A stretch of DNA of 64,000 bases. It comes from Chryseobacterium sp. Leaf180 (GTDB taxonomy: Bacteria > Bacteroidota > Bacteroidia > Flavobacteriales > Weeksellaceae). A model generated the notes under the pieces. The model saw nothing but the letters and a program-made list of their open reading frames with translations. It was not told the origin of the DNA and searched no databases. Shown here piece by piece: positions 1 through 64,000 of the stretch (positions are counted from its first letter, which is position 1; each line of letters starts with the position of its first letter). The DNA is taken from NCBI RefSeq assembly GCF_001424585.1, contig NZ_LMPJ01000001.1, positions 1,180,450 through 1,244,449 on the forward strand, written 5' to 3'. The position numbers and the translations under genes were made by a program.

Positions 1-563
1 CTGTTGCTCTGAGATTTTACGGGAAGATCAAACTGCAGAACTGAGGTGTATTTGGCATCCGTAAAAACCTCGCGGTCTGCGCTGCTCATCTTTCTGTAGT
101 CATCTGCAAACGTGCTGATTTTCTGACGTGTTAAAGTTTTTTTCACACTGTCATAGCGGTACAGTTGCGTAGGAACGGTTTTGCCGATGAGGTTTTTGGC
201 CTTCAGACGTTCGAGACCGTCGTTGATATTTTCAATTTTGCTGAAACTGCAGCTGAGTTTTAAAATATAATTATCAAAATCGGCAGACGTTTTCACCTGA
301 CTGATGCCCGGAACGGTTTTAAATATTTTTGCAGCTTCATTCAGTTTGGCTTCAATCTCATTGCGTGTCGGCACTTTTTTGCCGTTTACGGTTCCCATTT
401 TTGCAATCGAAGCTATCCGCGTTTTGCTCTTGCTGGCATTCAGAATGATGGTGTATTCGCCACTGCCGTCGGCTTTCAGATGAATTTTATCGAGAATATC
501 GAAGCAGCTTGTCAGCAATACGAGCGGGCAAAAAAGCAGCAACAGAAAGCGTATGTTTTTCAT
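1..563 (-). CDS. Putative lipoprotein, 3' end beyond window
   Basis: Reading from the ATG at 563 to the window edge gives about 187 residues without a stop, so the C-terminus lies outside. The N-terminus is a lipoprotein signal peptide: a short basic start, a Leu-rich core and a lipobox LTSC with the modifiable Cys at residue 20. The mature part begins with a repeated-strand-like segment (HLKADGSGEYTIIL) often seen in surface lipoproteins of Flavobacteriia; no family with a known function was recognised. A sequence fitting the -7 box (TACATTTG on the minus strand) lies at 591-598, about 28 bases before the start. It is probably an exported, membrane-anchored protein of unknown role. Confidence 0.7.
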   Translation of the reverse strand, partial: MKNIRFLLLLFCPLVLLTSCFDILDKIHLKADGSGEYTIILNASKSKTRIASIAKMGTVNGKKVPTRNEIEAKLNEAAKIFKTVPGISQVKTSADFDNYILKLSCSFSKIENINDGLERLKAKNLIGKTVPTQLYRYDSVKKTLTRQKISTFADDYRKMSSADREVFTDAKYTSVLQFDLPVKSQSN

Positions 564-711
564 TAATTCTTCAGCTTGGGGTTTCCTTTCCAAATGTACT
601 GCATTTCGAGATTTTATGCATTATATTGAAGGCAGGCTTTTAAGATAATTTTGAACGGAATGATGAGGAATAGTAATGATTTTGCAGAAAATTTTTTTAA
701 AAACTAAGGAG

Positions 712-1542
712 TTAATCTTTTTTAAACGGATGAATATTCTGCTTAAACATAAGCATAATGGGAGATAAAATTTCCATTCTTTTTTGATAATAGTAGCCGG
801 TCATCAGGATAATTAACGCAGGAAAAATGAGCAGCAGTCCTTCGGTTCCTAAAAATTTCTGGGTAAGTAAAGCAGCGGAAATAAAAATCCAACCTGCCAG
901 AAAGTAATAATTGGCAACGCGGAGATTGCGGTATTGCGGATCATTTTTACGGTACGGAATAATGATGAAGCTGAGGTGTGCGAGAATGGCGCCTGATAAA
1001 ACATCAATCACGTGATGCTGAAACGTGGTTAATGTTGAGACTCCGACGAGAATTAAAGAAACAGCATACAGAATCCTCCATTTTTTCACTTCACGGAAAA
1101 CCGACCAGAAGATGAATGCAAATGTGATGTGAAGCGACGGAGACTGGTTAAACGGTGAATCAAAGGTATTTAGGAAAGAAAAAGACAGTCCCAAAATATC
1201 ATTTGAAACCTCGGGTTTTGGTACCGAATACTTTAACGGGACAATGACGAAAAATAATCCGGCTGCAATGATGACGAAAAGCATCCTCCACGCCAGAATT
1301 TTTACCTGCAGTTTATCTTTACACGCGAAAAAAACCAGACAGAAAAACAGTCCGCCGGCCATGTACGGAATGATCGACAGCGGTACAAAAGGTATCGACT
1401 GCTCAAAGTCGAATGTGAACGAAGGCACGCGGTCTAAAGATGTCGCATACCAGGTACAGAAGTTGTACACCGCCATAAATACGATGGTACAAACGGATAA
1501 TGCAAATGCCTGCTGCCGGATTTTCAGTTGCTTTTCGGTCAT
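712..1542 (-). CDS. PAP2-family membrane phosphatase
   Basis: 276 residues, with about six predicted membrane segments. The phosphatidic-acid-phosphatase core motifs are visible: PSLH at residues 135-138 (central motif) and STLTTFQHHVID at 169-180, where H176 and D180 fit the catalytic His and Asp. The first motif (KxxxxxxRP) is degenerate (KYSVPKP near 104-110), as in the AUR1/inositol-phosphorylceramide-synthase-like branch. By family it should hydrolyse or transfer a phosphoester on a lipid substrate at the cytoplasmic membrane; the substrate cannot be read from the sequence. The gene stands alone: 148 bases lie between its end and the lipoprotein gene on the same strand, and a long gene-poor stretch lies upstream. 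Confidence 0.85.
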   Translation of the reverse strand: MTEKQLKIRQQAFALSVCTIVFMAVYNFCTWYATSLDRVPSFTFDFEQSIPFVPLSIIPYMAGGLFFCLVFFACKDKLQVKILAWRMLFVIIAAGLFFVIVPLKYSVPKPEVSNDILGLSFSFLNTFDSPFNQSPSLHITFAFIFWSVFREVKKWRILYAVSLILVGVSTLTTFQHHVIDVLSGAILAHLSFIIIPYRKNDPQYRNLRVANYYFLAGWIFISAALLTQKFLGTEGLLLIFPALIILMTGYYYQKRMEILSPIMLMFKQNIHPFKKD

Positions 1543-2050
1543 TCTTTTCTGATCTTACTGATTCGTATTTATCAAAAATCAACCCATTTTGTGCTGTTTC
1601 AGGCTGTGAATACGCGAAAGCTCATGAAATGAGGATTGAAGGATCAGTATAGACCGTATGAAATTACGTTCAAATTATTGAGTAGAATCTGATCGCTGTC
1701 ATATCAGCAGAGGAAATTTTTAATACGTCTGATGAAAATAAGTGTACGCTTTTCTGTTCCGGTAGAATAATCCACCGCCGGGTTTATTTATGTACCGCGC
1801 AATACGTGAAATTACGTGGTTTTTGACCCCGGATTTAATAGGCAGACGGAAATTTCATTTCAGCTCTATCAAAAAAACGCAATTCCAAAGTGTTTAAAGT
1901 TAAAATTAATCACTGCTACCTACACCGCTTTTCAGAACATAAAAAGATGATTCATCGCGCTTTTATTCAAATTCTCACAAAGGCATTGGGAGTAAAAAAG
2001 TCGGCGGCGAACAAATATGGTGGCAGGTTTTGAAAGGTTTGGCTTATAAT

Positions 2051-2302
2051 CAGTAAACAGCCACCCGCGATCAGTAAATAGCCTTGCGCAGGTTAGAATT
2101 CCGCACCGGAGGTCAGTAATCTAGCAGCGGCGGGTAGAAATCAGACACCGTCGGTCAGTAATCTTGCTATGGCGGGTAGTAATCTCGCTTTGGCAAGTAG
2201 TGATCTCGTTCTGGAAAGTAGTGATCTTACTTTGGCGGACGGTGATCTTGCTCTGGCGGGTAGTGATCTTGCTCCGGCAGGTAGTGATCTTGTGATAGAA
2301 AT
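2051..2302. repeat. Degenerate 21-bp tandem repeat, 12 units
   Basis: Twelve consecutive 21-base units fit without indels, beginning at 2051, 2072, 2093, 2114, 2135, 2156, 2177, 2198, 2219, 2240, 2261 and 2282. The units from 2156 on are most alike (typical form TAGTGATCTTGCTCTGGCGGG), while the first five are more diverged. Because 21 is divisible by three, the frame stays open from 2097 to 2375 and reads as a heptapeptide repeat (AGSDLAL-like). The only ATG, at 2169, lies in the middle of the array. No protein family was recognised and it is unclear whether it is translated. Confidence 0.85.
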
Positions 2303-2574
2303 TATGTTAAAAAATGTTAAAGAAAAGCATCTCCCGCCGTTTCCGGTGCCGCTGTCATGTGTTGCCCTACTTTAATTGTAAATTACAGAGCATACAGTGC
2401 AGTCCAACGCTTTTGAGTTAATATATAATCCACATCACTGTTTCAATCATCTAAAACATTTATCCACCCTTTAGGGCCGGAGAAGAGAAAAATGTTTTTA
2501 TTTCTAATCCACACAAAGCCGGAACAGTACTGTTTCGAAGGTCGGGAATAAAATGACGGTACATAAAGAATCAG

Positions 2575-2603
2575 AAAACCGCACGAAAAGATCATGCGGC
2601 TTT
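2575..2603 (-). terminator. Possible terminator of the CPA1 antiporter gene
   Basis: A short GC hairpin (CCGCA at 2579-2583 with TGCGG at 2595-2599) lies 21 bases beyond the stop codon at 2624. On the minus strand it is followed by only a short T run, so the call is moderate. Confidence 0.4.
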
Positions 2604-2623
2604 ATATTGCTGTTAAAATGACG

Positions 2624-3907
2624 CTATGCTTCCTTTGTCTGCAGACCAGCATGTTCCTGTTCTTCTTTGGCAATCTTTTTTGGGTTGGCGACTTTGGCAA
2701 TGGTAAGTCCCTGCACGATAATCGAGAAAACAACCACGCAGTAGGTAATGCTTAATATGGCATTGCTGTATTCGCTTTTCGGAATCGAGATCGCCAGCGC
2801 AATGGAAACGCCACCGCGGATGCCTCCCCAAAACAGAACTTTTATGGTCTGCGGGCTGAATGTCGAACGGAAAAGTATAAACTTAGACGGTCCCCAAATC
2901 GAGATGAAACGCGCCAGAAGCACTACACCAATGGCCAGAAGTCCTGGAATTAAATAATGGTTTAGATCCTTGATCATCAGCAGTTCAAATCCGATGAAGA
3001 GGAAGAGGACGGCATTCAGAATTTCGTCAATCAGCTCCCAGAATTTGATGAGGTAATCCTGAGTGATCGATTTCATTTTAAACTTTACATTAAAATTCCC
3101 CATGAAAAGACCTGCAGCCACCATCGTGAGCGGCCCGGAAATATGAAGCTGTCTCGCAACGAGATACCCGCCCATCACAACGGCTAAAGTAACGAGCACC
3201 GAGATGATATAATCATCAACTTCACGCATCAGCCGCGAGGTAATCCACCCAAGTACAATTCCTAAAAGCAGTCCGCCGCCAGCTTCTTTAAGCAAAAGCA
3301 GTGTGATATTTTCTATTCCGAGATCCACTTCTTTGCCAATGGCAATCTGCAGGACAACGGTAAAAACCACAACGGCCATACCGTCATTGAAAAGCGATTC
3401 ACCGGCAATTTTTGTCTCTAAAGATTTTGAAACATTCGCCTGTTTCAGAATACTGAGCACCGCCACAGGATCGGTCGGGGAAATCAGCGCACCAAATACC
3501 AGACAGTAGATAAACGGAATCTGTAAACCGACAAACGGCAGAAGATAAAACATTCCGAATCCTACAATAAACGTTGAAATAATCACACCCGCCGTGGAAA
3601 ATATCAACACCGGCCGAAACTGTTCCTTCAGATCATTAATGTTAATATGAATTCCTCCCGCAAAGAGCAGGAAGTTAAGCATTGCGCCCATCAGCACCTC
3701 AGTAAAATCGATGCTGTTCATCAGTTCATTCAGTTTGCCAAAAGTTCGCGGCAGAAAGCTTTCACCAAAAAGAACGAGAATAATAGAGACCACAATGGCG
3801 ATCACCATAATACCGATCGTACTCGGCAGTTTCAAAAAACGGTAATTGATGTAGGCAAATACGGATGCCAAAACGATAAGAGCTGAAAATGAATAGTATA
3901 ATTCCAA
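2624..3907 (-). CDS. CPA1-family Na+/H+ antiporter
   Basis: 427 residues with about twelve hydrophobic spans, typical of monovalent cation:proton antiporter-1 proteins (NhaP/NHE-like). The family's key motifs are present: ALISPTDPVAV at about residues 140-150 and ESLFNDG at 170-176. The Asn-Asp pair (174-175) is the usual ion-binding pair of electroneutral CPA1 exchangers. It should expel Na+ or K+ in exchange for H+ across the inner membrane. The C-terminal tail after the last span is short, so there is no RCK/TrkA regulatory domain. It starts 20 bases after the DUF4919 gene on the same strand and is probably transcribed with it and hflX. Confidence 0.9.
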   Translation of the reverse strand: MELYYSFSALIVLASVFAYINYRFLKLPSTIGIMVIAIVVSIILVLFGESFLPRTFGKLNELMNSIDFTEVLMGAMLNFLLFAGGIHININDLKEQFRPVLIFSTAGVIISTFIVGFGMFYLLPFVGLQIPFIYCLVFGALISPTDPVAVLSILKQANVSKSLETKIAGESLFNDGMAVVVFTVVLQIAIGKEVDLGIENITLLLLKEAGGGLLLGIVLGWITSRLMREVDDYIISVLVTLAVVMGGYLVARQLHISGPLTMVAAGLFMGNFNVKFKMKSITQDYLIKFWELIDEILNAVLFLFIGFELLMIKDLNHYLIPGLLAIGVVLLARFISIWGPSKFILFRSTFSPQTIKVLFWGGIRGGVSIALAISIPKSEYSNAILSITYCVVVFSIIVQGLTIAKVANPKKIAKEEQEHAGLQTKEA

Positions 3908-3927
3908 AAAAAGAGGTTTTAATTAAA

Positions 3928-4557
3928 TTAATCAAGGTCGGCAAAGAACACCTTGATGTAGATTTTGCTGCTGTCTTTCGTCCAGACATCCATTACGCCG
4001 TCTTTCAGCGTGGTGGAGGAGCGGATGTAATCGGGGCCGACATTCAGAATGTTCAGAAAGATATATTCATCGCCCAGACTGTTGGCGAGATAAGCCGTTT
4101 CAGGTGTGCGTCCGTCACCCGAAGATTTTATAGCGCCGGTCAGAAGCCGGAGTTGAGCCACATGTAAGCTGAATTCCTTCGCATCTTCTTTCTGTTCGTA
4201 GGCCCGCAGGATAATAAGCAGCACGTCGAGATTGGTCGGGTCTTTTGCATAAAGTTCTTTCCCGATGCGGATGCAGTCGCTGATGTTGTTTAAACGGAAC
4301 GCTTCTGCGAGTTTCAGAAACTCGGCATCGGTCGTCGATACTTTGTCACGGATAAAATTGCGTCCGTAGTAGAGATGTTGCGCTTCAATGCTGTCGACCG
4401 ACGCAGGATACGACTGATATTTAAACAGCAGCCTTTCGTACCGGTATGGTGAACGCGTATTGCTGATGTTTTTACCAATCACTTCGAGATCACTGAGTGT
4501 ACGCTGCCCGCTTACAAGAAACGAGCAGAGCATTAGGATCGGGAGCCAGAATTTCAT
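3928..4557 (-). CDS. DUF4919-family exported protein
   Basis: 209 residues beginning with a cleavable signal peptide (core LPILMLCSFLVSG, likely cut before QRT). The middle resembles the DUF4919 family: a predominantly helical stretch with TPR-like character (LGKELYAKDPTNLDVLLIIL) followed by a β-rich end with GDGRTPETAY. The function of DUF4919 is unknown. The start codon overlaps the stop of hflX by 4 bases (ATGA at 4554-4557), so the two are translationally coupled, and the antiporter gene follows 20 bases downstream. Confidence 0.75.
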   Translation of the reverse strand: MKFWLPILMLCSFLVSGQRTLSDLEVIGKNISNTRSPYRYERLLFKYQSYPASVDSIEAQHLYYGRNFIRDKVSTTDAEFLKLAEAFRLNNISDCIRIGKELYAKDPTNLDVLLIILRAYEQKEDAKEFSLHVAQLRLLTGAIKSSGDGRTPETAYLANSLGDEYIFLNILNVGPDYIRSSTTLKDGVMDVWTKDSSKIYIKVFFADLD

Positions 4558-5789
4558 TGAGATTCGTCGTTTTGAGCTTCCTCTTCATCATTTTCAAAAT
4601 ATTCGAAAAGGAAATCGTTGTACGGAAATCTCGAAATGTGAATTTTCATCACCTCGTCGTAGATCAGCTTTTTCATCTCCGGAAAGTTCTCTTTCGTTAA
4701 GGCTGAAATAAATACGGTCGGGAATTTCGATTTTGCCATCCACGTTTTTTTCCATTCGTCGAGCGAAATATTTCGGCTGCTGCCCGGTGTCAGATCGTCT
4801 TCGTCTTTCTTTTCGTAATTAAAATCATCGATTTTATTGAAAACCATTATCATCGGTTTCTGATGCGCATTGATTTCCATTAAAATCTGATTCACCGATT
4901 CAATATGATCTTCGAAACTGTGATGCGAAATATCCACGACATGAATCAGCAAATCGGCTTCACGAACCTCATCAAGTGTTGATTTAAAAGATTCTACCAG
5001 TTGCGTCGGAAGTTTGCGGATAAACCCTACGGTATCAGTTAAAAGAAACGGAAGATTGCCGATGACGGTCTTCCGGACGGTCGTATCCAAGGTGGCAAAA
5101 AGCTTATTTTCAGCAAACACATCCGATTTCGAAAGCGCATTCATCAGCGTCGATTTTCCAACGTTGGTATATCCGACCAAAGCCACACGAACTACTTTTC
5201 CGCGGTTGTTCCGCTGCGTGGCCATCTGCTTGTCGATGGTTTTCAGTTTATCTTTTAAAAGCGTGATGCGGTCGCGGATGATACGTCGGTCGGTTTCGAT
5301 TTCTGTTTCCCCGGGACCACGCATCCCGATTCCTCCTTTTTGCTTATCTAAGTGAGACCACATTTTACTTAATCTAGGCAATAAATACTGGTACTGCGCC
5401 AGTTCTACCTGTGTACGTGCGTATGAAGTCTGCGCGCGCTGGGCAAAAATATCGAGGATCAGATTGGTACGGTCGAGAATCTTCACTTCCATTTCCTTTT
5501 CCAGGTTTTTAAGCTGCGAAGGCGAGAGTTCATCATCGAAAATCACGGTGCCGATTTCGTTTTCTTTTATGTATTCTTTAATTTCCTGTGCCTTTCCGCT
5601 GCCCACAAAAGTCTTGGAATCGGGCTGGGTAAGTTTCTGAGTAAAACGTCGGTCGGTTGTGGCTCCGGCAGTAAAAGCCAGAAATTCCAGTTCGTCCATA
5701 TATTCCTGCAGCTTTTCCTCATCCTGATGCTGCGTTACGACGCCCACCAAAATTACTTTTTCGTAGCTGTGTTGTTTTTTTTCTAACAT
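4554..5789 (-). CDS. hflX: GTPase HflX
   Basis: 411 residues with the HflX arrangement: an N-terminal ligand/ATP-binding domain (about 1-115), a coiled linker carrying the family signature GMRGPGETEIETDRR (155-169), and a G domain with G1 GYTNVGKS (206-213), G3 DTVG (252-255) and G4 NKID near 330. HflX binds the 50S subunit and splits stalled or heat-damaged ribosomes. The start at 5789 fits the family's N-terminus; the gene is followed by the DUF4919 gene with a 4-base overlap. The C-terminal tail is acidic (ENDEEEAQNDE). Confidence 0.96.
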   Translation of the reverse strand: MLEKKQHSYEKVILVGVVTQHQDEEKLQEYMDELEFLAFTAGATTDRRFTQKLTQPDSKTFVGSGKAQEIKEYIKENEIGTVIFDDELSPSQLKNLEKEMEVKILDRTNLILDIFAQRAQTSYARTQVELAQYQYLLPRLSKMWSHLDKQKGGIGMRGPGETEIETDRRIIRDRITLLKDKLKTIDKQMATQRNNRGKVVRVALVGYTNVGKSTLMNALSKSDVFAENKLFATLDTTVRKTVIGNLPFLLTDTVGFIRKLPTQLVESFKSTLDEVREADLLIHVVDISHHSFEDHIESVNQILMEINAHQKPMIMVFNKIDDFNYEKKDEDDLTPGSSRNISLDEWKKTWMAKSKFPTVFISALTKENFPEMKKLIYDEVMKIHISRFPYNDFLFEYFENDEEEAQNDESQ

Positions 5790-5864
5790 GAATTATTAAT
5801 AATTGATCTGAGTTGTAAGATAACATTTTTATGCCGTAAATCAAAATCACCGGTGCAAATATTT

Positions 5865-6115
5865 GCTGATTGTGAATTGTGAATTAATAATTGTGAATTG
5901 TGAATTGTGAATTTTAAGTTGTGAATTGTGAATGCTTTGATTAAAGAATAAAAAATAAAGAATAAGATAAAAAAATTGACCATTGACTTATTCACCCTCT
6001 CACCCTCCAGCGTTCCGACCCAGAAAACCACTGCCACATCCTTCGGTAAACACTGACTTTTACCGAAGGTCTTCCGAACGAGTCTCGAACGAGACCCGAA
6101 GAAAACCCTACAAAC
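5865..6115. repeat. Intergenic repeat island: 9-bp repeats and two hairpins
   Basis: From about 5868 to 5935 the 9-base word TTGTGAATT/AATTGTGAA recurs in several near-adjacent copies. At 6040-6050 and 6059-6069 is a perfect 11-bp inverted repeat (CCTTCGGTAAA and its complement, 8-base loop). It is followed at about 6070-6103 by a second palindrome centred on GTCTCGAACGAGAC. The reading frame that crosses the 9-bp repeats simply translates them (IHNSQ-type repeats) and is not a gene. The hairpins lack a clear U tract. The rest of 5790-6266 shows nothing else. Confidence 0.7.
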
Positions 6116-6266
6116 ATTAAATAAGATTTTTCGTTACCAGGATCAAAATGACAGATGATATTTGCTGACTGCGGTAGATTAACTTTTGACCTAAATATAA
6201 AATTAAACAGGTGAAATTACTGTCTTGACAGATTTATAAAAGGCAAAGTAACCACAAGATGAAAGC

Positions 6267-6920
6267 TTATGTTTTCACCAACAGCGATTTCAGCATGGCA
6301 ATCAGTTCCGGCTGCGGGTGGCAGTCGCTTTTGTCGGGTCGGTAGGAAACGTGAGACCATACACCCCAGGTTCCTTTCAGCGCCTGTGCGTTGGCTTCAA
6401 ATATATTTTCGTGATAGTTGAGTGCGATGTTCCATTTAGCGGAAAGGTGCAGAAGCAGCTCGTGGAGGTTTGCAATCTGTTTGGGAGTGTATTTTTCAAA
6501 GCCGAAAAATCCGCGGTAACCTTTTGGGTACAGCTGTACATTTTTCAGAGGAATTTCTTTTCCCGTTACCGAAAACCAACGGCCATTCTTTTGGATGAGT
6601 CCGCCCCAGCTGTCGATCTCTATGCCAATAGAAATTTCATTGAGTCGCTTATTGGTCACCTCCGAGCCAAAGGTTTTGAGTGTTTGTGCCGAAATACCAA
6701 GGTGATTGGCCCAGTATTTCTCATTAAAAAGCTGATAAATTCCGGTTTCACGGTCAATGATAAAAGCGGTAGCCACGCGTTCCGGCGTACTGCTCCACCA
6801 GTTTACATCGCCTTCTACGCTTTCTCCGGATACGGTGTGGTGCAGCACAATAATCTTTTTCGGATGCTCCGTTTTATAGTACTGATGGTCTTTAAGGGAT
6901 AAACCGGTATGAATTTTCAT
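6267..6920 (-). CDS. N-acetylmuramoyl-L-alanine amidase (Amidase_2 fold)
   Basis: 217 residues matching type 2 amidase/PGRP domains. The zinc-site signatures are IIVLHHTVSG near residue 24-33 (first His ligand) and the C-terminal VSYRPDKSDCHPQPEL, which supplies the last His and the Cys/Asp ligand. The central GIEIDSWGG also fits. The enzyme cleaves the bond between MurNAc and the stem peptide. There is no evident signal peptide (the protein starts MKIHTGLSLKDHQYY), unlike the paralogue at 62.5 kb, so it may act on recycled or phage-type substrates in the cytoplasm, or be released by another route. It is single, with no close partner genes. Confidence 0.85.
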   Translation of the reverse strand: MKIHTGLSLKDHQYYKTEHPKKIIVLHHTVSGESVEGDVNWWSSTPERVATAFIIDRETGIYQLFNEKYWANHLGISAQTLKTFGSEVTNKRLNEISIGIEIDSWGGLIQKNGRWFSVTGKEIPLKNVQLYPKGYRGFFGFEKYTPKQIANLHELLLHLSAKWNIALNYHENIFEANAQALKGTWGVWSHVSYRPDKSDCHPQPELIAMLKSLLVKT

Positions 6921-7024
6921 AGCACTTTTTCAAAAGAAATTTCTGTACCATAATGCGCTTAAAGGTGAGATACGATAAAAAAATAATTAAACGGAGACGG
7001 TTTTCTGAGACCGGTTGATAAAAA

Positions 7025-7048
7025 AAGCCACGCGGTGATGGCGTGGCT
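7025..7048 (-). terminator. Rho-independent terminator of the small membrane-protein cluster
   Basis: AGCCACGC at 7026-7033 pairs with GCGTGGCT at 7041-7048. On the minus strand the stem is followed by a run of Ts (7019-7026 read in reverse). It lies about 20 bases beyond the apparent end of the last small reading frame at 7069 and would close the operon 8716-7069. Confidence 0.65.
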
Positions 7049-7068
7049 GTTGTTTGGCTTTGATCTTT

Positions 7069-7219
7069 TTATGTATAAAGTAAAGTAAGCAGTTTGCTTC
7101 TGGAAGTGTACATGTGATAATATATTGTGGCAATAATCATTTCATCTGAAACATGATCATCCAAAACAGATACTTGTAAACCATTTCCTTTCTTCCAGTT
7201 TTACAGTAAGGTTTTTCAT
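7069..7219 (-). pseudogene. Possible small protein gene with a frameshift
   Basis: An ATG at 7219 opens a frame that stops after 20 codons (ending TSICFG). The neighbouring frame then runs open to a TAA at 7069-7071 and reads like a protein end (VLDDHVSDEMIIATIYYHMY and further to LLTLLYT). Removing one base in the purine run GAAGAAAGGAAATGG (about 7177-7191) would join the two into about 49 residues. It sits 41 bases after the 74-residue protein gene and just before a terminator, as expected for a last operon gene. This may be a decayed gene, a sequence error, or chance. Confidence 0.3.
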
Positions 7220-7260
7220 AAGTACTTTTGTATAAAATATTTACATGATGATCTGTATGA

Positions 7261-7485
7261 TTAGGAAGGGCTGTTTGAGTTTTTCATGAATTTACCCAAC
7301 TGCACAATAAGACCTGCGATAAGACCGCCGAAAAAAATTCCCCAGCAGATCGATTTGATGACAAATTCTCTGGTTTCAGTATCATCTTCTGTATGGAGCA
7401 TTGCAAAAACTGAAGAATCGAAAAATCTGAACAGGGCGATCGCGATGACAGCAACCGGAATAATGATGGGTAATTTATCTTTCAT
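7261..7485 (-). CDS. Small two-span membrane protein (family A)
   Basis: 74 residues with two hydrophobic segments (about 5-25 and 48-64) separated by an acidic loop (HTEDDTETRE). Not recognised as a named family. It resembles its upstream neighbour (7475-7672): both have KLxI..P, then LFxFF, an acid/Thr loop with DT, and S...G.FF before the second span. Its start overlaps the end of that neighbour by 11 bases, so the pair is probably translationally coupled. Confidence 0.65.
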   Translation of the reverse strand: MKDKLPIIIPVAVIAIALFRFFDSSVFAMLHTEDDTETREFVIKSICWGIFFGGLIAGLIVQLGKFMKNSNSPS

Positions 7486-7672
7486 TCTGGTGGGTTTTAA
7501 CGGTTTTTTTACGCGTCAGGAAATAAAACATCACGAAATAAAACAGTCCGGAAAAGACACTTCGGAGAATGTTTTTCGTGATGGTGTCTCCTTCCGAAGG
7601 CAGAAAGAAATTGAATAAAAACAGCACCAGCATAAAGATGGGCGTCATGATCAGGAGTTTTTTGTATGGCAT
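7475..7672 (-). CDS. Small two-span membrane protein (family A)
   Basis: 65 residues: a basic start (MPYKK), hydrophobic segment at about 6-24, loop LPSEGDTITKN, second span at about 38-52 and a basic tail (RKKTVKTHQNER), suggesting both ends face the cytoplasm. Function unknown. It is similar to the 74-residue protein with which it overlaps and lies 13 bases after the broken family-B reading frame 7686-7933. It is probably the fourth gene of one transcript. Confidence 0.65.
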   Translation of the reverse strand: MPYKKLLIMTPIFMLVLFLFNFFLPSEGDTITKNILRSVFSGLFYFVMFYFLTRKKTVKTHQNER

Positions 7673-7685
7673 AATGTAATAAATG

Positions 7686-7933
7686 TTAGTTTAAATGGGA
7701 GTTGGTTTCCTGTTTTTTCTTTTTCAAAAGCATCACGTTTCGGTAAATATTTACAGATAGCAAAAGAATCAAAAATAGATTCAGCCAGTGATAATGAAAT
7801 GCAAAATTCCTGAGTTGAAAATCATCATCAAAAAAGTGGGTGGATGCCAGCAATAGGTACGCTAAACCGAGCGTGTACAGTAGGAGTGTAGTGTACAGAT
7901 AAGTCTGGAGGTGTACAGTTTAAGAAGATTCAT
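7686..7933 (-). pseudogene. Frameshifted two-span membrane protein (family B)
   Basis: A frame open from 7919 down to the stop at 7686-7688 encodes a protein tail with no ATG in a suitable place. It aligns well with the neighbouring 79-residue protein: LY...L....LG....LL..T.F....F...N..F.....NLFL.LL and a shared LLKKK end. The missing N-terminus is found in the next frame from the ATG at 7933 (MNLLKLYTSRL, compare MIPAQLLTSKI in the neighbour). One base appears lost at roughly 7890-7905. Restoring it would give a protein of about 80 residues with two spans. It could be a true pseudogene, phase-variable, or a sequencing error. Confidence 0.6.
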
Positions 7934-7964
7934 TGCGGTCTGTTTAGTAATAACAGTTTCTTTC

Positions 7965-8204
7965 TTAGGAGACTTTCTCTGTATTCTTTTTTTTCAGAAG
8001 AGTTGAAACATGAAAGATCTGAAGCGTAAAAAGCAACATCAGAAAAAGATTTGTCCGGCGGAATGTAAATTCTATGTTTTCGAAGGCGAAGTTTTCCTTA
8101 TAAAAATTGGTCATACCGAGAAGCACTGAAAGAATGCCCAAGGGAAGGATACACAGACCGCTGTAAAGAAAAATTTTCGAGGTAAGTAATTGCGCGGGAA
8201 TCAT
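7965..8204 (-). CDS. Small two-span membrane protein (family B)
   Basis: 79 residues with spans at about 10-30 and 49-66, an intervening loop MTNFYKENFAFENIEFTF and a basic C-terminus (LLKKKNTEK). No named family was recognised. The loop pattern TN-x5-F-x2-(E/R)N-x-x-F recurs in the frameshifted neighbour and twice in the 161-residue protein upstream (TNIFEGAFINREF and TNLIEEDFTFRNF), so all four units appear related. It starts 26 bases after that gene on the same strand. Role unknown; probably an inner-membrane protein. Confidence 0.7.
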   Translation of the reverse strand: MIPAQLLTSKIFLYSGLCILPLGILSVLLGMTNFYKENFAFENIEFTFRRTNLFLMLLFTLQIFHVSTLLKKKNTEKVS

Positions 8205-8230
8205 AATTTCTGATATTTTCAGGGTGGCGT

Positions 8231-8716
8231 TTAAGAAATATTTTTCCGTGTTCTGAAGTAATTGATGTTGATGCGGATCACGGCAACGGTCGCAAAAAAC
8301 CAGATAAATGAGTACACTAGGTTGTTTTGCACATGGAAATTTCTGAATGTAAAATCTTCTTCAATGAGATTGGTAATACTGAGAATAAATGCAGCAAACG
8401 AAATCAGATAAATAATTGAAAATAAGAGCCATTGCGAAGTTGAGGGATTTTGCATCCAATGTACCGGTTTTGTAGTTTGGTCACCTTTTTTCTGTCTGTA
8501 ATTTCTCGAAATACTCAGAATGGCTCCGGTGGAAGAAGCGATAAGCAACATGATAAGTGGATTAAGGTGAATCTCAAATTCGCGGTTGATAAAGGCACCT
8601 TCAAAAATATTGGTCATGCTGGCCGTGAGCATCAGAATCGCAGCACCGTACAGAATCAGCATGAGGTTGTACTGCGTGCGAGTCGGATTGAGATAGAAGT
8701 TTTGTTTTGGGGTCAT
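8231..8716 (-). CDS. Four-span membrane protein made of two family-B units
   Basis: 161 residues. Two similar halves are visible: about 17-80 (span, TNIFEGAFINREF loop, span, basic RNYRQKK) and about 92-157 (span, TNLIEEDFTFRNF loop, span, basic YFRTRK). Each half corresponds to one of the 79-residue proteins encoded just downstream, so it looks like a tandem duplication and fusion. It is the first gene of the small cluster and has a TACATTTG promoter box and an inverted repeat directly upstream. No domain of known function was recognised. Confidence 0.75.
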   Translation of the reverse strand: MTPKQNFYLNPTRTQYNLMLILYGAAILMLTASMTNIFEGAFINREFEIHLNPLIMLLIASSTGAILSISRNYRQKKGDQTTKPVHWMQNPSTSQWLLFSIIYLISFAAFILSITNLIEEDFTFRNFHVQNNLVYSFIWFFATVAVIRININYFRTRKNIS

Positions 8717-8730
8717 AGGTTATTTTTTGG

Positions 8731-8767
8731 CAAATGTAAAGGTATTATCTGAAATATTAAATACCTT
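8731..8767 (-). promoter_or_regulatory. Promoter box and inverted repeat before the small-protein operon
   Basis: CAAATGTA at 8731-8738 reads TACATTTG on the minus strand, fitting the TAnnTTTG -7 box, 15 bases before the start at 8716. Immediately upstream, AAGGTATT (8739-8746) and AATACCTT (8760-8767) form a perfect 8-bp inverted repeat with a 13-base spacer, covering the place where the -33 element would lie. No TTG was found there. An activator or repressor site is plausible. Confidence 0.45.
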
Positions 8768-8807
8768 AAATGGTGAATTTTTTAAGATTTAGTATGTGAT
8801 GTTTTTT

Positions 8808-8886
8808 GTAAGCACAGCAGCCTGGTGCACGCATTGATCGGATTACGATCTCATCTAAATCCATGCAAAGGCTGCTCAAAGCTTAC
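8808..8886. other. Nested 79-nt inverted structure, possible structured RNA or palindromic element
   Basis: Four helices stack in order: GTAAGC (8808-8813) with GCTTAC (8881-8886); AGCAGCC (8816-8822) with GGCTGCT (8870-8876); GCAT (8831-8834) with ATGC (8863-8866); GATCG (8836-8840) with CGATC (8846-8850) around a GATTA loop. All pairs are Watson-Crick. Neither strand has a U tract after the stem, so it is not a normal terminator. The D-arm-like look is superficial: the helix lengths do not fit a tRNA. It lies between the 52-residue protein gene and the promoter of the small membrane-protein operon. Confidence 0.6.
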
Positions 8887-8897
8887 ATTCTCACACC

Positions 8898-9056
8898 TTA
8901 CGATCTGAAGTAAATCATACTGGTGATGAGATATCCCGAGCTGGCAACAAGACTGCCGAGACTGACAACAGACGGAAGATCCCAGATTTCATTATAATAA
9001 TGAGTAAAGCTTACCGCGGAGGCGTGAATGGCCAGAAGACTGATGATGTGTTTCAT
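8898..9056 (-). CDS. Small membrane protein, 52 residues
   Basis: An open frame with an upstream ATG at 9134 exists, but the ATG at 9056 gives a more sensible protein: a basic start and hydrophobic segment (MKHIISLLAIHASAV), a polar middle (THYYNEIWDLP) and a second hydrophobic segment (SVVSLGSLVASSGYLITSMI). No family recognised and no clear promoter. Its short length makes the call uncertain. Confidence 0.45.
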   Translation of the reverse strand: MKHIISLLAIHASAVSFTHYYNEIWDLPSVVSLGSLVASSGYLITSMIYFRS

Positions 9057-9186
9057 TGTATAAATATTTAAGGTTAAGAAATTATTTAAATTATCTCTTG
9101 TATTAAATGGATAGAAGCATTTTGAAGTTTGCATTACGGCCTATAGTGAGTGTACAAAACATAAGCAACGGGTTATGGTGACGAAT

Positions 9187-10374
9187 TTATTCAATGAGAT
9201 GCCCATCTTCCATGACAGAAACTGTAATTTTATCTGTACGTAAAGTTGGTTTTAAGTTGTTAATATTTGTTTCAATCTTTAAATTTGACCAATCCTTTGT
9301 GGAATTTAATAAAGATTGCATTTCACAAATATTCTGAGGCGTAATAGATTGATTATTGACCTTTAAGATTTCATCACCCACTTTAAAAGCATTTTTATTG
9401 TCTTTAAAAGTTGAAAGATTTACTATTAATTTTCCACCTTGATTTACAGCCAGGTAATTGATATTTTTGAAACGTGCGCTATTACTTATATTTTCTTTGG
9501 TATTTTGTTTGACGTAAACTTTTCTATTTTTTTTGTCAATAATCCAATTAAAGTTTTTGATAAATTGTATTCCAAGTATATTAGAATGTGTATTTTCATA
9601 ATACATTATATCGCTTGAGACAGTAATATTCTTATTTAACTGTATAGTATTTTTATTTTTTATTAGTTGTTTTGCTTTTTGAAGCCCGGTTGATGTGAAG
9701 TATGTAAATTCTATCATAGAATCGTATTTCTCTTCCTTTATATCTTTCATCATTATTGAAACATCAGCACCTGAATCGAAAAGAAAGCGTTCTTTTTTTC
9801 CATTTACAAGCAAATCAACGAAAATGAGTTTTGCAATTAGTCCCTTATAGGATGAAGTAACCTCAGAATATTCTGGAAAGTTTTTTCTGTCAAAATTTTC
9901 GATTAGTTTAATATTCTGATTTTTATAGTCTAATAGAAAAGGAAGTTTTGTGTCGAAATAAGTTTCTAACCCCAGCACCCCTTTTAAGGCGCTCACTTCG
10001 CATTTATTTAATTCATTTATTGACGGTGCAGAATTTAAAACTCTATATTCTGTTTTAGTTATTGATGTATTAAAAGTTTTAGCTCTTAGCCGATCTATTA
10101 CAAGACTCTCATTGAAAGCTGAGCCGATTTTCATTTTTCCCATTAGCTCTAATCCGTGATTATTGTCAGATTGAAAAATACTGCTGAAATAAGCTCCTGT
10201 GTCGAATAAAAATTTTTGTTTATCCCCGTTTATAACAACTTCAACGTATTGATTATCCACCAGCTTATCAATTTTTGAAATATCTGCAGAATTACGTTCT
10301 TGAATGTAGCCTGGATATTTTTCTTGAGCATTTAAAATGTTTGCTATTAAAAAAATAATTATTGCTTTCTTCAT
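9187..10374 (-). CDS. Exported two-lobed aspartic protease with PDZ-like domain
   Basis: 395 residues. A signal peptide (MKKAIIIFLIANILNAQ) precedes two retropepsin-like units, each with the catalytic motif after a hydrophobic strand: FLFDTGA (Asp at 58) and FLFDSGAD (Asp at 200). The C-terminal part (about 310-370) has PDZ features: a glycine-containing carboxylate-binding-type stretch and the strand GDEILKVNNQSITP. The family (retropepsin-like aspartyl proteases of Bacteroidota) is expected to cleave peptides in the periplasm or at the surface; both halves keep a D-T/S-G motif so an intramolecular two-lobed active site is possible. Substrate unknown. A small barrel-like protein gene lies just upstream on the same strand. 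Confidence 0.8.
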   Translation of the reverse strand: MKKAIIIFLIANILNAQEKYPGYIQERNSADISKIDKLVDNQYVEVVINGDKQKFLFDTGAYFSSIFQSDNNHGLELMGKMKIGSAFNESLVIDRLRAKTFNTSITKTEYRVLNSAPSINELNKCEVSALKGVLGLETYFDTKLPFLLDYKNQNIKLIENFDRKNFPEYSEVTSSYKGLIAKLIFVDLLVNGKKERFLFDSGADVSIMMKDIKEEKYDSMIEFTYFTSTGLQKAKQLIKNKNTIQLNKNITVSSDIMYYENTHSNILGIQFIKNFNWIIDKKNRKVYVKQNTKENISNSARFKNINYLAVNQGGKLIVNLSTFKDNKNAFKVGDEILKVNNQSITPQNICEMQSLLNSTKDWSNLKIETNINNLKPTLRTDKITVSVMEDGHLIE

Positions 10375-10449
10375 TTTATAGGATGTATTGAAATTAAAAA
10401 AAGATTAAATTGTGATCAGAGTGCTATTCATATAATTTTTAAACTGTTC

Positions 10450-10893
10450 TTAAAAATTGTATCTGTAGTAAACGTTCATTGCTGTAGAAGTAAAATCTTT
10501 ATTGAAATTATTAGAAATTTTGAAACCTGTGGAACTGTTTTTTCTAATCCGTATTCCTAGATTGGCTCCTAATTGAAAATTGAAAGATGCACTGCCCCCA
10601 TAAAAGGCAACTCCAAATCCTGAAAAAGCTGATACTTTTAATAATTTATTTGATTTATTTTCTAAGCCAAAAGCGACATTTGAAATATTCAAACTGACAG
10701 AATTGGGCTCCGAATATATATTGTTTACTTCAATAAAATAATTTTGCTTTATTTTATAACCAAGAGCCAGATCAAGATTGAAGTTTGAAATTTTTTTATG
10801 TGCAAGCACACCAGCGCCAACAGAGGCATAAATTTTATCCTGCGAAAAACAAAAGGTGGATAGTAATAGTAAGGGTAGAAAAAAGTTTTTCAT
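10450..10893 (-). CDS. Small outer-membrane beta-barrel-like protein
   Basis: 147 residues with a signal peptide (MKNFFLPLLLLSTFCFS, cut before QDK) followed by alternating hydrophobic strands separated by short turns (YASVGAGVLAHKK, LDLALGYKIKQNYFIEVN, AFGLENKSNKLL, FGVAFYGGSASF, MNVYYRYNF), ending in Phe as outer-membrane barrel proteins often do. No named family was recognised. The aspartic protease gene starts 75 bases downstream on the same strand and may be co-transcribed. A -7-like box TAGTTTTG lies at 10936-10943. Confidence 0.6.
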   Translation of the reverse strand: MKNFFLPLLLLSTFCFSQDKIYASVGAGVLAHKKISNFNLDLALGYKIKQNYFIEVNNIYSEPNSVSLNISNVAFGLENKSNKLLKVSAFSGFGVAFYGGSASFNFQLGANLGIRIRKNSSTGFKISNNFNKDFTSTAMNVYYRYNF

Positions 10894-11238
10894 GAATCTT
10901 TGGTTTTGTTATTATTTTTTGTATTAATTATTCAACAAAACTATGATTGCGGTGGGTAACACTTGTTACACTATAAGGTAGTTTTTTATAGCATCGCTAT
11001 ATCCAATAGAAAATAAATTGAAAGAAACATATCATTATTTACTATATAAATTCTGATGAAAGTGTTGTCTGTAATTGGTGTGAGTTGTTGAATTTCAATA
11101 GAATTTCTACTTCATTAAAACTTCTTATTTAATTGCGATTCAGAAATATCCCATCTGTTTGACGTCCAAATTCCCTTTTTACGTAGATTTGATTAAATTT
11201 AAAAAACTACACAAAAGTGTAGTTGTAATTTGATACAG
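10894..11238. promoter_or_regulatory. Divergent control region between barrel gene and LuxR gene
   Basis: For the rightward gene, TTG at 11159-11161 and TAGATTTG at 11184-11191 are 22 bases apart, a good -33/-7 pair. A perfect inverted repeat AACTACAC-AAAA-GTGTAGTT occupies 11205-11224, just after the expected start of transcription. For the leftward gene, TAGTTTTG (minus strand) lies at 10936-10943, with the palindrome GTAAC-ACTT-GTTAC at 10956-10969 near its -33 position. Confidence 0.55.
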
Positions 11239-11997
11239 ATGGAAAAATTTAACAGTTTCTTTTCAGACAAAAATACCATTGCAGACATTACGGATAAGGA
11301 TATAGCACAGACCGAAAATTATCTGGAAGTAGTAAGAACATTCGCTAAGCTTACCTATCAAAGTGTTTATATCATCGACTATTATCAAAGAAATTTTGAA
11401 TATGTTTCAGATAATCCGCTTTTTCTGTGTGGGTTGTCATCAAAACAGGTGCAGGAACTTGGATATGACTTTTATTTTCAGCATGTTGGTGAACAGGATT
11501 TGAATTTACTTCTGAAAATTAATCAAGTTGGGTTTGATTTTTTTGATAATCTACCTGTGAAAGAGAGAAAGGATTATACAATCTCATACGATTTTCATAT
11601 AATCAACGAAAAGAAGAACTCGATTTTAATCAATCATAAACTGACACCACTTTTTTTAAACGAAGAAGGAAAAATCTGGAAAGCGATGTGTATAGTTTCA
11701 TTAAGCCCGAATGACGCTTCCGGAAATATAACAATCTCGAAAGTAAATTCAACCTCTATAGCAGAGTTTAACCTGGGAAATAACCGATGGGAAACAACAG
11801 AAAAAGTAAAATTATCTGAAAGAGAAATACAAATATTGATTCTCTATGCAAGAGGTTTAACTATAAATGAAATTGCTGACAAAATTTTTATCTCGCCTGA
11901 TACCGTAAAATTTCACCGCAGAAAATTGTTTGAAAAAATGGATGTAAGTAATATCACTGAGGCTTTATCTTACGCTAAAAATAAAAAACTTATTTAG
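11239..11997 (+). CDS. LuxR-type transcriptional regulator with PAS-like sensor
   Basis: 252 residues from the ATG at 11239; a frame-compatible TTG at 11230 is less likely. The C-terminus (about 190-250) is a clear GerE/LuxR helix-turn-helix: LSEREIQILILYARGLTINEIADKIF followed by ISPDTVKFHRRKLFEKM. The first 150 residues look like a PAS-type fold (YIIDYYQRNFEYVSDNP, FLCGLS), common in Chryseobacterium regulators of this size. It probably senses an unknown signal and binds DNA as a dimer. The inverted repeat just upstream of its start could be its own operator. Neighbours are a protease/barrel pair transcribed divergently and an META-type lipoprotein gene. Confidence 0.85.
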   Translation: MEKFNSFFSDKNTIADITDKDIAQTENYLEVVRTFAKLTYQSVYIIDYYQRNFEYVSDNPLFLCGLSSKQVQELGYDFYFQHVGEQDLNLLLKINQVGFDFFDNLPVKERKDYTISYDFHIINEKKNSILINHKLTPLFLNEEGKIWKAMCIVSLSPNDASGNITISKVNSTSIAEFNLGNNRWETTEKVKLSEREIQILILYARGLTINEIADKIFISPDTVKFHRRKLFEKMDVSNITEALSYAKNKKLI

Positions 11998-12226
11998 TTT
12001 TCTGCTTTTAATTTTTCAGCAACCAATTTTGAAGCCCGACTCGTGCGGAAGAATAGATTTAATCATCAAGATTTCTGCCCGCCTGATTGATCAATTGATC
12101 TTAGTAATTATGATTAATATCTATTTAAAAATCCTGGCATTAATTACTGTGATAATTTGTGGCCGTGTATAATATTTAAAAAAAATTAATCAAATAATCG
12201 AGGAGCGTAATACGGTAAAGATACTC

Positions 12227-12281
12227 CGTAGATAAAGCATAGATAAAGCGTAGATAGTGTATGGATAGAGCGTGAATGTGG
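12227..12281. repeat. 11-bp tandem repeat, five units
   Basis: Units CGTAGATAAAG, CATAGATAAAG, CGTAGATAGTG, TATGGATAGAG and CGTGAATGTGG begin at 12227, 12238, 12249, 12260 and 12271, with no indels and increasing divergence. They lie 8 bases before the end of the convergent lipoprotein gene. Apart from this, 11998-12288 shows nothing recognisable. Confidence 0.7.
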
Positions 12282-12288
12282 TATGTGG

Positions 12289-12723
12289 CTAATCCCAGTC
12301 AGCCGCGATAAATTTAATCTGATGTCCGCTGCCGTCGGTGAGCAACAAATAATGTCCCGTCAGCGTAAATTTTCTGCTTTCGGAAAGCGATTTTATCAGC
12401 TTATCTTCCTGAGAATTATTGGAGCATTCGGTTTTGGTATGGGAAACCGAGCGGAATCTGATATTTCCATCAGCTCTGAAATGATAGTTAAAATTCAGTT
12501 GACTGCAGCCTATTTCAGCGTTTCCGTGCTGTGTCTTTCCGTCGCTTTTCTGTGAAAGATCAACACGAGCCGGTTTTGAAGTGATATCGTGCCGCGAAAT
12601 CCCGTTATAGGAGATCAATAACCATTCGCGGTGGATGAACGGCTCGTTTTTTACAGCAGATATGCAGCTTGCCGGCAAAACAGTGATCAGAAGTACAAAG
12701 ATCAGCAGAGTGATGATTTTCAT
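12289..12723 (-). CDS. META/HslJ-like lipoprotein
   Basis: The frame extends to 12741, but the Met at 12723 gives a proper lipoprotein signal: MKIITLLIFVLLITVLPASC with the lipobox PASC. The mature part resembles the META domain: (R)EWLLISYNG, then a conserved GCSQLNFNYHF strand and a C-terminal LTGHYLLLTDGSG. META/HslJ proteins are exported, and their role is linked to heat or novobiocin tolerance in E. coli, but the mechanism is not known. The gene is convergent with the LuxR regulator gene and divergent from the S46 peptidase gene. Confidence 0.7.
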   Translation of the reverse strand: MKIITLLIFVLLITVLPASCISAVKNEPFIHREWLLISYNGISRHDITSKPARVDLSQKSDGKTQHGNAEIGCSQLNFNYHFRADGNIRFRSVSHTKTECSNNSQEDKLIKSLSESRKFTLTGHYLLLTDGSGHQIKFIAADWD

Positions 12724-12810
12724 GGAGATGGCTCGCCACAATTCGTGCCAATTAATCCGTGAGATCCCGCAAAAAGTATTAAATTAGCCACACAAAAATT
12801 TTTTAATACA

Positions 12811-15015
12811 ATGAAAAGAATATTTTTACTGTTCACTTTTTTACTGGGCTTCGTCCAGATGAGGGCAGATGAAGGAATGTGGCTGTTGATGCTCATCAAA
12901 AGACTAAACGGTGTCGATATGCAGAAAGAAGGTCTGCGCCTTACACCGGAAGAGATTTATTCTGTAAATAATTCAAGTCTGAAAGATGCGATCGTAAGCT
13001 TCGGCGGATTCTGTACCGGCGAGATCGTATCAGACCGCGGATTGATTTTTACCAATCACCACTGTGGTTACGGTGCTGTAGCGGCAGCTTCTACACCGGC
13101 TAAAGATTACCTGAAAAACGGTTTCTGGGCGATGAAGGAGAAAGACGAATTCAATGCGAAAGATCTTTATGTAAGATTTTTAGTAAGAATGGATGACGCT
13201 ACCCAAAGAATCAATGCCAAGCTGAATGACAAAATGTCTGCCGACGAAAGAAGAGCAGCGATCGAAGCAGAAAGCAAAGCCATTCAGACAGAAAATTCAG
13301 AAAACGGAAAATATACAGTGGTAGTAAGAGATTTCTTCAACGGAAATGAGTTTTATTATTTTGTATATCAGGATTATAAAGACATCAGACTGGTAGGCGC
13401 ACCGCCGTCATCTTTAGGTAAATTCGGTGGTGATACCGATAACTGGGAGTGGCCGAGACATACAGCAGATTTCACGGTTTTCAGAGTCTATGCTGATGCA
13501 GCAGGAAATCCTGCAGAATACGCAGCGACTAATGTTCCGCTTAAGCCTAAACATTATCTTCCGGTTTCTTTAAAAGGAATCAAACCTGGCGACTTCTCAA
13601 TGATTTTGGGATATCCGGGAAGAACCAACCGTTACCTTACGTCATACGGAATTGAGCAGATGGTAAGCAAAGATTACCCGGCTTGGGTAGCGGCTTCTAA
13701 ACTGGCGATGGATGTGATGAAGAAGTATATGGATAAAGACAAAGCGACTCAGCTGGGGTACGCATCTCAATATGCAGGTGTTGCCAATTACTGGAAAAAC
13801 AGACAGGGAACCATCGATGCTGTAGAGAAAAACGGAACCATTACCGATAAGCGCGAGCTTGAAAAAGTTTTTGCCAAATGGGCCGAAGAAAGCGGTATTG
13901 CCGAGTATGACGGCGTTCTTGAAAGTATCAGAAACTACTACATGCAGGTTTCTGACCGTAATGTGGAGAGAAATTATATGTCTATTCTTTCGCGTAACAC
14001 AAAGTACATCACGGTTGCTTTACAGTTGGGAAGCTTGATTAAAACCTATGCAAAACAGGATATGCAGGGAAGAATCGCGATGAAACCAAAACTGGAAGAA
14101 GCGGTAAAAAATATTTACGAAAACTTCAATCCGGCGTTGGAAGGGGAAATGCTTACTTCAATGGTGAGCATGTATCAGCAGAAAGTTCCTGCCGATGTAG
14201 CTTCTAAAACCTTGATGGCTTTGGATGTAAAAACACTTTCAAACCTTGCTTTTTCTTCAATTTTCGCCAATAAAACCGCGGTAACGAATTTTATTCTGAA
14301 TCCTGATATTCTGAAACTCGATGCAGATCCAATGGTGAAACTGGCCAACGGAATTATGGCAGACCAGAAATATCAGAATGAACGATTTGTGAATGTAGAC
14401 AACAATTTCGCGAAGAATAACCGTCTGTTTTTGGCAGGTTTAATGAAATCAATGCCTGAGAAAAAATTCTATCCGGATGCAAACAGTACGATGAGACTTA
14501 CTTACGGACAAATCGATACTTTGCCGGTAAGAGATGACAGAAACTATTTCGGAATTTCTGAAAAAGACAACTATTATACAACGATGGACGGTCTTGTTGG
14601 GAAGTACAAAGCAGGCGACGAGGAGTTTGATCTTCCTTCGCGTGTGATGGCGCTTCACAATGCCAAAGATTACGGAATGTACGCAGATAAAGACGGATAT
14701 ATGCCGGTAAACTTCCTTTCAAACAACGATATTACAGGAGGAAACTCAGGTTCTCCGGTGATTGACGGTGACGGAAACCTGATCGGTATTGCATTTGACG
14801 GAAACAGCGAGGCACTGAGCGGTGACATTGTTTTTGAAGACAAATGGCAGAAAACCATCAGCGTAGACATCCGTTTTGTACTGTGGACGATTGATAAATT
14901 TGCCGGAGCGAGAAGAATCGTAGATGAACTTCAGCTGGTAAAAGACACCAATACACCTGCAGATACTGGAAAATCTAAAATAAAAGAGGCAACGCCTGCA
15001 AAAAAGAAAAAGTAA
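12811..15015 (+). CDS. S46-family dipeptidyl peptidase, DPP7-like
   Basis: 734 residues with a signal peptide (MKRIFLLFTFLLGFVQMRA) and the S46 catalytic triad: His in FTNHHCGYGAV (about 83-84), Asp in GDTDNWEWPRHT, and Ser in TGGNSGSPV near residue 650. The residue after the FD motif is Gly (IAFDGNSEALSGD). In known S46 enzymes a Gly there goes with DPP7-type preference for uncharged P1, whereas DPP11 has Arg; this is an inference by motif only. It removes dipeptides from oligopeptides in the periplasm. The C-terminus is a short Lys-rich tail. A strong terminator follows. Confidence 0.92.
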   Translation: MKRIFLLFTFLLGFVQMRADEGMWLLMLIKRLNGVDMQKEGLRLTPEEIYSVNNSSLKDAIVSFGGFCTGEIVSDRGLIFTNHHCGYGAVAAASTPAKDYLKNGFWAMKEKDEFNAKDLYVRFLVRMDDATQRINAKLNDKMSADERRAAIEAESKAIQTENSENGKYTVVVRDFFNGNEFYYFVYQDYKDIRLVGAPPSSLGKFGGDTDNWEWPRHTADFTVFRVYADAAGNPAEYAATNVPLKPKHYLPVSLKGIKPGDFSMILGYPGRTNRYLTSYGIEQMVSKDYPAWVAASKLAMDVMKKYMDKDKATQLGYASQYAGVANYWKNRQGTIDAVEKNGTITDKRELEKVFAKWAEESGIAEYDGVLESIRNYYMQVSDRNVERNYMSILSRNTKYITVALQLGSLIKTYAKQDMQGRIAMKPKLEEAVKNIYENFNPALEGEMLTSMVSMYQQKVPADVASKTLMALDVKTLSNLAFSSIFANKTAVTNFILNPDILKLDADPMVKLANGIMADQKYQNERFVNVDNNFAKNNRLFLAGLMKSMPEKKFYPDANSTMRLTYGQIDTLPVRDDRNYFGISEKDNYYTTMDGLVGKYKAGDEEFDLPSRVMALHNAKDYGMYADKDGYMPVNFLSNNDITGGNSGSPVIDGDGNLIGIAFDGNSEALSGDIVFEDKWQKTISVDIRFVLWTIDKFAGARRIVDELQLVKDTNTPADTGKSKIKEATPAKKKK

Positions 15016-15035
15016 TTTTTCTGAAATAGTAAGAG

Positions 15036-15066
15036 AAACCGCAGAATATTCGTTCTGCGGTTTTTT
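15036..15066 (+). terminator. Rho-independent terminator after S46 peptidase
   Basis: AAACCGCAGAA (15036-15046) pairs perfectly with TTCTGCGGTTT (15053-15063), followed by a T run. The loop is six bases. Confidence 0.85.
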
Positions 15067-15188
15067 GTTTGCCGTTGCCAGTCAATTTCATCAGCCACAT
15101 TTCCTTTTTTAATCATTGATCATTGACCATTCATAGTATGCATTTGATTCAATTATTATCAGCCAACAACCAACAGCGGTAAATCAAC

Positions 15189-16724
15189 CTACACGTTCCA
15201 AAACTCCCGGTCCAGACTTCTGTACTGTATCGCTTCCGAAATATGATGCGAAAGAATATTTTCAGATTCTTCGAGATCAGCAATCGTTCGGGCGACTTTC
15301 AGAATACGGTCGTAGGCTCTGGCGGAAAGATTTAGTTTTTCCATCGCCATTTTGATGAGGTTAAAAGAAGCGGTGTCAAGTTCGCAAAAAGCTTCAGTTT
15401 CCTTCGGTCCGATCTGGGCGTTATAGCTGATTTTTAAATCTTTATACCGTTCATTCTGAATCTCGCGGGCAACCAAAACCCGTTTTCTGATATCCTCACT
15501 TTTTTCGCCCTTTCTTTTTTCCGCCAGTTGCTCGAATTCTACTTTCTGAACTTCCACGTGAATATCAATTCTATCCAGGAGCGGCCCGGAAAGCTTGCTC
15601 ATATAGCGCTGCATCTCAAAAGCCGAAGACGTATTGTTCGGATCGTCAGGGAAATACCCGCTCGGACTTGGGTTCATCGAAGCAACCAGCATAAAGCTTG
15701 AAGGATAATTTACCGTAAACCGCGCGCGTGAAATTGTCACTTCGCGGTCTTCCAACGGCTGCCGCATGACTTCCAAAACGGTTCGTTTAAACTCAGGCAT
15801 TTCATCGAGAAACAAAACACCGTTGTGAGCGAGTGAAATTTCTCCGGGCTGGGGATAACTTCCGCCACCGACAAGCGCGACATCCGAAATTGTATGGTGC
15901 GGACTTCTGAAAGGCCGAACCGTCATCAGCGAAGTTTCAGTTCCCATTTTCCCGGCAACGGAATGTATTTTTGTAGTTTCTAAAGCTTCCTTTAAGGTAA
16001 GTGGCGGCAGAATGCTCGGAACTCTTTTGGCAAGCATGGTTTTCCCGCTTCCGGGCGGCCCGATGAGAATGATGTTGTGCCCGCCGGCAGCAGCAACTTC
16101 CATAGCGCGTTTCGCGGTTTCCTGACCTTTCACCTCAGAAAAATCGAATGGGAACTGGTTTATTTTGTCCTGAAATTCTTTTCTTGTATCTAAAACCACT
16201 TTCTCAAGCGGTTTTCCTTCATTAAAAAAGTCGATCACTTCTTTAATATTTTCTACACCGTACACGTCCAGATTATTAACGATCGCAGCTTCCCGTGTAT
16301 TTTGTATCGGTAAAATAATGCCTTTAAAACCTTCTTCGCGCGCCTGAATGGCAATCGGCAAAACCCCTTTTATCGGCTGCAGACTTCCGTCAAGCGAAAG
16401 TTCGCCCATAATGATATAGTCCTGCACGTTATCCGCAACAATCTGATCCGAAGCGATCAGAATTCCCATCGCAATGCTGAGATCGTAGGCTGCGCCTTCT
16501 TTCCGCAGATCGGCAGGTGCCATATTGATCGTAATTTTCTTCCCGGGGATTTTGTAGCCGACATTTTTCAGGGCAGCAGAAATGCGGTAACTGCTTTCCT
16601 TAATGGCGTTATCCGCAAGCCCAACCAGATGATAGCCGACGCCGCCTGTATCGATATTGACTTCAATGGTTATTGTTTGCGCAGAAACTCCAAAAATGGC
16701 ACTTCCGTAGATTTTTATCAGCAT
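15189..16724 (-). CDS. YifB/ComM-family Mg-chelatase-like AAA+ ATPase
   Basis: 511 residues. The N-terminal ChlI-type domain is recognised by VNIDTGGVGYHLVGLAD, the central AAA+ domain by Walker A GPPGSGKT (about 222-229) and Walker B LFLDEMPEF, and the C-terminal part by the Mg-chelatase C domain with LSARAYDRILKVARTIADLE. Family members include ComM, a hexameric helicase that helps branch migration during natural transformation. DprA is also encoded in this window (23.3 kb), so the pair fits DNA uptake or recombination, although competence is not shown by the sequence. Divergent from csaA. Confidence 0.92.
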   Translation of the reverse strand: MLIKIYGSAIFGVSAQTITIEVNIDTGGVGYHLVGLADNAIKESSYRISAALKNVGYKIPGKKITINMAPADLRKEGAAYDLSIAMGILIASDQIVADNVQDYIIMGELSLDGSLQPIKGVLPIAIQAREEGFKGIILPIQNTREAAIVNNLDVYGVENIKEVIDFFNEGKPLEKVVLDTRKEFQDKINQFPFDFSEVKGQETAKRAMEVAAAGGHNIILIGPPGSGKTMLAKRVPSILPPLTLKEALETTKIHSVAGKMGTETSLMTVRPFRSPHHTISDVALVGGGSYPQPGEISLAHNGVLFLDEMPEFKRTVLEVMRQPLEDREVTISRARFTVNYPSSFMLVASMNPSPSGYFPDDPNNTSSAFEMQRYMSKLSGPLLDRIDIHVEVQKVEFEQLAEKRKGEKSEDIRKRVLVAREIQNERYKDLKISYNAQIGPKETEAFCELDTASFNLIKMAMEKLNLSARAYDRILKVARTIADLEESENILSHHISEAIQYRSLDREFWNV

Positions 16725-16825
16725 ATTGAGTGTTTACAGTAAATTTATAAAAAATCGCATTGCGTTGGTCTTTTATCAGAGATTTATTGATTATTTTTAA
16801 AAAAAATTTACATAATAAGCAACAG

Positions 16826-17179
16826 ATGGAAAGTGATATGAAACCTGAAATCACGTGGCAGGATTTTGAAAAGCTGGATATCCGCAGCGGAACGGTCCTT
16901 TCGGCAGAAGATTTTCCGAAAGCGAAAAATCCGGCGTACCAGCTGACGATAGATTTTGGTGGTCTTGGAATTAAGAAATCTTCTGCACGAATCACGAAGT
17001 TGCACCGCAAAGAAGATTTAGTAGGAATGCAGATTCTGGCAGTTGTCAATTTTCCCGTGAAACAGATTGCCAATTTCTTCAGCGAATGTCTGGTTTTGGG
17101 ACTTTACGGTAAAGATGAGACAGAGATAACCTTGATTACGACGACGCTTCCTGTTGAAAATGGCCGCCGTTTAGGTTAA
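16826..17179 (+). CDS. csaA: tRNA-binding / CsaA-type chaperone
   Basis: 117 residues when started at 16826 (MESDMKPEITW); an in-frame ATG at 16838 also fits, and the ATG at 16760 would add a poorly conserved stretch and is rejected. The protein is a single EMAP/CsaA-type OB fold: DIRSGTVLSAEDFPKAKNP, LTIDFGGLGIKKSSA, and a final LGLYGKDE-TLI-PVENGRRLG. CsaA binds tRNA-like acceptor regions and has been linked to protein export in Bacillus. It is divergent from yifB, with about 100 bases between. Confidence 0.88.
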   Translation: MESDMKPEITWQDFEKLDIRSGTVLSAEDFPKAKNPAYQLTIDFGGLGIKKSSARITKLHRKEDLVGMQILAVVNFPVKQIANFFSECLVLGLYGKDETEITLITTTLPVENGRRLG

Positions 17180-17227
17180 TTTAATTTTAAATATTGAATT
17201 AAGAATAAAAAATGGCTTTCCGGAATT

Positions 17228-17809
17228 TTGGGATTAATGATGATTTTTATCTCACTGTCAACTCTCAACGCTCAAGTTGCGCGATTAAAAGAAGTTTCAA
17301 AATATCTTAATAAAGTTTCAAAATCTTCGAAAGTTGATAAAGATAAATTCTTTTACATCACATCAAAAACTGATACAGCTTTTAAGAATCAGATTCATCC
17401 TTCGGTGATAACTTTTGTAAAAGGTAAAAAAACTGCCGTGATAGACAGTTTGAAAATACCTGACAATAAGGATGTAAACGGTTTGAACTCATCTTGTGGT
17501 CTGGATGATATTACCAATGATGTCATTGAATATAATCTGAAAAAAGAACCGAATATAGATTACAGTGTTCTGGTTTTAAAAAATTTGGAAAATGGCAGGA
17601 CTTTTCAGTTTCCCGAAGATAAAACCGTTTCTGTCATGCTGTACACAAGAAAAATGTGGATTTTTGCCAAACAGTATATTAATACATTAAAACGCTTAAA
17701 AGAAAATTTTGGTATTGATTATATTCTAATCAGTATGGATGGGCAGGATTTAAAAGATATTCCGGATATAAATGCAAATGCATTTCAGACAAAGATGAAA
17801 ATCAAATAA
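17228..17809 (+). CDS. Secreted protein of unknown function, unusual start
   Basis: The open frame from 17228 (TTG) encodes 193 residues, but the most convincing signal peptide needs sequence upstream: from an ATT at 17198 the frame reads IKNKKWLSGILGLMMIFISLSTLNAQ, with basic residues, a hydrophobic core and a NAQ cleavage end. The next in-frame stop is TGA at 17195. ATGs at 17237 and 17240 leave no basic n-region. The mature protein is polar and Lys-rich, without recognised domains. It lies 46 bases downstream of csaA. Confidence 0.6.
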   Translation: MGLMMIFISLSTLNAQVARLKEVSKYLNKVSKSSKVDKDKFFYITSKTDTAFKNQIHPSVITFVKGKKTAVIDSLKIPDNKDVNGLNSSCGLDDITNDVIEYNLKKEPNIDYSVLVLKNLENGRTFQFPEDKTVSVMLYTRKMWIFAKQYINTLKRLKENFGIDYILISMDGQDLKDIPDINANAFQTKMKIK

Positions 17810-17842
17810 ATTTATAAATTAGCAGTTAACTAACTGCTAAAA

Positions 17843-18544
17843 ATGATACAGCATATTCCGATAGAAAAAGTTTTGTTTTTCGATATTGAAACAGTTCCGC
17901 AACACGGCGACTGGAGTGAAGTTCCTGAAACCGAAAAAGAACTTTGGGACAAAAAAACAAGGCATCAGCGGAAAGATGAGATCAGTTCGAAAGAGTTTTA
18001 CGACCGCGCAGGAATTATGGCAGAATTCGGCAAGATCATCTGCATCACCATCGCTATGATCGACCACCAGAGTATGCTGAAAATAAGAAGTTTTGCCGGT
18101 GATGACGAGGTGAAAATGCTGCGTGAGTTTGGTGAGATTTTTAACAGCCAGAGGCTCCGTGACGTAATTCTCTGCGCACACAACGGCAAAGAATTTGATT
18201 TCCCGTGGATTGCCAGACGGTTTCTCATCAACGGAATGCAGCCGCCAAAACCTTTTCAGATGTTTGGGAAAAAGCCTTGGGAAATTCCGCATATCGATAC
18301 GATGGAACTGTGGAAATTCGGTGACTACAAAAGTTTTATTTCGCTCGAATTACTTGCGCATGTTTTCGGAATTCCTACACCAAAAGACGACATCGACGGC
18401 AGTATGGTTTCATCAATTTACCACATAGAAAAAGACTTGCAGCGGATTGTCGCCTATTGTGAAAAAGATGTCTTAACTTTGGCAAACATTTTCCGGAGAA
18501 TGCGGCAGGAAGATCTTTTGCAGAGAAGTGAAAATACCGACTGA
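17843..18544 (+). CDS. 3'-5' exonuclease, PolB-like exo2 family
   Basis: 233 residues with the DEDDy exonuclease motifs: Exo I VLFFDIETVP (about 10-19), Exo II ILCAHNGKEFDFPWI, and Exo III YCEKDVLTL near 210. These place it in the 'predicted 3'-5' exonuclease related to the exonuclease domain of PolB' family (DNA_pol_B_exo2-like). It would hydrolyse single-stranded DNA or RNA 3' ends using two metal ions. It sits 33 bases after the secreted protein gene and 43 bases before the SufT-like gene. The ORF on the opposite strand is a shadow. Confidence 0.88.
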   Translation: MIQHIPIEKVLFFDIETVPQHGDWSEVPETEKELWDKKTRHQRKDEISSKEFYDRAGIMAEFGKIICITIAMIDHQSMLKIRSFAGDDEVKMLREFGEIFNSQRLRDVILCAHNGKEFDFPWIARRFLINGMQPPKPFQMFGKKPWEIPHIDTMELWKFGDYKSFISLELLAHVFGIPTPKDDIDGSMVSSIYHIEKDLQRIVAYCEKDVLTLANIFRRMRQEDLLQRSENTD

Positions 18545-18587
18545 AGCAGTTTTATCACCGCGCCGGAAGTTTAATTAAATATAAAAA

Positions 18588-18914
18588 ATGAATTTTACAG
18601 ACGATCAGATTGCCGATATAGGAGAAGAAATTATCAGAAAACTGAAAACCGTATACGACCCGGAAATTCCGGTGGATATCTATGAGCTTGGTCTTATCTA
18701 CGACGTGCAGATTTCGGAAGAAGCCGATGTGAAGATCATCATGACGCTCACAACGCCGAATTGCCCCGTTGCAGAAACGCTTCCGCAGGAGGTAAAAGAC
18801 AAAGTAAAAGAAGTTGAAAATGTACGCGAAGTTGATCTTGAACTTACTTTTGAGCCAAGCTGGAACAAAGATATGATGAGCGAAGAAGCGCGTTTTGAAC
18901 TGGGAATGCTTTAA
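18588..18914 (+). CDS. SufT/MIP18-family (DUF59) Fe-S assembly protein
   Basis: 108 residues forming one DUF59 domain: VYDPEIPVDIYELGLIYDV, then MTLTTPNCPVAETLP with the conserved Cys, and VDLELTFEPSWNKDMMSEEAR. Family members (SufT, MIP18/CIA2) help Fe-S cluster loading onto target proteins. The suf operon lies 8 kb away (26.4-30.5 kb) and sufS at 59.5 kb; this gene is not linked to them. Confidence 0.9.
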   Translation: MNFTDDQIADIGEEIIRKLKTVYDPEIPVDIYELGLIYDVQISEEADVKIIMTLTTPNCPVAETLPQEVKDKVKEVENVREVDLELTFEPSWNKDMMSEEARFELGML

Positions 18915-18930
18915 GACAATCTTTCAAATA

Positions 18931-18961
18931 AAAAAACCGCAGAGATCATCTGCGGTTTTTT
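18931..18961. terminator. Bidirectional terminator
   Basis: AAAAAACCGCAGA (18931-18943) and TCTGCGGTTTTTT (18949-18961) form a perfect 13-bp stem with a 5-base loop between the convergent SufT-like gene and the osmC gene; A/T runs on both sides suit either strand. Confidence 0.85.
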
Positions 18962-18964
18962 TAT

Positions 18965-19366
18965 TTACTGATAAATGAAAATCATGGTTTGCACAAGTTC
19001 CGGATGAAGACTTTTGGCAACCGGACAGTTGTGAGCAGTTTCTTCAATAAATGCGCGTTCCTTTTCTGTAAAATCAGCGGAAAAAGTAAAGTTGCAGACA
19101 ATTTCACCTATTCTGCGTGGTTCGCCCTTCATAATTTTCTGTAAAGTGCAGCTTGCGCCATCGATATTGATGTTGTGCTCTTTCCCGAGAATGGCAACGG
19201 TTGTCAGCGCACATTCTGCGAGAGAAGTGGCGCACAAATCGGTTGGCGAAAACTTTTCTCCCTTCCCGTGATTGTCTGTCGGCGCATCGCTTTCAATGAT
19301 GGTTCCCGACTGTAAATGTTCTGCGGAGCATCTCAAGTCGCCTGTGTACGTTATTTTTGAAGTCAT
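18965..19366 (-). CDS. OsmC/Ohr-family peroxiredoxin-like protein
   Basis: 133 residues of the OsmC fold. Two reactive Cys positions are visible: FSPTDLCATSLAEC in the N-terminal half and HNCPVAKSLH near the C-terminus. The family detoxifies organic hydroperoxides using the pair of Cys. The exact subgroup (OsmC, Ohr or YhfA) was not settled; the short N-terminus and the ESDAPTDNHGKGEKFSP segment resemble the OsmC/YhfA branch. Convergent with the SufT-like gene and sharing its terminator. Confidence 0.88.
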   Translation of the reverse strand: MTSKITYTGDLRCSAEHLQSGTIIESDAPTDNHGKGEKFSPTDLCATSLAECALTTVAILGKEHNINIDGASCTLQKIMKGEPRRIGEIVCNFTFSADFTEKERAFIEETAHNCPVAKSLHPELVQTMIFIYQ

Positions 19367-19402
19367 AATTTTTTAGATTAAAATTAGAAGAGAGACGGTG
19401 TC

Positions 19403-20251
19403 TCAAAAATGAAAAATATCTTTCGCCTTGTTATAGGCGCTTTCGAAGTTGAGTAGATTGAGTTTGTGCGGAGCTTTTTCCACGCTCATAAAGTTGATCA
19501 CCTGCTCAGTCGGCATATTTCCGACAAGATCATCTTTGGCCATCGGGCAGCCGCCAATTCCTTTTATGGCAGAATCAAACCGTCTGCAGCCCTTGTCGTA
19601 AGCTGCTTTTAATTTCAGATAAGAATCTTCGTAACGGTTGTGGAAATGTGCTCCATAATCAATATGCGGATATTTAGAAGGAATTTTTTCAAACAATTCG
19701 CTGATGATGTCTGCAGTCGCCACGCCGGTTGTGTCAGAAAGCAGAATATTTTTCACACCGATTTCCGAAAAGCGTGCCGCCCAGTGATCAACTTCCTGCC
19801 AGGACCAGTTTTCACCATACGGATTGCCGAAAGCCATTGAAAAATAAATATTTAAAACTTTATCCTGAGACTGTGCTAATTCAAGAATTTTAAGAATATC
19901 CTGAAATGCATCTTCGCGGCTTTTATTCGTATTCCGGTGCTGAAATGTTTCAGATATCGAAAAAGGAAAACCCAGGATGTCAACCTGGTCGTGTTTTAAA
20001 GCTTTTTCGGCACCGCGAAAGTTTGCAATAATGGCAGAAACTTTGGTTTGAGAACGGGATTTGTCGATATGCTCCACAACTTCCGCGCTGTCGGCCATTT
20101 GCGGAATCGCTTTTGGAGACACAAAACTCACGCAATCGAGTACATCAAATCCCACATCCATCAAAGAATTAATGTAGTCTATCTTTTTCGCGGTCGGAAT
20201 AAACTCATTCCAACCCTGCATCGCATCTCTTGGGCATTCGGTAAGAAACAT
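19403..20251 (-). CDS. Hydroxymethylglutaryl-CoA lyase
   Basis: 282 residues of the HMGL/DRE-TIM barrel type. Visible signatures are TECPRDAMQGW at the N-terminus, the metal-binding GAHFHNRYEDSYLK, and the active-site loop AIKGIGGCPMAKDDLVGNMPTE with the catalytic Cys. The enzyme splits HMG-CoA to acetyl-CoA and acetoacetate, the last step of leucine degradation. A TATATTTG promoter box (20269-20276, minus strand) lies 18 bases before the start. Confidence 0.92.
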   Translation of the reverse strand: MFLTECPRDAMQGWNEFIPTAKKIDYINSLMDVGFDVLDCVSFVSPKAIPQMADSAEVVEHIDKSRSQTKVSAIIANFRGAEKALKHDQVDILGFPFSISETFQHRNTNKSREDAFQDILKILELAQSQDKVLNIYFSMAFGNPYGENWSWQEVDHWAARFSEIGVKNILLSDTTGVATADIISELFEKIPSKYPHIDYGAHFHNRYEDSYLKLKAAYDKGCRRFDSAIKGIGGCPMAKDDLVGNMPTEQVINFMSVEKAPHKLNLLNFESAYNKAKDIFHF

Positions 20252-20439
20252 GTACGTATTGATTTATTCAAATATAATAAAACTAAAACAATTCTTCCGG
20301 TATGTGGCACCGCTTTGTCAGCGTATGAGTTAGCAATATTTTAGCACTTTTTTGAACGTTTTAAAACGATCTGAAAGCACAAAAACCGGCAGTCAGCGGC
20401 AAAATGAGTAACTTTGTTTAAAATTTTTAAGTATAGATA

Positions 20440-21693
20440 ATGGATACAATAGAATTCAATGAAATGTGGAAAGAAAAGCTGTTAAACCGCTTTCTTACGT
20501 ATGTAAAAATATACTCGACAAGTGATGCCGACAGCGAATCTACGCCTTCTACAGAACGCCAGTGGAATATTGCCAATTATATCGCTGAGGAATTGAAAAG
20601 TCTTGGTTTGGAAGATGTTTCAATCGACGGAAACGGCTATATCATGGCATATGTGCCCTCAAATCTTGAAAATGATGACGAGCCCACAATCGGTTTTATT
20701 TCGCATTATGACACTTCGCCGGATTTCAGTGGGGAAAATGTTAATCCGCAGGTTTGGAGAGATTATCAGGGTCAGGATTTGGTTTTAAACAAAGAAACAA
20801 ACTTTACACTTTCTCCTTCAAAATTTGGAAGTTTAAAAAAATACGTGGGTCAGACATTAATTACGACAGACGGAACCACACTTTTAGGCGCTGACGATAA
20901 AGCTGGGTGTGCCGAAATTGTTACCGCTGCCGAATTTTTAATGGCTCATCCTGAAATTAAACACGGAAGAATGGCACTTGGTTTCACACCGGATGAAGAA
21001 ATCGGAAGAGGTGCGCACAAATTTGATGTGGCAAAATTCGGAGCTGAGTTTGCCTACACGATGGATGGCGGCGAAGTGGGAGAACTTGAATATGAAAACT
21101 TCAATGCAGCTGGCGCAGTTGTGAAAATTCACGGTTTAAGCGTGCATCCGGGCTATGCTTTCGGTAAAATGGTAAATGCCGGACTTCTCGCTGCAGAATT
21201 TATCAGTTCGCTTCCTGCAAACGAAACGCCTTCTACCACCAAAGGTTTTGACGGGTTTTATCATTTAATGGATGTAACGGCAGATATTTCAGAAGCTAAA
21301 CTTCAGTATATCATCAGAGATCATGATGATGAAAAATTTGAAGCGAGAAAGAAATTTATCGTGCAGAAAATTGAAGAATTTAATGCTAAGCATGGCGCAG
21401 GAACGGCTGAGATTGAGATCAAAGAGCAGTACCGAAATATGAAGCAGCAGTTTGAAGGAAAAATGTACATCGTAGACCGCGCTGCAAAAGCGATGACTGA
21501 AGCAGGAATTGAACCTAAAATAAAAGCCATTCGTGGAGGAACAGACGGCGCACAGCTTTCGTACATGGGATTGCCTTGTCCGAATGTTTTTGCCGGCGGA
21601 ATCAATTTTCATGGGCCTTACGAATACGTGGCTTTAGAAAGTATGGAGAAAGCCGTTCATGTAATCATCAACATTTTGAAAGCTTCAAACTAA
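20440..21693 (+). CDS. pepT: Peptidase T (tripeptide aminopeptidase)
   Basis: 417 residues, M20B family. Metal ligands and catalytic residues are recognisable: HYDTSPD (His and Asp), GADDKAG, PDEEIGRGAH (Glu-Glu), YTMDGGEVGE and the C-terminal FHGPYEYVALES. The lid domain with SVHPGYAFGKM lies in the middle. It releases the N-terminal residue of tripeptides in the cytoplasm. TAACTTTG at 20409-20416 is a good -7 box for it, though no -33 TTG is at the right distance. Confidence 0.95.
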   Translation: MDTIEFNEMWKEKLLNRFLTYVKIYSTSDADSESTPSTERQWNIANYIAEELKSLGLEDVSIDGNGYIMAYVPSNLENDDEPTIGFISHYDTSPDFSGENVNPQVWRDYQGQDLVLNKETNFTLSPSKFGSLKKYVGQTLITTDGTTLLGADDKAGCAEIVTAAEFLMAHPEIKHGRMALGFTPDEEIGRGAHKFDVAKFGAEFAYTMDGGEVGELEYENFNAAGAVVKIHGLSVHPGYAFGKMVNAGLLAAEFISSLPANETPSTTKGFDGFYHLMDVTADISEAKLQYIIRDHDDEKFEARKKFIVQKIEEFNAKHGAGTAEIEIKEQYRNMKQQFEGKMYIVDRAAKAMTEAGIEPKIKAIRGGTDGAQLSYMGLPCPNVFAGGINFHGPYEYVALESMEKAVHVIINILKASN

Positions 21694-21706
21694 AGTTTTA
21701 AACAAG

Positions 21707-21737
21707 AAAAAAGCGTTGAAAATCTCAACGCTTTTTT
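21707..21737 (+). terminator. Terminator of pepT
   Basis: Stem AAAAAAGCGTTGA (21707-21719) with TCAACGCTTTTTT (21725-21737), 5-base loop. Confidence 0.85.
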
Positions 21738-21752
21738 AATATTTTAGAAATA

Positions 21753-21782
21753 AAAAATCCGGAAAATAACTTCCGGATTTTT
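21753..21782 (-). terminator. Terminator of gdhA
   Basis: AAAAATCCGGAA (21753-21764) pairs with TTCCGGATTTTT (21771-21782), six-base loop; it follows the gdhA stop on the minus strand by a few bases. Confidence 0.85.
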
Positions 21783-21790
21783 CTTTATTT

Positions 21791-23149
21791 TTATACTACA
21801 CCTTGTGCAAGCATCGCTTCGGCTACTTTTACAAAGCCTGCGATATTCGCGCCTTTCACATAGTTTACATATCCGTTTTCTTCTTTACCATAATCTCTAC
21901 ACGCTTTGTGAATTCCGATCATGATCTCCTTCAGTCTCGCATCAACTTCTTCTGAAGTCCAGTTGAGTCTGATAGAGTTCTGCGTCATTTCCAAACCTGA
22001 TGTAGCTACACCGCCGGCATTTGAAGCTTTCCCCGGAGAGAACAGCACCTGGTTATCCAGGAAATAATTGATCGCTTCTAAAGTAGAAGGCATATTTGCT
22101 GCTTCTGTTACACAAACGCAGCCGTTTTCTACCAATGTTTTAGCATCTTCAAGATCAAGTTCGTTTTGTGTAGCTGAAGGAATTGCTACATCACACTTTA
22201 CTTCCCACGGGCGTTTCCCTGCGTGGAATACAGCAGAAGGATATTTTTTTGCATAATCTTCAGCTCTGTTGTTACCGGAAGCTCTCAGTTCAAGCAAATA
22301 ATCGATTTTATCTCCTTCGATACCGTCTTTATCGTAAACATAACCGTCGGGACCAGAAAGTGTCACCACTTTTCCACCCAGTTCGTTTACTTTTTTAATA
22401 ACACCCCAGGCTACGTTTCCGAAACCTGAAACGGTTACTGTTTTATCTTTAAAAGTCTGTCCGATCGTTTTAAGCATCTGCTCAGCAAAATACACAACAC
22501 CGTATCCGGTTGCTTCAGGACGGATTAATGATCCACCGTAAGCCAAACCTTTCCCGGTAAGTACACCTGTAAACTCATTTCTGATTTTTTTGTACTGACC
22601 GAATAAATATCCGATTTCTCTTGCGCCAACACCGATGTCACCTGCAGGAACGTCAGTTTCAGGGCCGATATGTTTGCACATTTCTGTCATGAAAGCCTGG
22701 CAGAAACGCATTACTTCCATATCCGTTTTGCCTTGAGGATCAAAATCAGAACCACCTTTACCGCCGCCCATCGGAAGCGTTGTAAGAGAGTTTTTAAATA
22801 CCTGCTCGAAAGCTAAAAATTTCAGTACAGAAAGGTTTACCGTAGGATGGAAACGGATTCCTCCTTTGTACGGCCCGATAGCAGAGTTCATCTGGATTCT
22901 GAAACCTCTGTTTACCTGAATTTCTCCTTTATCGTCAACCCATGGCACTCTGAAGATGATTACACGCTCAGGCTCCGCCATGCGCTCGAGGAGCTTCATA
23001 CCGGTATATTCTTTTCTGGTCATGATAAACGGAATTACCGTAACAGCCACTTCTTTTACTGCCTGTAAAAATTCCGGTTCATTTGGGTTTTTTGCTTCAA
23101 TCTTAGCAATAAACTCCTGAATCTTCTGGTCAACATTATATTGTTCCAT
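21791..23149 (-). CDS. gdhA: NADP-type glutamate dehydrogenase
   Basis: 452 residues from the ATG at 23149 (MEQYNVDQKIQEF); the upstream ATG at 23203 would add a segment that lies over the promoter and is rejected. Hexameric GDH signatures are clear: catalytic-Lys region LPMGGGKGGSDFDPQGK, the Asp-containing DVPAGDIGVGAREIGYLFGQYK, and the Rossmann motif GFGNVAWG. It interconverts 2-oxoglutarate plus ammonium and glutamate. Length and sequence match the E. coli-type NADP enzyme. Confidence 0.95.
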   Translation of the reverse strand: MEQYNVDQKIQEFIAKIEAKNPNEPEFLQAVKEVAVTVIPFIMTRKEYTGMKLLERMAEPERVIIFRVPWVDDKGEIQVNRGFRIQMNSAIGPYKGGIRFHPTVNLSVLKFLAFEQVFKNSLTTLPMGGGKGGSDFDPQGKTDMEVMRFCQAFMTEMCKHIGPETDVPAGDIGVGAREIGYLFGQYKKIRNEFTGVLTGKGLAYGGSLIRPEATGYGVVYFAEQMLKTIGQTFKDKTVTVSGFGNVAWGVIKKVNELGGKVVTLSGPDGYVYDKDGIEGDKIDYLLELRASGNNRAEDYAKKYPSAVFHAGKRPWEVKCDVAIPSATQNELDLEDAKTLVENGCVCVTEAANMPSTLEAINYFLDNQVLFSPGKASNAGGVATSGLEMTQNSIRLNWTSEEVDARLKEIMIGIHKACRDYGKEENGYVNYVKGANIAGFVKVAEAMLAQGVV

Positions 23150-23175
23150 ATACGTAGGGTTGAATATTATGCCAA

Positions 23176-23205
23176 CAAATTTAATTTTTTTTTTCAGATT
23201 CACAA
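23176..23205 (-). promoter_or_regulatory. Promoter of gdhA
   Basis: On the minus strand TTG (23203-23205), 19 bases, then TAAATTTG (23176-23183). This is a full Bacteroidota -33/-7 pair, and the predicted start lies about 20 bases before the ATG at 23149. Confidence 0.65.
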
Positions 23206-23339
23206 GACCTTATTTGATATTTGCTGAAAATTGAATAATATTGAGACTGATTATTGTTAAATTAATAATTTTATCTTAAACCTTACAGAAAATGAAAAGT
23301 TATATGATAAATAATGACATATTACGAAATCATTAAATA

Positions 23340-24449
23340 TCACACCGCCAAAAATTGTCTCCCGGAAAGCGATTTTACAGCACCTAAAAGTTCTAGTTCT
23401 AAGATCGTGGGCAGAATCTTATGAGAAGGCCGCGCAATTTTTTCCGCCAGATCATCCAGAGTAATATTAGGATTTGCTGAAATTTCATCAAAGATTTCCT
23501 GCTGAGCATCTGTGAGATTGACATGAATTTTCTTCTGCGGAAAAAGCTCTCCCATCAAATTATTTGTTTCCCCAATTCCCAGCAGATCAAAAAGATCGGG
23601 AAGATTTGAAATCGCTGTCGCTTTGTTTTGAAATATCAGATGATTGCAGCCCTGACTGTATTTGTCGGTGATTTTTCCGGGAAGCGCAAAGACGTCACGG
23701 TTATATATGTTGGCAAAAGTCGCCGTGCTGATTGAGCCTCCACCAAAAGCCGTTTCAACTACTAAAGTTGCCGGAGAAACGCCCGCAACAATCCGGTTTC
23801 TCTGGATAAAGTTTTCCCTGTCGGGCTTTTGTGACGAATTAAATTCAGATAAAAGTGCACCGCCGTTTTCAATCATTTTTTCAGCAAGAAAACGGTTTTT
23901 GGAAGGATAAAATGTATGAAAACCATGCGCGAGAACACCGATTGTAGGAATATTATTTTTCAGCGACTGCTCATGAACTTCTTTATCAACACCCAGCGCA
24001 AGACCGCTCACGGAAATGTATTTTTGATTTTTAGACTGTTCAAAAAAGTCTTCCACAAACTTTTTGCCGTAGGCTGTGATGTTTCTTGTGCCGACGAGGC
24101 TGATCGGTTTTAGATCTTCATTAAAATCTCCTTTTTGATAGAGGATTGCTGGCGCGTCTTCGCATTCGGACAGAATAAAAGGCAATTCGTTTAAATGACG
24201 CAAGCGTATTCTGACAGCGTTTTTCTCACAGAATTTCAGCTCTTCTTCCGCAAAACCGAGATGCTCAGAATTTCCGATATCGCTTATGGTCTTTCTGCCA
24301 ATTCCGTCGATATGGGCTAAATCTTTTTTCGGAGTTTGCCAGACATTTTTTGCGCTTCCAAAAGCTCTCGCCAGTTTAAAAAAATTAATATCACCAATGA
24401 AACTGCACCGCCGAAGTGCAATAGAGTAGAGTTGCTCGTCAGAATACAT
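23340..24449 (-). CDS. dprA: DNA-processing protein DprA
   Basis: 369 residues. The Rossmann-like DprA core is seen in SLVGTRNITAYGKKFVEDF, SGLALGVDKEVHEQSL, GVLAHGF, RNRIVAGVSPATLVVE and ALPGKITDKYSQGCNHLI. It also carries an N-terminal helical domain and a C-terminal winged-helix-like part (DAQQEIFDEISANPNITLDDLAEKI). DprA loads RecA on incoming single strands during natural transformation. It follows the rhomboid gene by 36 bases on the same strand. Confidence 0.93.
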   Translation of the reverse strand: MYSDEQLYSIALRRCSFIGDINFFKLARAFGSAKNVWQTPKKDLAHIDGIGRKTISDIGNSEHLGFAEEELKFCEKNAVRIRLRHLNELPFILSECEDAPAILYQKGDFNEDLKPISLVGTRNITAYGKKFVEDFFEQSKNQKYISVSGLALGVDKEVHEQSLKNNIPTIGVLAHGFHTFYPSKNRFLAEKMIENGGALLSEFNSSQKPDRENFIQRNRIVAGVSPATLVVETAFGGGSISTATFANIYNRDVFALPGKITDKYSQGCNHLIFQNKATAISNLPDLFDLLGIGETNNLMGELFPQKKIHVNLTDAQQEIFDEISANPNITLDDLAEKIARPSHKILPTILELELLGAVKSLSGRQFLAV

Positions 24450-24485
24450 TTGTGTTTTGTTTACTCAAATGTAAGAAATTGCCGC

Positions 24486-25259
24486 TTATTTTTTGCGCAA
24501 ATCATCGAGCCTGTCCCAGATGTCTTCTCTTTTTTTGTAAGGCAACTCGCTAAAATCATCAGGATGCGTTTCTTTGTAATCCTGCCAGAGTTTATCGTCT
24601 TTTTCGTTGTAATAATTTGGGAACTGCCAGATAAAACGCTTCTTTTTCTCGCCCACTTTTCTGAACATAAAGGCCAGCATACTTCCCACAGCCGCTCCGG
24701 AAAGATGCGCCTGCCAGGAAATTTTACTCGGCGCTTCCAGCCTGTAAAACATTTCTTCCGGGAAAATCCCCCAAATTAAACTTCCATAATAGAGTACAAC
24801 CAAAAGTGAAATCGTGAGCAAGGTCATATTCCATTTAAAAACACCGCTGAAAAAGAGGTAAAATGCCAAAACATAGACAACACCGCTCGCGCCAATGGTA
24901 CACGTGTACGCATAATTCCCGGTCATCACGTCGACTGGCGGCAGCATCCAAAGCAGTAAACCTGCAGCCAGCCAGCCCAAAATAAAAACTTTGTTGGCCA
25001 CCAGCGGATAAAACTGGTAGAGTAAAAACATAAGTACGGCGATTGGGATCGAGTTTCCGATGATGTGCTCTAAACTTCCGTGCAGCAGCGGTGCGGTGAC
25101 GATACCTAAAAGACCTTCCGGCAAAAGCGGAATAATGGCTCCGAAACAGTTTGAAAAAAACCCGAATTTCTGCAGAAGAAAACCAAACCACATGGCACCG
25201 AGCATGAGCAGCGGATTAATGATCGCTCTTTTATGAAGTACATTTTTAATCATGATCAA
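24486..25259 (-). CDS. Rhomboid-family intramembrane serine protease
   Basis: 257 residues with about six spans. The catalytic Ser lies in TIGASGVVYVLAFY and the His in HLSGAAVGSM; the amphipathic L1 region is HGSLEHIIGNSIP. A long basic tail (FRKVGEKKKR...) follows and ends in the cytoplasm. Rhomboids cut transmembrane segments of substrate proteins. A second Met at 25253 could be the start. The gene lies directly upstream of dprA. Confidence 0.9.
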   Translation of the reverse strand: MIMIKNVLHKRAIINPLLMLGAMWFGFLLQKFGFFSNCFGAIIPLLPEGLLGIVTAPLLHGSLEHIIGNSIPIAVLMFLLYQFYPLVANKVFILGWLAAGLLLWMLPPVDVMTGNYAYTCTIGASGVVYVLAFYLFFSGVFKWNMTLLTISLLVVLYYGSLIWGIFPEEMFYRLEAPSKISWQAHLSGAAVGSMLAFMFRKVGEKKKRFIWQFPNYYNEKDDKLWQDYKETHPDDFSELPYKKREDIWDRLDDLRKK

Positions 25260-25446
25260 AAACTGTCAAATCAAAAGCCAAGACTTTTTTTCGGAAAATA
25301 TGTCGATTTTTATTAAAGTTAATGAAAAGTTTCAGCCAAAAACGCTTGGTTTTTAATCACTTTAAATATATAATTCAATAAATCCGACAAATTATCTCGA
25401 TCCCCCGTTTGCTTTAATATCATTATTTTTACGCTAAAGATTGTCT

Positions 25447-26379
25447 ATGAGAAAGATTTCCCTAGTTTTATTTCTTTTGATTTTAAGTTTTCTTAATGCG
25501 CAGGTTGTAATTACCGACACCGCGAAAGTTGATACCCTAAAAGCTCCTAGACATTGGTCAATACAGGCGAAGAACAGTGTTTTGTTTAATCAGGCAGCGT
25601 TTTCAAACTGGGTTGGCGGTGGTGCCAATAATGTTGGCTGGCTGGCAAGTATTAATTATAATCTGACGTACGAGAAGGAAAAAAATCTTTGGGAAAATAT
25701 CATCATTTTAAATTACGGACAAAATACGACCAAAGGTGTGGGCACGAGAAAAACTCAGGATGTACTGAATGTTTCTACAAACTACGGGCGGCAGTTTTCG
25801 AAAAGCTGGTACATTTCCAGTGGTGCGAGTGTGCTTTCGCAGTTTTCGGGCGGTTTTGAAGACGGAAATAATCCTTCAGCAAAAAAGATTTCAAATTTTA
25901 TGGCACCGGGCTATGTGAATGCTGGAGTAGGGATTACGTATCGGCCGAATGAAAACCTTACCGCGACATTGAGACCTGCCAACGGAAGATTTACTTTCGT
26001 TCTCGATCCTGAATTGCAGCTGGAAGGTACTTACGGTCTCAAAGCAGACGGAGATTTTTTCCTGATGCAGATCGGTTTTTTAGGTTCGGCAATTTACAAA
26101 GTAAAACTGATGGAAAATATTGAAGTGACAAATACGGCTTCAATTTTCTCCAATTACCTCGAGCGGCCCGATCACATGGTGCTTTCGTACAATATGCTGC
26201 TCAACATGAAAATCAACCGGTTTATATCAAGCATTATAACAGTCGATCTCATGTATGATCATAACCAGATACAGAAAACGCAGCTGAAACAGACATTGGG
26301 CGTTGGTATTGCGTACAGTATTGATAATGGCGTGAAACGCTCAGACCGGAAAGACAGCCAGTGGTGGCTGAAGAAATAA
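25447..26379 (+). CDS. DUF3078 outer-membrane-associated protein
   Basis: 310 residues from the ATG at 25447 (a TTG at 25441 is rejected), with a signal peptide (MRKISLVLFLLILSFLNA, cut before QVV). The mature part is β-rich with DUF3078 features: NSVLFNQAAFSNWVGGGANN near the N-terminus, LNYGQNTTKGVGTRKTQDVL, and the repeated strand pattern to the final LGVGIAYSI. DUF3078 proteins are found in Bacteroidota and presumed to be barrel or periplasmic proteins; their role is not known. It is followed by the shared terminator with sufD. Confidence 0.82.
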   Translation: MRKISLVLFLLILSFLNAQVVITDTAKVDTLKAPRHWSIQAKNSVLFNQAAFSNWVGGGANNVGWLASINYNLTYEKEKNLWENIIILNYGQNTTKGVGTRKTQDVLNVSTNYGRQFSKSWYISSGASVLSQFSGGFEDGNNPSAKKISNFMAPGYVNAGVGITYRPNENLTATLRPANGRFTFVLDPELQLEGTYGLKADGDFFLMQIGFLGSAIYKVKLMENIEVTNTASIFSNYLERPDHMVLSYNMLLNMKINRFISSIITVDLMYDHNQIQKTQLKQTLGVGIAYSIDNGVKRSDRKDSQWWLKK

Positions 26380-26388
26380 GTTTTGAAT

Positions 26389-26419
26389 AAAAAAGCACCT
26401 CATTACGAAGTGCTTTTTG
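26389..26419. terminator. Bidirectional terminator between DUF3078 gene and sufD
   Basis: AAAAAGCAC (26390-26398) pairs with GTGCTTTTT (26410-26418) with an 11-base loop; it lies between the convergent stops of the DUF3078 gene and sufD. Confidence 0.75.
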
Positions 26420-26434
26420 TTTATTTAAATCAGA

Positions 26435-27742
26435 TTAAAAAGTGCTTTCAACCTCCAGTTTTTCAGCTAAAAGTTTTTCAATTTTTACCTTTAAAGGTTC
26501 GATGTCGATATTCTGAATCGCATCATTCGCAAAAGCGTACAGCAGTAAGGCCTGTGCTTCTTTCTTCGAAATTCCTCTTGCTCTCAGATAAAATAAAGCA
26601 TCTTTATTCAACTGTCCAACGGTGCAGCCATGCGAACATTTTACATCATCCGCAAAAATCTCGAGCTGTGGTTTGGTATCAATTGAAGCACCTTCGTTCA
26701 GCAAAACATTATTATTCTGTTGGTAGGCATTGGTTTTCTGCGCGATTTTATCCACAAAAACTTTCCCGTTGAAAACGCCGTGCGATTTATCTTTAAATAT
26801 CCCTTTGTAATTCTGGTAGCTTTCACAATTTGGCTGATTGTGATGCACAGCGGTGTGATGATCGACCAACTGCTCGTTGCCGATAATTGTGATACCGTTC
26901 ATGAACGAATTGACATTTGAGCCATTCTGAATAAAATCGAGATTGTTTCTCACGATTTTTCCGCCAAAAGAAAATGTATTGACTGTTGCCAGACTGTCGC
27001 GTTCCTGCTTTGCAAACGTATGATCCACGAGATACGAAGTTTCGCTGTCGTTCTGCACTTTGTGCCAGTCCGCTTTTGAATTTGGATGGGCAAAAATCTC
27101 TGTTACGCTGTTTGTGAAAACATAATTTTCATCAAAATTATGATGACTTTCTATGATTTCTACCTTCGCGCCTTCTTCTACAATCAGTAAATTTCTGGTG
27201 TTGTAAAACGTGTTGTCTTCCTGATTTTGAGAGAGATAAAAAACATGAATTGGTTTTTCGATGATCACGTTTTTCGGAACTTTAAGAAAAAATCCAAATT
27301 TGCAGTACGCTTCATTCAGATTGGTAAAAGCCAGATTTTTAGCGGTAATGGTATTGAAATATTCCTCAAAAACATCTCTGTGGGCTGCATCATTTAATGC
27401 ATAATTGAAAGAAAGAAACTCTGCGTTTTCAATAGAGATTTTTGAAAATTCTTTGCACAGCTTTCCGTTAACGAAAACAATCCAGTCAAAATTTTCCTCG
27501 CCCAGATGAAGCAGATCAAGTTGCTCTTTGGTAATGTTATGCGATTCTTTCGGAAAAAAATTATAGTTTTTCTCTACAATTTCACGAATGTTTGTATATC
27601 GGTATTCTTCGTCTTTTTTAGTCGGAAAGCCAATTTCCGTAAACTTTTTCAAAGCAGAAACCCGGGTTTCGTCAAGAAAACGATGACTTAAAGTTTCCAG
27701 AAAAGCGGTGTGATTATTTAAAATTTGTTCGTTTAAACTCAT
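26435..27742 (-). CDS. sufD: Fe-S cluster assembly protein SufD
   Basis: 435 residues from the ATG at 27742 (MSLNEQILNNH); the ATG at 27778 would add 12 residues over the intergenic hairpin. The β-helix SufBD core is recognised by VDHHTAVHHNQPNCESYQNY, KSHGVFNGKVFVD and the C-terminal CSHGCTVGQLNKDALFYLRARGISKKEAQALLLYAF. SufD forms the SufBC2D scaffold with SufB and SufC. It follows sufC by 92 bases that hold an inverted repeat. Confidence 0.94.
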   Translation of the reverse strand: MSLNEQILNNHTAFLETLSHRFLDETRVSALKKFTEIGFPTKKDEEYRYTNIREIVEKNYNFFPKESHNITKEQLDLLHLGEENFDWIVFVNGKLCKEFSKISIENAEFLSFNYALNDAAHRDVFEEYFNTITAKNLAFTNLNEAYCKFGFFLKVPKNVIIEKPIHVFYLSQNQEDNTFYNTRNLLIVEEGAKVEIIESHHNFDENYVFTNSVTEIFAHPNSKADWHKVQNDSETSYLVDHTFAKQERDSLATVNTFSFGGKIVRNNLDFIQNGSNVNSFMNGITIIGNEQLVDHHTAVHHNQPNCESYQNYKGIFKDKSHGVFNGKVFVDKIAQKTNAYQQNNNVLLNEGASIDTKPQLEIFADDVKCSHGCTVGQLNKDALFYLRARGISKKEAQALLLYAFANDAIQNIDIEPLKVKIEKLLAEKLEVESTF

Positions 27743-27756
27743 TAGTTGAACGTTTT

Positions 27757-27796
27757 TTTGTCTTCTGAGAAAATCCAAAATCTTCCTGAAGACAAA
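27757..27796. repeat. Inverted repeat between sufC and sufD
   Basis: TTTGTCTTC (27757-27765) and GAAGACAAA (27788-27796) form a perfect 9-bp stem with a 22-base loop. On the transcribed (minus) strand a short T run does not follow the stem, so it is more likely a processing or stability structure than a terminator. Confidence 0.55.
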
Positions 27797-27834
27797 TATT
27801 TCGTTTAATTATTAAAATTTTCAGGCTGATGATA

Positions 27835-28578
27835 TTAGTTAAGAAGCCAGTCGTAGCCTTTTGCCTCAAGTTCCAAAGCCAAAGATTTGTCGCCGGTTTT
27901 GATGATTTTTCCGTTGGCCAGCACGTGTACAAAATCAGGCTGAATATAGTTTAGCAATCTTTGATAGTGCGTAATCAAAAGTACAGCATTTCCTTCGCTT
28001 TTAAAAGTGTTGACACCGTCTGCTACGATTCTTAAAGCATCGATATCTAAACCTGAATCGGTTTCGTCAAGAATAGCCAATTTAGGATTCAGCATCATCA
28101 TCTGGAAAATTTCGTTTCTCTTCTTTTCACCTCCGGAAAATCCTTCGTTCAATGATCTTGAAAGGAAATCTTTTTTAATTCCCAATTTTTCAGATTTCTC
28201 ACGAATCATAGCCAGCATTTCTTTTGCAGGCATATCTTCCAGTCCGTTGGCCTTTCTGTTTTCGTTCAAAGCAGCTTTGATAAAGTTGGTCACGGAAACC
28301 CCCGGAATCTCTACCGGATATTGAAAAGAAAGGAAAATTCCTTTGTGGGCTCTCTCTTCAGGAGCATCTTCAATAATGTTTTCACCTTGAAAAAGGATTT
28401 CACCTTCTGTTACTTCGTACTCTTCTTTTCCTGCAATTACCGAAGAAAGCGTAGATTTTCCGGCACCGTTTGGTCCCATGATGGCGTGTACTTCGCCCGG
28501 TTTTATTTCTAGATTAATTCCTTTTAAAATCTGTGCGCCATCTTCAATTCTGGCGTGTAGGTTTTTAATTTCTAACAT
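27835..28578 (-). CDS. sufC: Fe-S cluster assembly ATPase SufC
   Basis: 247 residues of the ABC ATPase fold. Walker A is GPNGAGKST, the signature is [10 protein letters not shown], and Walker B with the catalytic Glu is [12 protein letters not shown]; the switch His lies in LLITHYQR. SufC energises the SufBC2D scaffold. Gene order on the minus strand is sufA, sufB, sufC, sufD. Confidence 0.96.
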
Positions 28579-28614
28579 ATATTTGAGTTTGCTGCAAGGC
28601 TAAAATCATTTTCC

Positions 28615-28633
28615 AGTTCAATTAATTTGAACT
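28615..28633. repeat. Inverted repeat between sufB and sufC
   Basis: AGTTCAA (28615-28621) and TTGAACT (28627-28633) are complementary with a 5-base gap, in the middle of the 93-base sufB-sufC spacer. Confidence 0.5.
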
Positions 28634-28671
28634 TAATTCTTCCTTGTAAAAATCTTTTTTAAATACTAATT

Positions 28672-30120
28672 TTATCCAACAGAGCCTTCCAAGGAAATCT
28701 CCAGTAATTTTTGCGCTTCTATAGCAAATTCCATTGGAAGCTTGTTTAAAACTTCTTTACTGAAACCGTTTACAATCAAAGCGATTGCTCTTTCGGTATC
28801 AATACCTCTCTGGTTACAGTAAAAAATCTGATCTTCACCGATTTTTGACGTCGTAGCCTCATGTTCCAGCTGTGCCGTCGGGTCTTTGATTTCTATATAT
28901 GGGAAAGTATGTGCACCACATTCGTTACCCATCAGCAATGAATCGCATTGAGAGAAGTTTCTGGCTCCTTTTGCAGAAGGCATTACTTTTACCTGTCCTC
29001 TGTATGAATTCTGAGATTTTCCTGCAGAGATTCCTTTGGAGATAATTGTGGATCTTGTATTTTTCCCAATATGAATCATCTTTGTTCCGGTATCGGCGTA
29101 CTGATGATTGTTGGTTACTGCGATGGAATAAAATTCTCCAATAGAACCGTCACCTTTCAGGATACATGAAGGATATTTCCAGGTTACCGCAGAACCGGTT
29201 TCAACCTGTGTCCATGAGATTTTTGCCTTGTATTCGCAAAGTCCTCTTTTGGTAACAAAATTGAAAACTCCACCTTTTCCTTCTTCATTTCCCGGGTACC
29301 AGTTTTGAACGGTAGAATATTTAATTTCAGCATTATCCATTGCAATTAATTCTACAACGGCAGCGTGAAGCTGATTTTCATCTCTTGACGGAGCGGTACA
29401 ACCTTCCAGGTAGGAAACATAGCTTCCTTCATCTGCAATCACAAGCGTTCTTTCAAACTGGCCTGTTCCTGCCTGATTAATTCTGAAATACGTAGAAAGT
29501 TCCATCGGACATCTTACTCCTTTTGGAATATAGCAGAAACTTCCGTCAGAAAATACGGCGGAATTCAGAGCTGCATAGAAGTTATCACCTCTCGGAACTA
29601 CTTTTCCGAGATATTTTCTTACCAAATCCGGATGGTTTTTAATTGCCTCGGAAATCGAACAAAAAATAATTCCTTTCTCTGCTAATGTATCCTGAAAAGT
29701 TGTTTTTACAGAAATAGAGTCGATCACAATATCAACCGCAACATTTGAAAGTCTTTTCTGCTCTTCAATGTTGATACCCAGTTTGGCAAAAGTCGCTAGC
29801 AATTCCGGGTCTACTTCGTCTAAACTTTCCAGCTGTGGATTAGATTTTGGGGCAGCGTAATATTTTATCGCCTGAAAATCAGGTTTTTCATATTTGATGT
29901 TCGCCCACTCTGGCTCAATCATCTTCAGCCAGATTCTGTAAGATTCCAGTCGCCACTCTGTCATCCATTCCGGCTCTTCTTTCTTAGCCGAGATAGCGCG
30001 TACGATGTCTTCGTTCAGACCTGTCGGGAAATCCTCGTAATCGAGTATGGTTTCCCATCCAAACTCGTATTTTTTATTTTCTAAATCGACTCTAAGGTCG
30101 TCTTCAGTGTATTTACTCAT
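28672..30120 (-). CDS. sufB: Fe-S cluster assembly protein SufB
   Basis: 482 residues, the usual SufB length. Landmarks are the N-terminal [28 protein letters not shown], the conserved [10 protein letters not shown]-like [19 protein letters not shown], and the C-terminal [41 protein letters not shown]. SufB is the scaffold for cluster assembly with SufC and SufD. It starts 65 bases after sufA; a strong hairpin lies between. Confidence 0.96.
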
Positions 30121-30134
30121 TTTTTAAGATTTCA

Positions 30135-30179
30135 GACGTTAAATTTCAGACAAAAAGTCATCTGTCTGTTTATAACGTC
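30135..30179. repeat. Nested hairpin between sufA and sufB
   Basis: GACGTTA (30135-30141) pairs with TAACGTC (30173-30179) and inside it CAGACA (30147-30152) pairs with TGTCTG (30163-30168). All pairs are Watson-Crick. There is no T run after it, so it is not a classical terminator. Confidence 0.6.
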
Positions 30180-30185
30180 AAGTGT

Positions 30186-30515
30186 CTATAAACTAAAACT
30201 CTCACCACAACCACACGTTCTGGCAGCATTTGGGTTATTAAAGACAAAGCCTTTTCCGTTCAGTCCGCCGGAATATTCTAAAACAGTTCCCGCAAGATAC
30301 AGCATCGATTTTTTTTCGATGATGATCTTGATGTTGTTATCTTCAAAAATCTGATCGGTTTCGTTTTTTTTATTATCGAAACCTAAAACATATTCCAAAC
30401 CAGAACATCCGCCACTCTTTACGCCCACTCTTATATAGTCTTCTGCAGGATCAAAACCATCTTCCGTCATCAGTTGGATGGCTTTTTGTCTCGCATGATC
30501 TGAAACTTTTATCAT
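30186..30515 (-). CDS. sufA: A-type Fe-S carrier, SufA/IscA/ErpA family
   Basis: 109 residues with the three conserved Cys: SGGCSGLEY (first) and the C-terminal TCGCGESF pair. A-type carriers receive clusters from the scaffold and pass them to apoproteins. The symbol sufA follows from its place at the head of sufBCD; the sequence alone does not separate SufA from IscA or ErpA. A TATTTTTG box at 30544-30551 (minus strand) lies upstream. Confidence 0.9.
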   Translation of the reverse strand: MIKVSDHARQKAIQLMTEDGFDPAEDYIRVGVKSGGCSGLEYVLGFDNKKNETDQIFEDNNIKIIIEKKSMLYLAGTVLEYSGGLNGKGFVFNNPNAARTCGCGESFSL

Positions 30516-30663
30516 TGTATTTATTTAGAATGATTTAACAGCACAAAAATACGCACAATAATCATGATATGAAAATCGGCAATTTTATTTTAACTATTTT
30601 TATTATCGATGGCTTAACTTTGAATCTAAATTAAAATCAAAAACCCAAATCAAATATATTTAA

Positions 30664-31500
30664 ATGAAAAAAACCGTTTTTATTGCATTTTTGCTCATCG
30701 CCAATCTCGCTTTTTCACAAGTCAACCGATTCGTTTATCAGGTGACAATGAAGCCTGATGCAGATGATAAGGCTGATGTGAAAATTGAAAATGCATACCT
30801 CGACATCACACCAGAAAAATCTCTTTTTTATGCTGAAAACAGAATCAAAAGAGACTCAATTATCCGTCAGGCAATGCAGAATGGCGGCGTGAGAATGGGT
30901 GGTAACCGGGAGCAGATGGAAAGCCTTCGCTCGATCATCAATTATACTGTAGAAAAAGATTCGAAAGAGCAGAAAACATATTACCTCGACCGTCTCGGCA
31001 GAGATCAGTACAGCTATCCTGAAGACCGTATGATGACGTGGAAAATTTTACCTGAAACCACAAAAATTGGCGATTATAAAGTGCAGAAAGCAGAGACTGA
31101 TTTTGCCGGAAGGAAATGGACAGCTTGGTTTACGACCGATTTGCCATATCAGGACGGACCGTACAAATTCAACGGACTTCCTGGCCTGATCGTAAAAGTT
31201 GAAGATGCAGATGGCGATTATTCATTTGACTTAATGAAAAACTATAAAGTCGCTGCGCTTCCGGAAATGATGCAGTTTGGTAATACCATCAAAGTAAAAC
31301 GTGCAGATTATGCCAAGCAGCAGGCGAAATTTAAATCTGATCCTATGTCTTTTATGACGCAGGGCGGTGGAGGATCTGGTGCGCCAGCGCCACCAATGTC
31401 TGCGAGAGGCGGTCAGAATCCGGCTGAGATGCGAAAACGAATGGAAGAAAGGGTGAAAGAGGAACTTAAGAAAAACAGCAACCCGATCGAGAAATCATAG
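30664..31500 (+). CDS. GLPGLI-family exported protein
   Basis: 278 residues with a signal peptide (MKKTVFIAFLLIANLAFSQ). The family name motif is present as KFNGLPGLIVKVEDADGDY near residue 175. The second half is Gly/Met-rich with a MTQGGGGSGAPAPPMSARGGQ stretch. The family is confined to Bacteroidota and its function is not known; members are often near TonB-dependent transporters, but none is adjacent here. TAACTTTG at 30615-30622 is a probable -7 box. A strong terminator follows. Confidence 0.85.
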   Translation: MKKTVFIAFLLIANLAFSQVNRFVYQVTMKPDADDKADVKIENAYLDITPEKSLFYAENRIKRDSIIRQAMQNGGVRMGGNREQMESLRSIINYTVEKDSKEQKTYYLDRLGRDQYSYPEDRMMTWKILPETTKIGDYKVQKAETDFAGRKWTAWFTTDLPYQDGPYKFNGLPGLIVKVEDADGDYSFDLMKNYKVAALPEMMQFGNTIKVKRADYAKQQAKFKSDPMSFMTQGGGGSGAPAPPMSARGGQNPAEMRKRMEERVKEELKKNSNPIEKS

Positions 31501-31504
31501 CATA

Positions 31505-31538
31505 AAAAAATCCTGAAAGCTAATTTTCAGGATTTTTT
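31505..31538 (+). terminator. Terminator after GLPGLI gene
   Basis: AAAAAATCCTGAAA (31505-31518) pairs with TTTCAGGATTTTTT (31525-31538), loop of six. Confidence 0.85.
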
Positions 31539-31542
31539 GTTT

Positions 31543-32385
31543 TTATTGTGTGAGCTCTTGCCCCTGGCGTATATCGCCACTATTGTAGCCTTTCATAAAC
31601 CATTCCTTCCGCTGAGCAGAAGAGCCGTGTGTAAAGCTTTCTTGGTTTACCTGTCCCTGCGTTCTTTTTTGAATATTGTCATCACCGACAGCTTCTGCAG
31701 CACTTAAAGCAGATTCTAGATCGCCGGGTTCAAGAAACTTTTCACGGTCGCCAGTTACACGGGACCATACTCCGGCATAAAAATCAGCTTGTAGCTCGGT
31801 GCCGACGGATAATTGATTCAGTTCAGCTTCAGAAAACTGTCCGCTTCGTCGCATCTGTTCTCTTTTATCCAAAGTCCCCAAGAGATTCTGCACGTGATGT
31901 CCCATTTCGTGTGCGAGAACATACGCAACGGTAAACTCGGTTACCTGCGCACCAAACTGTGTCTGCAGTTCACGGAAAAAACTCATGTCCATATAAACAG
32001 TCTGATCTGCCGGACAGTAAAACGGTCCCATCGCAGACTGTGCAGTTCCACAACCGGAATTGGTGGCACTTTCAAACAAAACCACTTTTGCAGGCTGATA
32101 CTGCATCCCATTATCAGCAAAAATCTTGGTCCAGGTTTCTTCGTTTTCTGCGGTAAGCATCTGTATAAATTCTCCGGTTTTCTGCTCTTCAGCATTCAGT
32201 TGCCGCTGTTCGGTTTGCGGGGCCGAGTTTCCACCGGAAGATAAAATTGCGGAAGGATCTCCGCCGAGAAAAAATACAATTGCGGCAATAATCATCGTTC
32301 CCAGTCCGCCGCCAACGAGCATTCCGCCGCCGCCCGAGCCTCTGCGGTCATCTACATTTCCGCTTCTGTCATCTGTCCATTTCAT
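31543..32385 (-). CDS. Neutral zinc metallopeptidase (YpfJ-like)
   Basis: 280 residues. The N-terminus carries a Gly-rich stretch and one span (GLGTMIIAAIVFFLGG, about 28-43), then a low-complexity linker and a peptidase domain with the HExxH motif AYVLAHEMGHHVQNLLGT and the downstream metal-site region LNQLSVGTELQADFYAGVW, where E is the likely third ligand. The family ('neutral zinc metallopeptidase', YpfJ) is membrane anchored and of uncertain substrate. It is divergent from the small lipoprotein genes at 32.4-33.1 kb. Confidence 0.9.
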   Translation of the reverse strand: MKWTDDRSGNVDDRRGSGGGGMLVGGGLGTMIIAAIVFFLGGDPSAILSSGGNSAPQTEQRQLNAEEQKTGEFIQMLTAENEETWTKIFADNGMQYQPAKVVLFESATNSGCGTAQSAMGPFYCPADQTVYMDMSFFRELQTQFGAQVTEFTVAYVLAHEMGHHVQNLLGTLDKREQMRRSGQFSEAELNQLSVGTELQADFYAGVWSRVTGDREKFLEPGDLESALSAAEAVGDDNIQKRTQGQVNQESFTHGSSAQRKEWFMKGYNSGDIRQGQELTQ

Positions 32386-32451
32386 AATTTATAATTTGAT
32401 CGTACTAAATTAGAATTTTAAATAATATTTTTGTGAAAAAATAATACAAAG

Positions 32452-32772
32452 GTGCGAAAGATTCAAACAGCATTTATCTTTTTAAGCTTAGTCAGCATAA
32501 TTTCCTGTGAAGAAGCGAAAGAAGACGAAGTAAAAGATGTAGACAAAAATGCAGCCATAGAAACAGTGCTTGCCGTGCAGCATATCGATTCTGCAGATGT
32601 TTTAATTACAAAACATAAAATCTGGAAAGACAATAAACTGGTTCGCGAGATCATTAAAAGAGATACGATTCCTACTTTGGGCGACACCATCAATGTGGTT
32701 GAAGACAAAGATGGAAATGAGAAGACTGTAAAAATGAAAAAAGATTACGAATTTTATATCACCGTGCAGTAA
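32452..32772 (+). CDS. Small lipoprotein, GTG start
   Basis: 106 residues beginning with GTG at 32452 (no nearby in-frame ATG). A TATTTTTG box at 32426-32433 lies 18 bases upstream of the start. The N-terminus is a lipoprotein signal with lipobox SIISC (Cys at about 19), followed by an acidic linker (EEAKEDEVKDVDKN). The rest is charged and β-rich (VQHIDSADVLITKHKIWKDNKLVR). No known family. Its stop (TAA, 32770-32772) overlaps the ATG of the next gene by one base. Confidence 0.75.
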   Translation: MRKIQTAFIFLSLVSIISCEEAKEDEVKDVDKNAAIETVLAVQHIDSADVLITKHKIWKDNKLVREIIKRDTIPTLGDTINVVEDKDGNEKTVKMKKDYEFYITVQ

Positions 32773-33104
32773 TGAAAAAATCAAGCTCTGTAAAGTTACT
32801 TTTCGTTACCGGAATTCTCGCTGCCTGCGCGCAGGAAAATCCGAAAGACGAATGGAAAGGTGAAAAAAAAGTCTACATGAGATCAGATTCTACAGCATCT
32901 TATTCTCATGCGCACGGCTTTATGACAGGATTTTTGCTCTATCATGCTTTCAGACCTTATGGGGCTTACAGCAATGGCACTTACCAAAGAGCCGGATACT
33001 ACAGTGATGCGATCAGTACAAAATCCAATGTCGGACGCAATGTTTACAAGGGAAATGTGATGAGAGGAAATTTGGGCAAAAGCGGCTTCCGCGCATCATC
33101 ATAG
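32772..33104 (+). CDS. Small lipoprotein, possible YgiB-type partner
   Basis: 110 residues. Lipoprotein signal MKKSSSVKLLFVTGILAAC (lipobox LAAC, Cys at 19), then a His/Tyr/Gly-rich part (SYSHAHGFMTGFLLYHAF, RPYGAYSNGTYQRAGYYSDA) and a C-terminal basic/Ser tail (VMRGNLGKSGFRASS). The tail recalls the end of E. coli YgiB (an RGGFGES-like motif), and YgiB is also encoded next to ygiC; this resemblance is weak and is an inference from context. It overlaps the previous gene by one base and the ligase gene follows after one base. Confidence 0.65.
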   Translation: MKKSSSVKLLFVTGILAACAQENPKDEWKGEKKVYMRSDSTASYSHAHGFMTGFLLYHAFRPYGAYSNGTYQRAGYYSDAISTKSNVGRNVYKGNVMRGNLGKSGFRASS

Positions 33105-33105
33105 T

Positions 33106-34266
33106 ATGAAAAGAATCGCTTCACCATTCCGGAAAAACTGGGAACATAAACTGGAAAATCTCGGCTTCGGCTATCATTCGCTGGAAGGTATGTACTGGGA
33201 CGAAAGCCATTACTATGAATTTTCAATGTCAGAAATCGACCAGATTGAAAACGCAACTGCCGAACTGTGGCAGATGTGCCTTACCGCGGTAGATCATGTG
33301 ATTGAAAAGAAACTCTGGGACCGTTTTAATATTCCAGAAAACTTCAGAAATTACATTACGACGAGTTGGGAGGAAGATCATCCGTCTGTTTTCGGAAGAT
33401 TTGATTTTGGCTTTGACGGAGAAAATCTGAAGCTTCTCGAGTTTAATGCCGATACGCCAACTTCGCTTTATGAAGCGTCGGTCATTCAGTGGTATTGGCT
33501 TCAGGAGATGTTTCCGAATAAAGATCAGTTTAATTCGATTCACGAAAAGCTGGTCGATTACTGGAAATATCTGAAAAAATACATGAAACCACATTATATT
33601 TATTTTTCTTCCCTGACGAATATCGAAGATGTGACAAATGTGGAGTATATGCGCGACTGTGCGACGCAGGCAGGTTTCGAGACTGAGTTTATTCCTGTGC
33701 AGGATATCGGCTGGGCAGAAGATGTGGAAGAATTTATTGCTGCCGACAATTCTGTGATGGATTATATTTTTAAACTCTATCCTTACGAATGGATTATTGA
33801 AGACGGTTTTGCAGAAAAATTAGTTCGGAATGATTTTCGGTCGCAGTGGATCGAGCCTGCGTGGAAAGTCATTTTGTCTTCAAAAGCGATTCTGCCGGTT
33901 CTATGGGAACTTTTCCCGAAACATCCTCTGCTTTTAGAATCCTATTTTGAACAGGAACATCTGCAGAATTTCGTTAAAAAACCGGTTTATTCGAGAGAAG
34001 GCGCGAATGTTACTTTGTTTAAAAACGGAAAAGAAATCGAGCAGAATGGTGGCGATTACGCAAAGCAGGGTTTCATTTATCAGCAAATGTTTGATCTTCC
34101 CAATTTCGACGGAAATTATCCGGTCATCGGAAGTTGGGTGATAGGTCAGGAAGCCGCCGGCATAGGAATCCGCGAAAGTATGCATCTCATCACCAATAAT
34201 GAAAGTCGCTTTGTGCCGCATCTCATCGATCACAATAAACTGAATATAAAAGAAAAGGAGCTGTAA
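33106..34266 (+). CDS. YgiC/YjfC-like glutathionylspermidine synthase-type ligase
   Basis: 386 residues, the same length as E. coli YgiC. It has only the ATP-grasp synthetase half of glutathionylspermidine synthase and no N-terminal amidase domain. Recognisable parts are RPF-like FGRFDFGFDGENLKLLEFNADTPTSLYEASVIQW near the middle and YSREGANVTLFKNGKEI with SWVIGQEAAGIGIRES toward the end. Such proteins probably ligate an acid and an amine with ATP, but the natural substrate is unknown. It follows the two lipoproteins at almost no distance, so all three form one operon. Confidence 0.85.
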   Translation: MKRIASPFRKNWEHKLENLGFGYHSLEGMYWDESHYYEFSMSEIDQIENATAELWQMCLTAVDHVIEKKLWDRFNIPENFRNYITTSWEEDHPSVFGRFDFGFDGENLKLLEFNADTPTSLYEASVIQWYWLQEMFPNKDQFNSIHEKLVDYWKYLKKYMKPHYIYFSSLTNIEDVTNVEYMRDCATQAGFETEFIPVQDIGWAEDVEEFIAADNSVMDYIFKLYPYEWIIEDGFAEKLVRNDFRSQWIEPAWKVILSSKAILPVLWELFPKHPLLLESYFEQEHLQNFVKKPVYSREGANVTLFKNGKEIEQNGGDYAKQGFIYQQMFDLPNFDGNYPVIGSWVIGQEAAGIGIRESMHLITNNESRFVPHLIDHNKLNIKEKEL

Positions 34267-34281
34267 AAAGCTCCTTTTTTG
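34253..34281 (+). terminator. Terminator overlapping the ligase stop codon
   Basis: AAAAGGAGCT (34253-34262) and AGCTCCTTTT (34269-34278) pair; the stem includes the last codons and the stop at 34264-34266 lies in the loop, followed by Ts. Confidence 0.75.
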
Positions 34282-34300
34282 TTTTGAAAAGATTTCAGGT

Positions 34301-34816
34301 TTATTTTCCGAAACCAATATTTCCTTTTTTATCAGAAAGATTTCTTTTAAAATGAATCATATTTAAGGCGGTTACTGCCGCTTCTACACCTTTATTACCC
34401 AAATCTCCACCGCTTCTCGCGATCGACTGTTCTTTGGTGTCGTCGGTCAGCACACAGAAAATCGTTGGTGTATCAGTCAAAATATTACAGTCTTTAATAC
34501 CCTGAGCGACTGCTGAACAGACGAAATCAAAATGCGGCGTTTCACCCCGAATCACACATCCGATAGAAATCACGGCATCAAATTTCCGCTCTTTGCAAAG
34601 CTGCATACTTGCATAGTTGAGTTCAAAAGCGCCGGGAACAGAGAACTGTCTGATGTTTTCCGGCTTTACGCCTTCTTTTTCGAGTATCTGAAGCGCTGCA
34701 TCGCGCAGATTGTACGTTACAAAATCATTCCACTCAGAAAAAACAATGCCGATAGAAAAATCTTCGGCATTGGTGATATTAAGTGGCTTGTAATCTGAAA
34801 GATTTACTGTTGCCAT
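34301..34816 (-). CDS. ribH: 6,7-dimethyl-8-ribityllumazine synthase
   Basis: 171 residues. Signatures of the lumazine synthase active site are visible: FSEWNDFVT, RQFSVPGAFELNYA, ISIGCVIRGETPHFDFVC and the TDDTKEQSIARSGG loop. The enzyme makes lumazine from the pyrimidinedione and butanone phosphate in riboflavin synthesis. It starts 3 bases after the TPR protein gene on the same strand. Confidence 0.95.
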   Translation of the reverse strand: MATVNLSDYKPLNITNAEDFSIGIVFSEWNDFVTYNLRDAALQILEKEGVKPENIRQFSVPGAFELNYASMQLCKERKFDAVISIGCVIRGETPHFDFVCSAVAQGIKDCNILTDTPTIFCVLTDDTKEQSIARSGGDLGNKGVEAAVTALNMIHFKRNLSDKKGNIGFGK

Positions 34817-34819
34817 ATT

Positions 34820-35530
34820 TTAGTTAAAATATTTAGTCATTTCGATATAAGCGTCAGACATTCCATTGTCGTAATCCTGATATTTCTCGTCGATTGCAGA
34901 AAAATATTTCTTCGCTTCTGCATTTTTCTTCATTCCCAAAGCAACGATTCCCGCTTTTCTGGTGAAATAATACGATGTGTAAGGATCGTCTGATGCAGAT
35001 GCAGCTTTATCTAACAGTTCCAAAGCTTCGTCGTTTTTGTTTAAACCAGATTTTGCGTCAGCCATTACACCATATTTCATTGCCATCATGGTTTTGTTTT
35101 TAGATGAAAAATTATCTAAAAGATCATAGGCTTCCTGAAATTTTCCTTCTTTGAATTTGATCAGACCTGCATTGTACGCAGAAAGTTTTCCGATTTTGGT
35201 AGAAGAATATTCATTGTAAGTTCCTAAAAATCCAGGATTGGCTGCAGATTTTCCGCCCAAAGCTTCTTTTTCTTTTCCTTCGCTGAGGTTTTTCTGAGCA
35301 GCAAGATACGTTTTCAGAGCTTCCTGATTTTGAGGCTCAACAACAAACTGCTGATAACCGAACCAGCCCAAAACTGCCAGAACAAGCACTCCGAAAGCGA
35401 TGCTGAGAGGTTTTGCATATCTTTCAAGAAAACGCTCCGTGTTTAGAGCTTCTCTGTCGAGGTCTTTAAAAAACTCTACAGTTTCTTTACCTTCTTGCTC
35501 GTTTGGAGCATTCTTACCCAATTTTGCCAT
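34820..35530 (-). CDS. Membrane-anchored TPR protein (YfgM-like)
   Basis: 236 residues: a short cytoplasmic start, one span at about 42-60 (PLSIAFGVLVLAVLGWFGYQ), then TPR-like helices (LSAYNAGLIKFKEGKFQEAYDLL, KYGVMADAKSGLNKNDEALELLDKA, RKAGIVALGMKKNAEAKKYF). This is the layout of YfgM, a periplasmic chaperone linked to SecYEG and envelope stress; identity to it is by layout only. ribH follows after 3 bases. A full promoter lies upstream (35553-35582). Confidence 0.75.
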   Translation of the reverse strand: MAKLGKNAPNEQEGKETVEFFKDLDREALNTERFLERYAKPLSIAFGVLVLAVLGWFGYQQFVVEPQNQEALKTYLAAQKNLSEGKEKEALGGKSAANPGFLGTYNEYSSTKIGKLSAYNAGLIKFKEGKFQEAYDLLDNFSSKNKTMMAMKYGVMADAKSGLNKNDEALELLDKAASASDDPYTSYYFTRKAGIVALGMKKNAEAKKYFSAIDEKYQDYDNGMSDAYIEMTKYFN

Positions 35531-35552
35531 AAATTCTTAAAAAATTGAACTG

Positions 35553-35582
35553 CAAATTTAATTGTTTCTGTGTGATTTACAA
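35553..35582 (-). promoter_or_regulatory. Promoter of the TPR gene and ribH
   Basis: On the minus strand TTG (35580-35582), 19 bases, then TAAATTTG (35553-35560); the ATG is at 35530. Confidence 0.65.
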
Positions 35583-35647
35583 ATACTTTTATCGTATTAT
35601 TTAATCCTGAAGATTTCCGTTAAAGATTCAGCTTTAAACAAATGTTT

Positions 35648-36826
35648 TTAGTTGATCTTGTAGCTGGAGATTTTCCAGTCGCCGTTTACACTTTTCAGCC
35701 CGAAAGTTACTTTCAGAGAAGTCGTTCTTCCGGTTTTGTCGGTAACATCGTATGTTGCGTTTACACTTGCAGAATTTGGAGTCGTACCGTTTGTCGTAAT
35801 ATTTTTTACACTCACATTTTTTACGCTACCAAAGCCAGAAGTCGGGTTGCTGAACGATTCGTAGCTTCCCCACGAAGGATTGCTCGCTGCGTCGTAGGCT
35901 GCTTTTAAGTTTTGTGAACTTACATTATTTAAGAATCTGGTCACCGTAGTTTTCGGATCTGCAGTTGGTGTTTTTGGAGCTGCTGGCGAAGTTTCCGGTG
36001 TGCCTGGAGTAGTTCCTGTCGGATTTGCAGGATCAATTACTGCGTTTGGATCGATTGTAACTGCAGCCGTATCGACGACCGGTGGAGGTGGCATTTTCAA
36101 AGCAAGCGGATTTACTTCTAAACCAACTTTTGTCATTTTTAATGTTTTCGCTGTTGTTTTCACCGAAACAGTCACGTCGATTTTATTGTCAACCACTTTT
36201 GACGACATTAATGAGCCGAAATTTACGCTGAAACCTTTAAAATTATTATCAGTCATCAGGTTTTTAGAAGTCGAAAGTCTTACGCCGTTGCTGAAAATCT
36301 CCAAAGTTGTTTCCAGTGCTGCTCCGGTGAAAGAAATTGGATTTCCTGCATCATCCACAAGTTTAGGAATAACCTGTAAACCTGTCGGGCCGCTACCATT
36401 GTCCCCGAAAAATCTTGTTTCTACGTTTAAAGATTTTGCACGTACATCATTAGGATCGCTTTCTTTTGCAGAAGCGTTGCCGAAGATATTCATTTCACCT
36501 AAAGACGGCGGCGCATTGCTCGCCCAGTCGATGCCGTTTTTCTGTGCAACCTGGTCTGCCATCGATAGAATTTCCGGAACTTTTTTACCGTCGATCAGTT
36601 TTCCCAAAGCTTTCAATTCATTGACGTCGCCGTCAGCATCCACACCGAACGTTTTCAAAATGTACAATGCTTCATTGAATTTATACTGCTGAATCGTATT
36701 CAGACTCGAGGCCATATCGTTAATGCTGGACTGCAGAGTTTGTGTAGAAGTCGCATCTACACTGTCTTTTTTGCAAGACGTAAAAAACAAAAGACTGAAA
36801 GTCATCAGTAGAAAAAGCTTTTTCAT
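35648..36826 (-). CDS. Multi-domain exported lipoprotein with DUF4878-like C-terminus
   Basis: 392 residues. Lipoprotein signal MKKLFLLMTFSLLFFTSC with the Cys at 18. An N-terminal helical part (SSINDMASSLNTIQQYKFNEALY...) is followed by a β-domain, a Pro/Thr-rich linker (TPGTPETSPAAPKTPTADPKT), and a C-terminal domain (about 295-392) with the fold pattern of DUF4878/NTF2-like proteins: VTRFLNNVSSQNLKAAYDAAS and the final GDWKISSYKIN. No function is known. A TAAATTTG box lies at 36930-36937. Confidence 0.7.
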   Translation of the reverse strand: MKKLFLLMTFSLLFFTSCKKDSVDATSTQTLQSSINDMASSLNTIQQYKFNEALYILKTFGVDADGDVNELKALGKLIDGKKVPEILSMADQVAQKNGIDWASNAPPSLGEMNIFGNASAKESDPNDVRAKSLNVETRFFGDNGSGPTGLQVIPKLVDDAGNPISFTGAALETTLEIFSNGVRLSTSKNLMTDNNFKGFSVNFGSLMSSKVVDNKIDVTVSVKTTAKTLKMTKVGLEVNPLALKMPPPPVVDTAAVTIDPNAVIDPANPTGTTPGTPETSPAAPKTPTADPKTTVTRFLNNVSSQNLKAAYDAASNPSWGSYESFSNPTSGFGSVKNVSVKNITTNGTTPNSASVNATYDVTDKTGRTTSLKVTFGLKSVNGDWKISSYKIN

Positions 36827-36962
36827 ATGTAGATATTTACTGTTTTTTATGGTTCATAAGGAGTCGTAGTAACTTGATCAACGATTGGATTTAATGGTCA
36901 CAACGATTTCATTTGAAAATGATTTAAGGCAAATTTAATAAAAGCTGTACGATTTTGTGATT

Positions 36963-37979
36963 TTATTTATTGTTTTGTTTCTCCTTCAGATCGTCTTTAA
37001 AGAACTTAGAAAAGATCGGCTGCATATTGGGGAAATCCTCGGTTTTCCAGAACTCGGTAGAGTAGTTGCTTTGGTTTTTATTAAATTTTACATCATCGAT
37101 GTTTATTTCGTCGCTGTAATCAATCTCTGCTGCATAAAAATTCCTGTAAATATTTACCTGATTATATTCCGGCTCTGATTTATGTTTAATTTTCATGAAA
37201 AATAATTCGCTGGAGGATGTTAGATCCCGCAGAGCTTTTTTAGAATCATTTTCGTAGGCATAGTTAATGATATTTTGTAAGTCGTAGAAGCGGTAGCCAA
37301 AGAGTGAGAATTCTCTGTTTTGTAAAGTTTCAGTTTTTAACTCTACAGCGTCATTTTTTCCGTTTTTAACTTCTTTGGCGTTTTTTCTTTTTGCTAAATA
37401 TTCGTCGATCCTTGCTGCGTACTGGAGATCGGGAAGTTTTAAGTTAGAAACAAAGTCGTTTGATGCTACTACTTTTTGATTATTTTCTGCCCTTTCATTG
37501 TTAAAGACGCGATAATGCTCGATCTTCAATGATTTTATTTTCCCTGATTTGTAGTCAAAAATATACGTCGCGACACCGTCGGCGTAAGTGTTGAGTTTGC
37601 CGTTGACAGTTATATAAGTATTAAAATTTCCTTTTACCAAAACATATTTAGCAGGCTTTCCTTTTTTAATGGTAACCGCTTCAATGTCTTTTATGCGGTC
37701 TTTCACTTTTACGACATCACTGTTCAGCTGCGCGTATGTAAAAGTGCCTAAGATAAACTGATCCTGCACCAGCTGAAAGTTTTCTTTGAAAGGATCAAGT
37801 TTTTGCTTTTCAATTTTCCCGTCGATATCGGAGTAGGCAAGGATGCTTCCGTCATTACCAAAAACGGAAATCTGCGGTAATGGTTGTCCTGTTTTTTCGG
37901 ATATGAAGGTAATAGTTTGTGAGAGCAAAAACTGTACTGCGAAAAGCAGTGCGAGCGAGAGGATTTGTTTTAGTTTCAT
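36963..37979 (-). CDS. Exported protein of unknown function
   Basis: 338 residues, signal peptide MKLKQILSLALLFAVQFLLSQ. The next ~75 residues look like a carboxypeptidase-regulatory/CNA-B type β-domain (TITFISEKTGQPLPQISVFGNDGSILAYSDIDGKI). The remainder has no recognised domain; it is Lys/Asn-rich with VKGNFNTYITVNGKLNTYADGVATYIFDY. It is on the same strand as the act operon but separated by a terminator (38019-38046), so it is probably independent. Confidence 0.7.
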   Translation of the reverse strand: MKLKQILSLALLFAVQFLLSQTITFISEKTGQPLPQISVFGNDGSILAYSDIDGKIEKQKLDPFKENFQLVQDQFILGTFTYAQLNSDVVKVKDRIKDIEAVTIKKGKPAKYVLVKGNFNTYITVNGKLNTYADGVATYIFDYKSGKIKSLKIEHYRVFNNERAENNQKVVASNDFVSNLKLPDLQYAARIDEYLAKRKNAKEVKNGKNDAVELKTETLQNREFSLFGYRFYDLQNIINYAYENDSKKALRDLTSSSELFFMKIKHKSEPEYNQVNIYRNFYAAEIDYSDEINIDDVKFNKNQSNYSTEFWKTEDFPNMQPIFSKFFKDDLKEKQNNK

Positions 37980-38018
37980 GGTTATTTAAGGTTAGTTTTA
38001 AAAAGATCAGATATAAAA

Positions 38019-38046
38019 AAAGACTGATTTTAAATAATCAGTCTTT
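38019..38046 (-). terminator. Terminator of the act operon
   Basis: AAAGACTGATT (38019-38029) pairs with AATCAGTCTTT (38036-38046), loop of six; on the minus strand it is followed by a long T run. Confidence 0.8.
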
Positions 38047-38071
38047 AGTAAATATGTTTTGTTACAATTCC

Positions 38072-39403
38072 TTAGAAAGGATATTCGTAGATCTCAGATT
38101 CGTGTAAGTAAGGATTACCTGTAGGAATCAGTTTCAATTTGCTGAGGCCAGACATTACTGTGAAGATAAATAATCCTGCAAAGAATAACACTGAGCCTGC
38201 TACCAGAAGAATCATTTCAGGAGTTTTCCAGAAAGGACCAACGGTGCCCGGCATTACCATATTGAAATAATCCAAAAGGTGACCGAAGATTACTACACAA
38301 GCCATAATGGTAACTACTTTGTAATTTCTTTTGATGCTGCTGCTTACCAAAACCAATAACGGTAAAAGGAAGTTTACAATCAGCATTGGTAGGAAAGTAA
38401 CGCCGTAGTGCTGGAATCTTCCGAAGAAATAATTTACTTCTTCCGGAACGTTGGCATACCAGTATAGCATGAACTGTGCAAACCAGGTGTACGTCCAAAG
38501 CATACTCGTTGCGAATAAAAATACCCCTAAATCGTGCAAGTGGTTATCGTTAAACTGCGGAAGGTATCCGTTTTTCTTTAAATAAACACTTACCAGAATG
38601 ATTACCGCGATGCCGCTTGATAGGCAGCTAACCATTGAGTACCAGATGTACATGGTAGAGTACCAGTGCGGGTCAATTGACATTAACCAGTCCCAAGCCC
38701 AGGCTGCAGAAGCAAACCCGAAAAATGCGATATATCCAACTGCCCATCTGTAAAGCATCTGATAATCTACAAGAGATTTTGTGTCATCTACTTTTTTAGA
38801 CTGTTTTTTCAGTTTCCAGGCGAAGAATGTTGCTCCGATTACATAGATTAAAGTTCTTGCAGCGTAAAAAGGAATATTTAAAAATATCTTCTTTTCGAAT
38901 AAAATTACGTCAAAAGTTGGTGAACCTTCTCTGGTCAATTCAGGATCCATCCAGTGGAAAAGGTGACCCTGATGCGTAATATTTAAAACCATCAAAATGA
39001 TCAAAATAATTCCACCGTAAGGAATATAAGACGCAATTCCTTCCATCACTCTCGTAATGATAATCGGCCAACCTGCGTGTGCCGCGTGCTGAATACAGTA
39101 GAAAAACAATACCGCGCAGCTGAGACCGAATAAAAACACCGCCACAAAATGAATTGAAGCCAATGGTGAATTGTGAATCTGCATCGTCGCATGCTCCAAA
39201 TGAGACAAATCATCTTGTGGACCATTCATTTCGCTTGAATGCGTTGGCGCATCATGACCGGAAGCGTGTATTGCATCCATCATGCCTTTAATCTTTTCAG
39301 TCGAAAGACTACTATTCATGAAATACCCAACACTAAATAGAACTAAACCTAGAACAAGAAGTATGAGAGATGTTGATTTTAATTTTGGTGAAAAACTATA
39401 CAT
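38072..39403 (-). CDS. actF: Alternative Complex III subunit ActF (NrfD-like)
   Basis: 443 residues with about ten spans of the PSR/NrfD type. Context (last of the six act genes) and content define it: MYSFSPKLKSTSLILLVLGLVLFSVGYFMNSS at the start, and a C-terminal PFWKTPEMILLVAGSVLFFAGLF. In ACIII, ActC and ActF are the two large membrane subunits; ActC is thought to hold the quinol site. It follows actE by 9 bases. Confidence 0.88.
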   Translation of the reverse strand: MYSFSPKLKSTSLILLVLGLVLFSVGYFMNSSLSTEKIKGMMDAIHASGHDAPTHSSEMNGPQDDLSHLEHATMQIHNSPLASIHFVAVFLFGLSCAVLFFYCIQHAAHAGWPIIITRVMEGIASYIPYGGIILIILMVLNITHQGHLFHWMDPELTREGSPTFDVILFEKKIFLNIPFYAARTLIYVIGATFFAWKLKKQSKKVDDTKSLVDYQMLYRWAVGYIAFFGFASAAWAWDWLMSIDPHWYSTMYIWYSMVSCLSSGIAVIILVSVYLKKNGYLPQFNDNHLHDLGVFLFATSMLWTYTWFAQFMLYWYANVPEEVNYFFGRFQHYGVTFLPMLIVNFLLPLLVLVSSSIKRNYKVVTIMACVVIFGHLLDYFNMVMPGTVGPFWKTPEMILLVAGSVLFFAGLFIFTVMSGLSKLKLIPTGNPYLHESEIYEYPF

Positions 39404-39412
39404 TTTCTTTTC

Positions 39413-40099
39413 TTATTTTTTAGTTGCGGTTGAATCTTTTTTCGCTGCAGTATCTGTCGTAGCTGCTGTTGCCGTAGTACCACCTTTTTTGAAGGCGCTC
39501 ATCACATACATTGCCACTCTCCATCTGTCGCCGGCATTAAGCTGACCTGCGTAAGAACCCATGGCATTTCTACCGTTTGTAATTACATAATGGATAGATC
39601 CTACAGTAATATCTCTGTCTGCATAGTTTGGAACTCCACTGTAAGCACCGCTCTGTACGATTGGTCCCTGACCGTCGCCGCCAGTACCGTGACATGCAGA
39701 ACATGTATGATCAAACAAAATCTTTCCTCTTTCAATATCTTTCGCAGCATTGGCAGGATTTAATGGTGACATCATCATTTTCTTTGATGCGTCATAACCT
39801 GCATTATATTCATCCGGATTTTTCGGAAGTTTACCTTCTTCAAAAACACCGTCTTTATTTTGAGCTACAGAACCTTCTACGGGAGATAATCCTGTGGCAC
39901 CATTATTTTTTACGAATGCCGGAATTTCATTTTCATGATCAGAGTAAGCGATTTCCGCTTTCATCAAAGGATCATAAGCTACCGGATAGTACATATCCGG
40001 GAAATATACCAAAGGTGTATTTTCTTTAGGTCCGCAAGAATTAAGTGCTAAAGTTGCTATACCTAAAACCGCTGTAATTTTTAAGATATTTCTCTTCAT
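39413..40099 (-). CDS. actE: Alternative Complex III monoheme cytochrome c, ActE
   Basis: 228 residues from the ATG at 40099, one base after the actD stop; a second Met at 40108 would overlap actD. It is a lipoprotein: MKRNILKITAVLGIATLALNSC with the Cys at 22. One heme site, CSACHGTGGDG, lies near residue 135, with a plausible axial Met region (GSYAGQLNAGDRWRVAMYVMSAF). The C-terminal tail is Thr/Ala/Lys-rich. It would carry electrons from the complex to a terminal oxidase. Confidence 0.9.
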   Translation of the reverse strand: MKRNILKITAVLGIATLALNSCGPKENTPLVYFPDMYYPVAYDPLMKAEIAYSDHENEIPAFVKNNGATGLSPVEGSVAQNKDGVFEEGKLPKNPDEYNAGYDASKKMMMSPLNPANAAKDIERGKILFDHTCSACHGTGGDGQGPIVQSGAYSGVPNYADRDITVGSIHYVITNGRNAMGSYAGQLNAGDRWRVAMYVMSAFKKGGTTATAATTDTAAKKDSTATKK

Positions 40100-40100
40100 T

Positions 40101-40682
40101 TTAAGCATCTTTAACGGTTATATCTTTATCGTCATTACCTGCCAACGGCTGAGTTACAGACTCTACATTTTTAACGGTAATTTCTTCAACGCCAGTATCG
40201 ATAAGCAATTGCTTTACAGATTCTACATCGTCGGTTACAAATTCCATCATGAATTTATCATCAGTCGTTCTAGGATCCGGGTTTTGAGCCGGAGCACCAG
40301 GATACATTTTGTTTCTTACCAAGAAAGTAAGTGACATCATGTGAGCGGCACAGAAAACCATTAATTCAAACATAGGAACCACGAAAGCGGGCATGTTATG
40401 CGCCCAGTCAAATGCCGGCTTACCACCGATATTTTGTGGCCAGTCGTGATTCATTACATACCAGGTAACGGTTGCACCTATAGAAACTCCGTACAAAGCG
40501 TACAAAAACGCAGCGTCAGAAATTCTTGTTTTCTTTAAACCTAAAGCCTTGTCTAGCCCGTGAACCGGAAACGGAGTGTACACTTCGTTGATCGCGATTC
40601 CTTTATCGTTGAATGCCTTCACGCCGTTCATCAGATCGTCGTCGTCGGCATAAAGTCCATATACAATTTTAGTGGTGCTCAT
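40101..40682 (-). CDS. actD: Alternative Complex III subunit ActD (DUF3341)
   Basis: 193 residues of DUF3341 with two spans (about 60-80 and 106-127): VYGLYADDDDLMNGVKAFNDKGI at the start, RISDAAFLYALYGVSIGATVTWYVM, and FVVPMFELMVFCAAHMMSL. ActD packs beside the NrfD-like subunits. Its start overlaps the actC end by 14 bases. Confidence 0.92.
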   Translation of the reverse strand: MSTTKIVYGLYADDDDLMNGVKAFNDKGIAINEVYTPFPVHGLDKALGLKKTRISDAAFLYALYGVSIGATVTWYVMNHDWPQNIGGKPAFDWAHNMPAFVVPMFELMVFCAAHMMSLTFLVRNKMYPGAPAQNPDPRTTDDKFMMEFVTDDVESVKQLLIDTGVEEITVKNVESVTQPLAGNDDKDITVKDA

Positions 40683-42066
40683 CTCCTTCTTTTGCTTTAT
40701 AAGTTTCTCCTGAGATTTTCAAAATTGATTTTAATTCGGCCTGTGCAATGACAGGGAATGTTCTTGCGTATAGTAAGAATAATACAGAGAAGAATCCGAT
40801 TGTTCCTAAATATACACCTACGTCGATGATGGTTGGTTTAAACATCGTCCAAGAACCAGGTAAATAATCTCTCGAAAGGTTGATTACAATGATGTCGAAA
40901 CGCTCAAACCACATACCGATGTTGATGATCAAAGCGATAATGAAAGTCGCGATGATGTTCGTACGCACTCTTTTGAACCAGAATGCTGCAGGAATGATTA
41001 AGTTACAAGAGATCAAAGCCCAGAATGCCCACCAGTAAGGTCCTGTAGCAGCACCCGGAGATAAATAGGTAAAGTCTTCAAATCTTGAACCGGAGTACCA
41101 GCCGATGAAATATTCAGTTGCATAAGCTACGGTTACCATACCGCCTGTTAAGATAATTACAATGTTCATAATTTCGATATGATACATGGTAATATACTCT
41201 TCCAGGTGACAAACTTTTCTCGCAATTAACAATAGCGTCTGTACCATTGCAAATCCTGAGAAGATCGCACCCGCAACGAAGTACGGAGGATAGATCGTCG
41301 AGTGCCATCCTTTAATGACCGATGTAGCAAAGTCAAAAGATACCGTAGTGTGTACCGAGAATACAAGTGGAGTTGCCAAACCTGCAAGTACCAAAGATAA
41401 TTCTTCGAAACGCTGCCAGTGCTTTGCCTTTCCACCCCAACCGAATGCAAGGAATGTATAGATCTTTTTAGTCCAGGGAGTTTTTGCTCTGTCTCTGATC
41501 ATTGCAAAGTCAGGGATTAGTCCCATGAACCAGAATACGGTCGATACTGAGAAATAGGTAGAGATTGCAAATACGTCCCAAAGTAGAGGAGAGTTGAAGT
41601 TCCCCCAAAGAGAACCGAATTGGTTTGGTAAAGGGAAAACCCAGTAACCTACCCAAACTCTACCCATGTGAATAACCGGGAAGATTGCTGCCTGTACAAC
41701 GGCGAAGATGGTCATCGCTTCCGCAGAACGGTTTACAGACATTCTCCATCTCTGTCTAAATAATAATAATACTGCGGAGATAAGTGTTCCGGCGTGACCG
41801 ATACCTACCCACCATACGAAATTGGTAATATCCCAACCCCAGTTAATAGTTCTGTTAAGCCCCCATGCTCCAATACCTGTCCCGATCGTGTAGGCGATGC
41901 AACCAAATCCGTAGATGAAAAGAACCAAAGCTGCGTAGAGTGATATCCACCACAGTTTTCCTGCTCTTTCTTCTATAGGTCTGGCAATATCCTCCGTGAT
42001 ATCGTGATAAGTTTTGTGACCAATAATTAGAGGTTCCCTTATCGGAGCTTCGTAATGTCCTGACAT
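40669..42066 (-). CDS. actC: Alternative Complex III subunit ActC (NrfD-like)
   Basis: 465 residues with about ten spans. Family marks are the N-terminal YEAPIREPLIIGHKTYHDITEDI, GIGHAGTLISAVLLLFRQRWR with conserved charged residues, and IPDFAMIRDRAKTPW. ActC is the partner of the Fe-S protein ActB and is the proposed quinol-oxidising membrane subunit. It follows actB by 25 bases. Confidence 0.94.
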   Translation of the reverse strand: MSGHYEAPIREPLIIGHKTYHDITEDIARPIEERAGKLWWISLYAALVLFIYGFGCIAYTIGTGIGAWGLNRTINWGWDITNFVWWVGIGHAGTLISAVLLLFRQRWRMSVNRSAEAMTIFAVVQAAIFPVIHMGRVWVGYWVFPLPNQFGSLWGNFNSPLLWDVFAISTYFSVSTVFWFMGLIPDFAMIRDRAKTPWTKKIYTFLAFGWGGKAKHWQRFEELSLVLAGLATPLVFSVHTTVSFDFATSVIKGWHSTIYPPYFVAGAIFSGFAMVQTLLLIARKVCHLEEYITMYHIEIMNIVIILTGGMVTVAYATEYFIGWYSGSRFEDFTYLSPGAATGPYWWAFWALISCNLIIPAAFWFKRVRTNIIATFIIALIINIGMWFERFDIIVINLSRDYLPGSWTMFKPTIIDVGVYLGTIGFFSVLFLLYARTFPVIAQAELKSILKISGETYKAKEGDEHH

Positions 42067-42091
42067 TTTTTACCTATTTATTATTTAAACT

Positions 42092-45000
42092 TTATTTTTC
42101 TACTCTGTTTCTTACTTTGGTGTGATAGAACACATTTGGTTTGGTTCCGATCTCCTCCAGTAAATGATATCTTCTGTTGCCCGAGTATAAACCACGCACT
42201 TCAGATTCTTTGTCATTCATGTCTCCGAAAGTAAGTGATCCTGTAGGACAAGCTGCCGCACAAGCCACAGATTTTTTAAACTCACCGTCTGTTACTCTTC
42301 TGTTCTCTTTCTTCGCATTCAGAATTGTTGCCTGAGTCTGCTGAATACAAAGTGAACATTTCTCCATCACCCCTCTCGTTCTTACAACAACATCAGGATT
42401 CAATACCATTCTTCCAAGATCGTTATTTTGATTAAAATCGAACTTGTCATTCAGGTTATATGTAAACCAGTTGAAACGTCTTACTTTATAAGGACAGTTG
42501 TTTGCACAATATCTAGTACCGATACATCTGTTGTAAGCCATATGATTTTGTCCCTGCTTACCGTGTGAAGTTGCCGCTACCGGACAAACAGTTTCACAAG
42601 GAGCGTGGTTACAGTGCTGGCACATTACCGGCTGGAATATCACATCCGGGCTTTCATTTGGCTGAATTAATATATCGTAAAGCTGAGGAACATTCAATCC
42701 TCTTTCTACACCTTCTTTAGTTTCAATCGTTTCTTTTGCAGAATAGTAACGGTCGATTCTCAACCAGTACATATCTCTCGACATTCTGATCTCTTCTTTA
42801 CCTACAACAGGAACGTTGTTTTCTGCCTGACAAGCAATAACGCAGGCGCCACAACCTGTACAGGAGTTCAAATCAACCGAAAGATTAAAGTGAGGGCCGT
42901 CGGTATCGTCAAAAGCATCCCAAAGGTCAATTTTCCCTGCTGGAAGTGCTCCACTGATGGTATGATATTCCAAAGGCTTGTTCCAACCGTTGTGTTCGTC
43001 ATCGAAAGGTACGTTTAAGAACTCCGTTAAAGGAACCTCTTTCGCAATTTCATAACGTCCCATCAAAGTATTCTGAAGCTGAATTCCTGCAAACTCATGA
43101 TCTTCGCCTGTCTTTTCGATTTTAGCATTCGCTATAACCAGATTAGATCCGTCGAAAAGCGGATAAGCATTTACACCAGTATCAGCCGTCGCTCCCGAGT
43201 TTTTCTTACCGTAGCCCAAAGCCAAACCTAAAGAACCTTCTGCCTGACCAGGCTGAATAAATACAGGAACGTTCTCAAGCTTCACACCATTTACCGTAAG
43301 GTTTACGATAGAACCGTCAAGCTGCATTCTCGCATTAAGATCATTCTCGATGCCTAATCTTTCTGCATCTTTTGGAGAAATGGTCAGGTAATTATCCCAA
43401 GACATTCTTGTAATTGGATCCGGTAATTCCTGCAACCACGGGTTGTTTGCCTGAGTACCGTCACCGATAGATGTTTTGGTATAAAGAACAAGTTCAAGAT
43501 CAGAAGCACGGAAGTTTCCTAGTTCTGCCACTGCTTGAGCTGCGTTTCCTGCAGCATAAGACAATGTTGTATTATTTGTGGATCCGATGAATCCGTTATA
43601 TAAAGCTTTATTGAAAGTAGTTCCGCCCAAAAGAGACGTACTGTTTGCTTTCAGATAATCGTAATAATTATTTGCCGCGTTATTCTTCCCGTTCATCCAA
43701 ACAAGAAGTGAATCTTCGATCTGTCTGGATTTGTAGATCTTCTGAATCGTCGGCTGCATCAAAGTGTAAACACCTGACTGAGGCTCTAAATCTCCCCAAG
43801 ATTCTAACCAGTTCGCAACAGGAATTACTGCTTTTGCAGCATCATACATTGCGTTTTTCTTATCGGCAACGGCAATTACGTACGGAACTTTTGTTAAAGC
43901 TTTTTTGAAATCCTGTCCTTTGTGGTGAGAGTAAATAGGATCAACATTATTGGTAATCAAAACACCAACCTGTCCACCGTTTACCCATCCTAGAAATTCT
44001 TCAAATCTTGCTTTGTCGAATTCTTTCAGGAAGTTCGCTTTCCCAGTAAATGCTACCGAACCTAATTTTTGGTTAATCAAATGCGCCAAAACCTGTGCAC
44101 CTTTAGATCCGTCAGCAAAAACAACTGCTTTGTTTCCTTTAGCTGTAAGTTCTTTTGCAATTTCAGAAGCTGTTTTATCAGCTGTTCCGCCACCAACGAT
44201 TGCGTTGTACACTTCAACCAAGGTTTTATTTACCGCACTTGGCTTCAGTTTGTAACGAGAATCGGCATTGGCTCCTGTTAAAGATAAATTAGATTCTACC
44301 TGAATATGTCTCAACATATTTGCGCCCGGCTTTCTTGCCATTGCGTAAGATGTTTCAAGACTTGCTGCGTTGTAATCTCCCAGGAAATCTGCCTGGAAAG
44401 AAACCACCAACTCTGAAGTTGAAAGGTTGTAAACCGGCAAAGCTCTTGTTCCGAAAACCTCCTGAGCGGCGTCTAATGCTGCTGCGTAAGGGAAAGCATC
44501 ATACGTTACCAGTTCAGCAGTTGGATATTTAGCTTTAAAATCTGAAAATAATTTTTTGAAAGTAGGTGAAGCAAAAGAGTGTGACAAAAGCACAATTCTC
44601 TTGTTTGCTGCTGCCGCTTCTGCAAGACCTTTCAGAACGAAATCATCTACTTTATCGAAAGTCTCGTCTTTACCGTTCAGTTTTGGCTGCTTTACTTTAT
44701 CATTATCATAAAGAGAAAGTACTGCTGCCTGAGCTCTTGCGCTTGTTTTACCTAAATCTCCTGCAATAGGATTCGGTTCAATTTTAATCGGTCTTCCTTC
44801 TCTTGTTTTTACCAAAACGCTGGCAAAATCGAAACCGTCAAAATAAGTGGAAGCGTAATAATTGGGTACTCCCGGAATAATATCATGTGGTTTTACGACA
44901 TAAGGAATCGTTTTAATCACCGGCGCCTCACATGCTGCCAAAGTAACAGCTGCTGTAGAGAAACCCAAAAGTTTTAAGAAATCTCTTCTCGAAGTGCTGG

Positions 45001-45136
45001 ATTCGGTTTTTTGAGCATCTGCTAAAAAATCTTCTACCGGAATCTCCTCCTGAAACTCTTTCAGAGCCAGCTTGCTGTTTAGCGCTGGGTCTTTAAGCTC
45101 GTGAATACTTCTAAATTGTATTTTGTTTGAAGCCAT
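42092..45136 (-). CDS. actB: Alternative Complex III Fe-S subunit ActB
   Basis: 1014 residues: a Tat-type lipoprotein leader (SRRDFLKLLGFSTAAVTLAAC), a long molybdopterin-oxidoreductase-like region without an evident cofactor-binding Cys/Ser ligand, and a C-terminal ferredoxin-like part. The Cys groups are CTGCGACVIAC, CQHCNHAPCETVC, CIGTRYCANNC and CSLCIQQ with CAAACPTG, giving four cluster sites. In ACIII the molybdopterin-like half is thought to have lost its cofactor. The gene follows actA by 25 bases. Confidence 0.94.
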   Translation of the reverse strand: MASNKIQFRSIHELKDPALNSKLALKEFQEEIPVEDFLADAQKTESSTSRRDFLKLLGFSTAAVTLAACEAPVIKTIPYVVKPHDIIPGVPNYYASTYFDGFDFASVLVKTREGRPIKIEPNPIAGDLGKTSARAQAAVLSLYDNDKVKQPKLNGKDETFDKVDDFVLKGLAEAAAANKRIVLLSHSFASPTFKKLFSDFKAKYPTAELVTYDAFPYAAALDAAQEVFGTRALPVYNLSTSELVVSFQADFLGDYNAASLETSYAMARKPGANMLRHIQVESNLSLTGANADSRYKLKPSAVNKTLVEVYNAIVGGGTADKTASEIAKELTAKGNKAVVFADGSKGAQVLAHLINQKLGSVAFTGKANFLKEFDKARFEEFLGWVNGGQVGVLITNNVDPIYSHHKGQDFKKALTKVPYVIAVADKKNAMYDAAKAVIPVANWLESWGDLEPQSGVYTLMQPTIQKIYKSRQIEDSLLVWMNGKNNAANNYYDYLKANSTSLLGGTTFNKALYNGFIGSTNNTTLSYAAGNAAQAVAELGNFRASDLELVLYTKTSIGDGTQANNPWLQELPDPITRMSWDNYLTISPKDAERLGIENDLNARMQLDGSIVNLTVNGVKLENVPVFIQPGQAEGSLGLALGYGKKNSGATADTGVNAYPLFDGSNLVIANAKIEKTGEDHEFAGIQLQNTLMGRYEIAKEVPLTEFLNVPFDDEHNGWNKPLEYHTISGALPAGKIDLWDAFDDTDGPHFNLSVDLNSCTGCGACVIACQAENNVPVVGKEEIRMSRDMYWLRIDRYYSAKETIETKEGVERGLNVPQLYDILIQPNESPDVIFQPVMCQHCNHAPCETVCPVAATSHGKQGQNHMAYNRCIGTRYCANNCPYKVRRFNWFTYNLNDKFDFNQNNDLGRMVLNPDVVVRTRGVMEKCSLCIQQTQATILNAKKENRRVTDGEFKKSVACAAACPTGSLTFGDMNDKESEVRGLYSGNRRYHLLEEIGTKPNVFYHTKVRNRVEK

Positions 45137-45161
45137 TTTTATACTTCTAATTTTTTAGTTA

Positions 45162-46517
45162 TTAATAATGACATTTACCACATTCAAGACCTCCAATTGC
45201 ATCTACCGTAATCTTGCCGCCATCTTTTGGATATTGCTTTTTAAGCTTCTCATGCAGATTCTTGAAATATTCTTTATTGTAACCGTTGGTCATATCAACC
45301 TCTGTCGTTCTGTGACATTCGATACACCATCCCATGGTAAAGTCGTTAGCCATCTGTACTACGTTCATTGTATCAATCTTACCGTGACAAGCCTTACAAA
45401 CTACGTCAATCTTATTATCAGGGTTTTTCTTGTTGAATGAATTGATGATCGCTTTCTCACCTGCGATTACATGTTGAGAGTGATTGAAGTACACGAAATC
45501 CGGCATATTATGAATTCTTGTCCACTCTACAGGCGAAGTTCCTTTTCCGGTGTACTGCTGTTTTTCAGGATCCCAGCCGGTGTGTTCGTAGATTTTTTTG
45601 ATCTCACCGTCATAGAATGCCTTGTCTTTTCCTGGTTCAAGATATTTACCGTTGTATTCAGAGATCGTTCTGTGACAGTTCATACAAACGTTCATTGAAG
45701 GAATTTCAGATACTTTACCATATTTTGCACTTGAGTGGCAAAGCTGACAGTCTATTTTGTTTTCACCTGCGTGAATTTTGTGCGAGAAATAAATCGGTTG
45801 ATCTGGCTTGTATCCTTTGTAAACACCGATCCACATTAACCAGTTCCAGATACCGTAGGTTGCTAGAAGCGCAATGATTGCAATCAGACCTTTTCCTACC
45901 AAATGATATTTAGCGTAGATTTCGCTGAAAGATTTTACCTGCTTGGCATTAGATTCAGCAAGTTCTTCATCCTGACCCATTTTCACCAACTGTCTCAACT
46001 TGAGGAGAATCCAGACGAGAAGAGCGGCGATCGCTAAAAGAGAAATAATGACAACGCTGTTGGTTGTATTGCTGTTCTGTGGAGCAGCAACGTTAGTACC
46101 AGGTCCGCCAGTTTTTATAGTATCTTTTACAGGCTCCGGAGGATTGGTTGTGTATTCTAAAATATCATCAATGTCCTTATCAGAAAGATTCGGGAAAACC
46201 TGCATTTCGGTTTTGTTGAATTTTTCAAAAACTTCGTTGGCATATTTATCACCTGAAGCCCTAAGTTCTTTATTATTTTTAATCCACTTGTGAAGCCAGT
46301 CTGTATCGAGTCCCTGCTCTTTTTTCAGACGGTCTACAACACCTTTCAAAGCGGGACCAACAACCTGTTTGTCTAAAGCATGACACGCTGTACAGTTAGC
46401 TTTAAATAGTTTTTCACCATTTTTAGCATCACCTTGCCCGTAAATTGAAGCACTTGTAGAGAGCAATAAACCTATTGCAATCAGCCCTTTTCTATAATGC
46501 TTTCTCCAACTAATCAT
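45162..46517 (-). CDS. actA: Alternative Complex III multiheme cytochrome ActA, with an extra N-terminal heme domain
   Basis: 451 residues. Six CxxCH motifs: CTACH in the first 50 residues, then CQLCH, CMNCH, CKACH, CIECH and CGKCH in the second half. The first belongs to a class I cytochrome c-like domain (KLFKANCTACHALDKQVVGPALKGV) and is followed by a TM span near 155-170, a second near 207-225, and the pentaheme part. The domain could be an added electron entry or exit point. A TATTTTTG box (46564-46571) lies upstream. Confidence 0.9.
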   Translation of the reverse strand: MISWRKHYRKGLIAIGLLLSTSASIYGQGDAKNGEKLFKANCTACHALDKQVVGPALKGVVDRLKKEQGLDTDWLHKWIKNNKELRASGDKYANEVFEKFNKTEMQVFPNLSDKDIDDILEYTTNPPEPVKDTIKTGGPGTNVAAPQNSNTTNSVVIISLLAIAALLVWILLKLRQLVKMGQDEELAESNAKQVKSFSEIYAKYHLVGKGLIAIIALLATYGIWNWLMWIGVYKGYKPDQPIYFSHKIHAGENKIDCQLCHSSAKYGKVSEIPSMNVCMNCHRTISEYNGKYLEPGKDKAFYDGEIKKIYEHTGWDPEKQQYTGKGTSPVEWTRIHNMPDFVYFNHSQHVIAGEKAIINSFNKKNPDNKIDVVCKACHGKIDTMNVVQMANDFTMGWCIECHRTTEVDMTNGYNKEYFKNLHEKLKKQYPKDGGKITVDAIGGLECGKCHY

Positions 46518-46655
46518 TTAAATTATCTTATGTTAGTAAATATTGAACCTTTTATCAATCCCGCAAAAATAATATTTTTAACAGGAATTTAACGGCATAT
46601 ACCTTAGGGAAAATGTCATGGCAGTTTAATTTGTAACTATTCTAAATAGCCGCTT

Positions 46656-46687
46656 TTGCTGTGTTTTTCAATTTTATTATACCTTTG
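46656..46687 (+). promoter_or_regulatory. Promoter of the SPOR gene
   Basis: TTG (46656-46658), 21 bases, TACCTTTG (46680-46687), and the ATG at 46703. It is divergent from the act operon. Confidence 0.65.
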
Positions 46688-46702
46688 TGGAAACAAGTTT
46701 AA

Positions 46703-47236
46703 ATGAGAAATTTCATCAAAATATTTTCGGCAGTTTTCGCACTTTCCTATTACGGAGTTGAGGCACAGCAGGTTGTAAAACGCGATACACTCAGCGGTAC
46801 AGAGCTCATCATGTCGATGGACTCAAAGATAAACGATGCACTTTCGGGAGTTGAAGACAAATGTGCGCGCACCGCAGCAGTAAAAAATTCAGATTTTGGT
46901 GACGATGATTATTCAAAACCGACCAGAATACTGGTTCCGAGCCGTGAACTGACGAAAGCAGAAATCTGCAGCAAAAACCCGCGGATTTTAGGTTTTAAAA
47001 TTCAGATCACGACGGTGAAAAGCAATGAAGAAGCCAATGAAGTGAAAGCCTATTTCAGAAAAAGATTTCCAAATTTAAAAGTTGAAACGGATGCTTCTCT
47101 GCGCCCGAATTATAAGATCTTAGCAGGAAGCTATTTTACAAAACAAAGCGCCGCTGCAGATGTTGCAAGAGTGAAAGAATTCTTTAAATCAGCTTACGCA
47201 GTTCAGTACAGGATTTTCTGTGCAGAAGCAAAATAG
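46703..47236 (+). CDS. SPOR-domain periplasmic protein
   Basis: 177 residues. Signal peptide MRNFIKIFSAVFALSYYGVEA, then a spacer and a C-terminal SPOR domain (about 98-175): GFKIQITTVKSNEEANEVKAYFRKRFP, YKILAGSYFTKQSAAADVARVKEFF. SPOR domains bind denuded glycan strands of septal peptidoglycan. It is divergent from actA. A hairpin terminator follows. Confidence 0.85.
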   Translation: MRNFIKIFSAVFALSYYGVEAQQVVKRDTLSGTELIMSMDSKINDALSGVEDKCARTAAVKNSDFGDDDYSKPTRILVPSRELTKAEICSKNPRILGFKIQITTVKSNEEANEVKAYFRKRFPNLKVETDASLRPNYKILAGSYFTKQSAAADVARVKEFFKSAYAVQYRIFCAEAK

Positions 47237-47254
47237 AATTTAATTTAATGAAAT

Positions 47255-47289
47255 AAAAGCGGCTGAAATCTCAAATTTCCGCCGCTTTT
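47255..47289. terminator. Bidirectional terminator after SPOR gene and DUF6080 gene
   Basis: AAAAGCGGC (47255-47263) with GCCGCTTTT (47281-47289); it touches the stop of the convergent DUF6080 gene. Confidence 0.75.
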
Positions 47290-48561
47290 TTATTGATAAT
47301 ACCGGTTCAAAAAATCAAAAAACTCAATCATTCGGTGATAATTGTTGATGATTAAATATACTGTGAAAACTGAAAGTATTGACATGAAAGCCGATAAAAA
47401 TTTTGGCGAAAACCTATACGTGTAAAACAGCCAGCCAAGCATCAGCGGAAAGATAAAAACAAAGTGTCCGCCGTAGATGTAGGCCGTATGTAAGCCAAAT
47501 TTTCCGATACAATGAATGAGAAAATCGACAAGAAATCCAAGCATTAAAATCTGTACAAATCTGTTTTTAAAATTTTTAATGTAACTCCAAAGGAGCATTA
47601 AAATTAGTGCAAAAATAAAAGTATAGGATAGCACCGAAGAAAACGTATCCATGAAAATGGCTTCGAAATAAAAACCTTTCATATTGTGTTTTTCACGGAT
47701 GAAAAATGAAGGGAAGAGAATGTTGCCACCAAAAAAATAAGATACGATCATGTCCCAAACTGGCGCCGATTTCGCATTCGAAAACTTCTCATACTGTGCA
47801 CCGGATTTGCTTAAAATATTTTCGTATTTAAAATTAATCCGGTTGAGATACAGCAATACGAAAACGCCAATTGAAAGTATAACACGAAAGGCTGCGTTCC
47901 CTAATTTTCGCCAGTTTTTAAAAATATTTTTTTCGAAAAGTACTGGTACGAAAACTTTGGTGAAATTCGTCACGGTTAGTCCGCCGACCGTCACTCCTGC
48001 AAAAACCAATGCCAACCCACTGATTTTTTCTTTGCTTCGAAGTGCAATCGCCGAATAATAATTAAACAAAACCAGGAAGAAAAGTGTGTAGGTATAGGTT
48101 TCCGGAGTGAAAGAAAGTAAAATATTGGTTGCAAAAAGGCTGTAAAAAAAGATGATTAAGAGTGAAATTTTTAGAGGTATTTTAATAATATTCCGCAGAT
48201 ATTTATAGACATGAACCAAGCTTAAACTCACTGTAATGTTGCTGAAAAGTACAAGAAAAAAACGAAAATTTGCATCAGTTTTTCCGTTGGTAAAAAGGAA
48301 AATAAACTCACGCATCCAGTTGAAAAAGTAGTAGGATAGCGGATGTCTCTCGAAACTGCCGCCAGTCATCACGATGGCTTTATTGTCAAAACTGAAGTAT
48401 GCATCCCATGGAATGCGGCTGTCAAAAACAATCCGGTAATTGAGCGCGATGTACGTTCCCAGAAAACCGTACGCCAATAGAAAGAAGATGAAAATTCCCC
48501 ATTCGGCAAGGTTTGCAGGAAATAAAATTTTGAAAAACTGAATACACTTTTGTTTTATCAA
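47290..48561 (-). CDS. DUF6080-like polytopic membrane protein
   Basis: About 423 residues from a TTG at 48561 (MIKQKCIQFFKILFPANLAEW); GTG at 48564 is equally close. The ATG at 48657 is rejected because it puts the selO terminator hairpin (48595-48618) and a promoter box (48578-48585) inside the coding region. About eleven spans follow, with loops YRIVFDSRIPWDAYFSFDN and SFERHPLSYYFFNWMREF. The features fit DUF6080, related to glycosyltransferase-type membrane proteins (GT-C-like). Substrate unknown. Confidence 0.7.
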   Translation of the reverse strand: MIKQKCIQFFKILFPANLAEWGIFIFFLLAYGFLGTYIALNYRIVFDSRIPWDAYFSFDNKAIVMTGGSFERHPLSYYFFNWMREFIFLFTNGKTDANFRFFLVLFSNITVSLSLVHVYKYLRNIIKIPLKISLLIIFFYSLFATNILLSFTPETYTYTLFFLVLFNYYSAIALRSKEKISGLALVFAGVTVGGLTVTNFTKVFVPVLFEKNIFKNWRKLGNAAFRVILSIGVFVLLYLNRINFKYENILSKSGAQYEKFSNAKSAPVWDMIVSYFFGGNILFPSFFIREKHNMKGFYFEAIFMDTFSSVLSYTFIFALILMLLWSYIKNFKNRFVQILMLGFLVDFLIHCIGKFGLHTAYIYGGHFVFIFPLMLGWLFYTYRFSPKFLSAFMSILSVFTVYLIINNYHRMIEFFDFLNRYYQ

Positions 48562-48577
48562 CACCGGAAATTTTTGG

Positions 48578-48585
48578 CAAAAGTA
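48578..48585 (-). promoter_or_regulatory. -7 box just before the DUF6080 start
   Basis: CAAAAGTA here reads TACTTTTG on the minus strand (TAnnTTTG), 13 bases upstream of the GTG at 48564. No -33 TTG at the right spacing was found, because the selO terminator occupies that place. Confidence 0.45.
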
Positions 48586-48594
48586 AAAATAAAA

Positions 48595-48618
48595 AAACTC
48601 ATCGTTGAAGATGAGTTT
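48595..48618 (-). terminator. Terminator of selO
   Basis: AAACTCATC (48595-48603) pairs with GATGAGTTT (48610-48618) and on the minus strand is followed by a run of Ts. Confidence 0.75.
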
Positions 48619-48629
48619 AGATTTTAATT

Positions 48630-50165
48630 TTACGAGCTGCAGCTGAGCATTGAGCATCCCGAAACGCCGTCGTAGCCAGAAGGTCTTTTTACAGAAAATT
48701 CCGGGTAAATTTCCTCATAAGGATTTTCGAGTGCGTGGGTGAGTTTTCGCAGAAGATCTTTTTTACCGTTTTCAATTTCTTCAATACATTCGAAAAGCAG
48801 GTAATTTCTGAGGATAAATTTTGGGTTATTTTTTCGCATCAGTTCTTTAGATTCACCTTCGGAAATCGTATTCTTTGCAAGTCTGTTTTTGTAAACCGAT
48901 AAAAAATTCTGAAGTTTTTCTAAAAGATTTTCGTTTGAGGGATCGTACGATATTTCTGCCGCTTTTTCAGAATTTGCTTCTTCTCCGGTTTCTAAGAAAT
49001 TAAAAAACAAGGTATAATCAAGCTGAAATTCCTGCATCAAACCCTGCCAGTTCAGGAAAAATTCTTCATCACCGTCGAGAATTAAATCAAAACCAAATTT
49101 TTGAGAAAGCATTTTATCATGATCCTCCCAGAATTTTGTCCCGAAAATATTTAATGTTTCCTCTAAAAATTTTTCATCATTAATTAAAGGAAAAAGCGCA
49201 TTCGCCAGCTGCCAGAGATTCCACTGCGCGATCTGCGCCTGCTTTCCGAAGGCGTATCTGCGGTTGGGAAGATCGGTCGTGTTGGGTGTGAAGTTCAGAT
49301 CGTATTCATCCATCATCGAAAACGGGCCATAGTCGATCGTCAGTCCCAAAACTGACATATTATCGGTATTCATCACACCGTGTACAAAACCGACTCGAAG
49401 CCATTCAACAACCATCTGTCGCGTATCATCGCAGATTTTCACAAAAAAATCTTTGTATTTCTGCGCGCCCTCTGACTGTACTTCAGGAAAATAATTTTCA
49501 ATAGTAAAATCTGCCAGTTTGGCTAAAGTCTCAATTTCTTTCTGTGCAGAAATGCCTTCAAAATGACCAAAGCGTAAGAAACTTTCTGCCGTTCTCATAA
49601 TCACAGCGCCTTTTTCTGGTTTTGGATTTCCGCTGTACATAATGTCCCGTACGACGATTTCTCCGGTAAAACTCAGACTCAAAGCTCTGGTCGTAGGAAT
49701 TCCGAGATGATGCATGGCTTCACTCATCAGATATTCGCGAACGGACGAACGCAAAACAGCACGACCGTCAGCATGTCTTGAATAAGGCGTTGCGCCGGCA
49801 CCTTTCCACTGAAGTTCCGTTTTTTTTCCTTCTTTATTAATGATTTCTCCGGCGTACAAAGCTCTTCCGTCGCCGAGTTGCCCGGCCCAGTTTCCAAACT
49901 GATGACCGGAATAAGCAGTAGCATATGTAATGATATTTTCGGGCAGTTTTTGGGCAGTAATAAAATTAAGATCGCTGTCATTCCATTTTCCCAAGCCAAT
50001 TTCTTCTGAAAGATTTTCATTAAAAACAATCAGTTCAGGATGATCAAATACCGCCGGGTCGGTAGTCGTAAACAAAACGCGTGGCGTATTTCTCTGCATC
50101 GGATTTTTCGAAAAATCTCCGGGAAAGTTTTTTATAAATGGCTGCTTTAGTTCAGATAAATTCAT
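48630..50165 (-). CDS. selO: Protein adenylyltransferase SelO (YdiU)
   Basis: 511 residues. The pseudokinase-type fold is recognised by YSGHQFGNWAGQLGDGRA (nucleotide-binding loop), ELQWKGAGATPYSRHADGRAVLRSS and VHGVMNTDNMSVLGLTIDYGPFSMMDEY. The C-terminal VSGCSMLSCSS holds two Cys, which in some SelO proteins form a redox switch (a selenocysteine is found in animals). SelO transfers AMP to Ser/Thr/Tyr of protein targets, mostly in redox metabolism. The N-terminus fits the family. Confidence 0.93.
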   Translation of the reverse strand: MNLSELKQPFIKNFPGDFSKNPMQRNTPRVLFTTTDPAVFDHPELIVFNENLSEEIGLGKWNDSDLNFITAQKLPENIITYATAYSGHQFGNWAGQLGDGRALYAGEIINKEGKKTELQWKGAGATPYSRHADGRAVLRSSVREYLMSEAMHHLGIPTTRALSLSFTGEIVVRDIMYSGNPKPEKGAVIMRTAESFLRFGHFEGISAQKEIETLAKLADFTIENYFPEVQSEGAQKYKDFFVKICDDTRQMVVEWLRVGFVHGVMNTDNMSVLGLTIDYGPFSMMDEYDLNFTPNTTDLPNRRYAFGKQAQIAQWNLWQLANALFPLINDEKFLEETLNIFGTKFWEDHDKMLSQKFGFDLILDGDEEFFLNWQGLMQEFQLDYTLFFNFLETGEEANSEKAAEISYDPSNENLLEKLQNFLSVYKNRLAKNTISEGESKELMRKNNPKFILRNYLLFECIEEIENGKKDLLRKLTHALENPYEEIYPEFSVKRPSGYDGVSGCSMLSCSS

Positions 50166-50195
50166 CTTTTAAAGGTAGTAAAGATTTTACATAAA

Positions 50196-50224
50196 AAAGA
50201 CCTTTCAGCGAGTGAAAGGTCTTT
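50196..50224 (-). terminator. Terminator of the ricT-gldH-pbp1A operon
   Basis: AAAGACCTTTCA (50196-50207) pairs with TGAAAGGTCTTT (50213-50224), five-base loop; Ts follow on the minus strand. Confidence 0.85.
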
Positions 50225-50243
50225 CAGTATAAGTTAGGAAACG

Positions 50244-52619
50244 CTATTTATTAAAATCGACGTCTTCTTTTTTATTAATCGTTTCATTGAGATTTTCTTC
50301 TTTTTTCTCGGTATTCTGTTTTGGTTCGACCGCTTTCGGATTTTTAATCTCGTCGATTGTCTGAAGGCCGCCTTCGTCACCATAGCCGCTGTTGAGGCTT
50401 CGGAGATTTCCGCAACCGTCTTTCCAGTCAGTAGGCTTCATGAATTTATCATCTGGCGAAATTTTTAAACTTTTATCTGCCCAAACTTTTTTCATAAAAA
50501 TCGCCCAGATCGGCAACGCCATTTTTGCTCCCTGGCCTTCACCGGTTCCGAAGAAGTGCGTGGCACGGTCTTCCCAGCCGACCCATGCTCCGGTGGCGAG
50601 TTTAGGAACCATTCCCATAAACCAACCGTCTGAGTTATTCTGTGTTGTACCTGTTTTACCGGCAATTTCAACAGCTTTTGAAATTCCTTTTCTTCCCAAT
50701 TCACCCGAAGCGGTTCCGTATTGCGCAACACCTTTCATTAATTCAATCATCGTATAGGCGTAGTTTGGATTCATCACTTCTTTGGGCTCAGAATTCACTT
50801 CTTTTATGACGCGGCCATTGGCATCTTCAATTCGCCAGATCATTTCCGGTTTATTGTAGTTTCCGTAGTTGGCAAAAGTGCTGTATGCGCCGACCATTTC
50901 GTAAATCGTAATATCTGAAGCTCCCAAGGCCATCGGAAGACTGGTAGAAATTTCTTCAGTTACACCCAGATCTCTAGCTGTTTGAATCACACTTTGCGTG
51001 CCTGCCATTTCTGCCAGACGAAGTGCTACAGTGTTTTGAGAGTATGCCAGCGCGTCTTTTAACGTTATCATTCCGCCACGACCGGGTACGTGATAGCTTC
51101 CTTTATTAAAACTTGCATTGGATATTGTAGAACAAGGTGTCATTCCCAGTTTCATGATCGCTGTTGCGTAAACAAATGGTTTGAAAGTTGAACCTACCTG
51201 TCTTTTTCCCTGCTTGATGTGATCGTACTGGAAATGCTGCCAGTCGATTCCTCCAACCCAAGCCTTGATTTCCCCAGTTCCGGGAACCATCGACATTAAG
51301 CCTGCCTGAGCCACTTTTTTGTGCCAGCGGATAGAATCCCAGGGAGACATTTCAACCTCTTCTTCACCATCCCAGGTAAAACGGGACATTTTGATCGGCT
51401 TTTTGAATTCCATCATAATAGAATCATCAGGCACATTGTCTGCTTTCAGAAGTTTATATCTTCCGGTTCTGCGTACCGCCTGCATCATCACGTCATTCGC
51501 CTGTTTATCATTCAGAAAATAAAACGGCCAGTTTTTTCTTCCTCTCTGTTCTGCATCAAATCTTTTCTGAAGATCGGTAAGGTGCTCTCTGATTGACTCT
51601 TCGGCATATTTCTGCATTTTAGAGTCAAGCGTCACGTAGATTTTCAAACCGTCTTTAAATAAATTCAGTTCCTTACCACTTTCTTTCTCATAATCAGCAA
51701 TATACCTGTCGATTTCTTTTCTCAAATAAAATTTATAATACGCAGAATATCCTTCCGTAATATCTTTTATCGGATGAAAATCAATTCCTAAAGGTGTTGC
51801 AATAGCTTTTTCGTACGTTGGAGCATCAATATATCCGGTATCAAGCATCTGCTTCAAAACTACGTCTCTACGTACTTTGGCCATTTCAGGATGACGGTAC
51901 GGATTGTTTTTTCGCGGATTTTCGAGCATTGCTACAAACATCGCCGCTTCCGGAAGGGTGAGTTCTTTCGTTGTTTTATTATAATAAACCTTCGATGCCA
52001 TCTCAACGCCATTTGCATTAAAAAGGAAATCGAACTTGTTGAAATATTTGGTAATAATTTCTTCCTTCGTGTACCGCTTTTCAAGACTTACCGCCACAGC
52101 CCATTCTTTCAGTTTCTGAATGGCTCTTTTTACAGGATTTCTTGAAGGTTCTTTGGTAAATAAAAGCTTCGCCAGCTGTTGTGTAATCGTTGATCCACCA
52201 CCACGCTCGCCACCATAGCGCACCGCTCTCAAAATTGATTTTAAATCAATCCCCGAATGTTCCTTAAAACGCTCATCTTCCTTCGCCTGAAGTGCATATA
52301 TAAGGTAAGGCGGAAGTTCCTGATAGGTTACAGGTTTCGTTTTTTCTTTCTCAAATTTGCCTAAAAGCTGTCCGTCAGAAGAAATAATTTCGGAGGCGAC
52401 AAAAATATCGACATTGTCAAGCTCTTTTACATCCGGCATTTCTCCCAAAAATCCTTGGGAAACCGAGAAGAAAAGCGCGGAAATTCCCAGGACCACAGCG
52501 ATTAAGCCGATCCAGATAAATTTTACCCATCTTCTCCAGTTTTGATTTTGTCTGGTGTTTTTGGGTGGCAGCGGAAAGGTTTTGTTGCCGTTTCCTTTAT
52601 TTTGGTTGCTGTTTTCCAT
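50244..52619 (-). CDS. Class A penicillin-binding protein (PBP1A-type)
   Basis: 791 residues: short basic cytoplasmic start, one span (WIGLIAVVLGISALFFSV, about 34-51), a GT51 transglycosylase domain with EDERFKEHSGID and RGGGSTITQQLAKLLF, and a transpeptidase domain with STFKPF (Ser-Lys), SQN and KTGTTQNNSDGWF. It polymerises and cross-links peptidoglycan. The C-terminus has a Lys/Glu-rich tail. Its start overlaps gldH by 23 bases. Confidence 0.95.
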   Translation of the reverse strand: MENSNQNKGNGNKTFPLPPKNTRQNQNWRRWVKFIWIGLIAVVLGISALFFSVSQGFLGEMPDVKELDNVDIFVASEIISSDGQLLGKFEKEKTKPVTYQELPPYLIYALQAKEDERFKEHSGIDLKSILRAVRYGGERGGGSTITQQLAKLLFTKEPSRNPVKRAIQKLKEWAVAVSLEKRYTKEEIITKYFNKFDFLFNANGVEMASKVYYNKTTKELTLPEAAMFVAMLENPRKNNPYRHPEMAKVRRDVVLKQMLDTGYIDAPTYEKAIATPLGIDFHPIKDITEGYSAYYKFYLRKEIDRYIADYEKESGKELNLFKDGLKIYVTLDSKMQKYAEESIREHLTDLQKRFDAEQRGRKNWPFYFLNDKQANDVMMQAVRRTGRYKLLKADNVPDDSIMMEFKKPIKMSRFTWDGEEEVEMSPWDSIRWHKKVAQAGLMSMVPGTGEIKAWVGGIDWQHFQYDHIKQGKRQVGSTFKPFVYATAIMKLGMTPCSTISNASFNKGSYHVPGRGGMITLKDALAYSQNTVALRLAEMAGTQSVIQTARDLGVTEEISTSLPMALGASDITIYEMVGAYSTFANYGNYNKPEMIWRIEDANGRVIKEVNSEPKEVMNPNYAYTMIELMKGVAQYGTASGELGRKGISKAVEIAGKTGTTQNNSDGWFMGMVPKLATGAWVGWEDRATHFFGTGEGQGAKMALPIWAIFMKKVWADKSLKISPDDKFMKPTDWKDGCGNLRSLNSGYGDEGGLQTIDEIKNPKAVEPKQNTEKKEENLNETINKKEDVDFNK

Positions 52620-53088
52620 TATTTTGTGCGGTATTTGCCGTTTCTACTTTTATACCAAGATCTTCAATTCCAAGCAGCAGGTCATTTCTCATCGCCTGTT
52701 TTACCGAAATTTTATATACACCCTTCTCAGGAAATCTGTAATCAGTTTTATACTGAAAAAGCGTTTCTTTAGTTTCCCCAAATCCGGTCCCGATCCACTC
52801 GCCGTTTGGCTGCGCCAAAATATAATTCAGCGTGTCGACAGAAGTGGTTTTACCTTTCGGATCTTTCATATCAACGATAAACCGAATGTTGCTGTAAGGG
52901 TAATCATTATTGTTTCTCACCACAAAGATAATATTTTTAGCGATCTGAGGGTCAGCGATATTAAGGTCAAATTTCTGATCTGTTTTTTTGTTCCATTTGC
53001 CGTTTACCGCATTCATTACAACGTCGCCTGCCGTATTATTGCAGCTGATGACGAACAGTAAAATCGCAGCGCCGAAAACTCTATGCAT
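52597..53088 (-). CDS. gldH: Gliding motility lipoprotein GldH
   Basis: 163 residues from the ATG at 53088; upstream ATG at 53175 would lie entirely in the ricT gene and is rejected. Lipoprotein signal MHRVFGAAILLFVISC. The mature part carries the GldH pattern: KKTDQKFDLNIADPQIAKNIIFVVRNNNDYPYSNIRFIVDMKDP and YDIKTDYRFPEKGVYKISVKQAMRNDLLLGIEDLGIKVE-like end. In F. johnsoniae GldH is needed for gliding; many non-gliding relatives keep it. It overlaps ricT and the PBP gene, so the three are coupled. Confidence 0.9.
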   Translation of the reverse strand: MHRVFGAAILLFVISCNNTAGDVVMNAVNGKWNKKTDQKFDLNIADPQIAKNIIFVVRNNNDYPYSNIRFIVDMKDPKGKTTSVDTLNYILAQPNGEWIGTGFGETKETLFQYKTDYRFPEKGVYKISVKQAMRNDLLLGIEDLGIKVETANTAQNNGKQQPK

Positions 53089-54556
53089 TATTGTCTTTTT
53101 TTGGAGGAACCCTTTTTTTGAATTTCTTTTTTGGAGGATTTTGACTGCTGCCTTCCGTTGCAGGTTTTTCAGCATTCTCTACACGATCGCCCTGCGCTTT
53201 TGGCTGCTGTTGCGGGCGTGTATTTTTCTGATTATTTCTTGCTTCTGGATTGGTGTTTTTCGGTCTTTCAGCGTTTTCCGTGCGTTCTGTTTTTTCAGGT
53301 CGCTGCTGGGTGTTTTTTCGCTGGTTTTGATTATTTCCTTTGAAATTACTTCGCTGCTCCTGTCCCGAATTTTGATTCTGATTTTGATTCGAATTTCGGT
53401 TTTGCCCGGAAGACTGATTTTGATTTGAATTTGAATTCTGTTTCTGATTGCGGTTTCTGTTCGAGCGCGCCTTCTTCTCAAAACGGTCTACACTGTTCTC
53501 CTGAATAAGATCTACGCTTACAGCAATAGTTTCAGGCTCTTTTAAATCTTCCAGCGGAAGCGTTTTTTCACCTTTTTTATTCTGCGCAATAAGCTCTTTT
53601 ACCAGTTCAATATCAAAGTCGTACCACGCCATCGAGCTGTCGACATATGCAAACCACATCTTTCGTTTGAAAACATCAATTTTAATGCAGAATGCACGGC
53701 CTCTTTCCGTGTCAATTGTCGTAGAAGACGACGGGAAATGGCTTAATTGATCAAGATAACTGTCTAGCTCATAGTTTAGGCAACATTTAAGTTTACCACA
53801 CTGCCCAGCCAATTTTTGTGGATTGATGCTTAACTGCTGGTAACGCGCCACATTTGTATTCACAGAACGGAAATCTGTAAGCCACGTCGAACAGCAAAGT
53901 TCGCGCCCACAGCTTCCGATACCGCCAATTTTAGCCGCTTCCTGACGGAAACCGATCTGCTTCATATCGATTTTTGTACGGAAGGTTCCTGCAAATTCTT
54001 TTATCAGCTGTCTGAAATCAATTCTGCTGTCTGCCGTATAAAAAAACGTCACTTTAGACGCATCACCCTGATATTCCACATCGGTGATTTTCATTTCGAG
54101 GCCTAACCGGTGCGATATTTTTCGCGCATCTACCTTTACGGTTTCCTCTTTTTTTCTGAGATCCTGCCAGGTATCCAAATCTTTTTGGTTGGCCAATCTG
54201 TATATTTTTGCAGCGTCTTCTTCGCGACACCTTTTCTTTTTCATTTGTATCTTCACCAATTCACCGGTGAGACTTACGACGCCCACGTCATGTCCGGGGT
54301 TTGCTTCTACAGTTACTACGCTGCCAATGTGTAAAGGGAGGTTGTTTACATTATTAAAAAACGCTTTTCTGTCATTTTTGAATCTGACTTCTACAAAACT
54401 GCATCGGTTGGAAGCAGGATTTTGAACGTTTGATAACCAATCGAAAACACTTAATTTATAGCTATTACCACAGGTATTTACACTTTCGCAGCCGCTTGCA
54501 GATTTCGTTCCGCAAGAATGTGCAGAATCGCCGGATGTTTTGCATCCACAACTCAT
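53081..54556 (-). CDS. ricT: PSP1-domain protein, RicT-type, with Asn/Gln-rich tail
   Basis: 491 residues. The N-terminus is Cys-rich (MSCGCKTSGDSAHSCG). The PSP1 core includes FVEVRFKNDRKAFFNN, SLTGELVKIQMKKKRCREED, and the RicT Fe-S-type cluster GIGSCGRELCCSTWL with QCGKLKCCLNYELDSY. The last ~130 residues are low complexity, rich in Asn, Gln, Arg and Lys. In Bacillus RicT forms a Fe-S complex acting on RNA maturation. In Bacteroidota the gene normally sits before gldH, as here. Confidence 0.88.
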   Translation of the reverse strand: MSCGCKTSGDSAHSCGTKSASGCESVNTCGNSYKLSVFDWLSNVQNPASNRCSFVEVRFKNDRKAFFNNVNNLPLHIGSVVTVEANPGHDVGVVSLTGELVKIQMKKKRCREEDAAKIYRLANQKDLDTWQDLRKKEETVKVDARKISHRLGLEMKITDVEYQGDASKVTFFYTADSRIDFRQLIKEFAGTFRTKIDMKQIGFRQEAAKIGGIGSCGRELCCSTWLTDFRSVNTNVARYQQLSINPQKLAGQCGKLKCCLNYELDSYLDQLSHFPSSSTTIDTERGRAFCIKIDVFKRKMWFAYVDSSMAWYDFDIELVKELIAQNKKGEKTLPLEDLKEPETIAVSVDLIQENSVDRFEKKARSNRNRNQKQNSNSNQNQSSGQNRNSNQNQNQNSGQEQRSNFKGNNQNQRKNTQQRPEKTERTENAERPKNTNPEARNNQKNTRPQQQPKAQGDRVENAEKPATEGSSQNPPKKKFKKRVPPKKDNNA

Positions 54557-54805
54557 ATTATATATATTTAATCTGCAAATTTATAGTTTTTTATTTTTAA
54601 ATGTTTCTTCTCAAAAATAAATATTGCGTAAGACACGTGTTTGAAGCTAAACAGAAAAATTTTGAGTGATGATAAGTTTTCATAATTCACTATATGGTAG
54701 CGCTTTGCAGATTTTCATTGCTCAGTTATTATTTTAAACATAGTTTTCATACAAAACTTCGTTTAATATTTTAAGAAAAATTAACAGCCGTTTTCAAAAT
54801 AGCTT

Positions 54806-54813
54806 TATATTTG
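54806..54813 (+). promoter_or_regulatory. -7 box of the FadL-type gene
   Basis: TATATTTG, 19 bases before the ATG at 54833. No TTG at 17-23 bases upstream was found. The rest of 54557-54832 shows only a second TAAATTTG box (54576-54583, minus strand) for ricT. Confidence 0.45.
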
Positions 54814-54832
54814 AAATTCAAAATAAATATCT

Positions 54833-56071
54833 ATGAAAAAAATATTAATATCTACTGCTTTGCTCGCGGGTGTTTTATCTTATGCCGGCGGTTTCAGGGT
54901 TTCTCTGCAAGGCGTGAAGCAGCTTGCCATGGCACATACCAGTGCACATGCAGAAGATGCGAGTGTTGCATTTTTCAACCCGGCGGGGATGTCTTTCATT
55001 CCTTCTAAACTGAGCATCGTAGCCGGCGGTTTTGCTGCCAGTAATAAAGTGACTTTTCAAAATCTAAATACGCTGACGTCTACAGAAACAGATAATCCTG
55101 TGGGAACACCGATCTACGCTGCGATTGCGTACAAGGCAACCGATAAAATCTCTGTCGGGTTCAGTTTTACAACTCCTTTCGGAAGCACGATTCAGTATCC
55201 TTACGACTGGGAAGGTAGAGAAGCAGTACAGAAGCTCGAGCTGAAAAGCTTTTACTTTCAGCCAATGGTTTCTGTGAAAATGGCTCCGTGGATCTCATTT
55301 GGTGCCAGCTATATTTATGCTAAAGGAAGTGTAAACTGGGACAGAGCAGTGACGCAGTTTGGAGGAACAGTGAATCTTAATGACGAGAAAGCGACAGGTC
55401 ATGGTTTTGGCTTCGGTTTCTACTTCAGACCGACTGATAAATTTGATATGAGTATCGCGTACCGTTCGCCGGTTGATATGAAGGCTAAAGAAGGAGTGGC
55501 AACTTTTAGATTTCCTCAGCAGCAGACCATCAACGGTCTTCTGGGTTTAAATGCCAACGGACAGGATAATTTTAAAGCGACTTTGCCTTTGGTAGAAGAA
55601 TATACAATTGGTTTAACGTATAAATTTACACCGAAATGGCTCGTTTCTGCAGATTTCAACTATCACGGTTGGGACCGTTACAGAAGTCTGACTTTAGATT
55701 TTGCCAATGCACCGATCGGAAATCAGGCAGATCCTACAATTGTAGTGGCTCCGAAGAATTTCAGAGGCGCAAAAACGTTCAGATTGGGTACACAGTATAT
55801 GTTTAATAATATGATCTACGGAAGACTAGGCGCATATTATGACGAAGCTCCTTACAGCGACGAAAACTTCATCCCGGAAACGCCTTCTTTCAACTCGTTT
55901 GTATTTACAGGAGGTTTAGGATTCAAATTCCAGAAATTCGGAGTAGATGTTGCCGGCGGCTATGTAATGCCACAGAGCAGAAGTGTAAACAATAAAACCA
56001 TTGGTTTCTACGGTCAGGCCAAAGCTTCAGCATTCTACGCAGGTCTAGGTTTATCTTACAATCCTTTTTAA
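54833..56071 (+). CDS. FadL/OMPP1-type outer membrane transporter
   Basis: 412 residues, signal peptide MKKILISTALLAGVLSYAGG. The hatch-type N-terminus (GGFRVSLQGVKQLAMAHTSAHAEDASVAFFNPAGMSFI) is the family signature, and the rest is a 14-strand-like barrel ending in a hydrophobic strand and Phe (LGLSYNPF). FadL channels let hydrophobic compounds such as fatty acids or aromatics through the outer membrane. A lipoprotein esterase gene follows 10 bases downstream, suggesting joint use of a lipid-like substrate. Confidence 0.9.
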   Translation: MKKILISTALLAGVLSYAGGFRVSLQGVKQLAMAHTSAHAEDASVAFFNPAGMSFIPSKLSIVAGGFAASNKVTFQNLNTLTSTETDNPVGTPIYAAIAYKATDKISVGFSFTTPFGSTIQYPYDWEGREAVQKLELKSFYFQPMVSVKMAPWISFGASYIYAKGSVNWDRAVTQFGGTVNLNDEKATGHGFGFGFYFRPTDKFDMSIAYRSPVDMKAKEGVATFRFPQQQTINGLLGLNANGQDNFKATLPLVEEYTIGLTYKFTPKWLVSADFNYHGWDRYRSLTLDFANAPIGNQADPTIVVAPKNFRGAKTFRLGTQYMFNNMIYGRLGAYYDEAPYSDENFIPETPSFNSFVFTGGLGFKFQKFGVDVAGGYVMPQSRSVNNKTIGFYGQAKASAFYAGLGLSYNPF

Positions 56072-56081
56072 AAAATAATTT

Positions 56082-57614
56082 ATGAAAAAAATAATAATTT
56101 CTACTCTTGCTGTTTCGGCGCTGTTTTTCACGGCAGGCTGCAACACAGATTTTGATACTGATGTAAAAGACATCGTGGTAACAAAAGGTGACGCCGATTT
56201 TACAACGTATGTTTCCATCGGAAATTCACTGACTTCCGGTTACCGTGATAATGCTTTATACATCGACGGACAAAACGAATCGTATCCGAACATCATCGCT
56301 GGTCAAATGAGACTTGCCGGCGGCGGCTCTTTCACACAACCTTTGATGGCTGATAATAATGGTGGATTAATTTTTCTTGGAAGTGTTATTCAGGCTCCCA
56401 AACTGGTAATTCAGTCTTTTGTAAACGGTGCGCCGAATATTGCCCCAATTGCAGCGACACCAACTACCGACCTCTTAAATAAAGTAACAGGAAACATCAA
56501 TAACTTCGGTGTTCCGGGAGCAAAATCGTATCATCTGGTAGCTCCGGGATACGGGAATTTGGCCGGAGTTGTTGCCGGTACAGCGAATCCGTACTTTGTA
56601 AGATTCTCATCAAGTGCGACAACTACCGTTGTGGATGATGCAGCGAACAGAAATCCTACATTTTTCTCGTATTGGATCGGTAATAATGATGTTTTAGGTT
56701 ATGCAACAAGTGGCGGAACCGGTGTAAACAGACTTGGAAATACCAATCCTGCAACGTATGCAAGCAATGATATCTCTGACCCTACTGTAGTTGCAGGTTC
56801 TATCAAAGCAGGTTTAGATAAATTAAAGGCAAAAGGTGCTACAAAAGGAGTGATTGCAAATATTCCTTACGTAACGACGATTCCATTTTTCACGACAGTT
56901 CCTTACAATCCTTTGACGCCAACTGCTTTAGGAGCTAATCTGGCAGCTTTGAATACAAATCTTTACGGTCCTTTAAAACAAGCTCTAACTGCTCTTGGTG
57001 CCGGCTCTAGAATAAATTTACTTTCTTCTACAACAGCTAATCCTGTTTTGATTAAAGATGTTGCACTTACTAATCTTTCTGCTCAATTAACTGCAGCATT
57101 AACTCCGTCTTTAGGAGCACAGACTGCAGCGGCTTTTGGCCAGATTTATGGTCAGGCTAGACAGACGACTTCTGAAGATTATATTATTTTGAGTACTCGT
57201 GCTGTGATTGGAACAACTGCGACCGGTGCACCATCTTCTATCAATGTATACGGAATTTCTTATCCATTGGAAAATCAGCATGTTTTATCAAAAGCAGAGG
57301 CTGCATTGGTAAAAACCGCGACAGATTCTTACAACACCGCGATCAAAGGTCTTGCAGATTCTTACGGTCTTGCATTTGTAGATGCTAATGCTAAAATGTT
57401 TGAACTGAATGGCCAATCTGGGATCTCATTTGACGGTGTACGATATACAGCAAAATTCATTACCGGCGGTACCTTTTCATTAGATGGCGTACATCTTACC
57501 GGAAGAGGTTATGCCATTATCGCCAACGAATTTATCAAAGCGATTAACTTAAAATACAAATCTACACTGCCACAGGTAGATGCCAACAAATATTCTGGGG
57601 TGACCTTCCCATAA
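56082..57614 (+). CDS. SGNH/GDSL-type hydrolase lipoprotein
   Basis: 510 residues. Lipoprotein signal MKKIIISTLAVSALFFTAGC (Cys at 20). SGNH blocks are seen: SIGNSLTSGY with the Ser near 49, the Gly-Asn block WIGNNDVLGY, and the His-containing SLDGVHLTGRGYA near 475. It should hydrolyse an ester or acyl bond at the cell surface. It is 10 bases after the FadL-like gene and probably in the same transcript, so the pair may take up an ester substrate; this is an inference from position. Confidence 0.85.
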   Translation: MKKIIISTLAVSALFFTAGCNTDFDTDVKDIVVTKGDADFTTYVSIGNSLTSGYRDNALYIDGQNESYPNIIAGQMRLAGGGSFTQPLMADNNGGLIFLGSVIQAPKLVIQSFVNGAPNIAPIAATPTTDLLNKVTGNINNFGVPGAKSYHLVAPGYGNLAGVVAGTANPYFVRFSSSATTTVVDDAANRNPTFFSYWIGNNDVLGYATSGGTGVNRLGNTNPATYASNDISDPTVVAGSIKAGLDKLKAKGATKGVIANIPYVTTIPFFTTVPYNPLTPTALGANLAALNTNLYGPLKQALTALGAGSRINLLSSTTANPVLIKDVALTNLSAQLTAALTPSLGAQTAAAFGQIYGQARQTTSEDYIILSTRAVIGTTATGAPSSINVYGISYPLENQHVLSKAEAALVKTATDSYNTAIKGLADSYGLAFVDANAKMFELNGQSGISFDGVRYTAKFITGGTFSLDGVHLTGRGYAIIANEFIKAINLKYKSTLPQVDANKYSGVTFP

Positions 57615-57633
57615 TTTTAGCTTAAATAAAATG

Positions 57634-57667
57634 AAAACCACAGGATTGATTCTTGTGGTTTTTTTTT
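57634..57667 (+). terminator. Terminator after the SGNH hydrolase gene
   Basis: AAAACCACA (57634-57642) pairs with TGTGGTTTT (57654-57662), followed by Ts. Its right arm overlaps the promoter of prs. Confidence 0.75.
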
Positions 57668-57674
57668 AAATTTG
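57646..57674 (+). promoter_or_regulatory. Promoter of prs
   Basis: TTG (57646-57648), 18 bases, TAAATTTG (57667-57674), 19 bases before the ATG at 57694. The promoter overlaps the preceding terminator. Confidence 0.6.
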
Positions 57675-57693
57675 CACCATCTAAAAAGTAAAA

Positions 57694-58632
57694 ATGGCCA
57701 ATCAGGAAAGTTATCTGTTTTCTACCAGAACGAGCAAAGATCTTGCAAACAAAATTGCCCAGCACTATGGGAAAGATTTAGGAAAAATCGTGATCCAGGA
57801 GTTTAGCGACGGCGAATTTGAGCCTATTCTAGACGAATCTGTACGCGGCGGAAGAGTTTTTCTCATCGGTTCTACATTTCCACCTGCAGACAATCTATTG
57901 GAGCTTCTTCTGATGATTGATGCGGCAAAAAGAGCCTCCGCGAAGAGCATTACAGTGGTTTTGCCTTATTTTGGTCTCGCAAGACAAGACAGAAAAGACA
58001 AACCTCGTGCGCCAATCGGTGCCAAATTGGTTGCCAATCTACTTACCGCAGCCGGAGCTACAAGAATTATGACGATGGATTTGCATGCAGATCAGATTCA
58101 GGGTTTCTTTGAAATTCCTGTGGATCACTTATATGCTTCTACGATTTTCGTTGATTATATTAAAGATCTTAATCTTGATAATCTCACCATTGCTTCTCCT
58201 GATATGGGCGGTGCCAAAAGAGCAAAAAACTACGCTGGCCACATCGGTGCTGATGTAGTGATCGCATATAAAGAGAGAAAAAAAGCCAATGTTGTAGAAG
58301 AAATGTTCCTCATAGGTGATGTTGAAGGCAAAAACGTGATTTTGATCGATGACATGATTGACACTGCAGGTACCCTGTGCAAAGCGGCTGATATTTTAAT
58401 TGAAAAAGGAGCAAAATCTGTACGTGCGATGGCAACTCACGGTGTACTTTCCGGCAAAGCGTATGAGAATATCGAAAATTCAAAACTGCTGGAAGTTATT
58501 GTAACTGACTCTATTCCCGTAAAAACAAATTTGTCATCTAAAATAAAAGTGCTATCTTGCGCCGCGTTATTCGCAGACGTGATGAAGATGGTGCACGAGC
58601 ACAAATCAATCAGCAGTAAGTTTGTTATTTAA
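57694..58632 (+). CDS. prs: Ribose-phosphate pyrophosphokinase
   Basis: 312 residues. Class I PRPP synthase marks: EFSDGEFEPILDESVRGG, YFGLARQDRKDKPRAPI, the metal loop DLHADQIQGFF and the PRPP-binding VILIDDMIDTAGT. It makes PRPP from ribose 5-phosphate and ATP. It is followed by rplY (55 bases), an arrangement seen in many Bacteroidota and other bacteria. Confidence 0.96.
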   Translation: MANQESYLFSTRTSKDLANKIAQHYGKDLGKIVIQEFSDGEFEPILDESVRGGRVFLIGSTFPPADNLLELLLMIDAAKRASAKSITVVLPYFGLARQDRKDKPRAPIGAKLVANLLTAAGATRIMTMDLHADQIQGFFEIPVDHLYASTIFVDYIKDLNLDNLTIASPDMGGAKRAKNYAGHIGADVVIAYKERKKANVVEEMFLIGDVEGKNVILIDDMIDTAGTLCKAADILIEKGAKSVRAMATHGVLSGKAYENIENSKLLEVIVTDSIPVKTNLSSKIKVLSCAALFADVMKMVHEHKSISSKFVI

Positions 58633-58687
58633 TTGAAAACAAACGGTTTGCGACTTAAAACTAAAACAATTTTTTAAATTTTTTATA

Positions 58688-59323
58688 ATGAAATCTATTA
58701 CAATTCAAGGTACAAAAAGAGAAAGCGTGGGCAAAAAGTCTACAAAAGCTTTACGTGATGCTGAATTAGTTCCTTGTGTTGTTTACGGAGGCGAAAACAC
58801 TTTGAATTTCTCTGCTGAGGAGAAAGCATTCAAAGGTTTGGTTTACACTCCTGAGGCACACACGGTATCTATTGAGATTGACGGACAAACAATTCCGGCA
58901 GTTCTTCAGGATATTCAGTTTCACCCAATTACAGACAAAATTCTTCACGCAGATTTCTATCAGCTGGCAGAGGACAAGCCGGTAGTAATGGAAGTTCCTG
59001 TAAGAATCACTGGTCGTTCAAAAGGTGTTGTTGCCGGTGGTGTGCTTCGTCAGTCTTTCAGAAAACTGAAAGTAAAAGCAATCCCTGCAAACTTGCCGGA
59101 TGAGATCGTGGTAGATATCACGCCTCTTAAAATCGGTAACAAATTGTATGTAGGTGGACTAAAAACTGAAGGATTCTCTTTTGTACACCCAGATAACGCA
59201 GTAGTTGTAGCCGTGAAAATGTCTAGAAATGCAGCTAAAGGTGGTGCCGCTCAGGATGATGATGATGAAGAAGAAACTACAGAAGCAGCAGCTCCTGCAG
59301 CAGAAGAAACTTCAGCAGAATAA
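58688..59323 (+). CDS. rplY: 50S ribosomal protein L25 (Ctc-type)
   Basis: 211 residues. The N-terminal L25 fold binds 5S rRNA ([31 protein letters not shown]), and the second TL5-like domain follows (about 95-185). The tail (after 190) is acid- and Ala-rich ([18 protein letters not shown]). This long form is the Ctc type rather than the short E. coli L25. Confidence 0.95.
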
Positions 59324-59344
59324 GCATTCTCAAAACAGGTATAG

Positions 59345-59373
59345 AAAACCCACCGTATTTTGCGGTGGGTTTT
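59345..59373 (+). terminator. Terminator of rplY
   Basis: AAAACCCACCG (59345-59355) pairs with CGGTGGGTTTT (59363-59373), followed by Ts. Confidence 0.85.
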
Positions 59374-59435
59374 TTTTGTGACATTTGATTACATCTATCA
59401 TACCGTTCGGTCATAAAATTTTCTGTAAAAAGCCG

Positions 59436-59443
59436 TAACTTTG
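59436..59443 (+). promoter_or_regulatory. -7 box of sufS
   Basis: TAACTTTG, 43 bases before the ATG at 59487; no TTG was found at 17-23 bases upstream. Confidence 0.4.
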
Positions 59444-59486
59444 AAGGGTTCTAAATAAAGAACTCTAATTTTTTAAAAGTAAATAA

Positions 59487-60707
59487 ATGTTTGACGTTCA
59501 GGAAATCAGAAGTCAGTTTTCTATATTAAATGAAACCGTAAACGGTAAGCCATTGGTTTATCTTGATAATGCGGCGACCTCTCAAAAGCCGAATTCGGTA
59601 CTTGAAATCTGGAAAAAATATTATCAGGAAATCAATGCCAACGTACACCGCGGAATTCACACGCTGAGCCAGCTCGCGACCGAAGAAATGGAACTTTCGA
59701 GAAGAAAAATCCAGAAGTTTATCAATGCCAAGCACGATTTTGAAGTTATTTTCACGCGCGGAACGACTGAAGGTATCAATCTCATCGCATATATTTTAAC
59801 AGCGAAACTTAAAAAAGACGACGAGATTATCATTTCGTATCTCGAGCATCACTCCAACATCGTTCCGTGGCAAATGCTGTGTGAAAGAACCGGAGCAAAA
59901 CTCCGCGTTATTCCCATGGATGAAAACGGGGTTTTACAGCTTGATTTTCTGGATCAGTTTTTAAGTGAAAAAACAAAAGTGGTTTCTGTAAATCAGGTTT
60001 CCAATGCGTTGGGTGTAGTAAATCCGATTGAAGAAATTATCTCTAAAACACGTGCACAATCTGATGCGTATATCGTGATCGACGGAGCACAGTCGGTGCC
60101 GCATTTCACGGTAGATGTACAGAAAATGGACTGTGATTTTTTTGTCTTTTCGGGTCACAAAATGTATGCTCCGATGGGAACAGGAATTCTCTATGGTAAA
60201 CAGGAAATCCTGGAGGCTTTGCCGCCTTTTCACGGTGGCGGAGAGATGATCGCCGTCTGTTCGTTTGAAAAAACCACTTACGCCGGTTTACCTTTTAAAT
60301 ATGAAGCCGGAACACCAAATGTTGGCGGAAATATCGCTTTAGGCGCCGCAACAGATTTTATTTTAAATATCGGGCAACAGAATATTCAGAATCACGAAAA
60401 TGCTTTGCTGGAATATGCGCAGCGAAAACTTTTAGAACTTGATGGTTTAAAGGTTTACGCTGAAAAAGCACACCGTACAGGCGTGGTTTCTTTTAATCTG
60501 GAAGGTGTAGGAATTTCTTCCGATGTCGGAATGATTCTCGACAAAATGGGAGTTGCCGTACGTACCGGCCATCACTGCACGCAGCCAATTATGGAGTTTT
60601 TCAACATTGCCGGAACTGTACGAGCGAGTTTTGCCGTTTACAACACTTTTGAGGAAATTGATCTTCTTGTAGAAGGTGTGAAAAAGGCACAGAGAATGCT
60701 GGCGTAA
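59487..60707 (+). CDS. sufS: Cysteine desulfurase SufS
   Basis: 406 residues of the class V aminotransferase type, group II. The PLP Lys is in FVFSGHKMYAPMGTG (near 227) and the active Cys in RTGHHCTQP near 362. It removes sulfur from cysteine for Fe-S assembly. Other landmarks are DNAATSQKP and VNQVSNALGVVNPIEEI. The gene stands alone, 29 kb from sufABCD, with its own -7 box and terminator. Confidence 0.94.
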   Translation: MFDVQEIRSQFSILNETVNGKPLVYLDNAATSQKPNSVLEIWKKYYQEINANVHRGIHTLSQLATEEMELSRRKIQKFINAKHDFEVIFTRGTTEGINLIAYILTAKLKKDDEIIISYLEHHSNIVPWQMLCERTGAKLRVIPMDENGVLQLDFLDQFLSEKTKVVSVNQVSNALGVVNPIEEIISKTRAQSDAYIVIDGAQSVPHFTVDVQKMDCDFFVFSGHKMYAPMGTGILYGKQEILEALPPFHGGGEMIAVCSFEKTTYAGLPFKYEAGTPNVGGNIALGAATDFILNIGQQNIQNHENALLEYAQRKLLELDGLKVYAEKAHRTGVVSFNLEGVGISSDVGMILDKMGVAVRTGHHCTQPIMEFFNIAGTVRASFAVYNTFEEIDLLVEGVKKAQRMLA

Positions 60708-60726
60708 TTTTTCTCAACTTATCAAT

Positions 60727-60764
60727 AAAAAATCCCTTTCGATAATCTTGAAAGGAATTTTTTT
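60727..60764. terminator. Bidirectional terminator between sufS and hemE
   Basis: CCTTTC (60735-60740) pairs with GAAAGG (60750-60755), with A/T-rich arms extending the stem past one mismatch. Confidence 0.6.
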
Positions 60765-60773
60765 ATTTTAAAC

Positions 60774-61805
60774 TTAAACCATCGGCTTCCAATCCACCAC
60801 CGCTTTGATAAACGCTTCTGCATTTTCTACAGGAATATTTGGCAAAATTCCGTGGCCGAGATTTACAATGTATTGATCTTTTCCGAAACGGTTAATCATT
60901 TCATGTACCATTTTTCTGATCGTTTCCGGCGTAGAATGTAATCTTGAAGGATCAAAATTTCCCTGCAGCGTTATCGAATGATCAGTAAATTTCCTTGCAT
61001 TTTCCGGAGTAATCGTCCAGTCAACACCAAGAGCCGAAGCTTTAGATTTCGTCATTTCATCTAATGCAAACCAGCATCCTTTCCCGAAAACCACAACGTG
61101 CGTTATTGGAGCCAGAGCTTCCACAATTTGATTGATATACTGCCATGAAAATTCCTGGTAATCTGCCGGAGAAAGCATTCCGCCCCACGAATCAAAAACC
61201 TGAACGGCAGAAACACCTTTTTCCACTTTTCTTTTCAAATAAGCAATCGTGGTGTCTGTGATTTTCTGTAATAATTTATGAGCAGCTTCCGTTTGAAGAA
61301 AACAGAAAGATTTGGCAATATTAAAGTCCTTCGAACCTCTTCCCTCAATGCAGTAGCACAAAATCGTCCATGGCGAACCGGCAAATCCAATTAGCGGAAT
61401 TTCATTATCCAGTTTTTCCAGAGTCATTTCGATGGCATCAAAAACGTATCCTAAAGTATCGTTTACATCAGGAACGATAATATTTTCAACCTGTTCTGCA
61501 GTTCGTATCGGCTCATCCAGCCACGGTCCGACAGATTCTTTCATTTTAAAATCGATGCCCATCGCCTGAGGAACCACCAAAATATCTGAAAATAAAATCG
61601 CCGCATCCAAAGGAAATCTTCTGATGGGCTGCACCGTGATTTCAGAAGCAAGTTCCGGAGTCTGGCATCTTGTGAAAAAGTCGTATTTGTCGCGCAGAGC
61701 GATGAATTCCGGCAAATATCTTCCTGCCTGTCGCATCATCCAGACAGGCGGCCGCTCTACGGTCTCTCCGCGAAGTGCTTTTAAATATAGATCGTTTTTA
61801 ACCAT
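60774..61805 (-). CDS. hemE: Uroporphyrinogen decarboxylase
   Basis: 343 residues. The hallmark [16 protein letters not shown] is at the N-terminus, followed by [18 protein letters not shown] and the C-terminal [18 protein letters not shown]. It removes four carboxyl groups from uroporphyrinogen III to give coproporphyrinogen III. It follows hemD by 33 bases on the same strand. Confidence 0.96.
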
Positions 61806-61838
61806 AATAATTCTTTGATTGCTGCAGATTTTTAGATT

Positions 61839-62510
61839 TCAAATTTTTTCTTTGATGATCTTTAATAAATCCTTCAGCGTGTTTGCTTCGCTTGTAAAAA
61901 TCCTGTTTTCTGTATGTTTTCTGAGCTCAGAAGAAGTCGTTTCTCCGATCGAAAAAAGCATTTTATTTTCCAGCGAATTGTGTTTCGCAAAACTACGAAC
62001 TCCGCTTGGGCTAAAAAAAACTACAGCATCATATTTTTCAGAAATCTCAGGAAAAAGTTCCTGTGTTTCATAGACTACGATTTTTTTATATGCAATATTT
62101 TGCAGTGGCAGTTTTTCATCTAAAACGTCAAGCGCAAGATTTCCGCAAAAGTGTACAAATTTTTCCTGCGCACAGTTTTTTACAATAAATTTTGCCAGCG
62201 TTTCTGCATTTTTCAAAACTTTGAAAGTCCCGAAATTATTTTTCCGGAGTTCTTTTTTAGTTTTTTCGCCGACGCAGTAAATTTTGTTATAATCTTTCGC
62301 CGTAAAATCTTCATTAGCCTTAAAACCGTTCTCGAAAAAAGATTTTACGCCGTTTGCACTCGTGAAAATCAACGATTTGTTTGTCAGGCCAAAAGTTTTT
62401 ACCTGCAGATTTTTGATCTGAATAACCTCAACGCACTTCGCCGAAACTGTTTTTGCCAATTCTTTGGAAAAAAAATCCTGCGAAATTTTTTTGGTGAATA
62501 AAATATTCAT
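61839..62510 (-). CDS. hemD: Uroporphyrinogen-III synthase
   Basis: 223 residues with the two-lobed HemD pattern; the sequence is poorly conserved in this family, so the call rests on fold-type segments (SLIFTSANGVKSFFENGFKA, YKKIVVYETQELFPEISEKYDAVVFFSPSGVRSFAKHN, SIGETTSSELRKH) and on its place between hemC and hemE. The start ATG overlaps the stop of the amidase gene by one base. Confidence 0.85.
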   Translation of the reverse strand: MNILFTKKISQDFFSKELAKTVSAKCVEVIQIKNLQVKTFGLTNKSLIFTSANGVKSFFENGFKANEDFTAKDYNKIYCVGEKTKKELRKNNFGTFKVLKNAETLAKFIVKNCAQEKFVHFCGNLALDVLDEKLPLQNIAYKKIVVYETQELFPEISEKYDAVVFFSPSGVRSFAKHNSLENKMLFSIGETTSSELRKHTENRIFTSEANTLKDLLKIIKEKI

Positions 62511-63166
62511 TACGGCTTTTCTTTTAATTTTAAATCCGCAACCTGAAGCCGCACTTGCTGCATAAAATCTGAGCCAGGATCTTCCTTTACTGTAAAATAT
62601 CTGGAATCAGTTTCTCTCCAAAGCTTAGAATTCCGGAAAGCGCCATATTCTGAATGACCGATGAGATATTCGATCGAATATTTTTTAGATAAATAACGGA
62701 TCAAGCTGGCATTTGCCTGAACCTGTTCCTTCGTAAGCGGTTGTTTTTTGCTGCCGATATTTTCGATTCCGATGGCGAAGTAATTTAATCCGATGGTATG
62801 CCGTGCAAATGTATTGGGTTCCATCAGTTCGTAAACCGCTCCGTCGCGGTCGACGATGTATTGAGAAGAAACATTGAGCAGGCTCTGCTTCTGCAAAGTA
62901 TTTCTGGCGCTTTCAAGTTTTGTGTTGTTGAAATATTTAAAATTGCTTTCCACGGTGCCGCCAGCGGTATAATGAAGCACAATCATTTTAGGAATAATCG
63001 TCGGCGTTTTCTGATTCAAACCGTGATGATCTTTCAGATATTTTAAACTTAACCGAACTCTTTCCGGCGTAAAAGCGATTGGCTTTTTTATGATTTTTAA
63101 ATCTTTACTTTGAGAAGAAGCAAAATTTAAAACAAAAAAGAACAGAAATGAAATAATCTTTTTCAT
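62510..63166 (-). CDS. Exported N-acetylmuramoyl-L-alanine amidase
   Basis: 218 residues with a signal peptide MKKIISFLFFFVLNFASSQS. The Amidase_2 domain has IIPKMIVLHYTAGGTVES (first His), AIGIENIGSKKQPLTKEQ, and LIGHSEYGAFRNSKLWRETD-type end with the second His. It cuts peptide chains from peptidoglycan in the periplasm. It is transcribed with the DUF1287 gene upstream (6 bases away) and hemD downstream (1-base overlap). Compare the leaderless paralogue at 6.3-6.9 kb. Confidence 0.88.
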   Translation of the reverse strand: MKKIISFLFFFVLNFASSQSKDLKIIKKPIAFTPERVRLSLKYLKDHHGLNQKTPTIIPKMIVLHYTAGGTVESNFKYFNNTKLESARNTLQKQSLLNVSSQYIVDRDGAVYELMEPNTFARHTIGLNYFAIGIENIGSKKQPLTKEQVQANASLIRYLSKKYSIEYLIGHSEYGAFRNSKLWRETDSRYFTVKEDPGSDFMQQVRLQVADLKLKEKP

Positions 63167-63172
63167 TGTATT

Positions 63173-63754
63173 TTATTTCTGATATTGATAATGTCCGGTG
63201 ATTTTAAAACTGAAAAGACAGTCCTGAATTACCTGTCCGGCGCCGATGTTGTGCACGATTAAATATCTTTTTCCGTCCGCCGATTTTTTATTGACCACTA
63301 TTCCGATGTGCGTCAGATTTCCCGGAAGAAGCCACGTCACGATATCGCCGGGAACATACAGCGTAGGATTTTTTTCGGTAGATTTTGACTTCCCGAATCT
63401 TGCGAAGAAAACCATTAGGTTGGGAACGCGTCGGTGATCGATATTCGTGTCAGGTTTTTTCAGGCCGAAATTTTTTGGATATTTAGAAAAATTCTTCTTC
63501 ATATCTTCATGCACTTCTTTCTGAAGATCAATTCCCAATTTTCTGTAGGCCCGAATGACCACATCTGTGCAGACACCTTTATCTGAAGGAACATCGCCGC
63601 CGGGATATTTTATTGAAACATATGCAGGATCGTAGATGACTTTATCTTTGGTGAGACTGATCGCGGTATCAGAAAGTTTTTGGGCAAAAGACGACTGCGC
63701 GTTGAGTGAAAAACTGCAGATCACAAACAATAAAAGATACCAAGACTTTCTCAT
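63173..63754 (-). CDS. DUF1287 periplasmic protein
   Basis: 193 residues, signal peptide MRKSWYLLLFVICSFSLNAQ. The DUF1287 domain has VSIKYPGGDVPSDKGVCTDVVIRAYRKLGIDLQKEVHEDM, with a Cys and Asp in an NlpC/P60-like place, and NLTHIGIVVNKKSADGKRYLIVHNIGAG with the His. That layout (Cys, His) suggests a thiol-type amidase or peptidase on cell wall, but it is inferred. It lies 34 bases downstream of hemC. Confidence 0.85.
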   Translation of the reverse strand: MRKSWYLLLFVICSFSLNAQSSFAQKLSDTAISLTKDKVIYDPAYVSIKYPGGDVPSDKGVCTDVVIRAYRKLGIDLQKEVHEDMKKNFSKYPKNFGLKKPDTNIDHRRVPNLMVFFARFGKSKSTEKNPTLYVPGDIVTWLLPGNLTHIGIVVNKKSADGKRYLIVHNIGAGQVIQDCLFSFKITGHYQYQK

Positions 63755-63788
63755 GCTTTCCGGTTTTAAAAAATTCGTGGGAGTTTTC

Positions 63789-64000
63789 TCAAAGCTGGGT
63801 TTTTATCTCAGCCATCAGTTCTTTACCGCCGTTTTCGAGAATAATGTTGGCAAGTTTTTCACCAATATTGTCTTCAGCATTAAACTCAAAATTCTCGTCT
63901 ATGGCAATGTAATTTTCTCCGTCAAGCGAGCAAAGTGCACCTTTAAAACGGATTTCGTTTCCGAATTTTTCTGCAAAAGCTCCGATTGGCGCCGTGCAGC
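63789..64000 (-). CDS. hemC: Hydroxymethylbilane synthase, C-terminal end only
   Basis: The stop is TGA at 63789-63791 (minus strand) and the frame runs open to the window edge, about 70 residues. The segment CTAPIGAFAEKFGNEIRFKGALCSLDGE fits the C-terminal domain of HemC, and the final AEIKTQL fits the family's end. The cofactor-binding Cys and catalytic domain are outside the window. The enzyme joins four porphobilinogen units. Confidence 0.8.
   Translation of the reverse strand, partial: CTAPIGAFAEKFGNEIRFKGALCSLDGENYIAIDENFEFNAEDNIGEKLANIILENGGKELMAEIKTQL

Follow-up and report, generated by a model that had tools for sequence, protein, structure and literature searches.

The minus-strand frames between positions 8716 and 7261 of the window, the stretch of 64,000 nucleotides of Chryseobacterium sp. 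Leaf180 DNA analysed here, are confirmed to encode tiny hairpin membrane proteins, A1, A2, A3, B1 and B2. We tentatively propose, with slightly less than even confidence, that the cluster encodes an array of immunity proteins of the inner membrane, which in the window stands without a recognised effector; this proposal is derived from gene order and protein shape. The array, part of a gene island that is shuffled in some relatives, may serve to shield the cell against proteins or peptides with which competing bacteria attack membranes.

The hairpin array and its upstream genes

The first protein of the array, A1 (8231..8716, minus strand, 161 aa), is composed of two fused family A two-span hairpins: hydropathy predicts four spans, the TN-x5-F loop is present twice and each half matches the family A profile. 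An AF2 model of A1 has four helices (mean pLDDT 68), and a fold search with this model gave no match with E <0.001. A2 (7965..8204, minus strand) is a 79-aa family A hairpin according to profile match and hydropathy. A third family A copy, A3 (7686..7919, minus strand), lacks a usable start codon. Its frame opens right after the stop codon at 7922-7920, and the family A profile match over it contains a stop. Since no ATG, GTG or TTG lies ahead of its first span (the first TTG is at 7853) and the ATG at 7933 is in a different frame, A3 is probably a frame-broken copy. B1 (7475..7672, minus strand, 65 aa), the family B1 hairpin, has two spans by hydropathy, and its end is overlapped by B2 (7261..7485, minus strand, 74 aa), the family B2 hairpin with the pattern RFF.SSVF ... 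KS..WGIFFG. The B2 profile matches the window's B2 with E 6.6e-33, the window copy itself being a row of that profile. The distances are 26 nt between A1 and A2, 45 nt from A2 to the A3 frame and 13 nt between A3 and B1, followed by the 11-nt overlap of B1 and B2, and are close to those of the original prediction.

Most hairpins of the window and its relatives have about 52-80 aa, A1 being double. As judged by hydropathy and charge, all eight proteins measured have a net basic C end, including A2, B1 and B2 with their two predicted spans, and the loop between the spans is net acidic in five and neutral in two of the seven proteins that have one. By eye, the hairpins contain neither a GG leader nor a signal peptide. 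The view that these peptides lack a known family was borne out: the window's hairpins reached no curated threshold in Pfam or NCBIfam, those tested against PADLOC and PHROGs gave nothing below E 0.09, and PADLOC returned no family for A1, A2, B1, B2 and C. Sub-threshold names such as DUF6404, DUF6168, Oxidored_q2 and DUF2070 were dropped as hydrophobic-pattern noise. Hairpin D, a family of the relatives, stays below the threshold of PLDc_N (PF13396) at locus L058 (19.5 vs 23.3 bits) and does not match it at locus L010.

A Bacteroidetes-type -7 box, TACATTTG (8731-8738, minus strand), lies 14 nt before A1. The value of this box is its position and not its frequency: alone, it occurs 66 times in the window and on average 69 times in shuffles, and is neither rarer nor commoner than chance. 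It is abutted by the operator-like inverted repeat AAGGTATT-N13-AATACCTT (8739-8767, minus strand), a pattern with one occurrence in 64 kb and none in 100 shuffles. A stem-loop resembling an intrinsic terminator (7026-7048, minus strand), with a T run behind it, lies 3' of the array, so that the promoter box, repeat and terminator proposed earlier are all present. Furthermore, a strong stem-loop is located between C and A1 (8796..8892, minus strand; folding of 8780-8900: -42.3 kcal/mol, z -5.7). It is single-copy in the genome, and its interpretation as a dispersed repeat was rejected.

The original prediction let the unit start at 8.77 kb; however, the neighbourhood further upstream is conserved, and C, Prot, OMP and the divergent LuxR-type gene therefore belong to it. 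C (8898..9056, minus strand) is a short hydrophobic protein of 52 aa with the pattern YYxxxWDLPS...GSL...SGYLI, which shows one span at the cut used and is probably a short hairpin. Prot (9187..10374, minus strand) is a retropepsin-like protein, probably exported as judged by eye. It scores above the gathering threshold of Pfam gag-asp_proteas (E 1.9e-8, 35.2 vs 28.2 bits) and carries the two D[TS]G motifs that, with such a score, place it in the retropepsin-like class; both motifs are kept in 4/4 Prot proteins (the window's and three aligned relatives). The Prot relative at L010 falls below the Pfam gathering threshold, as does the PDZ-like tail of Prot below its Pfam threshold, and PADLOC gave weak protease models only. 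The small barrel-like OMP (10450..10893, minus strand; Pfam OMP_b-brl only at E 0.046) is, again by eye, probably exported and perhaps an outer-membrane barrel.

The LuxR-type (GerE) regulator (11239..11997, plus strand) is divergent from the OMP-Prot-C side. Its two closest relatives (77-80%) are also found at hairpin loci, and a composite element, TAGTGTA-N23-TAnnTTTG (10936..10973, minus strand in the window), is common to the three hairpin-bearing LuxR-divergent operons. The palindrome CTACAC-N4-GTGTAG (11207..11222), presumably the operator of the regulator, occurs upstream of it in 29 of the 30 best-scoring LuxR-type loci. Only the top three of these 30 are hairpin loci, the 1.5-kb flank of the window's own gene covering Prot and OMP and not the hairpins themselves. 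A LuxR-type gene was rejected as a general hairpin marker, being present in 101/171 genomes at E 1e-60.

Distribution in related genomes

Homologues of the hairpins exist at organised loci in other Chryseobacterium genomes. Because they sit in the same kind of cluster there, the cluster is more than chance, and the clustering anticipated in the original prediction is indeed conserved. The expected conservation of gene order was not found: membership and the divergent regulator are conserved, whereas the order shuffles and families interchange. Nor do two small families suffice, since in relatives C, B1 and B2 each behave as a family of their own. The window has A, B1, B2 and C, and B3, D and E are added in relatives. 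In profile searches, family A was strong in 6/173 and C in 8/173 genus genomes, and B2 was present in 12/320 family-level genomes. Weak matches had been dropped before counting, namely those in G005 and G073, A in three genomes (E 0.003-0.009), C in four genomes (5e-4 to 0.009), and a B2 fragment in G206 as well as B2 in G220. The A profile also weakly matched four-span proteins at L106 and L107 (E 3e-4), which we take to be DUF4293-like, as well as a protein with two spans at L180/L186 (E about 5e-5 to 8e-5); these matches were set aside as noise from hydrophobic patterns.

The loci hold 2 to 8 hairpins each, and some copies are broken. A divergent AraC-type regulator is found at 12 of 20 hairpin loci and a LuxR-type regulator at three, one locus having both. 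L081-L084 and L012 consist of a regulator plus three hairpins. Transposase-like genes were seen by eye at L012, L053 and L056, and L053 is part of a second contig of 220 kb. tblastn searches with one B2 against plasmids and with one A against plasmids and phages gave no match. Among hairpin relatives with more than 50% identity, dN/dS is mostly 0.1-0.46, some pairs being saturated at silent sites; pairs below 50% identity are omitted, so that the A and B proteins of the window enter no pair. The comparable pairs among relatives are thus under purifying selection, which argues for translated frames there. Literature searches returned no description of the cluster in Chryseobacterium, nor of a TPR-AraC with bacteriocins.

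A TraB/TIKI-like protein (TLP) is absent from the window and present in 15/316 genomes, in three of them at hairpin loci. It was rejected as a core part, as hairpins were absent from the TLP loci of 11 of the 12 other genomes (the locus check covered all except G252); two weak matches to four-span proteins at TLP loci without hairpins were dropped.

Glycine-zipper proteins followed by hairpins

A CdiI-type immunity gene directly follows its effector gene; at some loci, hairpins follow exported glycine-zipper (GZ) proteins, which are candidate effectors. A GZ profile search of 173 genus genomes yielded eight strong genes, all at hairpin loci; they stem from three genomes (G126, G169 and G170) and are not independent, and these loci had initially been selected for their C gene. 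By an automatic rule, a two-span ORF of <=82 aa directly follows the GZ gene in 7/8 cases, compared with 1/127 genes at 14 other loci (Fisher 4.6e-10). At the eighth (L061), C lies 82 nt downstream and misses the two-span cut. The rule is not perfectly specific, since among the other long ORFs of hairpin loci it also picks 6/206, of which two are plainly unrelated. The hairpins behind GZ genes are B2, C and E, and at L058 four signal-peptide proteins are each followed by a hairpin. No GZ gene was detected in the window's genome at E 1e-6, no effector was recognised in the window, and none was found adjoining A, B1 or B3 at any locus.

The GZ proteins are about 200 aa long and, by eye, carry a signal peptide and lack a GG leader. 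Three GZ tails compared with Bacteriocin_IIc remained below threshold (E 0.024-0.53), and for two of them a generic glycine zipper is the better-scoring match; the GZ proteins therefore lack both marks of class II bacteriocins, a Bacteriocin_IIc score above threshold and a double-glycine leader. Both marks are present in a 70-aa peptide of G029, which matches the GZ profile outside hairpin loci, at another kind of locus; it was not counted as GZ, and a match in a 707-aa frame of G059 was dropped. BLAST of GZ proteins against the 70-aa peptide gave nothing of note. Given the sub-threshold tails, the signal peptide without GG leader and this BLAST result, the link between GZ proteins and bacteriocins is weak.

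Possible function of the array

In the proposed mechanism, A, B and C would each form a two-helix hairpin in the inner membrane, with cytoplasmic ends and a short loop outside, and would neutralise a membrane-inserting effector of a neighbour or kin by intramembrane binding, as proposed for CdiI. Together with the barrel-like protein, the retropepsin-like protein or, in relatives, a TraB/TIKI-like protein may break down periplasmic peptides as a second layer of protection. The LuxR-type regulator of the window presumably drives OMP-Prot-C, the A-B array would have its own promoter with the operator-like repeat, and an AraC-type membrane regulator occupies the corresponding divergent position in relatives. 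Because no effector is recognised in the window, its array would represent orphan or cross-immunity. The immunity function is supported by the patchy spread, family interchange, broken copies and transposase-like genes, by the GZ-then-hairpin layout and the hairpin shape, and by the parallel to the pneumococcal blp locus and the Bacteriocin_IIc peptide of G029. Against it stand the lack of a GZ gene in the window's genome and of an effector next to A, B1 or B3, the non-independence of the GZ genes, the imperfect specificity of the rule and the weak bacteriocin link.

The main competing explanation, which we regard as rather unlikely, sees the hairpins as small-protein modulators of a system that senses the envelope, or as its feedback elements: the divergent regulator, an AraC-type membrane protein or a LuxR-type protein, would respond to envelope damage or peptides, and the hairpins would tune the regulator or repair the membrane. 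L081-L084, with only a divergent regulator and hairpins, fit such a sensor module as well as they fit immunity, and L012, the frequency of divergent regulators at hairpin loci and the promoter boxes in common point the same way. However, hairpin sets are exchanged under a constant regulator type, the two regulator types also substitute for each other, and 2 to 8 hairpins per locus are many for this task; moreover, distant AraC-type relatives are divergent from genes for lipoprotein-like or GG-leader-like peptides instead (6/6). The original prediction had offered a sensor, a channel modulator or a toxin-like set; this is narrowed, as gene order and predicted topology favour immunity over toxins, with a modulator role for the adjacent regulator kept at the low probability just given. 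That the hairpins are themselves toxic or pore-forming, as type I toxin, holin-like or bacteriocin-like peptides, is very improbable: they are small, hydrophobic, tandem and regulated, and one A copy is fused to a double hairpin, but tandem sets are under purifying selection, no Rfam antisense or antitoxin RNA was found in the window, GG leaders and signal peptides are not apparent, and where GZ proteins occur the hairpins are placed after them. Hardly more probable is a role as accessory subunits of the retropepsin- or TraB/TIKI-like enzymes and the barrel, in a peptide-processing or secretion machine. OMP adjoins Prot or TLP in 5/5 loci having OMP, with C near in three, and the D[TS]G motifs are kept throughout; yet Prot or TLP was seen at only 5/20 hairpin loci, some of the other 15 being cut by contig ends, and TLP relatives stand without hairpins at 11 loci elsewhere.

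Extending the immunity proposal beyond the window, it is possible, although doubtful, that these loci represent a Chryseobacterium antagonism island of an undescribed kind, with GZ effectors, peptidases, interchangeable hairpin immunity (A, B1, B2, B3, C/E and D), either of two unrelated divergent regulators, and immunity-only versions like that of the window. Being small and divergent, membrane immunity proteins are missed by annotation, as is the case for the window's hairpins. If the immunity function is true, a divergent regulator, a hairpin array and a glycine-zipper protein would provide a searchable signature of antagonism loci in Bacteroidota, and the layout would name concrete effector/hairpin pairs. 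If the hairpins are modulators, the cluster would offer a compact model of how small proteins control a membrane-bound one-component regulator. Under either explanation, the unit of study is the island and not the single ORF.

Comparison with known systems

The CdiI proteins of CDI ionophores are described, in the cited part of the study, as two-helix hairpins of 72-100 aa whose two ends lie in the cytoplasm (PMC11630599); they are proposed to neutralise the ionophores by binding within the membrane. The hairpins studied here are likewise small, hydrophobic and highly divergent, with a predicted topology of the same kind; this likeness concerns size and predicted topology, and B1 falls short of the published range, A1 consists of two hairpins and C has one span. 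In contrast to CDI loci, no CdiA or CdiB was recognised by eye at hairpin loci, several hairpins occur in tandem, and the candidate effector, where seen, is an exported glycine-zipper protein.

In Caulobacter, CdzI is a small inner-membrane immunity protein against the glycine-zipper bacteriocins CdzC and CdzD and, according to the sections cited, the system shares with the hairpin loci the combination of such a protein with exported glycine-zipper proteins, as well as divergent operons (PMC5380434). CdzC (86 aa) and CdzD (84 aa) depend on a type I exporter in the same account (PMC5380434), whereas the GZ proteins are more than twice as long and carry a signal peptide; the five GZ stretches contain no LSGGQ-type exporter ATPase. 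PrgY/TraB are pheromone-degrading peptidases in the relevant part of PMC7117660; in relatives, TLP resembles TraB in sequence features, and peptide removal is a conceivable role. TLP stays below the threshold of Pfam TraB_PrgY_gumN (PF01963) at L056 (E 0.007, 16.7 vs 26.8 bits), has no match to it at L010, and gave no match with E <0.001 in a fold search.

The blp locus of Streptococcus pneumoniae differs in its peptide quorum system and CAAX proteases, as given in the portion cited (PMC4860687), in place of which the hairpin loci have regulators of the AraC or LuxR type together with retropepsin- or TraB/TIKI-like proteins. In that portion, the immunity genes include proteases as well as small membrane proteins, and the hairpin loci resemble blp in their modular, strain-variable small membrane proteins, immunity proteins in blp, which are combined with proteases, under one response regulator in blp, and in that immunity genes outnumber bacteriocin genes (PMC4860687).

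The hairpin array of the window and its relatives

The minus-strand array of small hairpin membrane proteins extends from 8716 to 7261 and comprises A1 (161 aa), which opens it at 8716, A2 (79 aa), A3, a frame that is open but lacks a usable start codon, B1 (65 aa) and B2 (74 aa), which closes it at 7261. A terminator-like stem lies 3' of the array (7026-7048), and a further, probable hairpin protein, C (52 aa; 9056-8898), is encoded directly upstream; the frames of the array are spaced much as the original prediction had described. A1 is a double hairpin: the family A profile matches both of its halves, which are themselves rows of that profile, hydropathy reveals four spans, and the AF2 model, of modest confidence (mean pLDDT 68.4), contains four helices.

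The array is not a lone operon. In profile searches, strong matches were found for family A in six and for C in eight of 173 genomes of the genus, and, across the taxonomic family, for B2 in 12 of 320 genomes, every one in Chryseobacterium; outside the genus, family A has two single-copy relatives, in G339 and G384 (296 genomes of the order). The genome sets overlap more than expected by chance, with kinship between genomes ignored (A and C, p 2.8e-5; A and B2, p 1.9e-4; B2 and C, p 7.6e-9). Judged by dN/dS among relatives, the hairpin proteins are evidently real: for families A, B1, B2, B3 and C and the small barrel-like protein OMP, values mostly lie between 0.1 and 0.46 (pairs above 50% identity, some saturated at silent sites), with extremes of 0.07 and 0.59, the latter from a pair of near-identical copies. 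From the window, this comparison includes C and OMP; the A and B proteins encoded there have diverged too far. Broken copies sit alongside intact ones (A3 in the window, one A each in L052 and L055), which, unless they are sequencing errors, points to a turnover of paralogues by birth and death.

Architecture of the island

Across 20 annotated hairpin loci, families A, B1, B3, B2, C (plus E, a longer similar form) and D occur in shuffled combinations of two to eight hairpins per locus. A divergent AraC-type regulator is present at 12 loci (L010, L012, L052-L056, L058, L081-L084) and a divergent LuxR-type regulator at three (window, L010, L057), so that L010 has both; six loci show no divergent regulator, namely L059-L062 and L085, which lie near contig ends, and L011, a lone A. 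The AraC-type protein combines an AraC-type DNA-binding tail, with HTH_18 above threshold in the L010 copy, and a TPR-like front part, in which every TPR match is below threshold.

OMP is found at five loci (window, L010, L052, L054, L056) and in all five adjoins either the retropepsin-like protein Prot or TLP, a TraB/TIKI-like protein of relatives. The window copy of Prot scores above the retropepsin threshold and the L010 copy below, and two D[TS]G motifs are present in all four aligned members. In TLP, a small number of His, Arg and Gly positions are invariant across 8/8 aligned members; the protein remains below the TraB/PrgY threshold, and its AF2 model (pLDDT 82.7) gave no significant match in a PDB search. 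As TLP relatives occur at 11 other loci without hairpins, TLP is accessory to the island. Relatives of Prot and TLP are also adjacent, without hairpins, in another genus (G286, L101:666-2535), and in G119, on a second contig of 220 kb, a DUF6520 peptide and a MauE-domain protein lie beside a hairpin locus (L053:12140-13966).

Promoter elements and regulators

At seven of seven loci, a TATATTTG box starts 39-54 nt before the start codon of the first A gene beside the AraC-type regulator; that close, none was seen ahead of E in L081-L084 or of the first gene for GZ, an exported-looking glycine-zipper protein, in L058. In the window, an inverted repeat (8739-8767) that occurs once there and in none of 100 shuffles abuts a TAnnTTTG box; taken alone, this box is neither rarer nor commoner than chance (66 in the window, mean of 69 in shuffles). 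Between C and A1 lies a strong stem-loop (8796-8892; z -5.7), single-copy in the genome and possibly a terminator or RNA element; an Rfam search of the window returned no match. Elsewhere, at 2164-2375, an otherwise intergenic stretch holds short tandem-repeat frames, one with WxVVILL and another with AxSDLxL.

The LuxR-type gene is widespread, with matches at E 1e-60 in 101 of 171 genomes. Of the 30 best-scoring loci, 29 have the perfect palindrome CTACAC-N4-GTGTAG upstream of the gene (11207-11222 in the window), presumably the regulator's own operator. Before the hairpin operon, L010 and L057 each carry two more, imperfect boxes 38 nt apart; the window has one poor box only (three mismatches, 10966). 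A composite element, TAGTGTA-N23-TAnnTTTG, occurs once each in the window (10936-10973), L010 and L057, the three promoters from which it was derived, always at the promoter divergent from the LuxR-type regulator. It is absent from the remaining 27 LuxR loci and 10 further loci checked, and a simple shuffle of two-base blocks predicts 0.01 occurrences in 64 kb. The composite promoter of the window leads into OMP, Prot and C; in L057 (G144), the frame that comes first behind the LuxR-divergent promoter and ahead of the hairpins encodes a peptide of 37 aa whose start resembles a signal peptide (5830-5943).

Glycine-zipper proteins and downstream hairpins

In G126, G169 and G170, the same hairpins sit among GZ proteins, which are about 200 aa long and have a signal peptide, as judged by eye, and a glycine-rich tail flanked by Cys. 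Hairpins lie directly 3' of such proteins, the gene orders being GZ-E, SP-D-B2, GZ-C, SP-F in L058 (SP, a signal-peptide protein), GZ-B2, GZ-C in L060, and GZ-E, GZ-C in L062. A profile search of 173 genomes found eight strong GZ genes, all at the hairpin loci of these three genomes. Under an automatic rule (a two-span ORF of 50-82 aa on the same strand within 130 nt downstream), seven of the eight GZ genes scored, against a background of one in 127 genes from 14 other loci (Fisher 4.6e-10). The GZ genes, from three genomes, are not independent, and their loci were originally found via C. The eighth GZ gene has C 82 nt downstream, which misses the two-span cut, and the sole background gene that scored precedes an A relative. 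Other long ORFs of hairpin loci scored in 6/206 cases: two L058 signal-peptide proteins, the L010 TLP, A1 of the window and two apparently unrelated ones.

The GZ profile also matched a 70-aa peptide with a GG leader in G029 (L180:1492-1704), a candidate class IIc bacteriocin that exceeds the Pfam Bacteriocin_IIc threshold; in its vicinity lie two-span proteins and, by eye, a LytTR-like response regulator. Since the GZ proteins fail this threshold and BLAST revealed no similarity of note to the peptide, the glycine zipper common to both may have arisen by convergence.

Immunity or regulation?

The island is real and organised and is missed by public family libraries; its hairpin families are new and its architecture is of a known kind, and its function is one that we infer. 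The strongest rival to immunity holds that the hairpins are modulators or feedback elements of the divergent regulator, because some loci (L081-L084) consist of regulator and hairpins only. Distant AraC-type relatives were examined by eye in six genomes. In all of them the divergent gene is either small and lipoprotein-like (G015, G025, G036) or encodes a GG-leader-like peptide (G017, G020, G022); this arrangement is consistent with regulators of modules for exported peptides and favours neither reading. In the latter three genomes (L118, L121 and L120, respectively), the peptides have 55-57 aa and a KLSLKK..I.K...M..I.GG-like leader, and are followed by an exported-looking protein.

Close published parallels for the hairpins lead to the reading, with slightly less than an even chance of being right, that the cluster is an immunity array against membrane-inserting effectors. 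Immunity proteins to CDI ionophore toxins (CdiI) have 72-100 residues and are predicted to fold as two-helix hairpins whose two ends are cytoplasmic, with identity within a group typically near 30% (PMC11630599); CdzI, a small, mainly inner-membrane protein, shields Caulobacter from its own glycine-zipper bacteriocins (PMC5380434); and the pneumococcal blp immunity genes, which outnumber the bacteriocins, encode small membrane proteins and CAAX proteases (PMC4860687).
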